Assembly: GCA_902769805.1 (NCBI GenBank)
Contig: CACXQL010000013.1
Span: 1 to 34,974 of the forward strand
Origin: an uncultured Prevotellaceae bacterium
GTDB taxonomy: Bacteria > Bacteroidota > Bacteroidia > Bacteroidales > Bacteroidaceae
Direction of reading: 5' to 3'
DNA length: 34,974 nt
Both the position numbers and the translations under genes were made by a program. Below are positions 1 through 34,974 of the stretch, in pieces; positions within the stretch are counted from its first letter, which is position 1, and every line of letters starts with the position of its first letter. The notes below the pieces were generated by a model. The model did no database searches. It saw nothing but the letters and a program-made list of their open reading frames with translations, and was not told the origin of the DNA.

Positions 1-103
1 CGCACATCTACAACTTTAGTTTGTTAACTAATGTGTTGATTGTCAGATAGATAGTTAAACTTTGTAACATTTGCTCACCACCCAAATTGACGCAGAACCA
101 AAA

Positions 104-147
104 AGACGCAAAAATTTTCAATTTTCACCTTTCACCTTTCAATTTAT
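104..147. repeat. Degenerate TTTCA-type A/T-rich tandem repeat
   Basis: The stretch is built from variations of TTTCAATTTTCA and TTTCACC. The reverse complement of the same motif (AATTGAAAATTGAAA) occurs in the pheA leader at 11521-11550 and 11596-11630. It is non-coding and looks like a family of short intergenic repeats. Bases 1-103 hold no gene that I can support. Confidence 0.5.
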
Positions 148-186
148 TTTCGTATCTTTGGCTTCGCCGAACTTACTTGGCACTCG

Positions 187-219
187 GAAGAAAAAACAAG
201 CAAGTTTGTTTTGTTCTTC
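187..219. repeat. Inverted repeat overlapping the hsdM promoter
   Basis: Arms 187-199 (GAAGAAAAAACAA) and 206-219 (TTGTTTTGTTCTTC) pair over 13 bp with one bulged G and a 6-nt loop. The right arm covers the -33 TTTG at 210-213 of the predicted hsdM promoter, so it could be an operator or a DNA cruciform. An operator role is inference from position only. Confidence 0.5.
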
Positions 220-240
220 TCTCGTTTTTTAGTAACTTTG
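210..240 (+). promoter_or_regulatory. Predicted promoter of the type I restriction-modification locus
   Basis: A -33 element TTTG (210-213) lies 19 nt before TAACTTTG (233-240), a match to the Bacteroidota consensus TTG-N19/20-TAnnTTTG. Transcription would start near 245, giving a leader of about 60 nt before hsdM. A second TATCTTTG at 153-160 has no equally good partner. Confidence 0.65.
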
Positions 241-303
241 CAGTGAAACAATTTAAAGGTGGACTGCACCTCAGCAAAGAACAAGTTCTAACGGAAAACA
301 ATT

Positions 304-1863
304 ATGCCTAATCAACAAGAGCGTGCTGAACTGCACAAGACAATATGGAAGATAGCGAATGACCTGCGTGGCAGTGTGGATGGCTGGGAGTTCAAGGCTT
401 ACGTCCTCGGTTCTATCTTCTACCGCTTCATCTCAGAGAATATCTGCGACTACATACATGGTATCATGAAGGAGGCAGGACAGCCTGACTTCGACTATAC
501 TGCCATCAGCGATGAGATGGCTCAGAACATCCGACAGAAAATGGTGGAGGAGAAGGGTTACTTCATCCTGCCCTCACAACTCTTCCAGAACGTAGTGAGG
601 AAGGCTGACAAGGATGAGAACCTGAATGAACACCTGACAGCCATTTTCCGCAGCATCGAGGCTTCTGCCGTTGGCACTCCTTCTGAGGATGACCTGCGTG
701 GCTTGTTCAGCGACTTCTCTGTCGACAGCGCAGCCCTTGGCTCTACAGTCATCAAGCGTAACCAGTTATTGGCAAAGGTGCTGCAGACTGTGGCACAAAT
801 GGAACTGGGTTCGAAGTATAACGACACTAACAACGATACCTTTGGCGACACTTACGAGTTTCTGATGCAGATGTACGCGTCGGAGGCAGGTAAGAGTGGT
901 GGTGAGTTTTTCACACCTCAGCAGGTCTCTGAGCTGTTGGCGCAACTGGCTTCTTGGAATAATCCCAATATCCAGAAGGTCTACGACCCTGCCTGCGGCT
1001 CCGGCTCGTTGCTGTTGAAGTTTGCCAAGACTGTTGGCAAGGAGAATCCTGACCTGAAATACTTCGGACAGGAAGTCAATCCCACCACCTACAACCTCTG
1101 TCGTATCAATATGTTCCTGCATAACGTGAACTACGACAATTTCGACATCCGTTTGGAGGACACGCTGTTAAAGCCCCAACACATGGACGAGGCACCTTTC
1201 GATGCCATCGTCAGCAATCCACCTTATTCACTGAAATGGGAAGGCAAGGATAACGCCATCCTCATCAATGACGAGCGTTATGCACCTGCTGGTGTGCTGG
1301 CTCCTAAGAGCGCTGCCGACCTTGCCTTTACGATGCACATGCTGTGGCACTTGTCGGAACGTGGCACTGCTGCTATCGTAGAGTTCCCTGGTGTGCTGTA
1401 TCGTGGTGGTGATGAGAAGAAGATACGTCAGTATCTCATCAAGAACAACTTCGTGGACTGCGTCATCCAGTTGCCTGCCAACCTGTTCTTTGGTGTAGGC
1501 ATCGCCACCTGTATCATCGTCTTGAAGAAGAGTGCCAAGACAGACAGCAGTGTGCTCTTCATCGATGCCAGCAAACTCTTCCAGAAGAATGGTAATAAGA
1601 ATATCCTGTTGCCTGAGCATCAGGATAAGATCATGGCTCTTTACAAGCAGCGTCAGGACGAGCAGTATCTTGCTAAGTTGGTGAAGAATGACGACATCCT
1701 TGAGAATGATGCCAACCTCTCTGTCAGCAGTTATGTGGAGCAAGAAGATACAAGAGAGGTGATCAATATCACGGAGGTCAATGCCAAGCTCGAGACCCTT
1801 ATCGCTGAGGGCAAAGAATTGAATCAGAAGATCGAAGCTATCATTAAAGAATTAGGAGCGTAA
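304..1863 (+). CDS. hsdM: Type I restriction-modification system methyltransferase subunit HsdM
   Basis: This is the N6-adenine DNA methyltransferase of a type I system. With HsdS it methylates the recognition site, and with HsdR it forms the restricting complex. The 519-residue length is usual for the family. An N-terminal helical HsdM domain (about residues 5-165) is followed by the Rossmann methylase core. The SAM-binding motif DPACGSGSLL starts at residue 228 and the catalytic NPPY is residues 305-308. A TFGDTYEFLMQMYA stretch with FFTPQ, typical of HsdM, precedes the core. The ATG at 304 is supported by the promoter 64 nt upstream and by the early NDLRGSVDGWEFKAYVLG segment. The base composition is the richer style shared with hsdR and unlike the A/T-rich genes between hsdM and hsdR. 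Its last 24 nt recur, with 3 differences, at the end of the next gene. Confidence 0.97.
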   Translation: MPNQQERAELHKTIWKIANDLRGSVDGWEFKAYVLGSIFYRFISENICDYIHGIMKEAGQPDFDYTAISDEMAQNIRQKMVEEKGYFILPSQLFQNVVRKADKDENLNEHLTAIFRSIEASAVGTPSEDDLRGLFSDFSVDSAALGSTVIKRNQLLAKVLQTVAQMELGSKYNDTNNDTFGDTYEFLMQMYASEAGKSGGEFFTPQQVSELLAQLASWNNPNIQKVYDPACGSGSLLLKFAKTVGKENPDLKYFGQEVNPTTYNLCRINMFLHNVNYDNFDIRLEDTLLKPQHMDEAPFDAIVSNPPYSLKWEGKDNAILINDERYAPAGVLAPKSAADLAFTMHMLWHLSERGTAAIVEFPGVLYRGGDEKKIRQYLIKNNFVDCVIQLPANLFFGVGIATCIIVLKKSAKTDSSVLFIDASKLFQKNGNKNILLPEHQDKIMALYKQRQDEQYLAKLVKNDDILENDANLSVSSYVEQEDTREVINITEVNAKLETLIAEGKELNQKIEAIIKELGA

Positions 1864-1871
1864 AACGCTTT

Positions 1872-2020
1872 TTCCCTCATAAAATTGGCAAGAAAGTATT
1901 ATTATTCCCTCATAAAATTGGCAAAATAGTATTGGTATTCCTTCATAAAATTGGCAAAATATTTGGAATTTCGTTCAGAAAAGTGTATCTTTGCAGCGAT
2001 GATTCGTCCAGAAAAGTGTA
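1872..2020. repeat. Five degenerate repeats with a period of about 33 bp (iteron-like array)
   Basis: Copies begin at 1872, 1905, 1938, 1970 and 2003. The first three share TTCCYTCATAAAATTGGCA with one difference among them. The last two share TTCGTYCAGAAAAGTGTA. The two groups align as TTCnnTCAnAAAAnTG. Spacing is 33, 33, 32 and 33 bp, about three helical turns, so all copies would lie on one face of the DNA. The array spans the promoter and leader of the following ATPase gene, which suggests a binding array for a regulator, perhaps the locus's own. This function is inferred. Confidence 0.75.
1962..1993 (+). promoter_or_regulatory. Predicted promoter of the DUF4143 ATPase gene
   Basis: TTTGG at 1962-1966 and TATCTTTG at 1986-1993 are 20 nt apart, which is an excellent Bacteroidota promoter. 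The -33 box sits at the end of repeat copy 3 and the -7 box inside copy 4. Proteins bound to the repeats would therefore compete with RNA polymerase. Confidence 0.7.
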
Positions 2021-2027
2021 AATCGGT

Positions 2028-3356
2028 ATGAAGAGAAAACTATATAAAGCGCTGATAGATTGGAAAAACGATCCAGACCGCAAGCCTTTGGTGCTTGAGG
2101 GAGCTCGTCAGGTGGGTAAAACTTGGCTGCTAAGAGAGTTTGGTAAGAATGAATACCAGAATCTTGTTTATGTGAATTTCCATGATGATCCTGAAGCTCA
2201 GCAGATATTTCGTGTTGATCTTAAGGTGGAACGCATCATGTATTTATTGGAATCCATCACGCATCAAAAGATTACTGCAGGTAAGACGCTGATATTCATG
2301 GACGAGATACAGGAGGCGTATAGAGGACTTGACAGTTTGAAGTATTTTTGCGAAAATGCTCGTGAGCAGCATATTGTTGTAGCAGGTTCGCTGCTTGGCA
2401 CCACTCATCGTAAAGGAGAGTCTTATCCTGTGGGTAAGGTTAATCTTCTCACACTTTATCCCATGACATTCGAGGAGTTTCTTTGGGCAAAAGGCGAGGA
2501 AAGAGTAGCTGAGATGTTGGCACGTACGGATTGGGAAATGCTGCAGATTTTGGATTCTCAGGTTCAGGAACTACTACGACAGTATTATTATGTAGGAGGA
2601 ATGCCTGAGGCTGTGTTACAATATACCACAAAGGGTGATATTAATAAGGTCCGCCGAATACATAAGGAAATCCTGCGAGCATACGATAACGATTTTGCTA
2701 AGCATGCAGGCGATGAAACAGAGCGCATACGTATGGTATGGGAAAGCATCCCCCATCAACTTGCCAAAGAAAACAAGAAGTTTATCTATGGTGCTGTAAA
2801 GGAGGGCGGACGGGCTCGCGATTTTGAAATGGCGATAGAGTGGCTTGTCAGGGCGGGTCTTGTGTATAAGATTCGCAGATGTAAGAATCCAGCGATGCCA
2901 TTGAAATTCTATGAAGATTTCGATGCATTCAAACTTTATCTATTGGATGTTGGACTGTTAGGAGCTATGTCTAAGGCCAGTCCGAGACTCATGCTTATTA
3001 ACAATGGTGTATTTACAGAATTCAAAGGTGCTTTCACAGAAAATTATGTGTTGGAGCAATTGAAATCTATGGACGATTTGGATGCCTATTATTTCAGTAA
3101 AGACAATTCTACACAGGAAGTAGATTTCTTGGTGCAGACAGCCGAGCGCATTATCCCCATAGAAGTTAAGGCAGAGGAGAACGTGAAGAGTAAGTCGCTG
3201 AAACAGTTTGTGACCGTTGATCATGCAGACAAACATCTCAAGGGCCTGCGTTGCTCCATGAAACCCTATGTTGATCAGGACTGGATGGAAAATATTCCAT
3301 TATATAGTGTCCTGGGATATATTAACAAGCAAATCATTAAGGAATTAGGAGAGTAG
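2028..3356 (+). CDS. AAA family ATPase with C-terminal DUF4143 domain
   Basis: This is a 442-residue protein of the large archaeal/bacterial ATPase family that pairs an AAA_14 domain with DUF4143. The Walker A motif GARQVGKT is residues 25-32 and the Walker B region LIFMDEIQEA has Asp92-Glu93. The C-terminal DUF4143 part carries an EVDFLV...IPIEVK pattern that resembles a PD-(D/E)xK nuclease fold. The family's biological role is poorly defined; members are common in accessory and defence islands. It has its own promoter and repeat array, and its base composition is more A/T-rich than hsdM and hsdR. Its final codons (IIKELGE) mimic the HsdM C-terminus (IIKELGA), with 21 of 24 nt identical, which suggests it entered by a duplication at the hsdM 3' end. 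Association with restriction is inferred from position only. Confidence 0.9.
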   Translation: MKRKLYKALIDWKNDPDRKPLVLEGARQVGKTWLLREFGKNEYQNLVYVNFHDDPEAQQIFRVDLKVERIMYLLESITHQKITAGKTLIFMDEIQEAYRGLDSLKYFCENAREQHIVVAGSLLGTTHRKGESYPVGKVNLLTLYPMTFEEFLWAKGEERVAEMLARTDWEMLQILDSQVQELLRQYYYVGGMPEAVLQYTTKGDINKVRRIHKEILRAYDNDFAKHAGDETERIRMVWESIPHQLAKENKKFIYGAVKEGGRARDFEMAIEWLVRAGLVYKIRRCKNPAMPLKFYEDFDAFKLYLLDVGLLGAMSKASPRLMLINNGVFTEFKGAFTENYVLEQLKSMDDLDAYYFSKDNSTQEVDFLVQTAERIIPIEVKAEENVKSKSLKQFVTVDHADKHLKGLRCSMKPYVDQDWMENIPLYSVLGYINKQIIKELGE

Positions 3357-3359
3357 TAT

Positions 3360-3389
3360 ATGGTGGAGTGGAAGAAGTTAGGAGAGTAG
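3360..3389 (+). pseudogene. Fossil start of an hsdS gene (nine codons plus stop)
   Basis: ATG at 3360 encodes MVEWKKLGE and then TAG. This is a typical HsdS N-terminus and shares ATGGTGGAGTGGAAGA with the intact hsdS start at 5155. It lies exactly where hsdS would follow an hsdM-like 3' end. I read it as a relic of the ancestral hsdM-hsdS junction, left when the RhuM-Fic cassette was inserted. It could instead be a short translated coupling ORF. Confidence 0.6.
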
Positions 3390-3392
3390 CGT

Positions 3393-4376
3393 ATGGAAGA
3401 AAATAAAATCATCATATATCAGACCGAGGACGGACAGACACAGATAGATGTTCGTTTGGAGAATGACACCGTGTGGCTGACGCAAAAGCAAATAGCAGAG
3501 TTGTTTGGTACTAAAAGACCCGCTATCACAAAACACTTAAAGAATATCTATGACTCAGAAGAATTAGATGAAAATAGCACATGTTCCATTTTGGAACACA
3601 TGGGTAACGAAGGCAAGCAGGCATATGCTACTAAGTACTATAATCTTGATGCCATCCTATCCGTTGGCTACCGTGTAAATAGCAAGAACGCCACTCGTTT
3701 TCGTCAATGGGCAAACAAAGTGTTAAAGAACTTCCTCGTGAAAGGTTATGCCGTCAATGAACGCATCCGCAAAGAGCAGATAGGCGAACTGCGCCAACTC
3801 GTAGGCATTCTTGGTCGTGCCATTCAAAACAAGGAAATAGAGCCTAACGAAGAAAACCAGGCTCTGTTCGATATTGTGGTTGATTACACATACGCCCTCG
3901 ATACTCTCGATAATTACGACTATGAGCGACTGTCAATCAGCAAGACTACGCAGGAAGATAAGTTCCATGCCACCTATGAGAATGCTATGCAGGCTATCAA
4001 TGCTTTGCGAGAGAAGTTTGGTGGAAGCACACTCTTTGGCAATGAGAAGGATGATTCTTTCAAAAGCAGTATCGGGCAAATCTACCAGACCTTTGGTGGC
4101 GAAGAACTATATCCCAGTGTGGAGGAGAAAGCTGCCATGCTGCTCTATTTGGTTACGAAAAACCATTCTTTCAGTGATGGTAATAAGCGCATTGCCGCCA
4201 CATTATTCCTTTGGTTTCTCAACAACAATAGAATTCTCTATCGTGAGGATGGCTCCAAACGTATTGCAGACAATACCCTCGTTGCCCTCACGCTGATGAT
4301 TGCGGAGAGTCGAACGGAGGAGAAGGATGTGATGGTAAAAGTAGTAGTGAACCTGATTAATCAGCAAAATAATTAG
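3393..4376 (+). CDS. RhuM-Fic/Doc fusion protein
   Basis: The 327-residue protein has an N-terminal RhuM domain (about residues 5-115: VWLTQKQIAELFGTKRPAI, then YYNLDAILSVGYRVNS and TRFRQWA). A C-terminal Fic/Doc domain follows (about residues 190-320). The Fic active-site loop reads HSFSDGNKR at residues 258-266; His258 is the expected catalytic base. Fic/Doc enzymes transfer AMP or phosphate to target proteins, and Doc members act as toxins. The loop DGNKR is closer to Doc-like than to the canonical HPFxxGNGR of AMP-transferring Fic proteins, so the reaction cannot be settled here. RhuM-type genes are frequently found within type I restriction loci. No separate antitoxin gene is obvious, so any restraint may come from the RhuM half or from the small proteins downstream. 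Confidence 0.9.
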   Translation: MEENKIIIYQTEDGQTQIDVRLENDTVWLTQKQIAELFGTKRPAITKHLKNIYDSEELDENSTCSILEHMGNEGKQAYATKYYNLDAILSVGYRVNSKNATRFRQWANKVLKNFLVKGYAVNERIRKEQIGELRQLVGILGRAIQNKEIEPNEENQALFDIVVDYTYALDTLDNYDYERLSISKTTQEDKFHATYENAMQAINALREKFGGSTLFGNEKDDSFKSSIGQIYQTFGGEELYPSVEEKAAMLLYLVTKNHSFSDGNKRIAATLFLWFLNNNRILYREDGSKRIADNTLVALTLMIAESRTEEKDVMVKVVVNLINQQNN

Positions 4377-4390
4377 GAGGAGAGTCGCGT

Positions 4391-4534
4391 ATGGATGCAC
4401 TAATGTCTTGGGCAAAAGAGAATTTCGACCTCATAACACTGTTTGTCGGTCTTTTGGGAGTGGTTATCGCCATCCTCTCACTTATCGTGGAATTAAAGAA
4501 GCGGAAGAAAAATACAAAGAAAGGAGGAAAATAG
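4391..4534 (+). CDS. 47-residue single-pass membrane protein
   Basis: The ORF opens with ATG at 4391, 14 nt after the RhuM-Fic stop, in a GGAGGAGAG-rich context that recurs at other junctions of this island. It ends at 4534, one base before the next ATG. The product has a short polar N-terminus (MDALMSWAKENF), one hydrophobic helix at about residues 14-33 and a very basic tail (KKRKKNTKKGGK). This is the layout of small membrane toxins, holin-like proteins and membrane anchors. I do not recognise a family. The tight coupling with neighbours argues that it is translated. Confidence 0.65.
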   Translation: MDALMSWAKENFDLITLFVGLLGVVIAILSLIVELKKRKKNTKKGGK

Positions 4535-4535
4535 G

Positions 4536-4757
4536 ATGGTGGAGTTGAAAGAGTATAATTACAGGATGTATGATGAATTACACTGTCCCTTTTGTGGGAG
4601 TACAGACATACAATTTGAACGAGAAGGTTTTAATTATAAAGCAGCATTCTGGGCTGTCCTTTTTATTCATTTATGGGGACTTTTATTTGGATGGTTCTGC
4701 AGGAAACGGACACTATGCCATTGCAATAGATGTGGTGGAGAGTTCTCATATTATTAA
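4536..4757 (+). CDS. Zinc-ribbon protein with internal membrane segment
   Basis: The 73-residue product has a CPFCG knuckle (Cys17, Cys20) and a second CNRCG knuckle (Cys63, Cys66). Between them is a hydrophobic segment (about residues 36-54) that could cross the membrane or form a hairpin. Extra cysteines at 55 and 61 may also contribute. The split zinc ribbon around a hydrophobic insert is seen in small proteins of uncertain function. The start ATGGTGGAGTTGAAAGAG resembles the hsdS start (ATGGTGGAGTGGAAGA), a hint of duplication at cassette boundaries. The start is one base after the previous stop. Confidence 0.7.
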   Translation: MVELKEYNYRMYDELHCPFCGSTDIQFEREGFNYKAAFWAVLFIHLWGLLFGWFCRKRTLCHCNRCGGEFSYY

Positions 4758-4766
4758 TTGGGGAGT

Positions 4767-5153
4767 ATGGAAATAGTAGTTCAAATAGCAACAATATTGA
4801 GTCCCATTATAGCAGTTCTCCTAGCCTGGTGGACGAGTAAAAGTAGTGAGAAAAAGGTGCAGGAGCAAATTGAGAGCATCAAGGAACTCGCTCGTATCCA
4901 GATAGAGGTTTCTATGAATCAAATTATTAAGGAAGTCGAAGAAGTTCATACTCTTTCTAATCAATATTCTGAGCGAATTGAAAGAGAAGATTCTCTTCGC
5001 AGATTAGGTGTTGGATGGAGTATTAATGACTCCCATGAAGATAAAGTCAGAGATTTGCACGATAACAGAGCGTTTTGTAATAAAAAATTCGATGTGTTAA
5101 TGCAAAGTTTTGACAGATTAGAAGTGTTGAGAAAAAGATTGGAGGGAGAGTAG
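4767..5153 (+). CDS. N-terminally anchored coiled-coil protein
   Basis: I chose ATG at 4767 (128 residues); an in-frame TTG at 4758 is less likely. Residues about 3-22 form a hydrophobic segment ending in AWWTSKSSEKK, and the rest is charged and helical with heptad-like stretches, so it probably projects from the membrane into the cytoplasm. No catalytic motif is visible and I do not recognise a family. It ends one base before the hsdS ATG at 5155, which makes translational coupling with hsdS likely. Together with the two preceding small genes it forms a compact membrane-directed group between RhuM-Fic and hsdS. Confidence 0.7.
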   Translation: MEIVVQIATILSPIIAVLLAWWTSKSSEKKVQEQIESIKELARIQIEVSMNQIIKEVEEVHTLSNQYSERIEREDSLRRLGVGWSINDSHEDKVRDLHDNRAFCNKKFDVLMQSFDRLEVLRKRLEGE

Positions 5154-5154
5154 T

Positions 5155-6336
5155 ATGGTGGAGTGGAAGACAATAGAAGAGGTTTTTGAACTTAGGAACG
5201 GATATACTCCTTCAAAGAATAATCCTGAATATTGGGATGGTGGAACAATTCCCTGGTTTAGAATGGAAGATATCAGACAAAATGGTCATGTTTTGGGTGA
5301 CTCAATTCAGCATATCACCCCAATTTCGGTCAAAAAGAGTGGTTTGTTTCCTGCCAATACTATAATTATGGCTACAACCGCTACAATTGGCGAGCATGCG
5401 CTCGTAATTGTTGATTCGCTTGCGAATCAACAATTTACGGGTTTGGTAACCCGTAAATCGTTGGTACAAAGCGTGTTGCCACGCTTTGCATTTTACTATT
5501 GCTTCCTTTTAGGTGAATGGTGCAAACAGCATATACACCAAGGAGGTTTTGCATCTGTTGACATGGAAGGCTTCAAGAAATACCCATTCCCCATTCCCTC
5601 CCTTTCCGAGCAAGAGCGGATAGTGGGGATACTCGATACCTTCACTGCTGGAATAGAAAACATCAAAGAGCAAATCGCTCAGCGCCGCAAACAATATGAA
5701 TATTATCGTGATGAACTCCTTGACCTTGAAGGAAAAGATGGGGTTGAGATGAAAACGTTGGGTGAAGTTTTAATTTCCTTGAAAACAGGTTTAAATCCAA
5801 GAAATAATTTCGTTCTCAATTCCTCTGAGAGTGCGAATTATTACATAACTGTTCGAGAATTGGGGATGTTTAATATAAAACCTATTGATAAAACTGATAA
5901 GGTATCAGATGAAGCATTAAAACTAATAAACAATCGCTCAAATCTTGAAGAGGGCGATGTACTTTTTTCGGGTACAGGAACTATCGGAAGGACAGCTTTA
6001 GTTAAAGAAAAGCCAAAGAATTGGAATATCAAGGAAGGGGTTTATAGTTTAAAACCGCGAAAAGATTGTGTTAATTCTTATTTCCTTGTTCAATTACTGC
6101 ATACTAATACTATTATTGATAAAATATCGGCATTAGTAGTTGGTGATCCTATCAGAAGTATACCAATGAAAAGTTTAGTTTCTATGATTATTCCCGTCCC
6201 CTCCCTCCAAGACCAGCGCCGCATTGTTTCCATCCTCGACACGTTCGAGGCATCTATAGCGAACTTGGAAGCGCAGCTGAAGCAGCGGGAAAAGCAATAT
6301 GAATACTATAGGAATAAACTTTTGACGTTTGAATAA
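5155..6336 (+). CDS. hsdS: Type I restriction-modification system specificity subunit HsdS
   Basis: HsdS (393 residues) recognises the bipartite DNA target. It has the expected two halves: target-recognition domain 1 (about 1-145), a conserved helical repeat (SLSEQERIVGILDTFTAGIENIKEQIAQRRKQYEYY region), domain 2 (about 195-335), and a second copy of the helical repeat (LQDQRRIVSILDTF...) at the C-terminus. The length is normal and the frame is intact. Residues 79-112 are encoded by an array of four perfect hairpins, described separately. The start MVEWK at 5155 matches the fossil at 3360. hsdR begins immediately after the stop codon. No second hsdS copy, inverted partial copy or recombinase is present in the window. 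Confidence 0.96.
   Translation: MVEWKTIEEVFELRNGYTPSKNNPEYWDGGTIPWFRMEDIRQNGHVLGDSIQHITPISVKKSGLFPANTIIMATTATIGEHALVIVDSLANQQFTGLVTRKSLVQSVLPRFAFYYCFLLGEWCKQHIHQGGFASVDMEGFKKYPFPIPSLSEQERIVGILDTFTAGIENIKEQIAQRRKQYEYYRDELLDLEGKDGVEMKTLGEVLISLKTGLNPRNNFVLNSSESANYYITVRELGMFNIKPIDKTDKVSDEALKLINNRSNLEEGDVLFSGTGTIGRTALVKEKPKNWNIKEGVYSLKPRKDCVNSYFLVQLLHTNTIIDKISALVVGDPIRSIPMKSLVSMIIPVPSLQDQRRIVSILDTFEASIANLEAQLKQREKQYEYYRNKLLTFE
5391..5488. repeat. Array of four perfect inverted repeats with 4-nt loops inside hsdS
   Basis: Hairpin 1 has arms 5391-5395 and 5400-5404 (CGAGC) around ATGC. Hairpin 2 has arms 5406-5418 (AATTGTTGATTCG) and 5423-5435 around CTTG, 13 bp. Hairpin 3 has arms 5433-5443 (ATTTACGGGTT) and 5448-5458 around TGGT, 11 bp. 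Hairpin 4 has arms 5467-5475 (CAAAGCGTG) and 5480-5488 around TTGC, 9 bp. All stems are perfect and all have different sequences. Hairpins 2 and 3 share three bases. The region stays in frame (HsdS residues 79-112) and still encodes recognisable HsdS sequence (IGEHA, LANQQFT). Confidence 0.9.
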
Positions 6337-9300
6337 ATGACCAACGACTATAAAATCATAGTAGAACAGGAGCACCAGACGGTGATGGCTCACTACGACG
6401 TGCAGCAACGACCGTCAGAGGGCTATCAGAGTGAGGCGCAACTGGAGAATGCGCTGATTGACCAGCTGATGGCACAAGGCTATGTGTACGTCCTTGTGAA
6501 GAACGAAGAGGGTCTGCTGCGTAACCTGCGAGAGCAGTTGGAGGGCTTGAACAATATCCGTTTGTCTGATAGTGAATGGGCTCGTCTGTTGCTTATGATC
6601 AGCAATGAGCAGATGGGCATCAAGGAGAAGACGGAGATGCTGCAAGGAAAAGGGTATATCCTGAACCTGACACTGGATAGCGGAGAGACGAAGAATATCA
6701 AACTGATTGATAAGACGAACGTCTATAACAACCGCCTGCAGGTCATCAACCAGTATGAGGAAGAAAAAGGTGCCCATAAGAACCGCTATGATGTCACTAT
6801 CTTGGTGAATGGCTTGCCGATGGTACACATCGAACTGAAACGCAGAGGGGTGCCTATCAAGGAAGCCTTCAACCAGATAAACCGCTACCTGCGTGACTCG
6901 TTCTGGGCAGGCAGGGCGATGTTTGACTTCATTCAGATATTCGTCATCTCGAATGGTACAGAATCGAAATACTATTCGAACACCACACGCTATGCCAAGG
7001 AAAAGGAAGCCGATGGAGGACCACGCAAGCATAAGACGGATGGTAACACATTTGAGTTTACGTCCTATTGGACAGACCAGGAGAATAACAGACTGACAGA
7101 CTTACGTGACTTCACGACGAGTTTCTTTGCTAAACATACCATCCTGAACATCCTGACGAAATACTGCGTGTTCAATGTGGATAAGCAACTGCTGGTGATG
7201 CGTCCCTATCAGATAGCAGCCACAGAGAAGATACTGCTACGCATACAGACAGCCATCTATAACCGTTGGCTGGGAACGACAAGGGCTGGCGGTTATATCT
7301 GGCACACCACTGGTTCTGGTAAGACACTGACATCATTTAAGACAGCTCAACTGGCTTCGCAGATGGAACAGGTGAAGAAGGTGCTGTTTGTGGTGGACAG
7401 AAAAGACCTGGACTATCAGACGATGAAGGAGTATAATAACTTCGAGCCTGACTGTGCCAACTCGAACACGTCAGCGAGGGTGTTGCAGAAACAGATGAAG
7501 GATGACAACTGTCATGTCATCATCACTACGATACAGAAACTCTCTAACCTGATGAAACCTGCCATCTATGACAAGGACGAGCAGTTGCGTGAGGTGCTGC
7601 AGAAAGAGAATATCGTACTGATATTCGACGAGTGTCACAGAAGTCAGTTTGGCGAGATGCACCAACTGATTACGAAACGTGTGAAACGCTATATGATGTT
7701 CGGCTTCACAGGAACACCTATCTTTGCTGTCAATGCTAACAAAGGCAGTAAATACAGCACGACGGCACAGTTGTTTGGTGGTGAACCTGACGAGCAAGGA
7801 CAACCTACGAAGGCACTGCATATCTATACTATCATCAACGCCATTGGCGACAATAACGTGCTGCGCTTCCATGTTGACTATGACTCGACCATGAAGATGA
7901 AGAGTGACGTGGAGCGCAAACAGGTGTGGGGCATCGATACGGAAGAGGCACTGCATGATGCGAGGCGTATCAGTATCGTCACGAACTATATCATCAACAG
8001 TTTTGACGAGAAGACTAAACAAGGCAGGTTTAACAGCATCTTTGCCGTTGACAGCGTGAAGGCTGCCATCCTTTACTATAACGAGTTCAAGAAACAACTG
8101 GCTGAGACAGGTGCGCCAAACCTGAAGGTTGCCACCATCTATACCTATTCTGTCAATGAGGCAGAGGAAGACGAATGGGGCTTCGAGGATGAGAACCCAG
8201 AGGGTGCGGAGGGACTGGACATGCAGAGCCGTGAAGCCTTGGATGCCGCCATCATGGACTATAATGCGATGTTCGGCTGTAACTATTCCACAGATGGCGA
8301 CCATTTCCAGAGTTACTATAAAGATGTGGCTCAGAAGATGAAGAACAAGGAGATAGACATCCTGATCGTAGTGGGAATGTTCCTGACGGGCTTCGATGCG
8401 AAGACGCTGAATACACTGTGGGTGGACAAGAACCTGAAACTGCATGGACTTCTACAAGCATATAGTCGTACGAACCGCATCCTCAACAGTGTCAAAGACT
8501 GTGGTAATATCGTCTGCTTCCGCAATTTGAAAGATGCGACAGACAAAGCGCTTGCCATCTTCGGTGATCCGAATGCCAAAGGACTGGTGTTCATGAAGAC
8601 GTATGAGGAATACTACAGCGAGGGATATGAAGACGTGAAAGGTCGTCAGCATCAGCCTTACACAGAACTGATAGCGTTGTTGCTCAGTGAGTTTCCTGTG
8701 GAGCAAATGGGGAATATCCTCGATGAAGAAAGACAGAAGGAGTTTATCCGACTGATGGGTGAGATACTCCGTCTGAGGAATGTGCTGAGCGTGTTCGATG
8801 CCTTTGATGCTGAAGCCAAGATCATAGGCGACATGGACTATCAGGACTATCTGGGATGGTATAACACATACTATGAGAAGTTCCGCAAACCAGACCACGA
8901 TGGCGATAAGGAAACCATCAATGACGATATCATCTTTGAGATAGAACTGGTGCGACACGACCAGATCAATATACACTATATCCTGCAACTGGTACAGCGC
9001 TATCATGACTCGAACTGCGAGGACAAAGAGATTATCGTACAGATTCGCAAACAGGTGGAGGCTAGTCCTGACATGCGTGACAAGCGTGAGCTCATTGAGA
9101 AATTCATCCAACAGATGACTCCAGAGAAGGGTGCCGATGTGGGCGAGGAATGGAATGAGTATATTGAGCGCGAGAAGAAAAAGGAGTTGGATGCCATCAT
9201 CGAAGAGGAACATCTGAAACCTCAGGAGACAGCCGCCTTCATTAAACGTGCCTTTGCCGATGGCTATGTGACAGAGACAGGTACTGGTATCGCTAAGATC

Positions 9301-9498
9301 CTGCCTCCTACCAATCCTTTCCTGCCTGAGAGTGGGGAGAAGAAACAGACAGTGATAGACAAGCTGAAAGCATACCTCGCCAAGTTCCTGAATACGTCAG
9401 AAGATGTTTACAACAAACCTCGTATGGTAGAGATGTATCCTGTCGCAGAGGAAATACCGATGGCTGCCGAAGGATTGGATGAGCCTGAAAAGGATTGA
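6337..9498 (+). CDS. hsdR: Type I restriction-modification system endonuclease/translocase HsdR
   Basis: The 1053-residue protein is the motor and nuclease subunit. It binds HsdM-HsdS at unmethylated sites, translocates DNA with ATP and cuts at a distance. The N-terminal nuclease has Asp152 and Glu166-Leu-Lys168 of the PD-(D/E)xK type (VHIELKRRG). The helicase core shows Walker A TTGSGKT at residues 324-330, the DECH box at 431-434, a TGTPI motif, and later helicase motifs around VGMFLTGFDAK and LLQAYSRTNR. The helical C-terminal part binds the methylase. The start codon directly abuts the hsdS stop (TAA then ATG), so the two are cotranscribed. Length and motifs suggest an active enzyme. Confidence 0.97.
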   Translation: MTNDYKIIVEQEHQTVMAHYDVQQRPSEGYQSEAQLENALIDQLMAQGYVYVLVKNEEGLLRNLREQLEGLNNIRLSDSEWARLLLMISNEQMGIKEKTEMLQGKGYILNLTLDSGETKNIKLIDKTNVYNNRLQVINQYEEEKGAHKNRYDVTILVNGLPMVHIELKRRGVPIKEAFNQINRYLRDSFWAGRAMFDFIQIFVISNGTESKYYSNTTRYAKEKEADGGPRKHKTDGNTFEFTSYWTDQENNRLTDLRDFTTSFFAKHTILNILTKYCVFNVDKQLLVMRPYQIAATEKILLRIQTAIYNRWLGTTRAGGYIWHTTGSGKTLTSFKTAQLASQMEQVKKVLFVVDRKDLDYQTMKEYNNFEPDCANSNTSARVLQKQMKDDNCHVIITTIQKLSNLMKPAIYDKDEQLREVLQKENIVLIFDECHRSQFGEMHQLITKRVKRYMMFGFTGTPIFAVNANKGSKYSTTAQLFGGEPDEQGQPTKALHIYTIINAIGDNNVLRFHVDYDSTMKMKSDVERKQVWGIDTEEALHDARRISIVTNYIINSFDEKTKQGRFNSIFAVDSVKAAILYYNEFKKQLAETGAPNLKVATIYTYSVNEAEEDEWGFEDENPEGAEGLDMQSREALDAAIMDYNAMFGCNYSTDGDHFQSYYKDVAQKMKNKEIDILIVVGMFLTGFDAKTLNTLWVDKNLKLHGLLQAYSRTNRILNSVKDCGNIVCFRNLKDATDKALAIFGDPNAKGLVFMKTYEEYYSEGYEDVKGRQHQPYTELIALLLSEFPVEQMGNILDEERQKEFIRLMGEILRLRNVLSVFDAFDAEAKIIGDMDYQDYLGWYNTYYEKFRKPDHDGDKETINDDIIFEIELVRHDQINIHYILQLVQRYHDSNCEDKEIIVQIRKQVEASPDMRDKRELIEKFIQQMTPEKGADVGEEWNEYIEREKKKELDAIIEEEHLKPQETAAFIKRAFADGYVTETGTGIAKILPPTNPFLPESGEKKQTVIDKLKAYLAKFLNTSEDVYNKPRMVEMYPVAEEIPMAAEGLDEPEKD

Positions 9499-9519
9499 AT
9501 GAACTAAAACGGTATAATA

Positions 9520-10050
9520 ATGAAGAAAAGAAAGTTTTTTATGGTCATATTAGTACTCATGGTGGCGCTGGTGACCTATGCTCAGGATAAGCACTCGGAA
9601 AACTATATCCGTCAGCGTATTGCCACAATCTATCAGGGAGTTGGTAAGTCGACTTATGATGCCGACGGGAATAGGGTGGACTATATTCACAGTCATTTCA
9701 ATCGTGACAGCGCTTATTGCTCCCAGCGTTATTATGCGTTGATGAAGCAGGCATTGGAAATATGTGATAAGACTGATGACATATTGTTTGACTACGACCA
9801 CTGGGTCTGCGGACAGGATTTCTCCGACGATTGGAGTTGCAAGGTGGCAAAGGTCTATAACGTCACAGACTCTACGGCTCTCGTCAATCTAAATATTCAT
9901 AATTTCAGTGATACTGAAACAACTATCGCCCTCCGCTTTGAGCGTAATGACTGGTATATTGACGATTTCAGTCCCACAGATGATGGTGAGGACGACAAGG
10001 CATATTTCCGCCGTATCATATCAGATTATTACACCAAGAATCGTGAATAA
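9520..10050 (+). CDS. Small exported protein of unknown function
   Basis: The 176-residue product starts with a clear Sec signal peptide (MKKRKFF then a hydrophobic run, probable cut after TYA). The mature part holds a short alpha+beta domain with conserved-looking Trp and Asp residues (DYDHWVCGQDFSDDW) and ends in RRIISDYYTKNRE. It resembles small periplasmic DUF3828-like proteins, but I am not certain of the family. No lipobox is present, so it is likely periplasmic. It starts 21 nt after hsdR with no obvious promoter, so readthrough from the restriction operon is possible although the function seems unrelated. Confidence 0.75.
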   Translation: MKKRKFFMVILVLMVALVTYAQDKHSENYIRQRIATIYQGVGKSTYDADGNRVDYIHSHFNRDSAYCSQRYYALMKQALEICDKTDDILFDYDHWVCGQDFSDDWSCKVAKVYNVTDSTALVNLNIHNFSDTETTIALRFERNDWYIDDFSPTDDGEDDKAYFRRIISDYYTKNRE

Positions 10051-10094
10051 TAAAAGATGTATCACCTGTAAGGCGTGAAACACGAGGTCTATTT

Positions 10095-10196
10095 ATGGAA
10101 CATTACGCATTGTTTTTTGATATTGACGGGACGCTGGTGAGTTTTAAGACGCACGAGATACCTCCGTCACTATCAGTTGATATAAAGTCAGATTAG
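10095..10196 (+). pseudogene. 5' remnant of a Cof-type HAD hydrolase gene
   Basis: ATG at 10095 opens a 33-codon frame that begins MEHYALFFDIDGTLVSF. This holds the HAD motif I (DxDGT with the nucleophilic Asp) followed by KTHEIPPS, as at the start of Cof-family sugar-phosphatases. The frame then reads SLSVDIKSD and stops at 10194-10196, three bases before the end of the opposing gene. The remaining roughly 230 residues of such an enzyme are absent. It is best read as a gene cut off by a deletion; a functional micro-protein is unlikely because only motif I is left. Confidence 0.8.
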
Positions 10197-10198
10197 AC

Positions 10199-11299
10199 TT
10201 ATTCTTCTTGTTCTGTTACTTGCTTATGTTCTTTCTTGATGACATACCGTTGATAATATGTCAGTAAGAGGGTTGTTCCTGGCAACGCGATAATCATGCC
10301 AAGCATTCCTAACAGTGAACCCCAGATAGAGAGGGAGAGGAGGATGATAGCGGCATTGAGTCCCATCACCTTTCCCATAATCTTTGGAGTAAGGAATGTG
10401 TCTTGTATGAGTTGTACGACACAGAACACGATGATGACCATCAGCATAATCAGCCAGAAGCTCTGTCCTGTATCTGCTGCCTTGACAATAGCCAAGAGAA
10501 TAGCAGGAATAAAACCGATGAGCTGGAGATAAGGCACCATGTTCAACAGTCCGATGAACATCCCCAGACCAATAGCCATTGGGAAGTCGATGATGAGGAA
10601 ACCGATACTGAACAGGACACCTACACAGAACGCTACCAAGCCCTGTCCGCGGAAATACTTGTTCATACCTTCTGTTACGTCAGCGACCAGTTTAACAGCC
10701 ATGCCACGATAACGCTCAGGCAGCAGTTCTGGCCATCCGTTCGTGAATTTCTCATAGTCCATGAGGATGAAGACAGTGTATATCAGCATCATGAGAACAG
10801 TCACCAATCCGGAGAGTGCACTGAAAGACTGCATGAGGACATCCCATATTTTAGGCATCGCCTCCTTGATAGTGTTGATGAAACCGTCTTGTGTCACAAT
10901 CGCCTTGATATCCTCTGCCGTCAGATGCTCGCGGACGAACATCTCTATCTGGTCAGGGATATTGTTCATCATAGCATCCCTGGTAACATATTCTATCAGC
11001 ATGTCCTTCACACGTATTGTCTCTTCGATGACAGGAGGTATCATAAGCCAAAGCACACCTGCTAATACGAGGTTCACAGCGATCAGGGCACAGAGGATAG
11101 CGACTATCCTGAAGCGCATCTTACACTTGTACTGGAAGAACTTTACCAATGGGAATAGCAGATAGGCGATGAGCCATGCAAGGAAGAAGGGTAGTAATAC
11201 ACCACTCAGTCGGTCGAGTAACAGATAGGCTCCAACACAACCTAATACTACCAAGGCACCCCTTACAAATGAGTCGAATGTGATTTGTTTTCGTTCCAT
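10199..11299 (-). CDS. AI-2E family transporter / PerM-like membrane protein
   Basis: This 366-residue polytopic inner-membrane protein has about seven to eight hydrophobic segments: two near the N-terminus, one at about 65-90, a long soluble helical region (95-150), and a C-terminal group from about 155 on. The segments LVTVLMMLIYTVFILMDYEKF, the following ELLPERYR, and LIQDTFLTPKIMGKVMGLNA with SIWGSLLGMLGMIIALP are typical of the AI-2E transporter family (formerly UPF0118). Characterised members export autoinducer-2 or act in sodium/proton exchange, so the substrate here is unknown. The gene converges on the HAD remnant with almost no gap and has its own promoter. Confidence 0.92.
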   Translation of the reverse strand: MERKQITFDSFVRGALVVLGCVGAYLLLDRLSGVLLPFFLAWLIAYLLFPLVKFFQYKCKMRFRIVAILCALIAVNLVLAGVLWLMIPPVIEETIRVKDMLIEYVTRDAMMNNIPDQIEMFVREHLTAEDIKAIVTQDGFINTIKEAMPKIWDVLMQSFSALSGLVTVLMMLIYTVFILMDYEKFTNGWPELLPERYRGMAVKLVADVTEGMNKYFRGQGLVAFCVGVLFSIGFLIIDFPMAIGLGMFIGLLNMVPYLQLIGFIPAILLAIVKAADTGQSFWLIMLMVIIVFCVVQLIQDTFLTPKIMGKVMGLNAAIILLSLSIWGSLLGMLGMIIALPGTTLLLTYYQRYVIKKEHKQVTEQEE

Positions 11300-11338
11300 C
11301 TTATATGATTATTTTTCTAATTCGTGTATAAAACTCTG

Positions 11339-11346
11339 CAAATATA
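11339..11346 (-). promoter_or_regulatory. -7 box of the AI-2E transporter gene
   Basis: On the minus strand the bases read TATATTTG, a TAnnTTTG box followed by C, about 40 nt before the ATG. A TTTTG lies farther upstream (around 11369-11375), with spacing somewhat longer than ideal. The region is divergent with, and close to, the pheA leader promoter. Confidence 0.5.
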
Positions 11347-11377
11347 CGTTTTTTTTTCGATTTTTCTTTCAAAATGC

Positions 11378-11408
11378 TTGCATAATTACAGAAAATATTA
11401 TACTTTTG
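11378..11408 (+). promoter_or_regulatory. Promoter of the aromatic amino acid operon leader
   Basis: TTG at 11378-11380 and TACTTTTG at 11401-11408 are separated by 20 nt, matching the Bacteroidota sigma consensus. The transcript would start near 11413 and include the leader peptide and terminator described next. Confidence 0.75.
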
Positions 11409-11445
11409 CACCCGATAAGACAAAAACGACAGAATAATGTTGAAT

Positions 11446-11514
11446 ATGAACGCTTACTTTTACGGTTATTATTTTTACTTTGCAGAGACCTGTGAAGCGG
11501 AAAGCCGTATGTAA
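11446..11514 (+). CDS. Tyr/Phe-rich leader peptide of the pheA operon attenuator
   Basis: The 22-codon ORF (ATG 11446; an in-frame ATG at 11437 would add three residues) reads MNAYFYGYYFYF followed by AETCEAESRM and TAA. Eight of the nine codons from residue 4 to 12 are aromatic (five Tyr, three Phe). It lies between the operon promoter and an intrinsic terminator in front of pheA. Aromatic operon leader peptides of this kind are known from attenuators such as E. coli pheA and pheST; the mixed Tyr/Phe content fits an operon that makes both amino acids. It is too short for ordinary gene finders. Confidence 0.85.
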   Translation: MNAYFYGYYFYFAETCEAESRM

Positions 11515-11567
11515 GATTAATTGAAAAGTGAAAATTGAAAATTGAAAAATAAGGCTCCGCTTCACAG
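11490..11567 (+). promoter_or_regulatory. Antiterminator pairing of the aromatic operon attenuator
   Basis: CTGTGAAGCGG at 11490-11500, inside the leader ORF, is perfectly complementary (11 bp) to CCGCTTCACAG at 11557-11567. A flanking GCC/GGC pair (11504-11506 with 11553-11555) can extend it. This pairing uses the left arm of the terminator and so excludes it. A ribosome stalled on the early aromatic codons would leave 11490-11500 free, allowing antitermination. A ribosome that reaches the stop codon at 11512 would cover it and permit termination. Confidence 0.8.
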
Positions 11568-11590
11568 ACCAAGTGAAAGCGGAGTTTTTT
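11555..11590 (+). terminator. Intrinsic terminator of the pheA leader (attenuator)
   Basis: CTCCGCTTCAC (11555-11565) pairs with GTGAAAGCGGAG (11573-11584) with one bulged A and a 7-nt loop. It is followed directly by six T residues (11585-11590). It sits between leader peptide and pheA, so it stops transcription before the structural genes unless the antiterminator forms. Confidence 0.85.
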
Positions 11591-11630
11591 GTAAATTGAT
11601 AATTGAAAATTGACAAGTGACAATTGAAAT

Positions 11631-12473
11631 ATGAAGAGAATTGCGATACAAGGACTGATGGGGTCGTTCCACGACATAGCGGCACACCTCTATTTCGAGG
11701 ATGAACAGATCCAACTGATCTGTTGTTCTACCTTCGAACAGGTGTTCCAGCACATAAAAGAAGACCCGACGGCTATCGGTATGCTCGCCATAGAGAATAC
11801 CATTGCAGGCTCGTTGCTGCATAACTATGAGTTGCTGCGTGACTCAGGTACGACGATAGTAGGAGAGCATAAACTGCATATCTCGCATTGTATCTGTTGT
11901 CTGCCTGACGATAACTGGGATACGATTACGGAGATTCATTCTCATCCCGTCGCCCTGATGCAGTGTCGTGAGTTCCTCGCACAGCATCCGAATATGAAAC
12001 ATGTGGAGGCAGAAGATACGGCAGGCTCGGCGAAGATGATTGTCGAGGGACAGCATCAAGGCTGGGCTGCCATCTGTCATGCTGACGCTGCCAGACAATA
12101 TGGACTGAAAGTACTGGAAGACCATATTGAGGACAACAAGCATAACTTCACCCGCTTCCTTGTGGTAAGCAATCCCAACAAGGCTGATCTGCTGCGTCCG
12201 CTGACAGAAGCAAATAAGGCAAGTATCGTGTTTTCACTGCCTCACGAGGAAGGAAGCCTGAGTCATGTGCTTGCCATCCTTTCGTTCTACAAGATCAATT
12301 TGACAAAGATACAGTCATTACCGATTATCGGACGGGAATGGGAATACTTGTTCTATGTCGATCTGATGTATGATGATTTGACACGCTATCGTCAGTCAAT
12401 TGATGCGATTATCCCATTGACCAAGGACTTTAAGATTTTAGGAGAATATAAAGATGGCAAACAGACGAATTGA
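11631..12473 (+). CDS. pheA: Prephenate dehydratase with ACT domain
   Basis: The enzyme turns prephenate into phenylpyruvate, the committed step to phenylalanine, in the cytoplasm. It is monofunctional (280 residues); the chorismate mutase activity is carried by the DAHP synthase fusion two genes on. The N-terminal periplasmic-binding-like catalytic part runs to about residue 180 and includes AIENTIAGS, SHPVALMQC, EDTAGSAK and the FTRF motif with the catalytic Thr. The ACT domain (about 195-275) has GSLSHVL in place of the usual GALxxxL. It has IQSLP where Phe-sensitive enzymes have ESRP, so feedback by Phe may differ (inference). The leader attenuator lies directly upstream. The 3' end overlaps the next gene by 20 nt. 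Confidence 0.96.
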   Translation: MKRIAIQGLMGSFHDIAAHLYFEDEQIQLICCSTFEQVFQHIKEDPTAIGMLAIENTIAGSLLHNYELLRDSGTTIVGEHKLHISHCICCLPDDNWDTITEIHSHPVALMQCREFLAQHPNMKHVEAEDTAGSAKMIVEGQHQGWAAICHADAARQYGLKVLEDHIEDNKHNFTRFLVVSNPNKADLLRPLTEANKASIVFSLPHEEGSLSHVLAILSFYKINLTKIQSLPIIGREWEYLFYVDLMYDDLTRYRQSIDAIIPLTKDFKILGEYKDGKQTN

Positions 12474-13638
12474 ACCAGCAGATAGATTAAGTTTAGTGAG
12501 CGAATACTACTTCAGCCGGAAACTGAAGGAGGTGGCACAGTTGAATGCGGAAGGCAAGGATATCATCAGTCTTGCCATCGGCAGTCCGGATATGCCGCCA
12601 TCGGAGCAGACCATTAATAAACTATGTGAAGTGGCTCACCAACCCCATGCTCATGGTTATCAGCCTACGATGGGAACGCCTGAGTTGCGCGAAGCAATGG
12701 CTGGCTTCTATAAGCGTTGGTATGATGTCGATCTTGATGCGAAGACAGAGATCCTTCCACTGATTGGTTCAAAGGAGGGTATCCTTCATGTAACGCTGGC
12801 TTTCGTCAATCCTGGCGATGCCGTATTGGTACCTAATCCGGGTTATCCTACGTATACCTCTTTATCTAAAATCTTAGGTGCGAAGATTATCAATTACAAT
12901 CTCCGCGAGGATAATGGTTGGCAGCCTGATTTCGACGAACTGGAGAAGATGGATCTCTCGAATGTAAAACTGATGTGGACCAACTATCCTAATATGCCGA
13001 CAGGTGGTAATGCACGTCGTGAGACTTATGAGCGTCTGGTTCAGTTTGCCAGAGACCATGACATCGTTGTGGTAAACGATAATCCCTACAGCTTCATCCT
13101 AAACGAAGAGCACCTTAGTATTCTTCAGATACCGGGAGCCAAAGACAGCTGCATTGAGTTCAACTCGATGTCGAAGTCGCATAATATGCCTGGATGGCGT
13201 GTAGGTCTTTGTGCCACTAATGCCGAGTTCATCTCTTGGATCCTGAAGGTACAGTCGAACATTGAGAGCGGCACGTTCCGTGGTATCCAACTGGCTGCTG
13301 CTGAGGCATACAACAATAGCGAGGAGTGGCATCGTGAGTATAATATCAATACTTATGCGCGTCGTCGTCAGTGGGCGGAGCAGATCATGGATGTCTTAGG
13401 CTGTACGTACGATAAGAACCAAGTAGGTATGTTCCTTTGGGGTAAGATACCTGTAGATGTCAAGAACGTAGAAGACCTGACAGAAAAGGTGTTGCATGAG
13501 GCACGTGTCTTCATCACTCCAGGATTTATCTTCGGCTCGAATGGTGAGCGTTATATCCGTATCTCCCTATGTGCTAAAGAGGAAAAAATCAAAGAAGCAC
13601 TTTGGAGAATTGAAAAATTGGAAAATGCAAAAATGTAA
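12454..13638 (+). CDS. PLP-dependent class I/II aminotransferase of the aromatic operon
   Basis: The 394-residue fold-type I aminotransferase carries the N-terminal SLAIGSPDMPPS, the YQPTMGTPELREA segment, a VVVNDNPYS motif (PLP-binding Asp and Tyr) and SMSKSHNMPGWRVG with the Schiff-base Lys. C-terminal FGSNGERYIRISL holds the substrate-carboxylate Arg. By context it most likely transaminates phenylpyruvate and hydroxyphenylpyruvate (or prephenate) to finish Phe and Tyr synthesis. The sequence alone also fits LL-diaminopimelate- or alanine-type enzymes of the same subclass. Its ATG lies inside pheA, 20 nt of overlap, so translation is coupled. Confidence 0.92.
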   Translation: MANRRIEPADRLSLVSEYYFSRKLKEVAQLNAEGKDIISLAIGSPDMPPSEQTINKLCEVAHQPHAHGYQPTMGTPELREAMAGFYKRWYDVDLDAKTEILPLIGSKEGILHVTLAFVNPGDAVLVPNPGYPTYTSLSKILGAKIINYNLREDNGWQPDFDELEKMDLSNVKLMWTNYPNMPTGGNARRETYERLVQFARDHDIVVVNDNPYSFILNEEHLSILQIPGAKDSCIEFNSMSKSHNMPGWRVGLCATNAEFISWILKVQSNIESGTFRGIQLAAAEAYNNSEEWHREYNINTYARRRQWAEQIMDVLGCTYDKNQVGMFLWGKIPVDVKNVEDLTEKVLHEARVFITPGFIFGSNGERYIRISLCAKEEKIKEALWRIEKLENAKM

Positions 13639-13652
13639 AAAATGATATAACT

Positions 13653-14717
13653 ATGGAATTGGAATTAGAACCCCTGAAATTACCAAGTGACAACGAACGC
13701 CCCTTCGTCATTGCAGGTCCCTGTAGTGCAGAGAGTGAGGAGCAAGTGATGACTACCGCCAAGCAACTGGCGATGTACGGCTGCCATAACTTCCGCGCAG
13801 GAGTGTGGAAGCCCCGTACGAAGCCCGGAGGTTTTGAGGGACATGGTGAACCAGCCCTTGTATGGTTGCAGCAGGTGAAGAAAGAAACGAAGATGTTAGT
13901 CGCAACAGAAGTGGCAACACCTGAGCATGTGGAGCTTTGTCTGAAATATGGTATCGATATTCTGTGGATAGGTGCCCGTACTACTGCTAATCCCTTTGCG
14001 ATGCAGGCACTCGCCGATGCACTGAAAGGGGTGGATATCCCTGTGTTCGTGAAGAATCCCGTCAATCCTGACTTGGAGTTGTGGATTGGTGCACTGGAGC
14101 GTTTGAATCAGGCAGGTGTGAAGCGCATGGCGGCTATTCATCGTGGTTTCTCCAGTTACGACAAGAAGATATATCGTAACATGCCGATGTGGCAGATTCC
14201 CATCGAACTGCATCGTCGTATTCCTGAATTGCCTATCATCAATGACCCCAGTCATATCGGGGGTCGTCGTGAGTTGATTGCTCCGTTGTGTCAGCAGGCG
14301 ATGGACTTAGGTTTCGACGGACTGATCGTGGAGAGCCATTGTGATCCTGACAAGGCATGGAGTGATGCCAAGCAGCAGGTAACTCCTGATGTCCTTGACT
14401 ATATCCTCTCTCTGCTCGTCATTCGTGATGAGCATACCACTACCGAGGGTATTCAGACATTGCGTAAGCAGATTGATGAACTCGACAACCAGTTAATGGA
14501 GTTACTTGCCAAGCGTATGCGTGTATGTCGTGAGATTGGTCACTATAAGAAAGAGCATAATATGACTGTGTTGCAGACTTCCCGTTATAACGAGATTCTG
14601 GACAAGCGTGGTGCACAGGGTTCACTCTTAGGCATGGGACCAGAGTTCGTCGCCCATGTGTTTGAGAATATTCATGAGGAGAGTGTTCGTCAGCAAATAG
14701 AGATTATTAATAAATAA
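13653..14717 (+). CDS. aroF: Bifunctional DAHP synthase / chorismate mutase (type II)
   Basis: The 354-residue fusion catalyses both the first step of the shikimate pathway (phosphoenolpyruvate plus erythrose 4-phosphate) and chorismate to prephenate. The DAHP synthase is of the KDPG-like Ibeta type: FVIAGPCSAES near residue 18, FRAGVWKPRT, TEVATPEHV, WIGARTTANPF, KNPVNPD and DPSHIGGRRE are its hallmark segments. The C-terminal AroQ-type mutase (about residues 268-354) shows LRKQIDELDNQLMELLAKRM followed by IGHYKKEH. This is the Bacteroidales architecture. The fusion explains why both PheA and TyrA in this operon lack a mutase domain. It follows the aminotransferase by 14 nt. Confidence 0.96.
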   Translation: MELELEPLKLPSDNERPFVIAGPCSAESEEQVMTTAKQLAMYGCHNFRAGVWKPRTKPGGFEGHGEPALVWLQQVKKETKMLVATEVATPEHVELCLKYGIDILWIGARTTANPFAMQALADALKGVDIPVFVKNPVNPDLELWIGALERLNQAGVKRMAAIHRGFSSYDKKIYRNMPMWQIPIELHRRIPELPIINDPSHIGGRRELIAPLCQQAMDLGFDGLIVESHCDPDKAWSDAKQQVTPDVLDYILSLLVIRDEHTTTEGIQTLRKQIDELDNQLMELLAKRMRVCREIGHYKKEHNMTVLQTSRYNEILDKRGAQGSLLGMGPEFVAHVFENIHEESVRQQIEIINK

Positions 14718-14733
14718 TGAACTCTTAAACTCT

Positions 14734-15528
14734 ATGAAGATATTAGTATTAGGTGCAGGTAAGATGGGAAGTTTCTTTATCGACCTGCTGAGTTTCGACC
14801 ACGAGGTGGCGGTCTATGAGAAGGATCCTAAGCGCATGCGGTTTACTTATAACTGTCAGCGCTTTACGGATATGGAAGAGATTAGGGGCTTTGCACCTGA
14901 ACTCGTCATCAATGCTGTCACCCTGAAATATACCATCCCTGTGTTCAAGGAGGTCATTCCCTATCTGTCTAAGGAGTGTATCATCAGTGATATCGCCTCT
15001 GTGAAGACGGATCTGAAGGAGTTCTATGAGTCGACGGGGATGCGCTATGTCTCCACACACCCGATGTTCGGTCCTACTTTTGCCAACCTTCAACAACTGA
15101 GCGAGGAGAATGCCATCATCATCAGTGAGGGCGACTATATGGGACGTATCTTTTTCAAAGATCTCTATCAGAAGTTAGGACTCAATATCTACGAATATAC
15201 TTTCGAGGAACACGATAAGACGGTGGCATACTCTTTGTCTATTCCGTTTGTCTCAACTTTCGTCTTTGCTGCCGTCATGAAGCATCAGGACGCACCAGGT
15301 ACTACTTTCAAGCGTCACATGCGGATAGCTAAGGGTGTATTGAATGAGGACGACTATCTCTTGCAGGAAATTCTCTTTAACCCTTACACGCATGACCAGG
15401 TCAGTCAGATTCGTACAGAGTTGAAGGAACTCTTGGAGATTATCGATGAGAAGGATGCCAAAGGCATGAAGGCATATCTCACTAAGATTCGCAACAACGT
15501 CAAACGAGACATTGAAATCAACAAATAG
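14734..15528 (+). CDS. tyrA: Prephenate dehydrogenase
   Basis: TyrA oxidatively decarboxylates prephenate to 4-hydroxyphenylpyruvate for tyrosine synthesis. The 264-residue protein starts with a Rossmann dinucleotide-binding motif (ILVLGAGKMGSFF, residues 3-15). It continues with VINAVTLKYT, IISDIASVKTDLKEF and THPMFGPT, the substrate-binding His-Pro-MFGP of the family. The C-terminal half is the helical dimerisation domain. No ACT or chorismate mutase domain is present. It begins 16 nt after the DAHP synthase stop and overlaps the EamA gene by 17 nt. Confidence 0.95.
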   Translation: MKILVLGAGKMGSFFIDLLSFDHEVAVYEKDPKRMRFTYNCQRFTDMEEIRGFAPELVINAVTLKYTIPVFKEVIPYLSKECIISDIASVKTDLKEFYESTGMRYVSTHPMFGPTFANLQQLSEENAIIISEGDYMGRIFFKDLYQKLGLNIYEYTFEEHDKTVAYSLSIPFVSTFVFAAVMKHQDAPGTTFKRHMRIAKGVLNEDDYLLQEILFNPYTHDQVSQIRTELKELLEIIDEKDAKGMKAYLTKIRNNVKRDIEINK

Positions 15529-16438
15529 TACGATAGGCTATCATCTGGTAGCCTTTCTCGTTGTAGCGATATGGGGCAGCACCTTCGTGTTTACGAAGAT
15601 GCTGCTTCTTGCAGGATTGTCGCCAGCACAGATCTTCACGCTACGTTTCATCATCGCCTATATACTGTTCTTGGGCTTTGAGTCTGCCCTTCAGTTTCTC
15701 TATTCTTTTACTTTTCATTTTTTCAGTAAATCCTGGCGTGACGAGTTGCTGATGTTTCTGTTAGGACTGACAGGCGGTTCCCTCTATTTCCTCACAGAGA
15801 ATGCCGCCATGCTCTATACCACAGCCACCAACACCTCGTTGATAGTCTGTTCGAGTCCACTGTTCGCCATGTTGCTCATCGCTTTGTTCTACAGACAGAG
15901 CGAACCGTTGTCACGTCGGAAGGTGACAGGGTCACTGGTGGCTTGTGCGGGCATGGCTGTTGTCGTACTCAATGGTCATTTCGTACTACATCTCTCCCCA
16001 ATAGGTGATTTGCTTGCCTTTGGAGCATGTATGTGCTGGGCTGTCTATTCTTTGTTGATGAAAGCGGTGACTGGTCGCTACAACACTTTGTTTATCACTC
16101 GTAAGGTGTTCTTCTATGGACTTGTGACGATTATTCCTTATTATATGATTGTCCCATCGGATGGCTGGATATTCACCTCTTCCGTTTTCCAGTTCTTCAA
16201 TCTCTCCATTCTCTTGAACCTGCTGTTCTTGGGTGTTGTAGCCTCTATGCTCTGTTTCCTCCTTTGGAACTGGACGATCAGTAAGTTAGGAGCTGTCGTA
16301 GCCACGAACTGGGTTTACTTCAATCCCATCACCACCATCATCTTCGCCTGGTGGCTTCTCAACGAGCAGATTACCCCTTGGTTCCTTTTAGGTACCCTCC
16401 TCATTCTTGTCGGCATGTACCTTTGTGACAAGAGGTGA
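15512..16438 (+). CDS. EamA/DMT-family transporter
   Basis: The 308-residue membrane protein has about ten hydrophobic helices in two EamA repeats (VAIWGSTFVFTKMLL near the N-terminus; FGACMCWAVYSLLMKAV in the middle; NWVYFNPITTIIFAWWLLNEQ near the end). Members move metabolites across the inner membrane, often as exporters of amino acids. Translational overlap with tyrA makes export of aromatic amino acids or precursors an attractive guess, but the substrate is not shown by the sequence. No intrinsic terminator is seen after the stop. Confidence 0.9.
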   Translation: MKSTNSTIGYHLVAFLVVAIWGSTFVFTKMLLLAGLSPAQIFTLRFIIAYILFLGFESALQFLYSFTFHFFSKSWRDELLMFLLGLTGGSLYFLTENAAMLYTTATNTSLIVCSSPLFAMLLIALFYRQSEPLSRRKVTGSLVACAGMAVVVLNGHFVLHLSPIGDLLAFGACMCWAVYSLLMKAVTGRYNTLFITRKVFFYGLVTIIPYYMIVPSDGWIFTSSVFQFFNLSILLNLLFLGVVASMLCFLLWNWTISKLGAVVATNWVYFNPITTIIFAWWLLNEQITPWFLLGTLLILVGMYLCDKR

Positions 16439-16614
16439 CATCGTCAGTCCCCAAGTTAGTAATTTAGAAGAAAGAAACAAAACATATTAGGAACTTTTAG
16501 TATTTGGACTGATATGTGTCTTTGAAATCATCGGGATATTAATGGACAAACAGTCAAAAAATTGGTATAATTAGAGAAATACCTACTTTTTTCTAAAAAT
16601 ATCTTAAATTTTTT
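16439..16614. other. Gap of about 400 bases after the aromatic operon, left part
   Basis: The gap 16439-16836 contains the candidate small RNA (16650-16728) and its promoter, and the promoter of the HD gene near 16810. This left part is A/T-rich and I see no ORF, hairpin with T-tract or promoter in it. Confidence 0.6.
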
Positions 16615-16644
16615 TTGATGATTCAACAAAATGTTCTATCTTTG
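16615..16644 (+). promoter_or_regulatory. Promoter of a candidate small RNA
   Basis: TTG at 16615-16617 and TATCTTTG at 16637-16644 are 19 nt apart. The predicted start at about 16650 places a CCCC-GGGG hairpin at the extreme 5' end of the RNA. Confidence 0.65.
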
Positions 16645-16649
16645 CACCA

Positions 16650-16728
16650 TCCCCAGTTGGGGAGAACAATGAATAGTTGATAAATTTGTTGATCGTTCCT
16701 TTGCCGTGAGGCAGGGGAACGATTTTTT
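16650..16728 (+). ncRNA. Candidate small RNA of about 79 nt
   Basis: Between the promoter and a strong terminator the sequence holds no ORF longer than three codons (ATG at 16669, stop at 16678). It has two hairpins. The 5' one is CCCC (16651-16654), loop AGTT, GGGG (16659-16662). The 3' one is the terminator. The 22 nt or so between them (A/T-rich) would be single-stranded, as in a base-pairing sRNA. The next gene has its own promoter at 16810, so this need not be a leader. Function unknown. Confidence 0.6.
16692..16728 (+). terminator. Intrinsic terminator of the candidate small RNA
   Basis: ATCGTTCC (16692-16699) pairs with GGAACGAT (16716-16723). Two U-G wobbles and TGCC (16702-16705) with GGCA (16710-16713) extend it to 14 pairs closed by a GTGA (GNRA type) tetraloop. 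A T6 run that begins at the last stem base follows. Confidence 0.85.
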
Positions 16729-16809
16729 ACTTACTTATTTATTGGATATATTTCTTACGTTCGACAAAAGAAATTTATTACCTTTGTTCTCACTTATCGG
16801 AAATTTTCG

Positions 16810-16817
16810 TATCTTTG
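16810..16817 (+). promoter_or_regulatory. -7 box before the HD hydrolase gene
   Basis: TATCTTTG is followed by C, 20 nt before the ATG. A TTTG at 16783-16786 is a possible -33 element, with spacing of 23 nt, longer than ideal. Confidence 0.55.
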
Positions 16818-16836
16818 CGACAAAATAGTAAAAAAT

Positions 16837-17502
16837 ATGATGACAAGAGACGAATTTGAGTCATTAATGAAGAAGTATGCTGACAGGATAGATACTATCC
16901 GGAAGTCGGCTCATGCATTGCATCAGAGTGTCAATCAGACTTATGGTGATGACTTACCTTATGGCTACCATCTGGATATGGTGGTGAATGGTATCAGGGA
17001 CTTCGGGCATTTGGTATGTGCAGGGGAGGATGATGTCCTGCCATTGTTCTTCGGTGGCTATTACCACGACAGTATAGAAGATGCCCGTCTAACCTATAAT
17101 GATGTGATGAAGGTGGCACGTGGGATGATGACGGAGGAACAGGCGCTGATGGCAACGGAGATAGCCTATGCACTGACGAATGACAAAGGTCGTACCCGTG
17201 CAGAGAGAGCAGGGGAGAAATACTATAAGGGAATCCGCGAGACACCCTATGCACCGTTTGTTAAACTCTGTGACCGTCTGGCGAATATTACCTTTAGTTG
17301 TTCTGGGGTTAATGCTGACAGTCTCCGCATGAAGGAGATCTACAAGGGAGAGGTTCCGCATTTCCTTGCCTCTATCAACCCTCATAGTGATGACCGCCGT
17401 TTCTTAGTACCTCAAGAGGTGGTGTATAAGCTGGCAGAGTGCCTGATTGACGACTTGGAGCGTGAGGAACAGAACCAGTCGGCATGGTGGCATGAGTATT
17501 AG
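16837..17502 (+). CDS. RelA/SpoT-like HD-domain hydrolase
   Basis: The 221-residue protein is a stand-alone HD phosphohydrolase. YYHDSIEDARLTYNDV (about residues 74-89) matches the HDxxED motif of (p)ppGpp hydrolases. FVKLCDRLANI (about 145-155) matches their KLADRLHN motif. An upstream His in YGYHLDMV would complete the Mn2+ site. No synthetase, TGS or ACT domain is present, so it resembles small alarmone hydrolases. (p)ppGpp as substrate is inferred; other pyrophosphates or nucleotides are possible. ATG 16837 follows the promoter by 19 nt; ATGATG gives an alternative start one codon later. Confidence 0.8.
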   Translation: MMTRDEFESLMKKYADRIDTIRKSAHALHQSVNQTYGDDLPYGYHLDMVVNGIRDFGHLVCAGEDDVLPLFFGGYYHDSIEDARLTYNDVMKVARGMMTEEQALMATEIAYALTNDKGRTRAERAGEKYYKGIRETPYAPFVKLCDRLANITFSCSGVNADSLRMKEIYKGEVPHFLASINPHSDDRRFLVPQEVVYKLAECLIDDLEREEQNQSAWWHEY

Positions 17503-17504
17503 TT

Positions 17505-17530
17505 TATAATTTATAGTTCATAGTTGAAAG
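17505..17530. repeat. TAGTTCATAG-type intergenic repeat
   Basis: The stretch TTTATAATTTATAGTTCA plus TAGTTGAAAG belongs to a degenerate family of 7-9 nt units (TAGTTYATAG). Related copies lie at 18354-18375, 21093-21118 and inside cobT at 29656-29687, all in the same orientation on this strand. Confidence 0.55.
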
Positions 17531-17537
17531 ATAAGAT

Positions 17538-18353
17538 ATGGCATTTGGAGCTTGGATAGGAGGTTTTCTGGGATGGATGACGGCTGGACCGTTAGGTGCA
17601 CTGGCTGGTATCGTGCTGGGGAAGTTCTTCGACTCAATGATGGATTCCGTCAATACACCAGAGACACAAGGTACGTTTGAGGATCCTTTTGGACGACAGG
17701 CGGCAAGCAACTATCAGCAGACGACAAGACCGCACACAAACTACGGACAGCGTAACAGCTTTCTGTTCTCAATGCTCGTTCTCTCCTCTTATATTATTAA
17801 GGCCGATGGCAAGGTGATGCACTCGGAGATGGAGATGGTGCGCCAGATGCTGCGTCAGAACTTTGGAGAGCAGGCTGTCATACAAGGTAATGATATCCTC
17901 AAGAAACTCTTTGACGAACAGAAAAGGGTGGGGATGCAGAACTTCCGACAGACAGTGGCAGACTGCTGTCAACAGATAGCCCGTAATATGAACTATTCGC
18001 AGCGTCTGCAACTGCTTAACTTCCTCGTAATGGTGGCACAGGCAGACGGTAGGGTACCTCAAAGTGAGATAACGGCACTGAAGGAGTGTACCCAATGGAT
18101 GCGGATGTCTGCCGATGAAGTCGACTCGATGCTGGGATTGGGGAAGAACGATCTGGAATCAGCCTATCGTGTGTTGGGTGTATCGCCTAATGCCAGTGAC
18201 GATGAGGTAAAGAAAGCTTATCGTCAGTTGGCACTTAAGCATCACCCTGATAAGGTGGCTGCCCTTGGTGATGATATTCGCAAGGCTGCCGAGAAGAAGT
18301 TCCAAGAGATTAATGCGGCAAAAGACCGTATCTGGAAAGCAAGAGGACTGTAA
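17538..18353 (+). CDS. TerB-DnaJ co-chaperone (DjlA-like)
   Basis: The 271-residue protein begins with a Gly-rich hydrophobic segment ([23 protein letters not shown], shown here as the motif region of residues 5-27) that may insert in the membrane. A TerB domain follows (about 75-185: [19 protein letters not shown] and [17 protein letters not shown], each with an acidic metal-binding ADGxV). A C-terminal J domain (about 207-271) has the HPD tripeptide at 236-238 needed to stimulate DnaK. This is the DjlA layout. It is probably a membrane-tethered partner of DnaK. Neighbour spacing (35 nt on both sides) is filled by short repeats rather than promoters. Confidence 0.9.
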
Positions 18354-18375
18354 GTTGATAGTTGATAGTTGAAAG
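18354..18375. repeat. GTTGATA tandem repeat before queH
   Basis: GTTGATA is present twice, then GTTGAAAG. The last unit supplies the TTG that is the only upstream start available for queH, so the repeat and the start overlap. Confidence 0.55.
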
Positions 18376-18965
18376 ATCCTGCTATTATTGTTCCAGAAGG
18401 ATTGCATGAGGTGTTGTTACATGCCTGTTGTGCACCTTGTTCATCCGCCATTGTCGAGTGGATGCTTGCCCATGGTGTGAGACCTACCATCTTCTACTAT
18501 AATCCTAATATCTATCCTCGTGAAGAATATGATATCCGCAAGAACGAGAGCAAACGGCATGCGGAGAGTCTTGGAATCCAATGGATTGACGGAGACTATG
18601 ACCATGAGCAGTGGCGACAGGATGTTTGTGGTCTTGAGGATGAACCTGAACGAGGACGACGCTGTGAACGGTGTTTCATCCTCCGATTGACAAGGGCAGC
18701 ACAAGAGGCAAAGAAACAGGGATTGCAGTATTTCACAACCACGCTTGCCTCCTCCCGATGGAAGAGTCTGGAACAGATTAATCGTGCAGGACATCATGCG
18801 GAACAGGCAGTAGAGGGTACCACCTTTTGGGATCAGAACTGGCGAAAGGGGGGATTACAGGAGCGTCGCAACCAACTGTTGAAGGAGTATGCCTTCTATA
18901 ACCAACAGTATTGCGGATGTGAGTTCTCCCAACGGAAAGTATTAACAGAAAACAATAACCAATAA
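18369..18965 (+). CDS. queH: Epoxyqueuosine reductase QueH
   Basis: QueH reduces epoxyqueuosine to queuosine in tRNA wobble position 34, using an iron-sulfur cluster and a second metal. The signature HACCAPCSS is at residues 18-26 and RRCERCF at 97-103, giving Cys20, Cys21, Cys99 and Cys102 expected to hold the cluster. YCGCEFS near the C-terminus is also typical. The start is unusual: no ATG is available in frame, a TAG stop (18366-18368) lies directly before TTG 18369, and the next in-frame choices are GTG/TTG within the conserved part. I therefore use TTG at 18369. The last nine residues (KVLTENNNQ) look like a non-conserved extension. Confidence 0.93.
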   Translation: MKDPAIIVPEGLHEVLLHACCAPCSSAIVEWMLAHGVRPTIFYYNPNIYPREEYDIRKNESKRHAESLGIQWIDGDYDHEQWRQDVCGLEDEPERGRRCERCFILRLTRAAQEAKKQGLQYFTTTLASSRWKSLEQINRAGHHAEQAVEGTTFWDQNWRKGGLQERRNQLLKEYAFYNQQYCGCEFSQRKVLTENNNQ

Positions 18966-18977
18966 ACAACAGAAACA

Positions 18978-19673
18978 ATGAAAAAAGTATCTTTAATTAT
19001 GATGGGTGTTGCTTTGTTCACACTTCAGGCAAATGCACAGATGAAACCAGATAAGAGGTATAATCCTGCCTATACGTATGACACTTATGAGGATATGGAT
19101 ATGGTAAAAGTCGGCAAGGGATGGGCGGCACGTCCCATCAAGGTTGAGGGAGGCGGCAAGGCTCCTAGTGTGGTCACCTTGACGAAGGCTTTCAATGATG
19201 TATGGAAAGTGTATGTGGTCAGTGGTATTCTGAAACAGGCACAGGATCCGAAGTTTACACATAAGTCATATCCAGAATACGACTCTGAGGATATCGTAGA
19301 CCGCAAGAACGGTTATATGTGTGTGAGCTCAGGAGGTACGGACAGTGACTATATGGAGGCGTGTGTATGGCGTTGTGACAACGGTCATCGCCTCTTTGCC
19401 ATTCTCATGGGCGGTCCTACCGATCCGGAGATAGAGGTAGTATGCTTCTATGACTATGACCCGGAAACAGAGACGATGACCCCAGTAGAGAGTCCTGTCG
19501 ATACGTTTAAGCCTAAAGAGGAGTTCTATAGCTATGGCTTGCCGCGCAAGGGCAAAGACTTCATCATCACTGAGTATATATTGAGTGAAGATAAAAACCT
19601 ACATCATATCTACACTTTTGACGGTCAGAAGCATGTGTATAGCCACGACCGTGTCGTTAAGAACAACAATTAA
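18978..19673 (+). CDS. Exported protein of unknown function
   Basis: The 231-residue product has a Sec signal peptide (MKKVSLIMMGVALFTLQANA, probable cut after residue 20) and no lipobox. The mature part is rich in Tyr, Asp and Gly, with stretches such as NGYMCVSSGGTDSDYMEACVW and a C-terminal YTFDGQKHVYSHDR. I do not recognise a domain. It starts 12 nt after queH, and its stop is 5 nt from the end of the opposing aldo/keto reductase gene. A periplasmic or outer-membrane-associated location is likely. Confidence 0.75.
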   Translation: MKKVSLIMMGVALFTLQANAQMKPDKRYNPAYTYDTYEDMDMVKVGKGWAARPIKVEGGGKAPSVVTLTKAFNDVWKVYVVSGILKQAQDPKFTHKSYPEYDSEDIVDRKNGYMCVSSGGTDSDYMEACVWRCDNGHRLFAILMGGPTDPEIEVVCFYDYDPETETMTPVESPVDTFKPKEEFYSYGLPRKGKDFIITEYILSEDKNLHHIYTFDGQKHVYSHDRVVKNNN

Positions 19674-19678
19674 GCTAT

Positions 19679-21043
19679 CTATTTCTTCCTGACTCGCAGG
19701 GTCTCCACGATACGACTCATCTGGTTGGGGATACGTATCTGTTGCGGACACTTGGATAGACATTCCTCACAGTCCTGACAGGCTCGTGCCCATGTAGCTG
19801 CATCGGGAAGAGCCTTGCGATAGCCTTCGATAAACTTCTGTTGTTGTTCTGTATAGTTAGCGGCAGTAGGAGCAGGCAAGGGAAGGACATGATCAGTCAC
19901 CGCCTCATTATAGTAGGCGAAATTCTTGGGAATATCAACGCCATAGGGACAGGGCATGCAATAGCTGCAGGTGGTGCAGGGAATCGTTGGGAAACCTGAC
20001 ATCTGGTCTGCAATATCTGCCAACAAAGCATTCTCTGCCTCTGTGCATATCTCAAGGGGCGAGAAAGTCTTGATATTATCTTCCAGGTGATCCATACGGT
20101 TCATACCACTAAGGGTGGTAAGGATATTCGGATACGAACCTACCCAGCGGAATGCCCAGCGTGCCGTACTGTCGTCTGGACGACGGGCTCTCAGTTGGTC
20201 TGTGAGTTCCTGTGCCATACGTCCGAAGGCACCGCCACGTAGCGGTTCCATGACAACACACTGGATATCCAGTTTCTCGCATTTGTTATACAGGTATTCA
20301 GCATCTGCGTCTTTCTTCCATCCACCTGTGTTGAGTGAGGCGTGTCGCCAGTCAAGGAAGTTCATCTGTATCTGAACGAAGTCCCAATGGTATTCATCGT
20401 TACGGTCTAATAACCAGTCGAAGGCACTGACATCTCCATGATAGGAGAAGCCCAGATGACGGATGCGTCCTGCCTCGCGTTCTTTCAATAGGAAATCGAG
20501 CAATCCGTTATTGATGAAACGGTCTTTTAGTGTCTCTACTCCTCCGCCTCCGATACTGTGCAGCAGGTAGTAATCAATATGATCTGTCTTCAGTCGTTGA
20601 AAGGACTGGTGGTACATATTGACAGCCTCGTCGAAGTCCCATAAGCGTCTGTTCTGATTCGACATCTTCGTGGCTATGTAATATTTATCACGAGGATGTC
20701 GGGCAAGGGCATTGCCGGTAAGAACTTCCGACTGTCCTCCCATGTACATCGGGGCGGTATCGAAATAGTTCACGCCATGTTCGATGGCATAGTCCACGAG
20801 ACGGTTGACTTCTTCCTGGTCGTTAGGCAGTCGCATCATGCCGAAGCCGAGCAGGGATATCTGTTCTCCTGAGCCGTGTTGTACACGATAAGTCATTCGA
20901 TTGTCAGCAGGAATCTGTTTCTTGTCGTCTTGTGCCAGTACGCGTAAAGGTTCCATCGCCATCAGTGCGGCTGCTGACCCCATGCCGACACCGAGTCTGC
21001 GAAGGAACTCACGTCGATTCATGTTAAGTCTTTTCTTTTCCAT
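19679..21043 (-). CDS. Tat-exported aldo/keto reductase with C-terminal 4Fe-4S domain
   Basis: I place the start at the ATG at 21043 (454 residues) because the promoter -7 box (21081-21088) lies downstream of the longer ORF start at 21109. The N-terminus NRREFLRRLG with Arg10-Arg11 and a hydrophobic stretch ending in VLAQ is a twin-arginine signal, which fits export of a folded cofactor-bearing protein. The aldo/keto reductase barrel shows FDTAPMY (catalytic Asp and Tyr), YIATKMS (Lys) and YLLHSI (His). Two C-terminal Cys clusters, CTTCSYCMPCPYGVDIP and CQDCEECLSKCPQQIRIP, bind two 4Fe-4S clusters. The physiological substrate is unknown. Confidence 0.92.
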   Translation of the reverse strand: MEKKRLNMNRREFLRRLGVGMGSAAALMAMEPLRVLAQDDKKQIPADNRMTYRVQHGSGEQISLLGFGMMRLPNDQEEVNRLVDYAIEHGVNYFDTAPMYMGGQSEVLTGNALARHPRDKYYIATKMSNQNRRLWDFDEAVNMYHQSFQRLKTDHIDYYLLHSIGGGGVETLKDRFINNGLLDFLLKEREAGRIRHLGFSYHGDVSAFDWLLDRNDEYHWDFVQIQMNFLDWRHASLNTGGWKKDADAEYLYNKCEKLDIQCVVMEPLRGGAFGRMAQELTDQLRARRPDDSTARWAFRWVGSYPNILTTLSGMNRMDHLEDNIKTFSPLEICTEAENALLADIADQMSGFPTIPCTTCSYCMPCPYGVDIPKNFAYYNEAVTDHVLPLPAPTAANYTEQQQKFIEGYRKALPDAATWARACQDCEECLSKCPQQIRIPNQMSRIVETLRVRKK

Positions 21044-21080
21044 TTTGTCAGTTTTTGTTTTAGATAGTTTATTCTCGTTG

Positions 21081-21088
21081 CAAAGATA
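21081..21088 (-). promoter_or_regulatory. -7 box of the aldo/keto reductase gene
   Basis: On the minus strand the bases read TATCTTTG followed by C, about 37 nt before the ATG at 21043. No good TTG lies 19-20 nt upstream; that place is taken by the TAGTTCATAG-type repeat (21093-21118). Confidence 0.55.
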
Positions 21089-21092
21089 ATAA

Positions 21093-21118
21093 AAAAGTTC
21101 ATAATTCATCGTTTATAG
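21093..21118. repeat. TAGTTCATAG-type repeat upstream of the aldo/keto reductase gene
   Basis: AAGTTCATAATTCATC followed by GTTTATAGTC is another copy of the degenerate intergenic repeat. It covers the -33 position of the minus-strand promoter. Confidence 0.5.
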
Positions 21119-21184
21119 TCCCTATTTTTTCGTATCATTGACTAACGTCGAAGATACTCTTGTTCGAAAAAACTCAAGATTCTC

Positions 21185-21215
21185 TTGGTTTTTTACTCAC
21201 TTATTCGTACCTTTG
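21185..21215 (+). promoter_or_regulatory. Promoter of ffh
   Basis: TTG at 21185-21187 and TACCTTTG at 21208-21215 are separated by 20 nt, 23 nt before the ffh ATG. Confidence 0.75.
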
Positions 21216-21238
21216 CACCCTAAAATAAATAATGTGTT

Positions 21239-22591
21239 ATGTTTGAGAATTTAAGTGACAGACTTGAACGGTCGTTTAAGATATTGAAAGGTGAAGGGAA
21301 AATCACCGAGATTAACGTTGCCGAGACCTTGAAGGATGTGCGTCGCGCTCTTTTAGATGCCGATGTAAACTATAAGGTAGCCAAGACGTTTACTGATAGC
21401 GTCAAGCAGAAGGCTATGGGTATGAACGTGCTTACCGCTGTGAAGCCAGGGCAGCTGATGGTGAAGATTGTCCATGACGAGCTTGCGGAGCTGATGGGTG
21501 GCAAGGCATCTGAATTGAAGTTGGAGAACCGTCCTGCTATTATCCTGATGTCTGGTCTGCAAGGTTCTGGTAAGACGACGTTCAGTGGTAAGCTTGCCAA
21601 TATGCTGAAGACAAAGCAGCATAAGAATCCTTTGCTCGTTGCCTGTGACGTTTACCGTCCTGCTGCCATCCAGCAGTTGCATGTGGTAGGAGAGGGTATC
21701 GGTGTTCCTGTCTACTCAGAGCCGGACAATAAGAATGTGGTGGAGATTGCCAATAACGCTATCCGTGAGGCAAAGGCGAAGAATTATAATGTTGTCATCA
21801 TCGATACTGCGGGTCGTTTGGCTGTGGATGAGGAGATGATGAATGAGATAGCCACACTGAAAGAGGCTGTCAATCCTGACGAGACATTATTTGTCGTTGA
21901 CTCGATGACGGGTCAGGATGCTGTCAATACTGCCAAGGAGTTCAATGACCGCCTCGATTTCGACGGTGTTGTACTGACCAAGCTCGATGGTGACACTCGT
22001 GGTGGTGCCGCCCTTTCTATCCGTACCGTTGTCACGAAGCCCATCAAGTTTGTAGGAACTGGTGAGAAGATGGAGGCGATAGACGTGTTCCATCCTGAGC
22101 GAATGGCAGACCGTATCCTCGGTATGGGTGATATCGTCTCTTTGGTAGAACGTGCTCAGGAACAGTTTGACGAGAAACAGGCGCGTGAACTGGAGAAGAA
22201 AATCCGCAAGAACAAGTTCGACTTCAATGACTTCATGAGTCAGATACAGCAGATTAAGAAGATGGGTAACATCAAGGACCTAGCTGGAATGATTCCTGGA
22301 GTGGGGAAGGCCATCAAGGATATTGATATTGATGATGATGCTTTCAAGGGTATTGAGGCAATGATTAACTCGATGACGTTGAAAGAGCGAGCTAATCCGG
22401 ATATCATCAATCAGAGTCGCCGTATGCGCATTGCCAAAGGCTCTGGCACGAAGATAGAGGAGGTGAACCGTCTGATGAAGCAGTTCGACCAGATGCGTAA
22501 GATGATGAAGATGGTAACTGCCGGAGGTAACTCGAAAATGGCTCAGATGGCCGCAGCCATGAAGATGCGTGGCGGTAAGATGCCATTCTAA
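21239..22591 (+). CDS. ffh: Signal recognition particle protein Ffh (SRP54)
   Basis: Ffh binds the signal sequence of nascent membrane and exported proteins and, with the SRP RNA and FtsY, delivers ribosomes to the translocon. The 450-residue protein has the N domain (1-85), the GTPase domain with GLQGSGKT at 106-113, [17 protein letters not shown] and [14 protein letters not shown], and the Met-rich M domain. The last 50 residues carry many Met ([30 protein letters not shown]). All motifs look intact. It has its own promoter and is followed by a 9-bp minisatellite before folD. Confidence 0.98.
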
Positions 22592-22595
22592 TCCC

Positions 22596-22640
22596 CCCAT
22601 TACCCCCATAAATCCCATTAAACCCATTAAACCCACAAAT
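22596..22640. repeat. 9-bp tandem repeat, five units, between ffh and folD
   Basis: Units are CCCATTACC, CCCATAAAT, CCCATTAAA, CCCATTAAA and CCCACAAAT, an exact 9-bp period. The repeat fills nearly the whole 55-bp spacer. Because 9 is a multiple of 3, the frame stays open through it, which extends the apparent folD ORF into the 3' end of ffh. Confidence 0.85.
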
Positions 22641-22646
22641 AGAAAC

Positions 22647-23525
22647 ATGCAACTGATAGATGGAAAAGCAACGGCAACAGCCATTAAGGCTGAGATTGCC
22701 GAAGAAGTGAAGGAGATTATGGCACGAGGCGGTAAACAACCGCATCTTGCTGCTGTCCTCGTTGGTCATGACGGTGGTAGTGAGACGTATGTGAAGAACA
22801 AAGTGCTTGCCTGTGAGGCATGTGGCTTTAAGTCGACGCTCATCCGTTATGAGGATGATATCACGGAAGAGGAACTCCTACAATGTGTCGACCGCCTGAA
22901 TAAGAATGGTGATGTTGACGGCTTTATCGTACAGTTGCCACTCCCCAAGCATATTGATGAGCAGAAAATTATTGAAGCTATCGACTATCGTAAGGATGTT
23001 GACGGTTTTCATCCCATCAACGTCGGACGCATGGCTATCGGACTGCCCTGTTTTATATCTGCTACTCCGTTGGGAATCATCACACTGCTGAAACGCTACA
23101 ACATTGAGACTTCTGGTAAGAAGTGCGTCATTCTCGGGCGAAGCAATATCGTGGGTAAGCCAATGGCACAGTTGATGATGCAGAAACAATATGGTGATGC
23201 TACCGTGACAGTATGCCATTCCCGTTCAAAGACACTGAAGGAGGAGTGCCGTGAGGCGGACATCATTATCGCTGCCATCGGTCAGCCCGATTTCGTTACT
23301 GCCGATATGGTGAAAGAGGGTGCCGTTATCATTGACGTGGGTACTACACGTGTCCCTGATGCATCCCGTAAGAGTGGCTTCCGTCTGAATGGTGACGTGA
23401 AATTTGACGAGGTAGCTCCGAAATGCTCTTTCATCACTCCCGTTCCTGGTGGAGTAGGACCGATGACTATCTGTTCGCTGATGAAGAATACCCTTGCCGC
23501 CGGTAAGAAAGAGTATTATAAATGA
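22647..23525 (+). CDS. folD: Bifunctional methylenetetrahydrofolate dehydrogenase / methenyl-THF cyclohydrolase
   Basis: FolD interconverts 5,10-methylene-THF and 10-formyl-THF in one-carbon metabolism. I start at ATG 22647 (292 residues), where homology begins ([10 protein letters not shown]); the upstream ORF extension translates the 9-bp repeat and overlaps ffh. Visible family motifs are GSETYVKNK (Tyr and Lys of the active site), [32 protein letters not shown] of the dinucleotide site and [18 protein letters not shown]. The stop overlaps the next ATG (ATGA). Confidence 0.97.
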
Positions 23526-23701
23526 CGGCACAGGAGTATTATGAGCAGGGTAATGCCTACCGTAAGGCAGGCAATATGCAGGAAGCCATCAACAGCTATA
23601 TCCAAGCTATTGCGCTTGACCCGGACAGTCCTGCTGTCGAGGCCAAGCGCATGCTTGATGATATCATGTCTTTCTATTGCAAAGATATGTATAACCCATG
23701 A
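23522..23701 (+). CDS. Mini TPR protein (59 residues)
   Basis: The ORF starts with an ATGA overlap with folD and ends with TGA at 23701. It encodes about one and a half tetratricopeptide units: [20 protein letters not shown], then [17 protein letters not shown], with Gly10, Ala22, Ala31 and Pro34 at TPR consensus positions. The rest is helical ([18 protein letters not shown]). Single-TPR proteins probably act as small interaction modules. The partner is unknown. It was found outside the supplied long ORFs because of its size, but the coupled start and clean TPR pattern support it. Confidence 0.8.
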
Positions 23702-23736
23702 TTTCGTGTTAAAATGACAGGAAAAGTCTTTTTTCT

Positions 23737-23767
23737 TTGGCATTTTGCATAATTTGCAGTAACTTTG
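23737..23767 (+). promoter_or_regulatory. Promoter of the 2-oxoacid:ferredoxin oxidoreductase operon
   Basis: TTG at 23737-23739 and TAACTTTG at 23760-23767 are 20 nt apart. The first operon gene begins 41 nt after the -7 box. Confidence 0.75.
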
Positions 23768-23808
23768 CACCCGTTTTTAGAAAAGATAATGAATTAAACT
23801 AGTTTAAT

Positions 23809-24039
23809 ATGGCAAAAATAAAAGGTGCCATCGTTGTGGATACTGACCGTTGTAAAGGCTGTGTGCTCTGTGTGAGTGCCTGTCCACAACAGGTTATCGC
23901 GCTGGCTAATCGTGTCAATGTGCATGGCTACCCTTATGTGGAACCAGTACAGATAGACAAATGTACAGGATGTACCTCGTGCGCAGTGGTATGCCCTGAC
24001 GGCTGTATCACGGTGTATCGTAAAAAAGTAGAGAAGTAA
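23809..24039 (+). CDS. korD: 2-oxoacid:ferredoxin oxidoreductase, ferredoxin-like delta subunit
   Basis: The 76-residue protein carries two 4Fe-4S motifs: Cys15, 18, 21 and 25 (RCKGCVLCVSACP) and Cys52, 55, 58 and 62 (KCTGCTSCAVVCP). It passes electrons from the TPP subunit to external ferredoxin. It is the first gene of a D-A-B-C set, the layout of KorDABC/VorDBAC enzymes. The next gene begins 4 nt after its stop. Confidence 0.92.
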   Translation: MAKIKGAIVVDTDRCKGCVLCVSACPQQVIALANRVNVHGYPYVEPVQIDKCTGCTSCAVVCPDGCITVYRKKVEK

Positions 24040-24043
24040 AAAG

Positions 24044-25123
24044 ATGGCAGAACAGGAAGTAACTTTAATGAAAGGCAATGAGGCGATAGCCCATGCTGCC
24101 ATTCGTTGTGGCGCAGACGGATATTTCGGATATCCCATCACACCGCAGAGTGAGGTGATTGAGACGCTTGCCGAGCTGAAACCTTGGGAGACGACGGGAA
24201 TGGTCGTACTGCAGGCGGAGAGCGAGCTGGCTTCTATTAATATGATATATGGAGGTGCCGCCGCTGGTAAGCGCGTGCTGACCTCTTCTTCTTCACCTGG
24301 CATTGCCTTGATGCAGGAGGGTATCACCTATATGGCTGGTGCCGAACTGCCGGGCGTGTTTGTCAATGTACAGCGTGGAGGTCCCGGACTGGGAACTATT
24401 CAGCCATCGCAGGGCGATTATTTTCAGGCGACGCGCGGTGGAGGTAACGGTGACTATAACACGATTGTACTTGCTCCGAATTCCGTGCAGGAGATGGCTG
24501 ACTTCGTCGACCTCGCTTTTGAGTTGGCGTTCAAATACCGTAATCCTGCCATGATACTTGCTGATGGTGTCATCGGACAGATGATGGAGAAGATAGTACT
24601 TCCTCCCTATAAGCCGCGTCGCACCGAGGAGGAAATCCGTCAGCAGTGCCCATGGGCTACCATCGGGCGTACGAAGGACCGCAAACCGAATATCATCACG
24701 TCCCTGGAACTGAAACCGGAGGTGATGGAGGCGCGCAACCTCCATTTACAGAAGAAATACGCTGAGATACGGGAGAAAGAGGTACGCTATGAGACATTAC
24801 ATACAGAGGATGCTGAACTGTTGATTGTCGCTTTCGGCTCAGCTGCCCGCCTGACGCAGAAAGCCATTGAGATGGCGCGTGAGGAGGGACTGAAGGTCGG
24901 CATGCTGCGTCCTATCACGTTATGGCCGTTCCCCTCGAAGGCGATTGCCGAGGAGGCAAAAGGCAAGAAGGGTGTGCTTGTCGTGGAGATCAATGCAGGA
25001 CAGATGGTACAGGACGTACGCCTTGCCATCAACGGTACTGTCCCTGTCGAGCAGTTTGGTCGTTTAGGCGGTATCGTTCCTGAGCCCGAGGAGATTGTTG
25101 AAGCTTTAAAGAAATTAATCTAA
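24044..25123 (+). CDS. korA: 2-oxoacid:ferredoxin oxidoreductase, alpha subunit
   Basis: The 359-residue subunit contains the pyrimidine-binding part of the TPP fold (GNEAIAHAAIRCGADGYFGYPITPQSEV; RVLTSSSSPGIALMQEGITYMAGAELP) and a C-terminal domain ending in VEQFGRLGGIVPEPEEIVEALKKL. The enzyme makes or consumes an acyl-CoA, CO2 and reduced ferredoxin. Substrate choice (2-oxoglutarate versus branched-chain 2-oxoacids) is not decided by the sequence; 2-oxoglutarate fits the reductive TCA branch of these anaerobes. VorB is the alternative name. It overlaps the next gene by one base (TAATG). Confidence 0.92.
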   Translation: MAEQEVTLMKGNEAIAHAAIRCGADGYFGYPITPQSEVIETLAELKPWETTGMVVLQAESELASINMIYGGAAAGKRVLTSSSSPGIALMQEGITYMAGAELPGVFVNVQRGGPGLGTIQPSQGDYFQATRGGGNGDYNTIVLAPNSVQEMADFVDLAFELAFKYRNPAMILADGVIGQMMEKIVLPPYKPRRTEEEIRQQCPWATIGRTKDRKPNIITSLELKPEVMEARNLHLQKKYAEIREKEVRYETLHTEDAELLIVAFGSAARLTQKAIEMAREEGLKVGMLRPITLWPFPSKAIAEEAKGKKGVLVVEINAGQMVQDVRLAINGTVPVEQFGRLGGIVPEPEEIVEALKKLI

Positions 25124-25884
25124 TGGAGAAGAATATCATAGCACCGGAGAATCTGGTATATCAGAAACCAACACTGATGAACGATAACCACATGCATTAC
25201 TGTCCTGGTTGTTCACATGGTGTGGTACATAAACTCGTCGCTGAGGTCATTGAGGAGATGGGCATGGAGGAGAAGACCGTCGGTGTGTCACCTGTCGGTT
25301 GTGCTGTCTTTGCCTATAATTATCTGGATATCGACTGGCAGGAGGCTGCCCATGGACGTGCTCCTGCTGTCGCTACTGCTATCAAGCGCCTGTGGCCCGA
25401 CCGCCTTGTGTTTACCTATCAGGGTGATGGCGACCTTGCCTGTATCGGTACCTGTGAGACTATTCACGCTCTGAATCGTGGTGAGAATATTACCATCATC
25501 TTCATCAATAACGCAATCTATGGCATGACGGGTGGACAGATGGCTCCTACGACGCTGATGGGTATGAAGACCTCTACGTGTCCTTATGGTCGTCGCGCCG
25601 ACCTGCACGGATATCCCCTGCATATCACAGAGATTGCCGCTACCTTGGAGGGTACTTGCTATGTCACCCGTCAGAGTGTGGAGACTGTCGCTGCCATCCG
25701 TGGTGCGAAGAAAGCCATCCGCAAGGCCTTTGAGGCTTCTATGGCAGGCAAGGGCAGTAGTCTCGTGGAGATTGTCAGCACCTGTAACAGTGGTTGGAAG
25801 ATGTCCCCGAAGGATGCCAATGACTGGATGGAGGAACACATGTTCAAGTATTATCCGAAAGGAGATTTAAAGGATACAATATGA
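25123..25884 (+). CDS. korB: 2-oxoacid:ferredoxin oxidoreductase, beta (TPP-binding) subunit
   Basis: The 253-residue subunit binds thiamine diphosphate: GDGD at residues 101-104 and the following NN in FINNAIYGMTGGQMAPT form the Mg-TPP motif. CPGCSHG near residue 28 and further Cys residues (GTCET, TSTCPYG, STCNSG) probably hold an additional cluster, as in related enzymes. It overlaps the gamma subunit gene by 4 nt (ATGA). Confidence 0.93.
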   Translation: MEKNIIAPENLVYQKPTLMNDNHMHYCPGCSHGVVHKLVAEVIEEMGMEEKTVGVSPVGCAVFAYNYLDIDWQEAAHGRAPAVATAIKRLWPDRLVFTYQGDGDLACIGTCETIHALNRGENITIIFINNAIYGMTGGQMAPTTLMGMKTSTCPYGRRADLHGYPLHITEIAATLEGTCYVTRQSVETVAAIRGAKKAIRKAFEASMAGKGSSLVEIVSTCNSGWKMSPKDANDWMEEHMFKYYPKGDLKDTI

Positions 25885-26423
25885 AGAAAGAGATAATTAT
25901 CAGCGGTTTCGGAGGACAGGGTGTCCTCTCTATGGGTAAGATACTTGCTTATTCTGGACTGATGGACGACAAGGAAGTGACATGGATGCCTGCCTATGGT
26001 CCTGAGCAGCGTGGCGGTACTGCAAATGTTACCGTCATTGTCAGCGATGAGAAGATATCGTCACCCATCCTCAGTAAGTTCGATGTTGCTGTGGTACTGA
26101 ACCAACCTTCATTGGAGAAGTTTGAACCGAAGATCAAGGCTGGCGGCATCTTGATATACGACGGCTTTGGTATTATTAACAAGCCGACGCGTAAGGACAT
26201 CACTATTTATCGTATCGATGCGATGGACAAGGCGGCAGAGATGAAGAATGCCAAGGTGTTCAATATGATAGTCCTCGGCGGACTCCTCAAGGTAGCCCCC
26301 GTCGTCAGCACGAAGGGTGTTGAGAAGGCTCTCCGCAAGACACTCCCCGAACGTCACCACGACATGATTCCTATCAATATGCAGGCGATAGAGGAGGGTG
26401 GTAAGATTATCGAGCAGGTATAG
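25881..26423 (+). CDS. korC: 2-oxoacid:ferredoxin oxidoreductase, gamma subunit
   Basis: The 180-residue subunit has the family's SGFGGQGVLSMGKILAYSG near the N-terminus and YGPEQRGGTANVTVIVSDEKI (shown as adjacent segments), both hallmarks of the gamma domain that contacts CoA and the alpha subunit. It closes the four-gene operon. No T-tract terminator follows; a weak inverted repeat (TTTCACCT 26435-26442 and AGGTGAAA 26466-26473, 23-nt loop) lies between it and the convergent cobC gene. Confidence 0.92.
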   Translation: MKKEIIISGFGGQGVLSMGKILAYSGLMDDKEVTWMPAYGPEQRGGTANVTVIVSDEKISSPILSKFDVAVVLNQPSLEKFEPKIKAGGILIYDGFGIINKPTRKDITIYRIDAMDKAAEMKNAKVFNMIVLGGLLKVAPVVSTKGVEKALRKTLPERHHDMIPINMQAIEEGGKIIEQV

Positions 26424-26492
26424 TTTTTTCTATCTTTCACCTTAGGTAAAAATATTTTCAGCTGTAGGTGAAACCTCATAATCCCTAAAGGA

Positions 26493-27023
26493 CTAAATAA
26501 CGATACGCTCAATACCACCGTATTCTACAAGGTGATCCCAGGCATCTTCAGGAGTGAACAGTCTTCCGTAGATGCCGGCAGCCACTAAGACACCACCATG
26601 GGAAAAGACCGCCACACGCTGGTGGTCTTTCTCTTTTAACTCGTCCAGAAATGCGGCTACACGCTGGTACTGCATGGGGAAACTTTCTCCGTTAGGTGTG
26701 GGCAGGTGCATGAAGTCTTGATACCATTCTTCTATATACGGGTCGTGGATGTCGTCATAGCGGCACATCTCCCAGTCGCCCATGTTCATCTCCTTCAGTC
26801 GCTCATCCAAGATGGCATCAGGGAAACCGCAATAGGTAGCGAGCTTACGGGCTCGGGTGAGGGGAGAGGAATAGGCGGCATCGATGTTACCATAGGCGAC
26901 GAGCTGTCGTCTCGTCATTTCCGCCTCCTGTTCGAAAGTGTCTCTGACGGGTACGTCGCTCCATCCGTAGCAGGTACCACGGGGGACATCAACGCTGGTA
27001 TGTCGGATGAGGATGACTTCCAT
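26493..27023 (-). CDS. cobC: Histidine phosphatase, probable alpha-ribazole phosphatase
   Basis: CobC removes phosphate from alpha-ribazole 5'-phosphate in late cobalamin assembly. The 176-residue protein has the histidine-phosphatase start ILIRHTSVDVPRG (Arg7-His8, His8 being phosphorylated), AAYSSPLTRARKLA with the second Arg, NMGDWE and the second catalytic His in VAVFSHGGVL. RHTSVD-type starts followed by CYGWSDVPV are characteristic of CobC. The nearby cobU-cobT-cobS genes on the same strand support the role, although an outer-membrane protein gene interrupts the cluster. Generic phosphoglycerate-mutase-like phosphatase is the fallback. Confidence 0.88.
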   Translation of the reverse strand: MEVILIRHTSVDVPRGTCYGWSDVPVRDTFEQEAEMTRRQLVAYGNIDAAYSSPLTRARKLATYCGFPDAILDERLKEMNMGDWEMCRYDDIHDPYIEEWYQDFMHLPTPNGESFPMQYQRVAAFLDELKEKDHQRVAVFSHGGVLVAAGIYGRLFTPEDAWDHLVEYGGIERIVI

Positions 27024-27030
27024 AACGCAA

Positions 27031-27063
27031 CAAAAGTAGTGTAAATTGAACGAAATACCAAAT
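27031..27063 (-). promoter_or_regulatory. Promoter of cobC with almost no 5' leader
   Basis: On the minus strand TTTGG (27063-27058, reading down) is 20 nt from TACTTTTG (27038-27031). The box ends only 7 nt before the cobC ATG, so the transcript should have a leader of a few bases or none. Confidence 0.65.
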
Positions 27064-27068
27064 TAATT

Positions 27069-27099
27069 TTGGTTTTTCTCTCGAATTGCATTATCTTTG
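27069..27099 (+). promoter_or_regulatory. Promoter of the FadL-like gene
   Basis: TTG at 27069-27071 and TATCTTTG at 27092-27099 are 20 nt apart. The -33 box nearly touches that of the divergent cobC promoter; together they form the near palindrome CCAAATTAATTTTGG (27058-27072). Confidence 0.75.
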
Positions 27100-27125
27100 C
27101 AGATACAAACCATTAAAAAGAGAAA

Positions 27126-28499
27126 ATGATGAAGAAAATTCTGATGCTGACAGTGATGGCAAGCCTGTCTCTTTGTGTCCGTGCCGGCGGACTGATGACC
27201 AACACAAACTATCATATTGCCTTTGATCGTATGATGGCGCGTGGTACTTCTTTTGATATTGACGCAGTATTTAGTAATCCGGCAGGACTTGCATGGGGAC
27301 ATGAAGGATGGCAGCTCTCATTGAACTTCCAGAAGCCTTGGCAGGATCGTGACATTGAGACGACGATACCTGGATTCCTCGGTTCGGACTTTAACCATAA
27401 ATATCATGGTAAGGCATCGGCTCCTATCGTTCCTGCTTTGTTTGCCTCCTATAAGAAAAACCGTATTGCCGTATCAGCCATGATAGGTATTGTGGGCAGT
27501 GGCGGCTTCGTGGAGTATAAAGATGGAGTACCCATGTTCAACTTACTCCTGACCAGTCTGCTGGCAAGCAACGGAATCACTCCTGACCAGTATAAGCTCA
27601 ACTCTGAGATGAAAGGAAAACAGTATATCTATGGCGGACAAGTGAATTTCACCTACCGCCTGACAGACTACCTCTCTGCGGCAGCAGGATTCCGTGCTAA
27701 CTACTACGATGGATATTACCGCGGACATGTTATTGCGGCAGACCATCCACAGTTAGGGGAACTGGCTAAGCTCCTGCTTGATGTCGACCAGAAGGGATGG
27801 GGATTCACACCGATTGTCAGTGTCAACTACCATCAGGGGCCCCTTACGTTGGCTGCCCGTTATGAGTTCCGCACCAAGATCAATCCAAAGAATGAGACTA
27901 ACGTGCTGGATGCTGGTCTTGGCGCAAACCTCATCGCCGCTATGATAGCTAAGGACCCTGCAGGGGCACAGGCTAAGTTAGCTGCCCTTGCTGCACAGCT
28001 TGGTGGGTATACCGCTCCTTATGAAGATGGAGCCAGGACACGTTATGACATGCCAGCACTGCTGTCTGTTGCTGCTGGTTATGAGTTCACTCCCAAGTTC
28101 CGTGCTACCTTGGAGTATCATTTCTTCGATGACAAGAATGCTAAGATGGCTAATAACCGTCAGGAAGAACTGAAACACGGAACTCATGAGTTTCTGGCTG
28201 GTGTGGAGTATGATATCAATGAGAAGTTCACTGTCAGCTGCGGTGCCCAGCGTACCGACTATGGTCTGAGTGATGGTTATGAGCAGAATACCTCCTTTGC
28301 CTGTGACAGTTGGTCGATAGGACTTGGCGGTGCATGGAACATCACAGAGAAGATCCGTCTGAATGCCGGTTACTTCATCAGTATCTATAGCGACTATACC
28401 AAAGAGCAGACGAACTATCTGGGTACTCCCTATGCTGGTAAGGATGTCTATTCACGTACGAACAACGTGATAGGTATCGGTGTCGATTACAAGTTCTGA
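27126..28499 (+). CDS. OmpP1/FadL-family outer membrane protein
   Basis: The 457-residue protein has a Sec signal peptide (about residues 1-20) and then a beta-barrel pattern with alternating hydrophobic strands and aromatic girdles. It ends in an aromatic-rich strand (GIGVDYKF, terminal Phe as needed by the BAM machinery). The early NPAGLAWG motif is the NPA signature of FadL, which lines the gate for hydrophobic substrates. It probably transports long-chain fatty acids or other hydrophobic molecules; substrate not shown. ATGATG gives two possible starts. The stop codon abuts that of cobS on the other strand with no spacer. Confidence 0.88.
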   Translation: MMKKILMLTVMASLSLCVRAGGLMTNTNYHIAFDRMMARGTSFDIDAVFSNPAGLAWGHEGWQLSLNFQKPWQDRDIETTIPGFLGSDFNHKYHGKASAPIVPALFASYKKNRIAVSAMIGIVGSGGFVEYKDGVPMFNLLLTSLLASNGITPDQYKLNSEMKGKQYIYGGQVNFTYRLTDYLSAAAGFRANYYDGYYRGHVIAADHPQLGELAKLLLDVDQKGWGFTPIVSVNYHQGPLTLAARYEFRTKINPKNETNVLDAGLGANLIAAMIAKDPAGAQAKLAALAAQLGGYTAPYEDGARTRYDMPALLSVAAGYEFTPKFRATLEYHFFDDKNAKMANNRQEELKHGTHEFLAGVEYDINEKFTVSCGAQRTDYGLSDGYEQNTSFACDSWSIGLGGAWNITEKIRLNAGYFISIYSDYTKEQTNYLGTPYAGKDVYSRTNNVIGIGVDYKF

Positions 28500-29324
28500 T
28501 TATCCCAGATAATAGGCGGCAACGAGGTAGAATGACAGTTCGGTAAGCAGGAATACAGCCCCGCAACAGTCGCCCGTATAACCTTTAAGCCGTTTCCATA
28601 TCAGCAGATAGAGGAAATACACCACAAGGGCTGGCAGAAAGACTAACATCTGCCAGTCTGTTTTTTCATGCATATAGTATATGTATACTCCTATCGGTAA
28701 CAGTCCCTGAACGGCAAGACTGATGCCTGCCTGGATGTTGAAGTTCCGATAGACCGTATGATTCTTGGCAGTCTCCTCTGTTCTGGCATAGGGCATCATC
28801 TGAATCAGCTGTGCCGACAGCATCTTCGCATAGGGGTCGGCAACGATGACTGTCAATGCGGCATCCTGTGGCTGCATGGAGCCTAAGGTGAAGAAAAGCA
28901 ATAGGAAATAGAGGATGAGGGCAATGACACCATAAGTCCCGATATGTGAGTCTTTCATGATGTCGAGGATGCGTTGGCGGTCAGAGCCGCCTCCTCCGAA
29001 ACCATCCATGAAGTCGGCAAGTCCGTCTTCATGCAAAGCCCCTGTCATCAATAAACGTGTGAGGATGGCGAGGATGATGACGACAGGATAGGGTAATGCC
29101 ATACTGCCAAACCAGATGACGGCAGCCATCGCACCACCTGTCAGCCAACCCGTCAGCGGCCAGTGTTCCACAACAGTCTGATAGGCTTCCTTCTTGGGTT
29201 GGTAGATGCGCCAGAACGGAAGTCGGGTGAAGAAGATGAACGCCGCCCAGATACGGTCGTACCAAAGGCTACGGGTAGGCGAGCCTTGCTCGGGATTTTT
29301 AGAAGTATCGAGTGATATTTGCAT
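28500..29324 (-). CDS. cobS: Adenosylcobinamide-GDP ribazoletransferase
   Basis: CobS joins adenosylcobinamide-GDP with alpha-ribazole (phosphate) to make adenosylcobalamin (phosphate), in the inner membrane. The 274-residue protein has about six to seven hydrophobic segments. The conserved FFTRLPFW near residue 36 and the acidic HEDGLADFMDGFGGG motif for metal binding are visible, as is the later DPYAKMLSAQ. The start overlaps the cobT end by 26 nt, so the two are coupled. A Lys-rich soluble N-terminal stretch (residues 1-24) precedes the family core. Confidence 0.95.
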   Translation of the reverse strand: MQISLDTSKNPEQGSPTRSLWYDRIWAAFIFFTRLPFWRIYQPKKEAYQTVVEHWPLTGWLTGGAMAAVIWFGSMALPYPVVIILAILTRLLMTGALHEDGLADFMDGFGGGGSDRQRILDIMKDSHIGTYGVIALILYFLLLFFTLGSMQPQDAALTVIVADPYAKMLSAQLIQMMPYARTEETAKNHTVYRNFNIQAGISLAVQGLLPIGVYIYYMHEKTDWQMLVFLPALVVYFLYLLIWKRLKGYTGDCCGAVFLLTELSFYLVAAYYLG

Positions 29325-30336
29325 TGTCGAAGTTATTCATTTCATTCATCATACGGACGGCAGAGTCGATGATGGGGAAGGCGCACAAGGCTCCTGTACC
29401 CTCACCGAGTCGAAGTCCGAGTCGTAGTAGGGGTTCTGCGTCCAAGGCATCAAGCATCCGCTGATGCCCGCTCTCGTCACCGCAATGTGTGAAGATCATA
29501 TAGTCCTTCGCATGAGGATAGAGGTGGCAGGCTGCCATAGCACATGCCGTCATGATGAACCCGTCTATTAATATAATAAGGTGCAACTCTGCAGCGCGCA
29601 ACATCGCTCCGATGGCTGTCACCATCTCAAAACCGCCGAAGTATGGGATGGGTGGATAGTTCGTAGTGCATAGTTTATAGTTCTCAACAGCCCTCTGCAG
29701 TATCTCGTACTTATGACGGATACCTATGGTGTCGAGTCCTGCACCGGCACCGATACAGTCTTTTAGGGGGATGCCCGTGAAGAGATGCATCCAGATACTG
29801 CTGGGCGACGTATTGGCAATACCCATCTCACCGATGGACAAGATGCGGCAACCCTTTTCTTTGCAGTCATCAACTAAGTCGATACCAACGGAGAGTGCCT
29901 GCTCGTATTCTTTCTTACTCATGGCTGGCTCATAGAGGAAGTTCTTGGTGCCACGAGCTATCTTCCTATTCTGGATGGCAGGATAAGCACTCAGGTCATA
30001 GTCCACACCTACATCAACGATGCTGAGGTCGAAACCATGCTGACGACAGAACATATTCACACCGCCGCCGCCTTTGGTAAAGTTGATCATCTGTTGCCAT
30101 GTGACTTCACGAGGACTCACACTAACACCTTCGCGCTCGATGCCATGATCACCCCCTAATAGCAGATGACAGGGATGGGCAAGGCTGGGGGAGGGTGTCT
30201 GCTGGATGAGACAGACTTGCATGGCAAGTGACTCCAAGCGTCCCAATGACCCCTTCGGTTTGTTCAGGTTGTCAATCTTCTGCTGAATATCCTCACGCAG
30301 TGACTCGTCCGGATGTTGTATGTCAAATGTCCTCAT
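29299..30336 (-). CDS. cobT: Nicotinate-nucleotide--dimethylbenzimidazole phosphoribosyltransferase
   Basis: CobT activates the lower ligand of cobalamin by making alpha-ribazole phosphate from a benzimidazole and nicotinate mononucleotide. The 345-residue protein shows NKPKGSLGRLE, LLGGDHGIEREGVS, the IVDVGVDYDL segment, GEMGIANTSPSS and GLRLGEGTGA with the catalytic Glu (Glu312). Residues about 217-227 (ENYKLCTTNY) are encoded by a sequence that looks like the intergenic TAGTTCATAG repeat family, yet the frame is open. It starts 3 nt after the cobU stop. Confidence 0.95.
   Translation of the reverse strand: MRTFDIQHPDESLREDIQQKIDNLNKPKGSLGRLESLAMQVCLIQQTPSPSLAHPCHLLLGGDHGIEREGVSVSPREVTWQQMINFTKGGGGVNMFCRQHGFDLSIVDVGVDYDLSAYPAIQNRKIARGTKNFLYEPAMSKKEYEQALSVGIDLVDDCKEKGCRILSIGEMGIANTSPSSIWMHLFTGIPLKDCIGAGAGLDTIGIRHKYEILQRAVENYKLCTTNYPPIPYFGGFEMVTAIGAMLRAAELHLIILIDGFIMTACAMAACHLYPHAKDYMIFTHCGDESGHQRMLDALDAEPLLRLGLRLGEGTGALCAFPIIDSAVRMMNEMNNFDNANITRYF
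29656..29687. repeat. Intergenic-type TAGTTCATAG repeat within the cobT coding region
   Basis: The plus strand reads ATAGTTCGTAGTGCA followed by TAGTTTATAGTTCTCAAC. This matches the degenerate units seen at 17505-17530 and 21093-21118, in the same strand orientation. Here it lies in frame in cobT and encodes the ENYKLCTTNY stretch. Confidence 0.6.
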
Positions 30337-30339
30337 GAT

Positions 30340-30855
30340 TCATCCTTTGTCCTTAATCTTTACAGGTATTCCGCTCACCATCAGGATGACCTCATCGGCT
30401 TTGGAGGCGACATACTGGTTCATCCAACCTTCCAGGTCTGTAAAACGACGTTGGAGGGCATTAGGACTGACACCGCCGGATCCAATCTCATTCGTGACGA
30501 AGATATAAGTGGCATCCTTGGCGGTGAACTGGTCGAACTCCTTTTTGACTGACTCTAAGACATCGGTAATATCTGAGTTTTCTGAGAAGAAGTTTGTCAG
30601 CCACAGTGTGATACAGTCAATGACGGCGACTTGTCCTGTGAGGTCGTGTCTGCTGAGGAATTTCTCCTCCTCGATATTGGTCCACTGGGGACCCCTGCGC
30701 TCCTGGTGTTTCAAAACACGCTGTCGGAACTCTTCATCCCAGATATGGGCTGTTGCGACATAGATAGGACGAGGGCTCAGACGCAGGGCTAACTGCTCTG
30801 CATACATGCTTTTACCTGACCGCTGTCCTCCTGTAATAAGTATGATTTTTTTCAT
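30340..30855 (-). CDS. cobU: Bifunctional adenosylcobinamide kinase / guanylyltransferase
   Basis: CobU phosphorylates adenosylcobinamide and transfers GMP to it, giving the substrate of CobS. The 171-residue protein has the P-loop GGQRSGKS at residues 9-16. The guanylylated His lies in the segment VATAHIWDEEFRQRV and the following HQERR. The later VIDCITLWLTNFF and FVTNEIGSGGV are also typical. It is the first gene of the cobUTS operon. On the minus strand TATTTTTG stands just upstream of the ATG as a possible -7 box, with only a poorly spaced TTTGG farther up. No cobalamin riboswitch is seen before it. Confidence 0.95.
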   Translation of the reverse strand: MKKIILITGGQRSGKSMYAEQLALRLSPRPIYVATAHIWDEEFRQRVLKHQERRGPQWTNIEEEKFLSRHDLTGQVAVIDCITLWLTNFFSENSDITDVLESVKKEFDQFTAKDATYIFVTNEIGSGGVSPNALQRRFTDLEGWMNQYVASKADEVILMVSGIPVKIKDKG

Positions 30856-30945
30856 TCTATGTGCAAAAATACGTCAAATATTTTAATAAATACCCCAAAT
30901 AAGTCAAGAAAATCGTATAAAAAGGTTCTTTTTATTAGTTTTTTC

Positions 30946-30976
30946 TTGGAACTTATTGTTTTTTTTATTTACTTTG
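30946..30976 (+). promoter_or_regulatory. Promoter of the OmpA-family gene
   Basis: TTG at 30946-30948 and TTACTTTG at 30969-30976 are 20 nt apart. The -7 box deviates at one position. The predicted leader is A/T-rich, about 60 nt, and free of strong structure, as in highly expressed Bacteroidota genes. Confidence 0.65.
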
Positions 30977-31039
30977 CAACCGAAAAATAAAAAGAAATAG
31001 GTAGAATTATTTAATAATCAATTTTAAGTTAGTAAAAAG

Positions 31040-32218
31040 ATGAAGAAACTTTTCTTAATGTTGGCTGTTTCTATGATGACAGCATCTGTTTCTGCACAGA
31101 ACACTGCAGTAACTGCAAACAAGGCAGGTGACAACTGGTACATCGGTATCAATGCTGGTGTAGCTACTCCTACAATGAAGATTGGTGACAAAGGTCGTTT
31201 CAAGGGTTTCTCACCTGAGTTCGGTGTACGTCTTGGTAAGAACCTAACCACTGTGTTCGGTCTGGCTTTGGACATCAACAACTACTTTGGTAACAAGACT
31301 GATTCTAAATCTTTGTTCGGTAGCAAGACTTTCTTCAACCGTACAGACTTTGACATTTTGTCAACTTGGAATCTGAGCAATGCATTTGCCGGTTACAAAG
31401 GTGAGCCTCGTGAATTTGAAGTGATTTTCTTGGCAGGTGGTGGCTATAGCCGCGCATGGGCTGAGAAGAAGGGTGGTATCAACGCCAAGGTTGCCTTCGA
31501 CCTTGCTCTGAACCTCGGTGATGCTAAGCAGTGGCAGGTATATCTGGAGCCAGGACTCGTTTTCGGTGAGCCATATCCCGTTTATGCAAACCCCTTCCGT
31601 AAGGTTGCAACTACTCAGGGTAAGAAATGGAATGGTGCTGCTTCTTTGAAGATCGGTTTCAACTATAAGTTCGGTAACAGCAATGGTTCTCACAACTACA
31701 AGATTGCTGAGCTCCGTGACCAGTCTGAGATCGACGCTCTGAACGCTAAGATCAACGAGCTGCGTTCTGACGTAGACGCTAAGAATGGTAAGATTGCTGC
31801 TGACGCTCAGACCATCGCTGACCTGAAGAAGAAGCTTGCTGACTGCGAGGCTCGTCCTACAACAGCCGCTGTTGTTGAGAAGAAGGAGACTATCCTGCAG
31901 CCAATGGTTATCTTCCGTCAGGGTAAGAGCACTATCGACGCTGCTCAGTATGCAAGTGTTGAGATGGTTGCTAAGTACATGAAGAATCATCCTGAGTCTA
32001 AGGTTCTCGTGAAGGGTTATGCTTCTCCAGAGGGTAACGCTGAGCTGAACCAGAAGCTGTCTGAGGCTCGTGCTACTTCTGTTGCTAACGCTCTGATCAA
32101 GCGTTACAAGATCTCTAAGGACCGCATCACCACACAGGGTCTGGGTGCTACCAGTGAGATCTCTGAGGAGAACGACTTCAATCGTGTTGCAATGTTCGTT
32201 GATACTACTAAGAAGTAA
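31040..32218 (+). CDS. OmpA-family outer membrane protein
   Basis: The 392-residue protein anchors the outer membrane to peptidoglycan. It has a signal peptide (residues 1-20, VSAQN at the cut), an N-terminal beta-barrel domain (about 30-215), and a coiled-coil linker (about 225-278: SEIDALNAKINEL, IADLKKKLADCEARP). A C-terminal OmpA domain (about 290-392) carries VLVKGYASPEGNAELNQKLS and ARATSVANAL, including the Asp/Arg region that binds diaminopimelate. The codon usage is markedly restricted (GCT, GTT, AAG, CGT preferred), a sign of high expression. It is monocistronic, with its own promoter and terminator. Confidence 0.95.
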   Translation: MKKLFLMLAVSMMTASVSAQNTAVTANKAGDNWYIGINAGVATPTMKIGDKGRFKGFSPEFGVRLGKNLTTVFGLALDINNYFGNKTDSKSLFGSKTFFNRTDFDILSTWNLSNAFAGYKGEPREFEVIFLAGGGYSRAWAEKKGGINAKVAFDLALNLGDAKQWQVYLEPGLVFGEPYPVYANPFRKVATTQGKKWNGAASLKIGFNYKFGNSNGSHNYKIAELRDQSEIDALNAKINELRSDVDAKNGKIAADAQTIADLKKKLADCEARPTTAAVVEKKETILQPMVIFRQGKSTIDAAQYASVEMVAKYMKNHPESKVLVKGYASPEGNAELNQKLSEARATSVANALIKRYKISKDRITTQGLGATSEISEENDFNRVAMFVDTTKK

Positions 32219-32239
32219 TTGAAACGTTCAAAATAACAG

Positions 32240-32270
32240 AATCCCCGTAGATTGCCTGCGGGGATTTTTT
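32240..32270 (+). terminator. Intrinsic terminator of the OmpA-family gene
   Basis: AATCCCCGTAG (32240-32250) pairs with CTGCGGGGATT (32256-32266) over 11 positions with one G-T wobble and a 5-nt loop. A T6 run (32265-32270) overlaps the stem end. It lies 22 nt after the stop codon. Confidence 0.92.
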
Positions 32271-32298
32271 ATCTCTAACTACTAACTGACAAACATCT

Positions 32299-34815
32299 AT
32301 GAAGAGATTACTACGATTTTTGAAACTTTTTAAACTGTTGATGCTTGGTACTTTCTTGGCAGGAAGTATGGAGTGTATGTCTGCCCCTCGCTTTGTATCC
32401 TTCGAGAAGGGCGACCTCTTCTTGACAGAGGGTACAGTATCCATTGGTATTGATGCGGCAGATGCAAAGGCAGTAGCTATTGCAGCACAGACATTAGCAG
32501 CGGATTTCGGCAGAGTGACAGGCCGGCAGGCACAGGTGGTGAATACTGCCGATGCGAGAATCCTTGTCGGAACTATTGGGAAGTCTTCCTTTATTGACCA
32601 GTTGGTGAAGCAAAAGAAGATAGATGGTTCACTGCTGAAAGGTAAGAGGGAGAAATACATCATCACCATGACAGACGGACAGCTGGTGATTGCCGGTAGT
32701 GACCGTCGCGGTACGGTGTATGGTATCTATGAGTTGTCTGAGCAGATGGGGGTGTCCCCTTGGTATTACTGGGCTGACGTTCCAGTAGAGCAGCATCAGC
32801 GTATATACATCAATAACGGTGTCTATACGGATGGTGAACCTGCCGTGGAGTTTCGTGGCATCTTCCTGAATGATGAGGCTCCTTGTCTTACTTCATGGGT
32901 GAAGAACACATTCGGTACGGATTATGGAGACCATCGCTTCTATGAGAATGTCTTTGAACTGATACTCCGTCTGCGTGGTAATATGATGTGGCCTGCCATG
33001 TGGGGATGGGCTTTCTATGCCGATGACCCCTTGAACTCAAAGACGGCAGACGATATGGGTATCATCATGGGTACTTCCCATCATGAGCCGATGGCACGTA
33101 ACCATCAGGAGTATGCCCGTCATCGTGGAGAATGGGGACCTTGGAACTACCAGAAGAACGAACAGAAGCTGAACCAGTTCTTCCGTGAGGGTATTGAACG
33201 TATGAAAGGTACGGAGGATATGGTGACCATCGGTATGCGTGGTGACGGTGATGAGGCGATGAGTAAGGATGCTGATACCAAGTTGTTGGAAAACATCATC
33301 GCCAACCAGCGTAGGATTATCAAGGAAGTGACTGGCAAACCTGCGGAGAAGACCACACAGGTATGGGCTCTTTATAAAGAAGTACAGGACTATTACGATG
33401 CCGGTCTTCGTGTGCCTGACGATGTGATGGTCCTTATCAGTGATGATAACTGGGGTGATATCCGTCGTGTGCCTACTGCTGCAGAACGCAGTCGTAAAGG
33501 AGGGTGGGGCATCTACTACCACGTCGATTATGTGGGTGCTCCCCGAAACACAAAGTGGCTGAATGTCACTCAGACACAGCAGATGTTCGAACAATTGTCA
33601 CTGGCGTACGACTTTGGTATTCAACGCATGTGGATTCTTAACGTTGGCGATCTGAAACCGATGGAATATCCTATCCAGTTGTTTATGGATATGGCATGGA
33701 GTCCGAAGGACTATACAGTCCAGACCGTCACTGACCACACCCGCAGTTTCTTTGGTTCTGTGTTCTGCAACAGTATAGCAGAAGAGGCTACTGATATCTA
33801 CAATCAGAATTGCCAGTATATGGCACGTGTCACTCCAGAGATGCTCGATGCCCGTACTTATAACGTCGAGACAGGCGAATGGAAGCAGGTGGCTGATGAC
33901 TACCAGCGACTGGAACTGCGTGCCTTGCGTCTCTACGAGAAGGTTCCTGCTGAGGCTCGCGATTTCTACCGTCAACTCATCCTCTTCCCTGTGCAGGCAA
34001 TGGCTAATCTCTACGATATGTACTACGCTCAGGCGATGAACCAGTATCTGGCTACTAATAAGAATCCCGATGCTAATGCGTGGGCGGATAAGGTGAAGGA
34101 CTGTTTCCTTCGTGACTCGTTGCTTTGTGTGGCTTATAATACTGATATCGCAGGTGGCAAGTGGAATGGTATGATGATTCAGAAACATATCGGCTACCGT
34201 TCTTGGAACGATGACTTCCGTGCAGATATGTTGCCACGCACCACTTCTGTTGACGATAATACGGCAGGTGGTTATACCTTTTCCTCCAGCAATGGCTATG
34301 TGGCAATGGAAGCAGAGCATTACTATAACGCTACGGCTCCCGAAGGTTTGCAGTGGACGGTCTATCCCTATTATGGTCGTACTCGTAGTGCCGTTGCCTT
34401 GACGCCTTATACGAAATCTGTTGGCGATGCTGCACTGACCTATCGCTTTAGCCTCTCACCACTCACCAATCATCAATCAACTGTCAAGGTTCACGTTGTC
34501 GTAAAGTCAACGCTCGACTTCTTGAATGTTGGTGGTTTTGAGTATACTGTCAGCCTCGATGGTGGAGAACCTCAGGTGGTGAATTTCAATAAGACACTCG
34601 TCGACCGTCAACCTTATATGTATGAGGTGTTCTATCCGACGATTGCCCGCCGCATTGTTGAGAATACGGTCGAACTACCAGTACAGGAAGATGGAGTGCA
34701 TACGTTGACGTTGCAGCCCAAACATCCTGGTATTGTCTTTGAGAAGATAGTGGTGGATGCCGGAGGTTATCAGCCGTCCTATCTCTTCATGGACGAGTCT
34801 CCGTGTCGGAGGTAG
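32299..34815 (+). CDS. GH115 family alpha-glucuronidase
   Basis: This family removes (4-O-methyl-)glucuronic acid from xylan side chains. The 838-residue protein is full length. It has a signal peptide (about residues 1-29, ending MSA), an N-terminal domain (about 30-165: RILVGTIGKSSFI, GSDRRGTVYGIYELSEQMGVSPW), and the catalytic barrel beginning at EFRGIFLNDEAPCL with WPAMWGWAFYADDP, MGTSHHEPM, MRGDGDEAM and LISDDNWGDIRR as family blocks. A C-terminal beta domain ends in GGYQPSYLFMDESPC. The enzyme is probably periplasmic or on the outer membrane. No promoter was found in the 28 nt between the ompA terminator and the ATG. No SusC/SusD genes are in the window. Confidence 0.94.
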   Translation: MKRLLRFLKLFKLLMLGTFLAGSMECMSAPRFVSFEKGDLFLTEGTVSIGIDAADAKAVAIAAQTLAADFGRVTGRQAQVVNTADARILVGTIGKSSFIDQLVKQKKIDGSLLKGKREKYIITMTDGQLVIAGSDRRGTVYGIYELSEQMGVSPWYYWADVPVEQHQRIYINNGVYTDGEPAVEFRGIFLNDEAPCLTSWVKNTFGTDYGDHRFYENVFELILRLRGNMMWPAMWGWAFYADDPLNSKTADDMGIIMGTSHHEPMARNHQEYARHRGEWGPWNYQKNEQKLNQFFREGIERMKGTEDMVTIGMRGDGDEAMSKDADTKLLENIIANQRRIIKEVTGKPAEKTTQVWALYKEVQDYYDAGLRVPDDVMVLISDDNWGDIRRVPTAAERSRKGGWGIYYHVDYVGAPRNTKWLNVTQTQQMFEQLSLAYDFGIQRMWILNVGDLKPMEYPIQLFMDMAWSPKDYTVQTVTDHTRSFFGSVFCNSIAEEATDIYNQNCQYMARVTPEMLDARTYNVETGEWKQVADDYQRLELRALRLYEKVPAEARDFYRQLILFPVQAMANLYDMYYAQAMNQYLATNKNPDANAWADKVKDCFLRDSLLCVAYNTDIAGGKWNGMMIQKHIGYRSWNDDFRADMLPRTTSVDDNTAGGYTFSSSNGYVAMEAEHYYNATAPEGLQWTVYPYYGRTRSAVALTPYTKSVGDAALTYRFSLSPLTNHQSTVKVHVVVKSTLDFLNVGGFEYTVSLDGGEPQVVNFNKTLVDRQPYMYEVFYPTIARRIVENTVELPVQEDGVHTLTLQPKHPGIVFEKIVVDAGGYQPSYLFMDESPCRR

Positions 34816-34823
34816 CTATCTGA

Positions 34824-34974
34824 TCCCCTTTTGAGCATTATAAGTTCCTGAACGAGATAGCTTCTTACGGCTTTGTCGTAGTAGCTACGGGATATATCCC
34901 CATGACGGATGAGTGGTACAGGGGACCGATGTCCACCACGGAACAGCAGATAGAGTCTATGGACTGGGTGGAGG
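34824..34974 (+). pseudogene. Alpha/beta hydrolase fragment without its start, cut by the window end
   Basis: The frame opens after TGA at 34821 and reads SPFEHYKFLNEIASYG followed by FVVVATGYIP and, later, STTEQQIESMDWVE. KFLNEIASYGFVVVATG is a hallmark of the dienelactone-hydrolase/acetyl-esterase-like alpha/beta hydrolases of Bacteroidota, in which about 100 residues normally precede it. No ATG lies before this conserved block in the frame, and the preceding stop is only six bases after the GH115 stop. The gene seems to have lost its 5' part; a frameshift is the alternative. The 3' part lies outside the window. Confidence 0.65.

Follow-up and report, generated by a model that had tools for sequence, protein, structure and literature searches.

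The hsdS gene of the window analysed here (one stretch of DNA of 34,974 bases) carries near-perfect inverted repeats within its coding sequence, and the arms of the two longest covary at fixed codons among homologous recognition domains. We are moderately confident that this array consists of coding palindromes kept mainly by template-switch (quasi-palindrome) conversion. The gene (5155..6336, + strand, 393 residues) encodes a type I restriction-modification specificity subunit with two Methylase_S stretches (PF01420, E 3.2e-50). It lies in a locus with hsdM (304-1863), a DUF4143 ATPase gene (2028-3356), a RhuM-Fic gene on the + strand between hsdM and hsdS (3393-4376; PF13310 and PF02661), a short frame that has no Pfam match (4758-5153), and an hsdR with an EcoR124_C domain (6337-9498). 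Judged from the predicted protein, the frame that holds the repeats is open and its PF01420 domain intact, and a Pfam search of the assembly, which is 85% complete, found this gene as its one PF01420 member. An AlphaFold model of the recognition domain has a mean pLDDT of 78.6, with residues 76-91 below 50, and its ten PDB matches with E <= 0.001 correspond to nine S or S-like subunits, the Esub1 pair being counted twice. In this model the centre arm of the array falls on strand 93-99, and the flanking arms fall on the low-confidence stretch and past the strand.

Four hairpins had been described here in an earlier note on the same DNA, and all were found in the sequence with the positions, stems and loops it gave. 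On the + strand these are H0 (5391..5404; 5 bp, loop ATGC), H1 (5406..5435; 14 bp with loop TT, or 13 bp with loop CTTG), H2 (5428..5463; 16 bp with one A.C mismatch and loop TGGT) and H3 (5467..5488; 9 bp, loop TTGC). H1 covers codons I-V-D-S-L-A-N-Q-Q and H2 covers Q-Q-F-T-G-L-V-T-R-K-S-L, with a perfect core of 11 bp and the same loop at 5433-5458. The hairpins had been read as following one another in simple succession, but H1 and H2 overlap: their perfect parts share 3 nt and the full hairpins 8 nt. The coding arm at 5428..5435 is common to both, each base having one partner at a time. The stems are indeed not one amplified palindrome, as proposed, but the two main ones are not unrelated: the 5' arm of H1 and the 3' arm of H2 are both inverted copies of the common centre that encodes NQ(Q/R)F.

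The window's pairing far exceeds what the protein requires. In synonymous-codon shuffles, which hold the protein fixed, H1 forms a mean of 8.4/14 pairs against 14/14 in the window, and H2 a mean of 7.5/16 against 15/16; 0/2000 shuffles reach either value. The claim that four hairpins in a row are not chance stands for the three strong ones and not for the 5-bp stem of H0, which is unremarkable alone; a 9-bp hairpin lies over the H0 codons in two homologs (L051 and L110). H1-H3 supply three of the five perfect hairpins of at least 8 bp (loops 2-8) in the window, and the predicted RNA fold of the region has z = -6.05, with 0/200 shuffles as good. The best other match to H1-H3 within the window is no better than for shuffled queries. 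The H1 pattern occurs in 2/393 genomes of the order, both times within the same recognition domain, and viral contigs hold no exact copy of it. H3 has 9/9 pairs in the nearest relative (L032) and 7/9 in L033; some other homologs carry unrelated hairpins near its codons, and single homologs carry unrelated ones downstream, for example one of 15 bp in L040. The pairing is shared by the named isolates Hoylesella oralis ATCC 33269 (L054; H1 13/14, H2 15/16) and Segatella baroniae DSM 16972 (L057; H1 14/14, H2 14/16), so that an assembly artefact, which the earlier note had named as a possible undoing of its idea, is unlikely.

One scan of a species genome collection found 104 relatives, 80 of which were kept; adding three loci from the family, four from plasmids and the window itself gave a comparison of 88 rows at >= 45% identity, from which two copies of the window (L001 and L002) had been removed. 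H1 has at least 12/14 pairs in 36 of the 88 rows, with p <= 0.003 against the synonymous-codon null in each, and the remaining 52 rows have 2-10 pairs. Twenty-seven rows read the outer arm of H2 as R-(K/E)-S, and 26 of them have at least 13/16 H2 pairs (p <= 0.007 in each of the 26). When rows are chosen by protein only, 36/46 of those reading D.[LM].NQ have at least 12/14 H1 pairs, and 0/42 of the others do. By record titles, many of them of MAGs whose labels may be wrong, the 36 H1 rows span seven phyla: Bacteroidota, Bacillota, Campylobacterota, Elusimicrobiota, Rhodothermota, Thermodesulfobacteriota (Dadabacteria) and Saccharimonadota. In a Holosporales row (L038) H2 is present and H1 is not.

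A tree built without the hairpin segment, from few columns and with 28/84 inner branches open, places 39 hairpin-free rows on one supported branch (99/93); outside it, 36/49 rows have H1 and 13/49 fall below 12 pairs. In one homolog (L117) the domain sits in the second half of another hsdS and both hairpins are retained. The 37-codon segment has the same length in most rows with or without hairpins (L058, L089, L110 and L111 differ by a few codons), which agrees with the earlier view that the array is not an in-frame insertion like the Rickettsia elements. We further note that relatives occur in 353 plasmid records and one phage record; the four plasmid loci examined have no hairpins, and among viral contigs 36 stretches fit a pattern, none encoding a relative of the HsdS domain. 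The hairpins are inherited and kept in repair.

Independent variation of the arms would have spoken against a dedicated element, and the homolog alignment shows that the arms covary. The 26 rows used (25 distinct) were chosen for pairing (H1 >= 10, H2 >= 13), which inflates the paired percentage; choosing rows by protein alone instead costs one row of 27. Among the 25 distinct segments, 97.1% of H1 and inner H2 cells are paired, against 88.8% in shuffles and 24-40% with the partners slid, and ten pairs are altered on both sides, a number reached by 0/500 shuffles. Over the whole of H2, 91.8% of cells are paired against 81.5% in shuffles, and 0/500 shuffles reach either the paired cells or the covariation score; whole H2 is not exceptional in both-side-changed pairs (59/500 shuffles) or in pair types (138/500). 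The H2 core residues vary freely with pairing intact (GLVT, AMTR, ALII, NLKI, FLTK).

In the RKS frame the outer arm of H2 reads CGT AAA TCG. In nine rows (L038, L052, L058, L083, L084, L089, L109, L110 and L111) the arm GTAAATCG or a variant is read one frame off, as V-N-(R/C), that is GTA AAT CG or variants (VNR, VNC). Being read in two frames among homologs, this arm has been copied as DNA. Base 5430 can pair with 5411 or 5461 but not with both at once, and all three covary: in 26 rows the triple 5411/5430/5461 is found as T,A,T (11 rows), C,G,C (13) and T,G,C (2). The triple 5409/5432/5459 behaves otherwise, with 5459 always C and G at 5432 opposite T at 5409 in 8/11 rows. Here the H1 T.G mismatch is left in 8 of 11 G rows despite an available synonymous repair, which counts against conversion.

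The array is one case of a wider pattern that also includes RhuM, KilA-N and DUF1016_N genes. Clustering in hsdS at large, as the earlier note had suggested looking for, is not seen: in 29 other hsdS loci of Bacteroidota the middle frames hold 0 hairpins of at least 9 bp against 1.75 expected, and those of 29 hsdM loci of the phylum hold 0 against 1.45. These loci are the best-scoring matches from 99 and 61 genomes rather than random picks; in each locus, scoring took the longest frame that covers the middle, and the window's own loci (L173, L187, L214) were left out. Ordinary genes are at chance, with 15, 8, 2 and 2 hairpins of >= 9, 10, 11 and 12 bp against 15.0, 5.8, 1.8 and 0.4 expected (279 ORFs of a same-family genome).

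RhuM (PF13310) loci carry hairpins of at least 10 bp in 18/29 cases against 0.35 expected, at one place; the set includes one locus (L179) whose scored frame is not RhuM. Many RhuM genes (L151-L180, L241-L320) have a covarying coding hairpin of 11-14 bp over TVRNFRTVQ and variants. Among 100 distinct regions, taken from genomes and from viral contigs, 95 form 9/11 pairs or more, against 19% in the null, and 46 form all 11, against 0.5%. Pairing is graded here (46, 29 and 20 regions with 11, 10 and 9 of 11 pairs), which weighs against conversion; in H1, 36 rows lie at 12-14/14 and the other 52 at 2-10. In the window's RhuM-Fic gene (row L173) the stretch at about 3578-3602 forms 9/11 pairs on the axis of the RhuM palindromes, with two A-C type mismatches, a score that 19% of null regions also reach. 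Of the 100 regions, 89 have 9 or more pairs on the shared axis; in these the coupled residue pairs are A-A 24, S-E 23, R-R 16, K-L 15 and E-S 8, and the loops are AAA 35, ATT 23, AAT 22, TTT 8 and GAA 1. In these rows, chosen for >= 9 pairs, pairs 1-5 from the loop show 3 non-pairs in 445 cells with 2 to 4 pair types each. The loops are nearly closed under inversion, a possible mark of template switching that was not counted, as ATT and AAT differ in context by a single base. The idea that the protein binds its own palindrome as an operator, with a second copy near, was likewise dropped (71 RhuM loci; the best other match scores 16.1 against 15.8 in mirrored shuffles).

KilA-N loci have hairpins of at least 10 bp on one axis in 12/29 cases against 0.3 expected, and all 13 rows with the motif have at least 9/11 pairs when the axis is searched freely, a count that has no null. 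Their hairpins (L064, L096, L322-L339, L349) are 12-19 bp long, NPDFKPVEFDGFR and variants, with changing sequence. Coding hairpins of 10-18 bp are found in 10/30 DUF1016_N loci (L351-L380) against 0.4 expected, 7/11 of them within residues 97-118 and the others elsewhere; several lie over an LxQxVAxL-like segment, likely also in L124, L204, L227 and L327. A second recurrent HsdS hairpin lies in the central region over E-I-V-(R/K)-I-L-D-N-F (GTGAAATTGTCC...GGACAATTTCAC and variants), at L062 1655-1685, L085 449-479, L092 1655-1685, L099 1656-1684, L058 1019-1047 and L079 1078-1104.

Neighbouring genes are also in excess for hairpins of at least 11 bp: 4 against 0.2 expected in 195 ORFs beside RhuM, 9 against 1.2 in 331 ORFs around hsdS loci, and 20 against 2.0 in 433 ORFs around RhuM, hsdS, hsdM and KilA-N loci. 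A general template-switch excess in phage genes was considered for the first set and discarded, since we read the four hairpins as one in a RhuM gene missed by the filter (L260), two in what look like antisense frames of RhuM (L245 and L249) and the HsdS central hairpin (L290). Part of the excess in the two larger sets comes from missed RhuM, KilA-N and DUF1016_N-like genes and from repeats in doubtful frames. The excess around these loci indicates that the list of hairpin families is not closed. Among the ORFs around hsdS loci (L003-L130), the named families do not account for the hairpins at L011 678-701, L026 640-666 and L091 314-347. Identical hairpins repeated in non-coding or doubtful frames (L146; L100 1814-2583; L204), comprising the CTTTTTCTTTCG series, GTAGAGACGCAAA and GTAGAGACAACGC, are probably dispersed repeats. 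Single 12-bp coding hairpins occur at L150 17207-17771 and L148 160-916, in genes that by eye we take to be pth and an IS3-like transposase.

One clustered change that perfects a stem was found between near-identical sequences, in RhuM; none was found in hsdS, where the rows compared include no near-identical alleles. Over 1,009 columns the RhuM sequence L299 shows 5 base differences from L293, L296 and L298, and the flanks outside the gene are unrelated. Two of the five, at locus bases 986-987, form a tandem change of TG to AT: GTGGTTGTTGCAA becomes GTGGTATTTGCAA, which is exactly complementary to the 3' arm, itself unchanged. Both mismatches of the 14-bp palindrome are thereby gone, the longest perfect stem through these bases grows from 3 to 14 bp, and a residue is altered from V to F. 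The perfect form looks derived, since TG is present in L294, L295, L297, L300, L302 and L303. A search for alleles of this event in E. coli gave no match. The same pair has a second tandem change, CT to AA at 1691-1692, that forms no hairpin, so tandem changes in RhuM need not be template switches. The TG to AT change fits quasi-palindrome correction as seen in E. coli (PMC7202029) and as proposed for Nematomorpha (PMC6649704). We infer that it was a template switch and that the same process acts at hsdS.

In such a conversion, a nascent DNA strand would fold back at a short-loop hairpin, copy the opposite arm and return, so that a mutation in one arm would either be lost or be transferred to the opposite one. 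At hsdS the central arm encodes the conserved NQ(Q/R)FT segment of the recognition domain, and both flanking arms are inverted copies of it over change-tolerant codons. The palindromes move with the recognition domain across phyla, once into the second half of another HsdS, and would persist where residues may vary. Conversion accounts for the near-perfect pairing, the cross-frame copying of an arm, the variable loops, the triple change under exclusive pairing and the RhuM change. Of the three ideas first put forward for the array it is the best supported, but the perfecting event was seen in RhuM and not in hsdS. Its weight is reduced by the second RhuM tandem change and by uneven G-U counts. 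If conversion trapped any chance hairpin, an excess would be expected everywhere, and ordinary genes, hsdS and hsdM show none; the 39 hairpin-free rows likewise count against it. Conversion does not explain the lack of excess in ordinary genes or the long retention by few families. Either linked residue changes are tolerated, or even of benefit, at the retaining sites, or the DNA structure serves a function. That such changes are tolerated or useful would, we infer, explain why few families keep palindromes.

In the main rival reading, selection acts on the palindrome as a DNA-level structure or site (a cruciform, a single-strand hairpin or a device for changing two residues at a time in DNA-recognition segments), with conversion at most supplying mutations. 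We regard this as possible, though rather less than an even prospect. It would suit the confinement of the hairpins to few families, with ordinary genes at chance, and these families, in part by their names, we take to be DNA-binding. It would also suit their retention in seven phyla, the near-absence of non-pairs next to the RhuM loop in rows chosen for pairing, and the turnover of the H2 core GLVT, where 3/4 residues differ in L032 and 4/4 in L033 despite overall identities of 86 and 81%. However, loop size, stem length, frame and presence all differ, 13 of the 49 rows that lie off the hairpin-free branch have fewer than 12 H1 pairs, family scans found no reader of the structure, and a nearby second copy of the sequence is absent. 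Control of HsdS expression or translation by mRNA structure, one of the ideas of the earlier note, is improbable. The predicted RNA fold is highly stable, and the H1 loop CTTG is closed by G-C; a CTTG loop closed in this way is a stable RNA tetraloop. A kept mRNA structure should show G.U as the favoured non-pair on the coding strand, and in distinct rows (16 with H1 >= 12, 22 with H2 >= 13) H1 alone does lean this way (G.T 9, A.C 4, other 3). H2 leans oppositely (G.T 1, A.C 17, other 11) and RhuM is even (G.T 16, A.C 15, other 38). Base 5432 in the common arm supplies 7/9 of the H1 G.T and 12/17 of the H2 A.C non-pairs. With hsdS and RhuM combined there is no one-strand covariation tolerant of G-U. 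Moreover, the outer H2 pairs covary though H1 holds that arm in the predicted fold, a scan of 4700-6400 found no Rfam family at gathering score (sub-threshold matches only), and the hairpins are retained with the domain in the second half of the L117 hsdS. H1 alone would fit mRNA, H2 would not and RhuM is even; we read the hairpin signal as DNA-level or mutational.

That the array is the substrate of a structure-specific recombinase, as raised earlier, or of a retroelement that reshuffles recognition domains is very unlikely, and a dedicated recombinase substrate has gained no positive evidence. At the targets of diversity-generating retroelements, hairpins are known whose structure is needed but whose stem sequence is not (PMC3240598, available text). 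Against this, the assembly has one hsdS, and the hairpins lie mid-domain with variable geometry. Most arms are not GC-rich, and the loops CTTG (or TT), TGGT and TTGC do not fit the GC-rich 7-10 bp stem with a 4-nt GRNA loop of those targets. Chance, protein constraint alone or an assembly artefact is scarcely credible. The residues do account for about 8 pairs in each of the window's long stems, but synonymous shuffles never reach the window's pairing, the null is rejected in each of the 36 H1 and 26 H2 rows, and isolates and MAGs agree.

Covariation usually counts as proof that an RNA or DNA structure is functional. In these genes it lies at fixed codons of several protein families, with coupled amino acids that follow no evident chemical logic, as in the RhuM residue pairs. 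Should conversion be responsible, these families would record template switching in nature and would mislead structure prediction that relies on coevolution; should selection be responsible, they would point to an unknown DNA-level function or to a diversifier in restriction and phage genes. A speculative and somewhat doubtful extension is that defence and phage DNA-binding proteins retain short palindromes over their DNA-recognition segments on purpose, as a diversifier built into the gene. If true, hairpin template switching would alter linked residues at once, the fold would survive, and any pairing arm sequence would suffice.

In phase-variable inverting hsdS loci, repeats in separate hsdS genes recombine. 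The array resembles these in having inverted repeats in hsdS, but its arms are 2-4 nt apart within a single gene; the several hsdS with common inverted repeats of an inverting shufflon are not seen, the 85%-complete assembly having one hsdS. Rickettsia palindromic elements are palindromic DNA in open reading frames. The hsdS hairpins differ from them in adding no residues, having no further copies in the window and keeping their arm identity, which in the Rickettsia elements is lost over time, as stated in the available part of PMC6649704. That text also describes Nematomorpha mitochondrial genes, where perfect inverted repeats with identical arms lie in genes that still encode working proteins and repeat conversion by template switching has been proposed (PMC6649704). 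Both systems have inverted repeats inside genes with arm identity kept. The Nematomorpha palindromes, in the same portion of that report, are up to 284 bp, scattered, and gained or lost among four species of one phylum, whereas those described here measure about 9-19 bp, have short loops and occupy fixed codons in certain gene families of bacteria and phages, across phyla.

The process itself also has precedents. Quasi-palindrome correction or template-switch mutation is described in E. coli reporters (PMC7202029) and yeast coding genes (PMC8604942), and hairpins made and maintained by template switching are described in RNA genes (PMC8794818), in each case in the text available. As in these reports, a clustered change perfects an imperfect hairpin in RhuM L299. 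Coding palindromes and template-switch conversion are already known as a kind. A description of coding palindromes in hsdS, RhuM or KilA-N was not found in the literature searched (titles, abstract starts and top matches, with subscription journals mostly uncovered), and as far as this search reaches the fixed-position, cross-phylum form in bacterial and phage genes is new. The quasi-palindrome reports, in their available parts, concern single events or RNA genes (PMC7202029, PMC8604942, PMC8794818), whereas here a coding palindrome persists as a protein family spreads, even though the palindrome's own sequence turns over.
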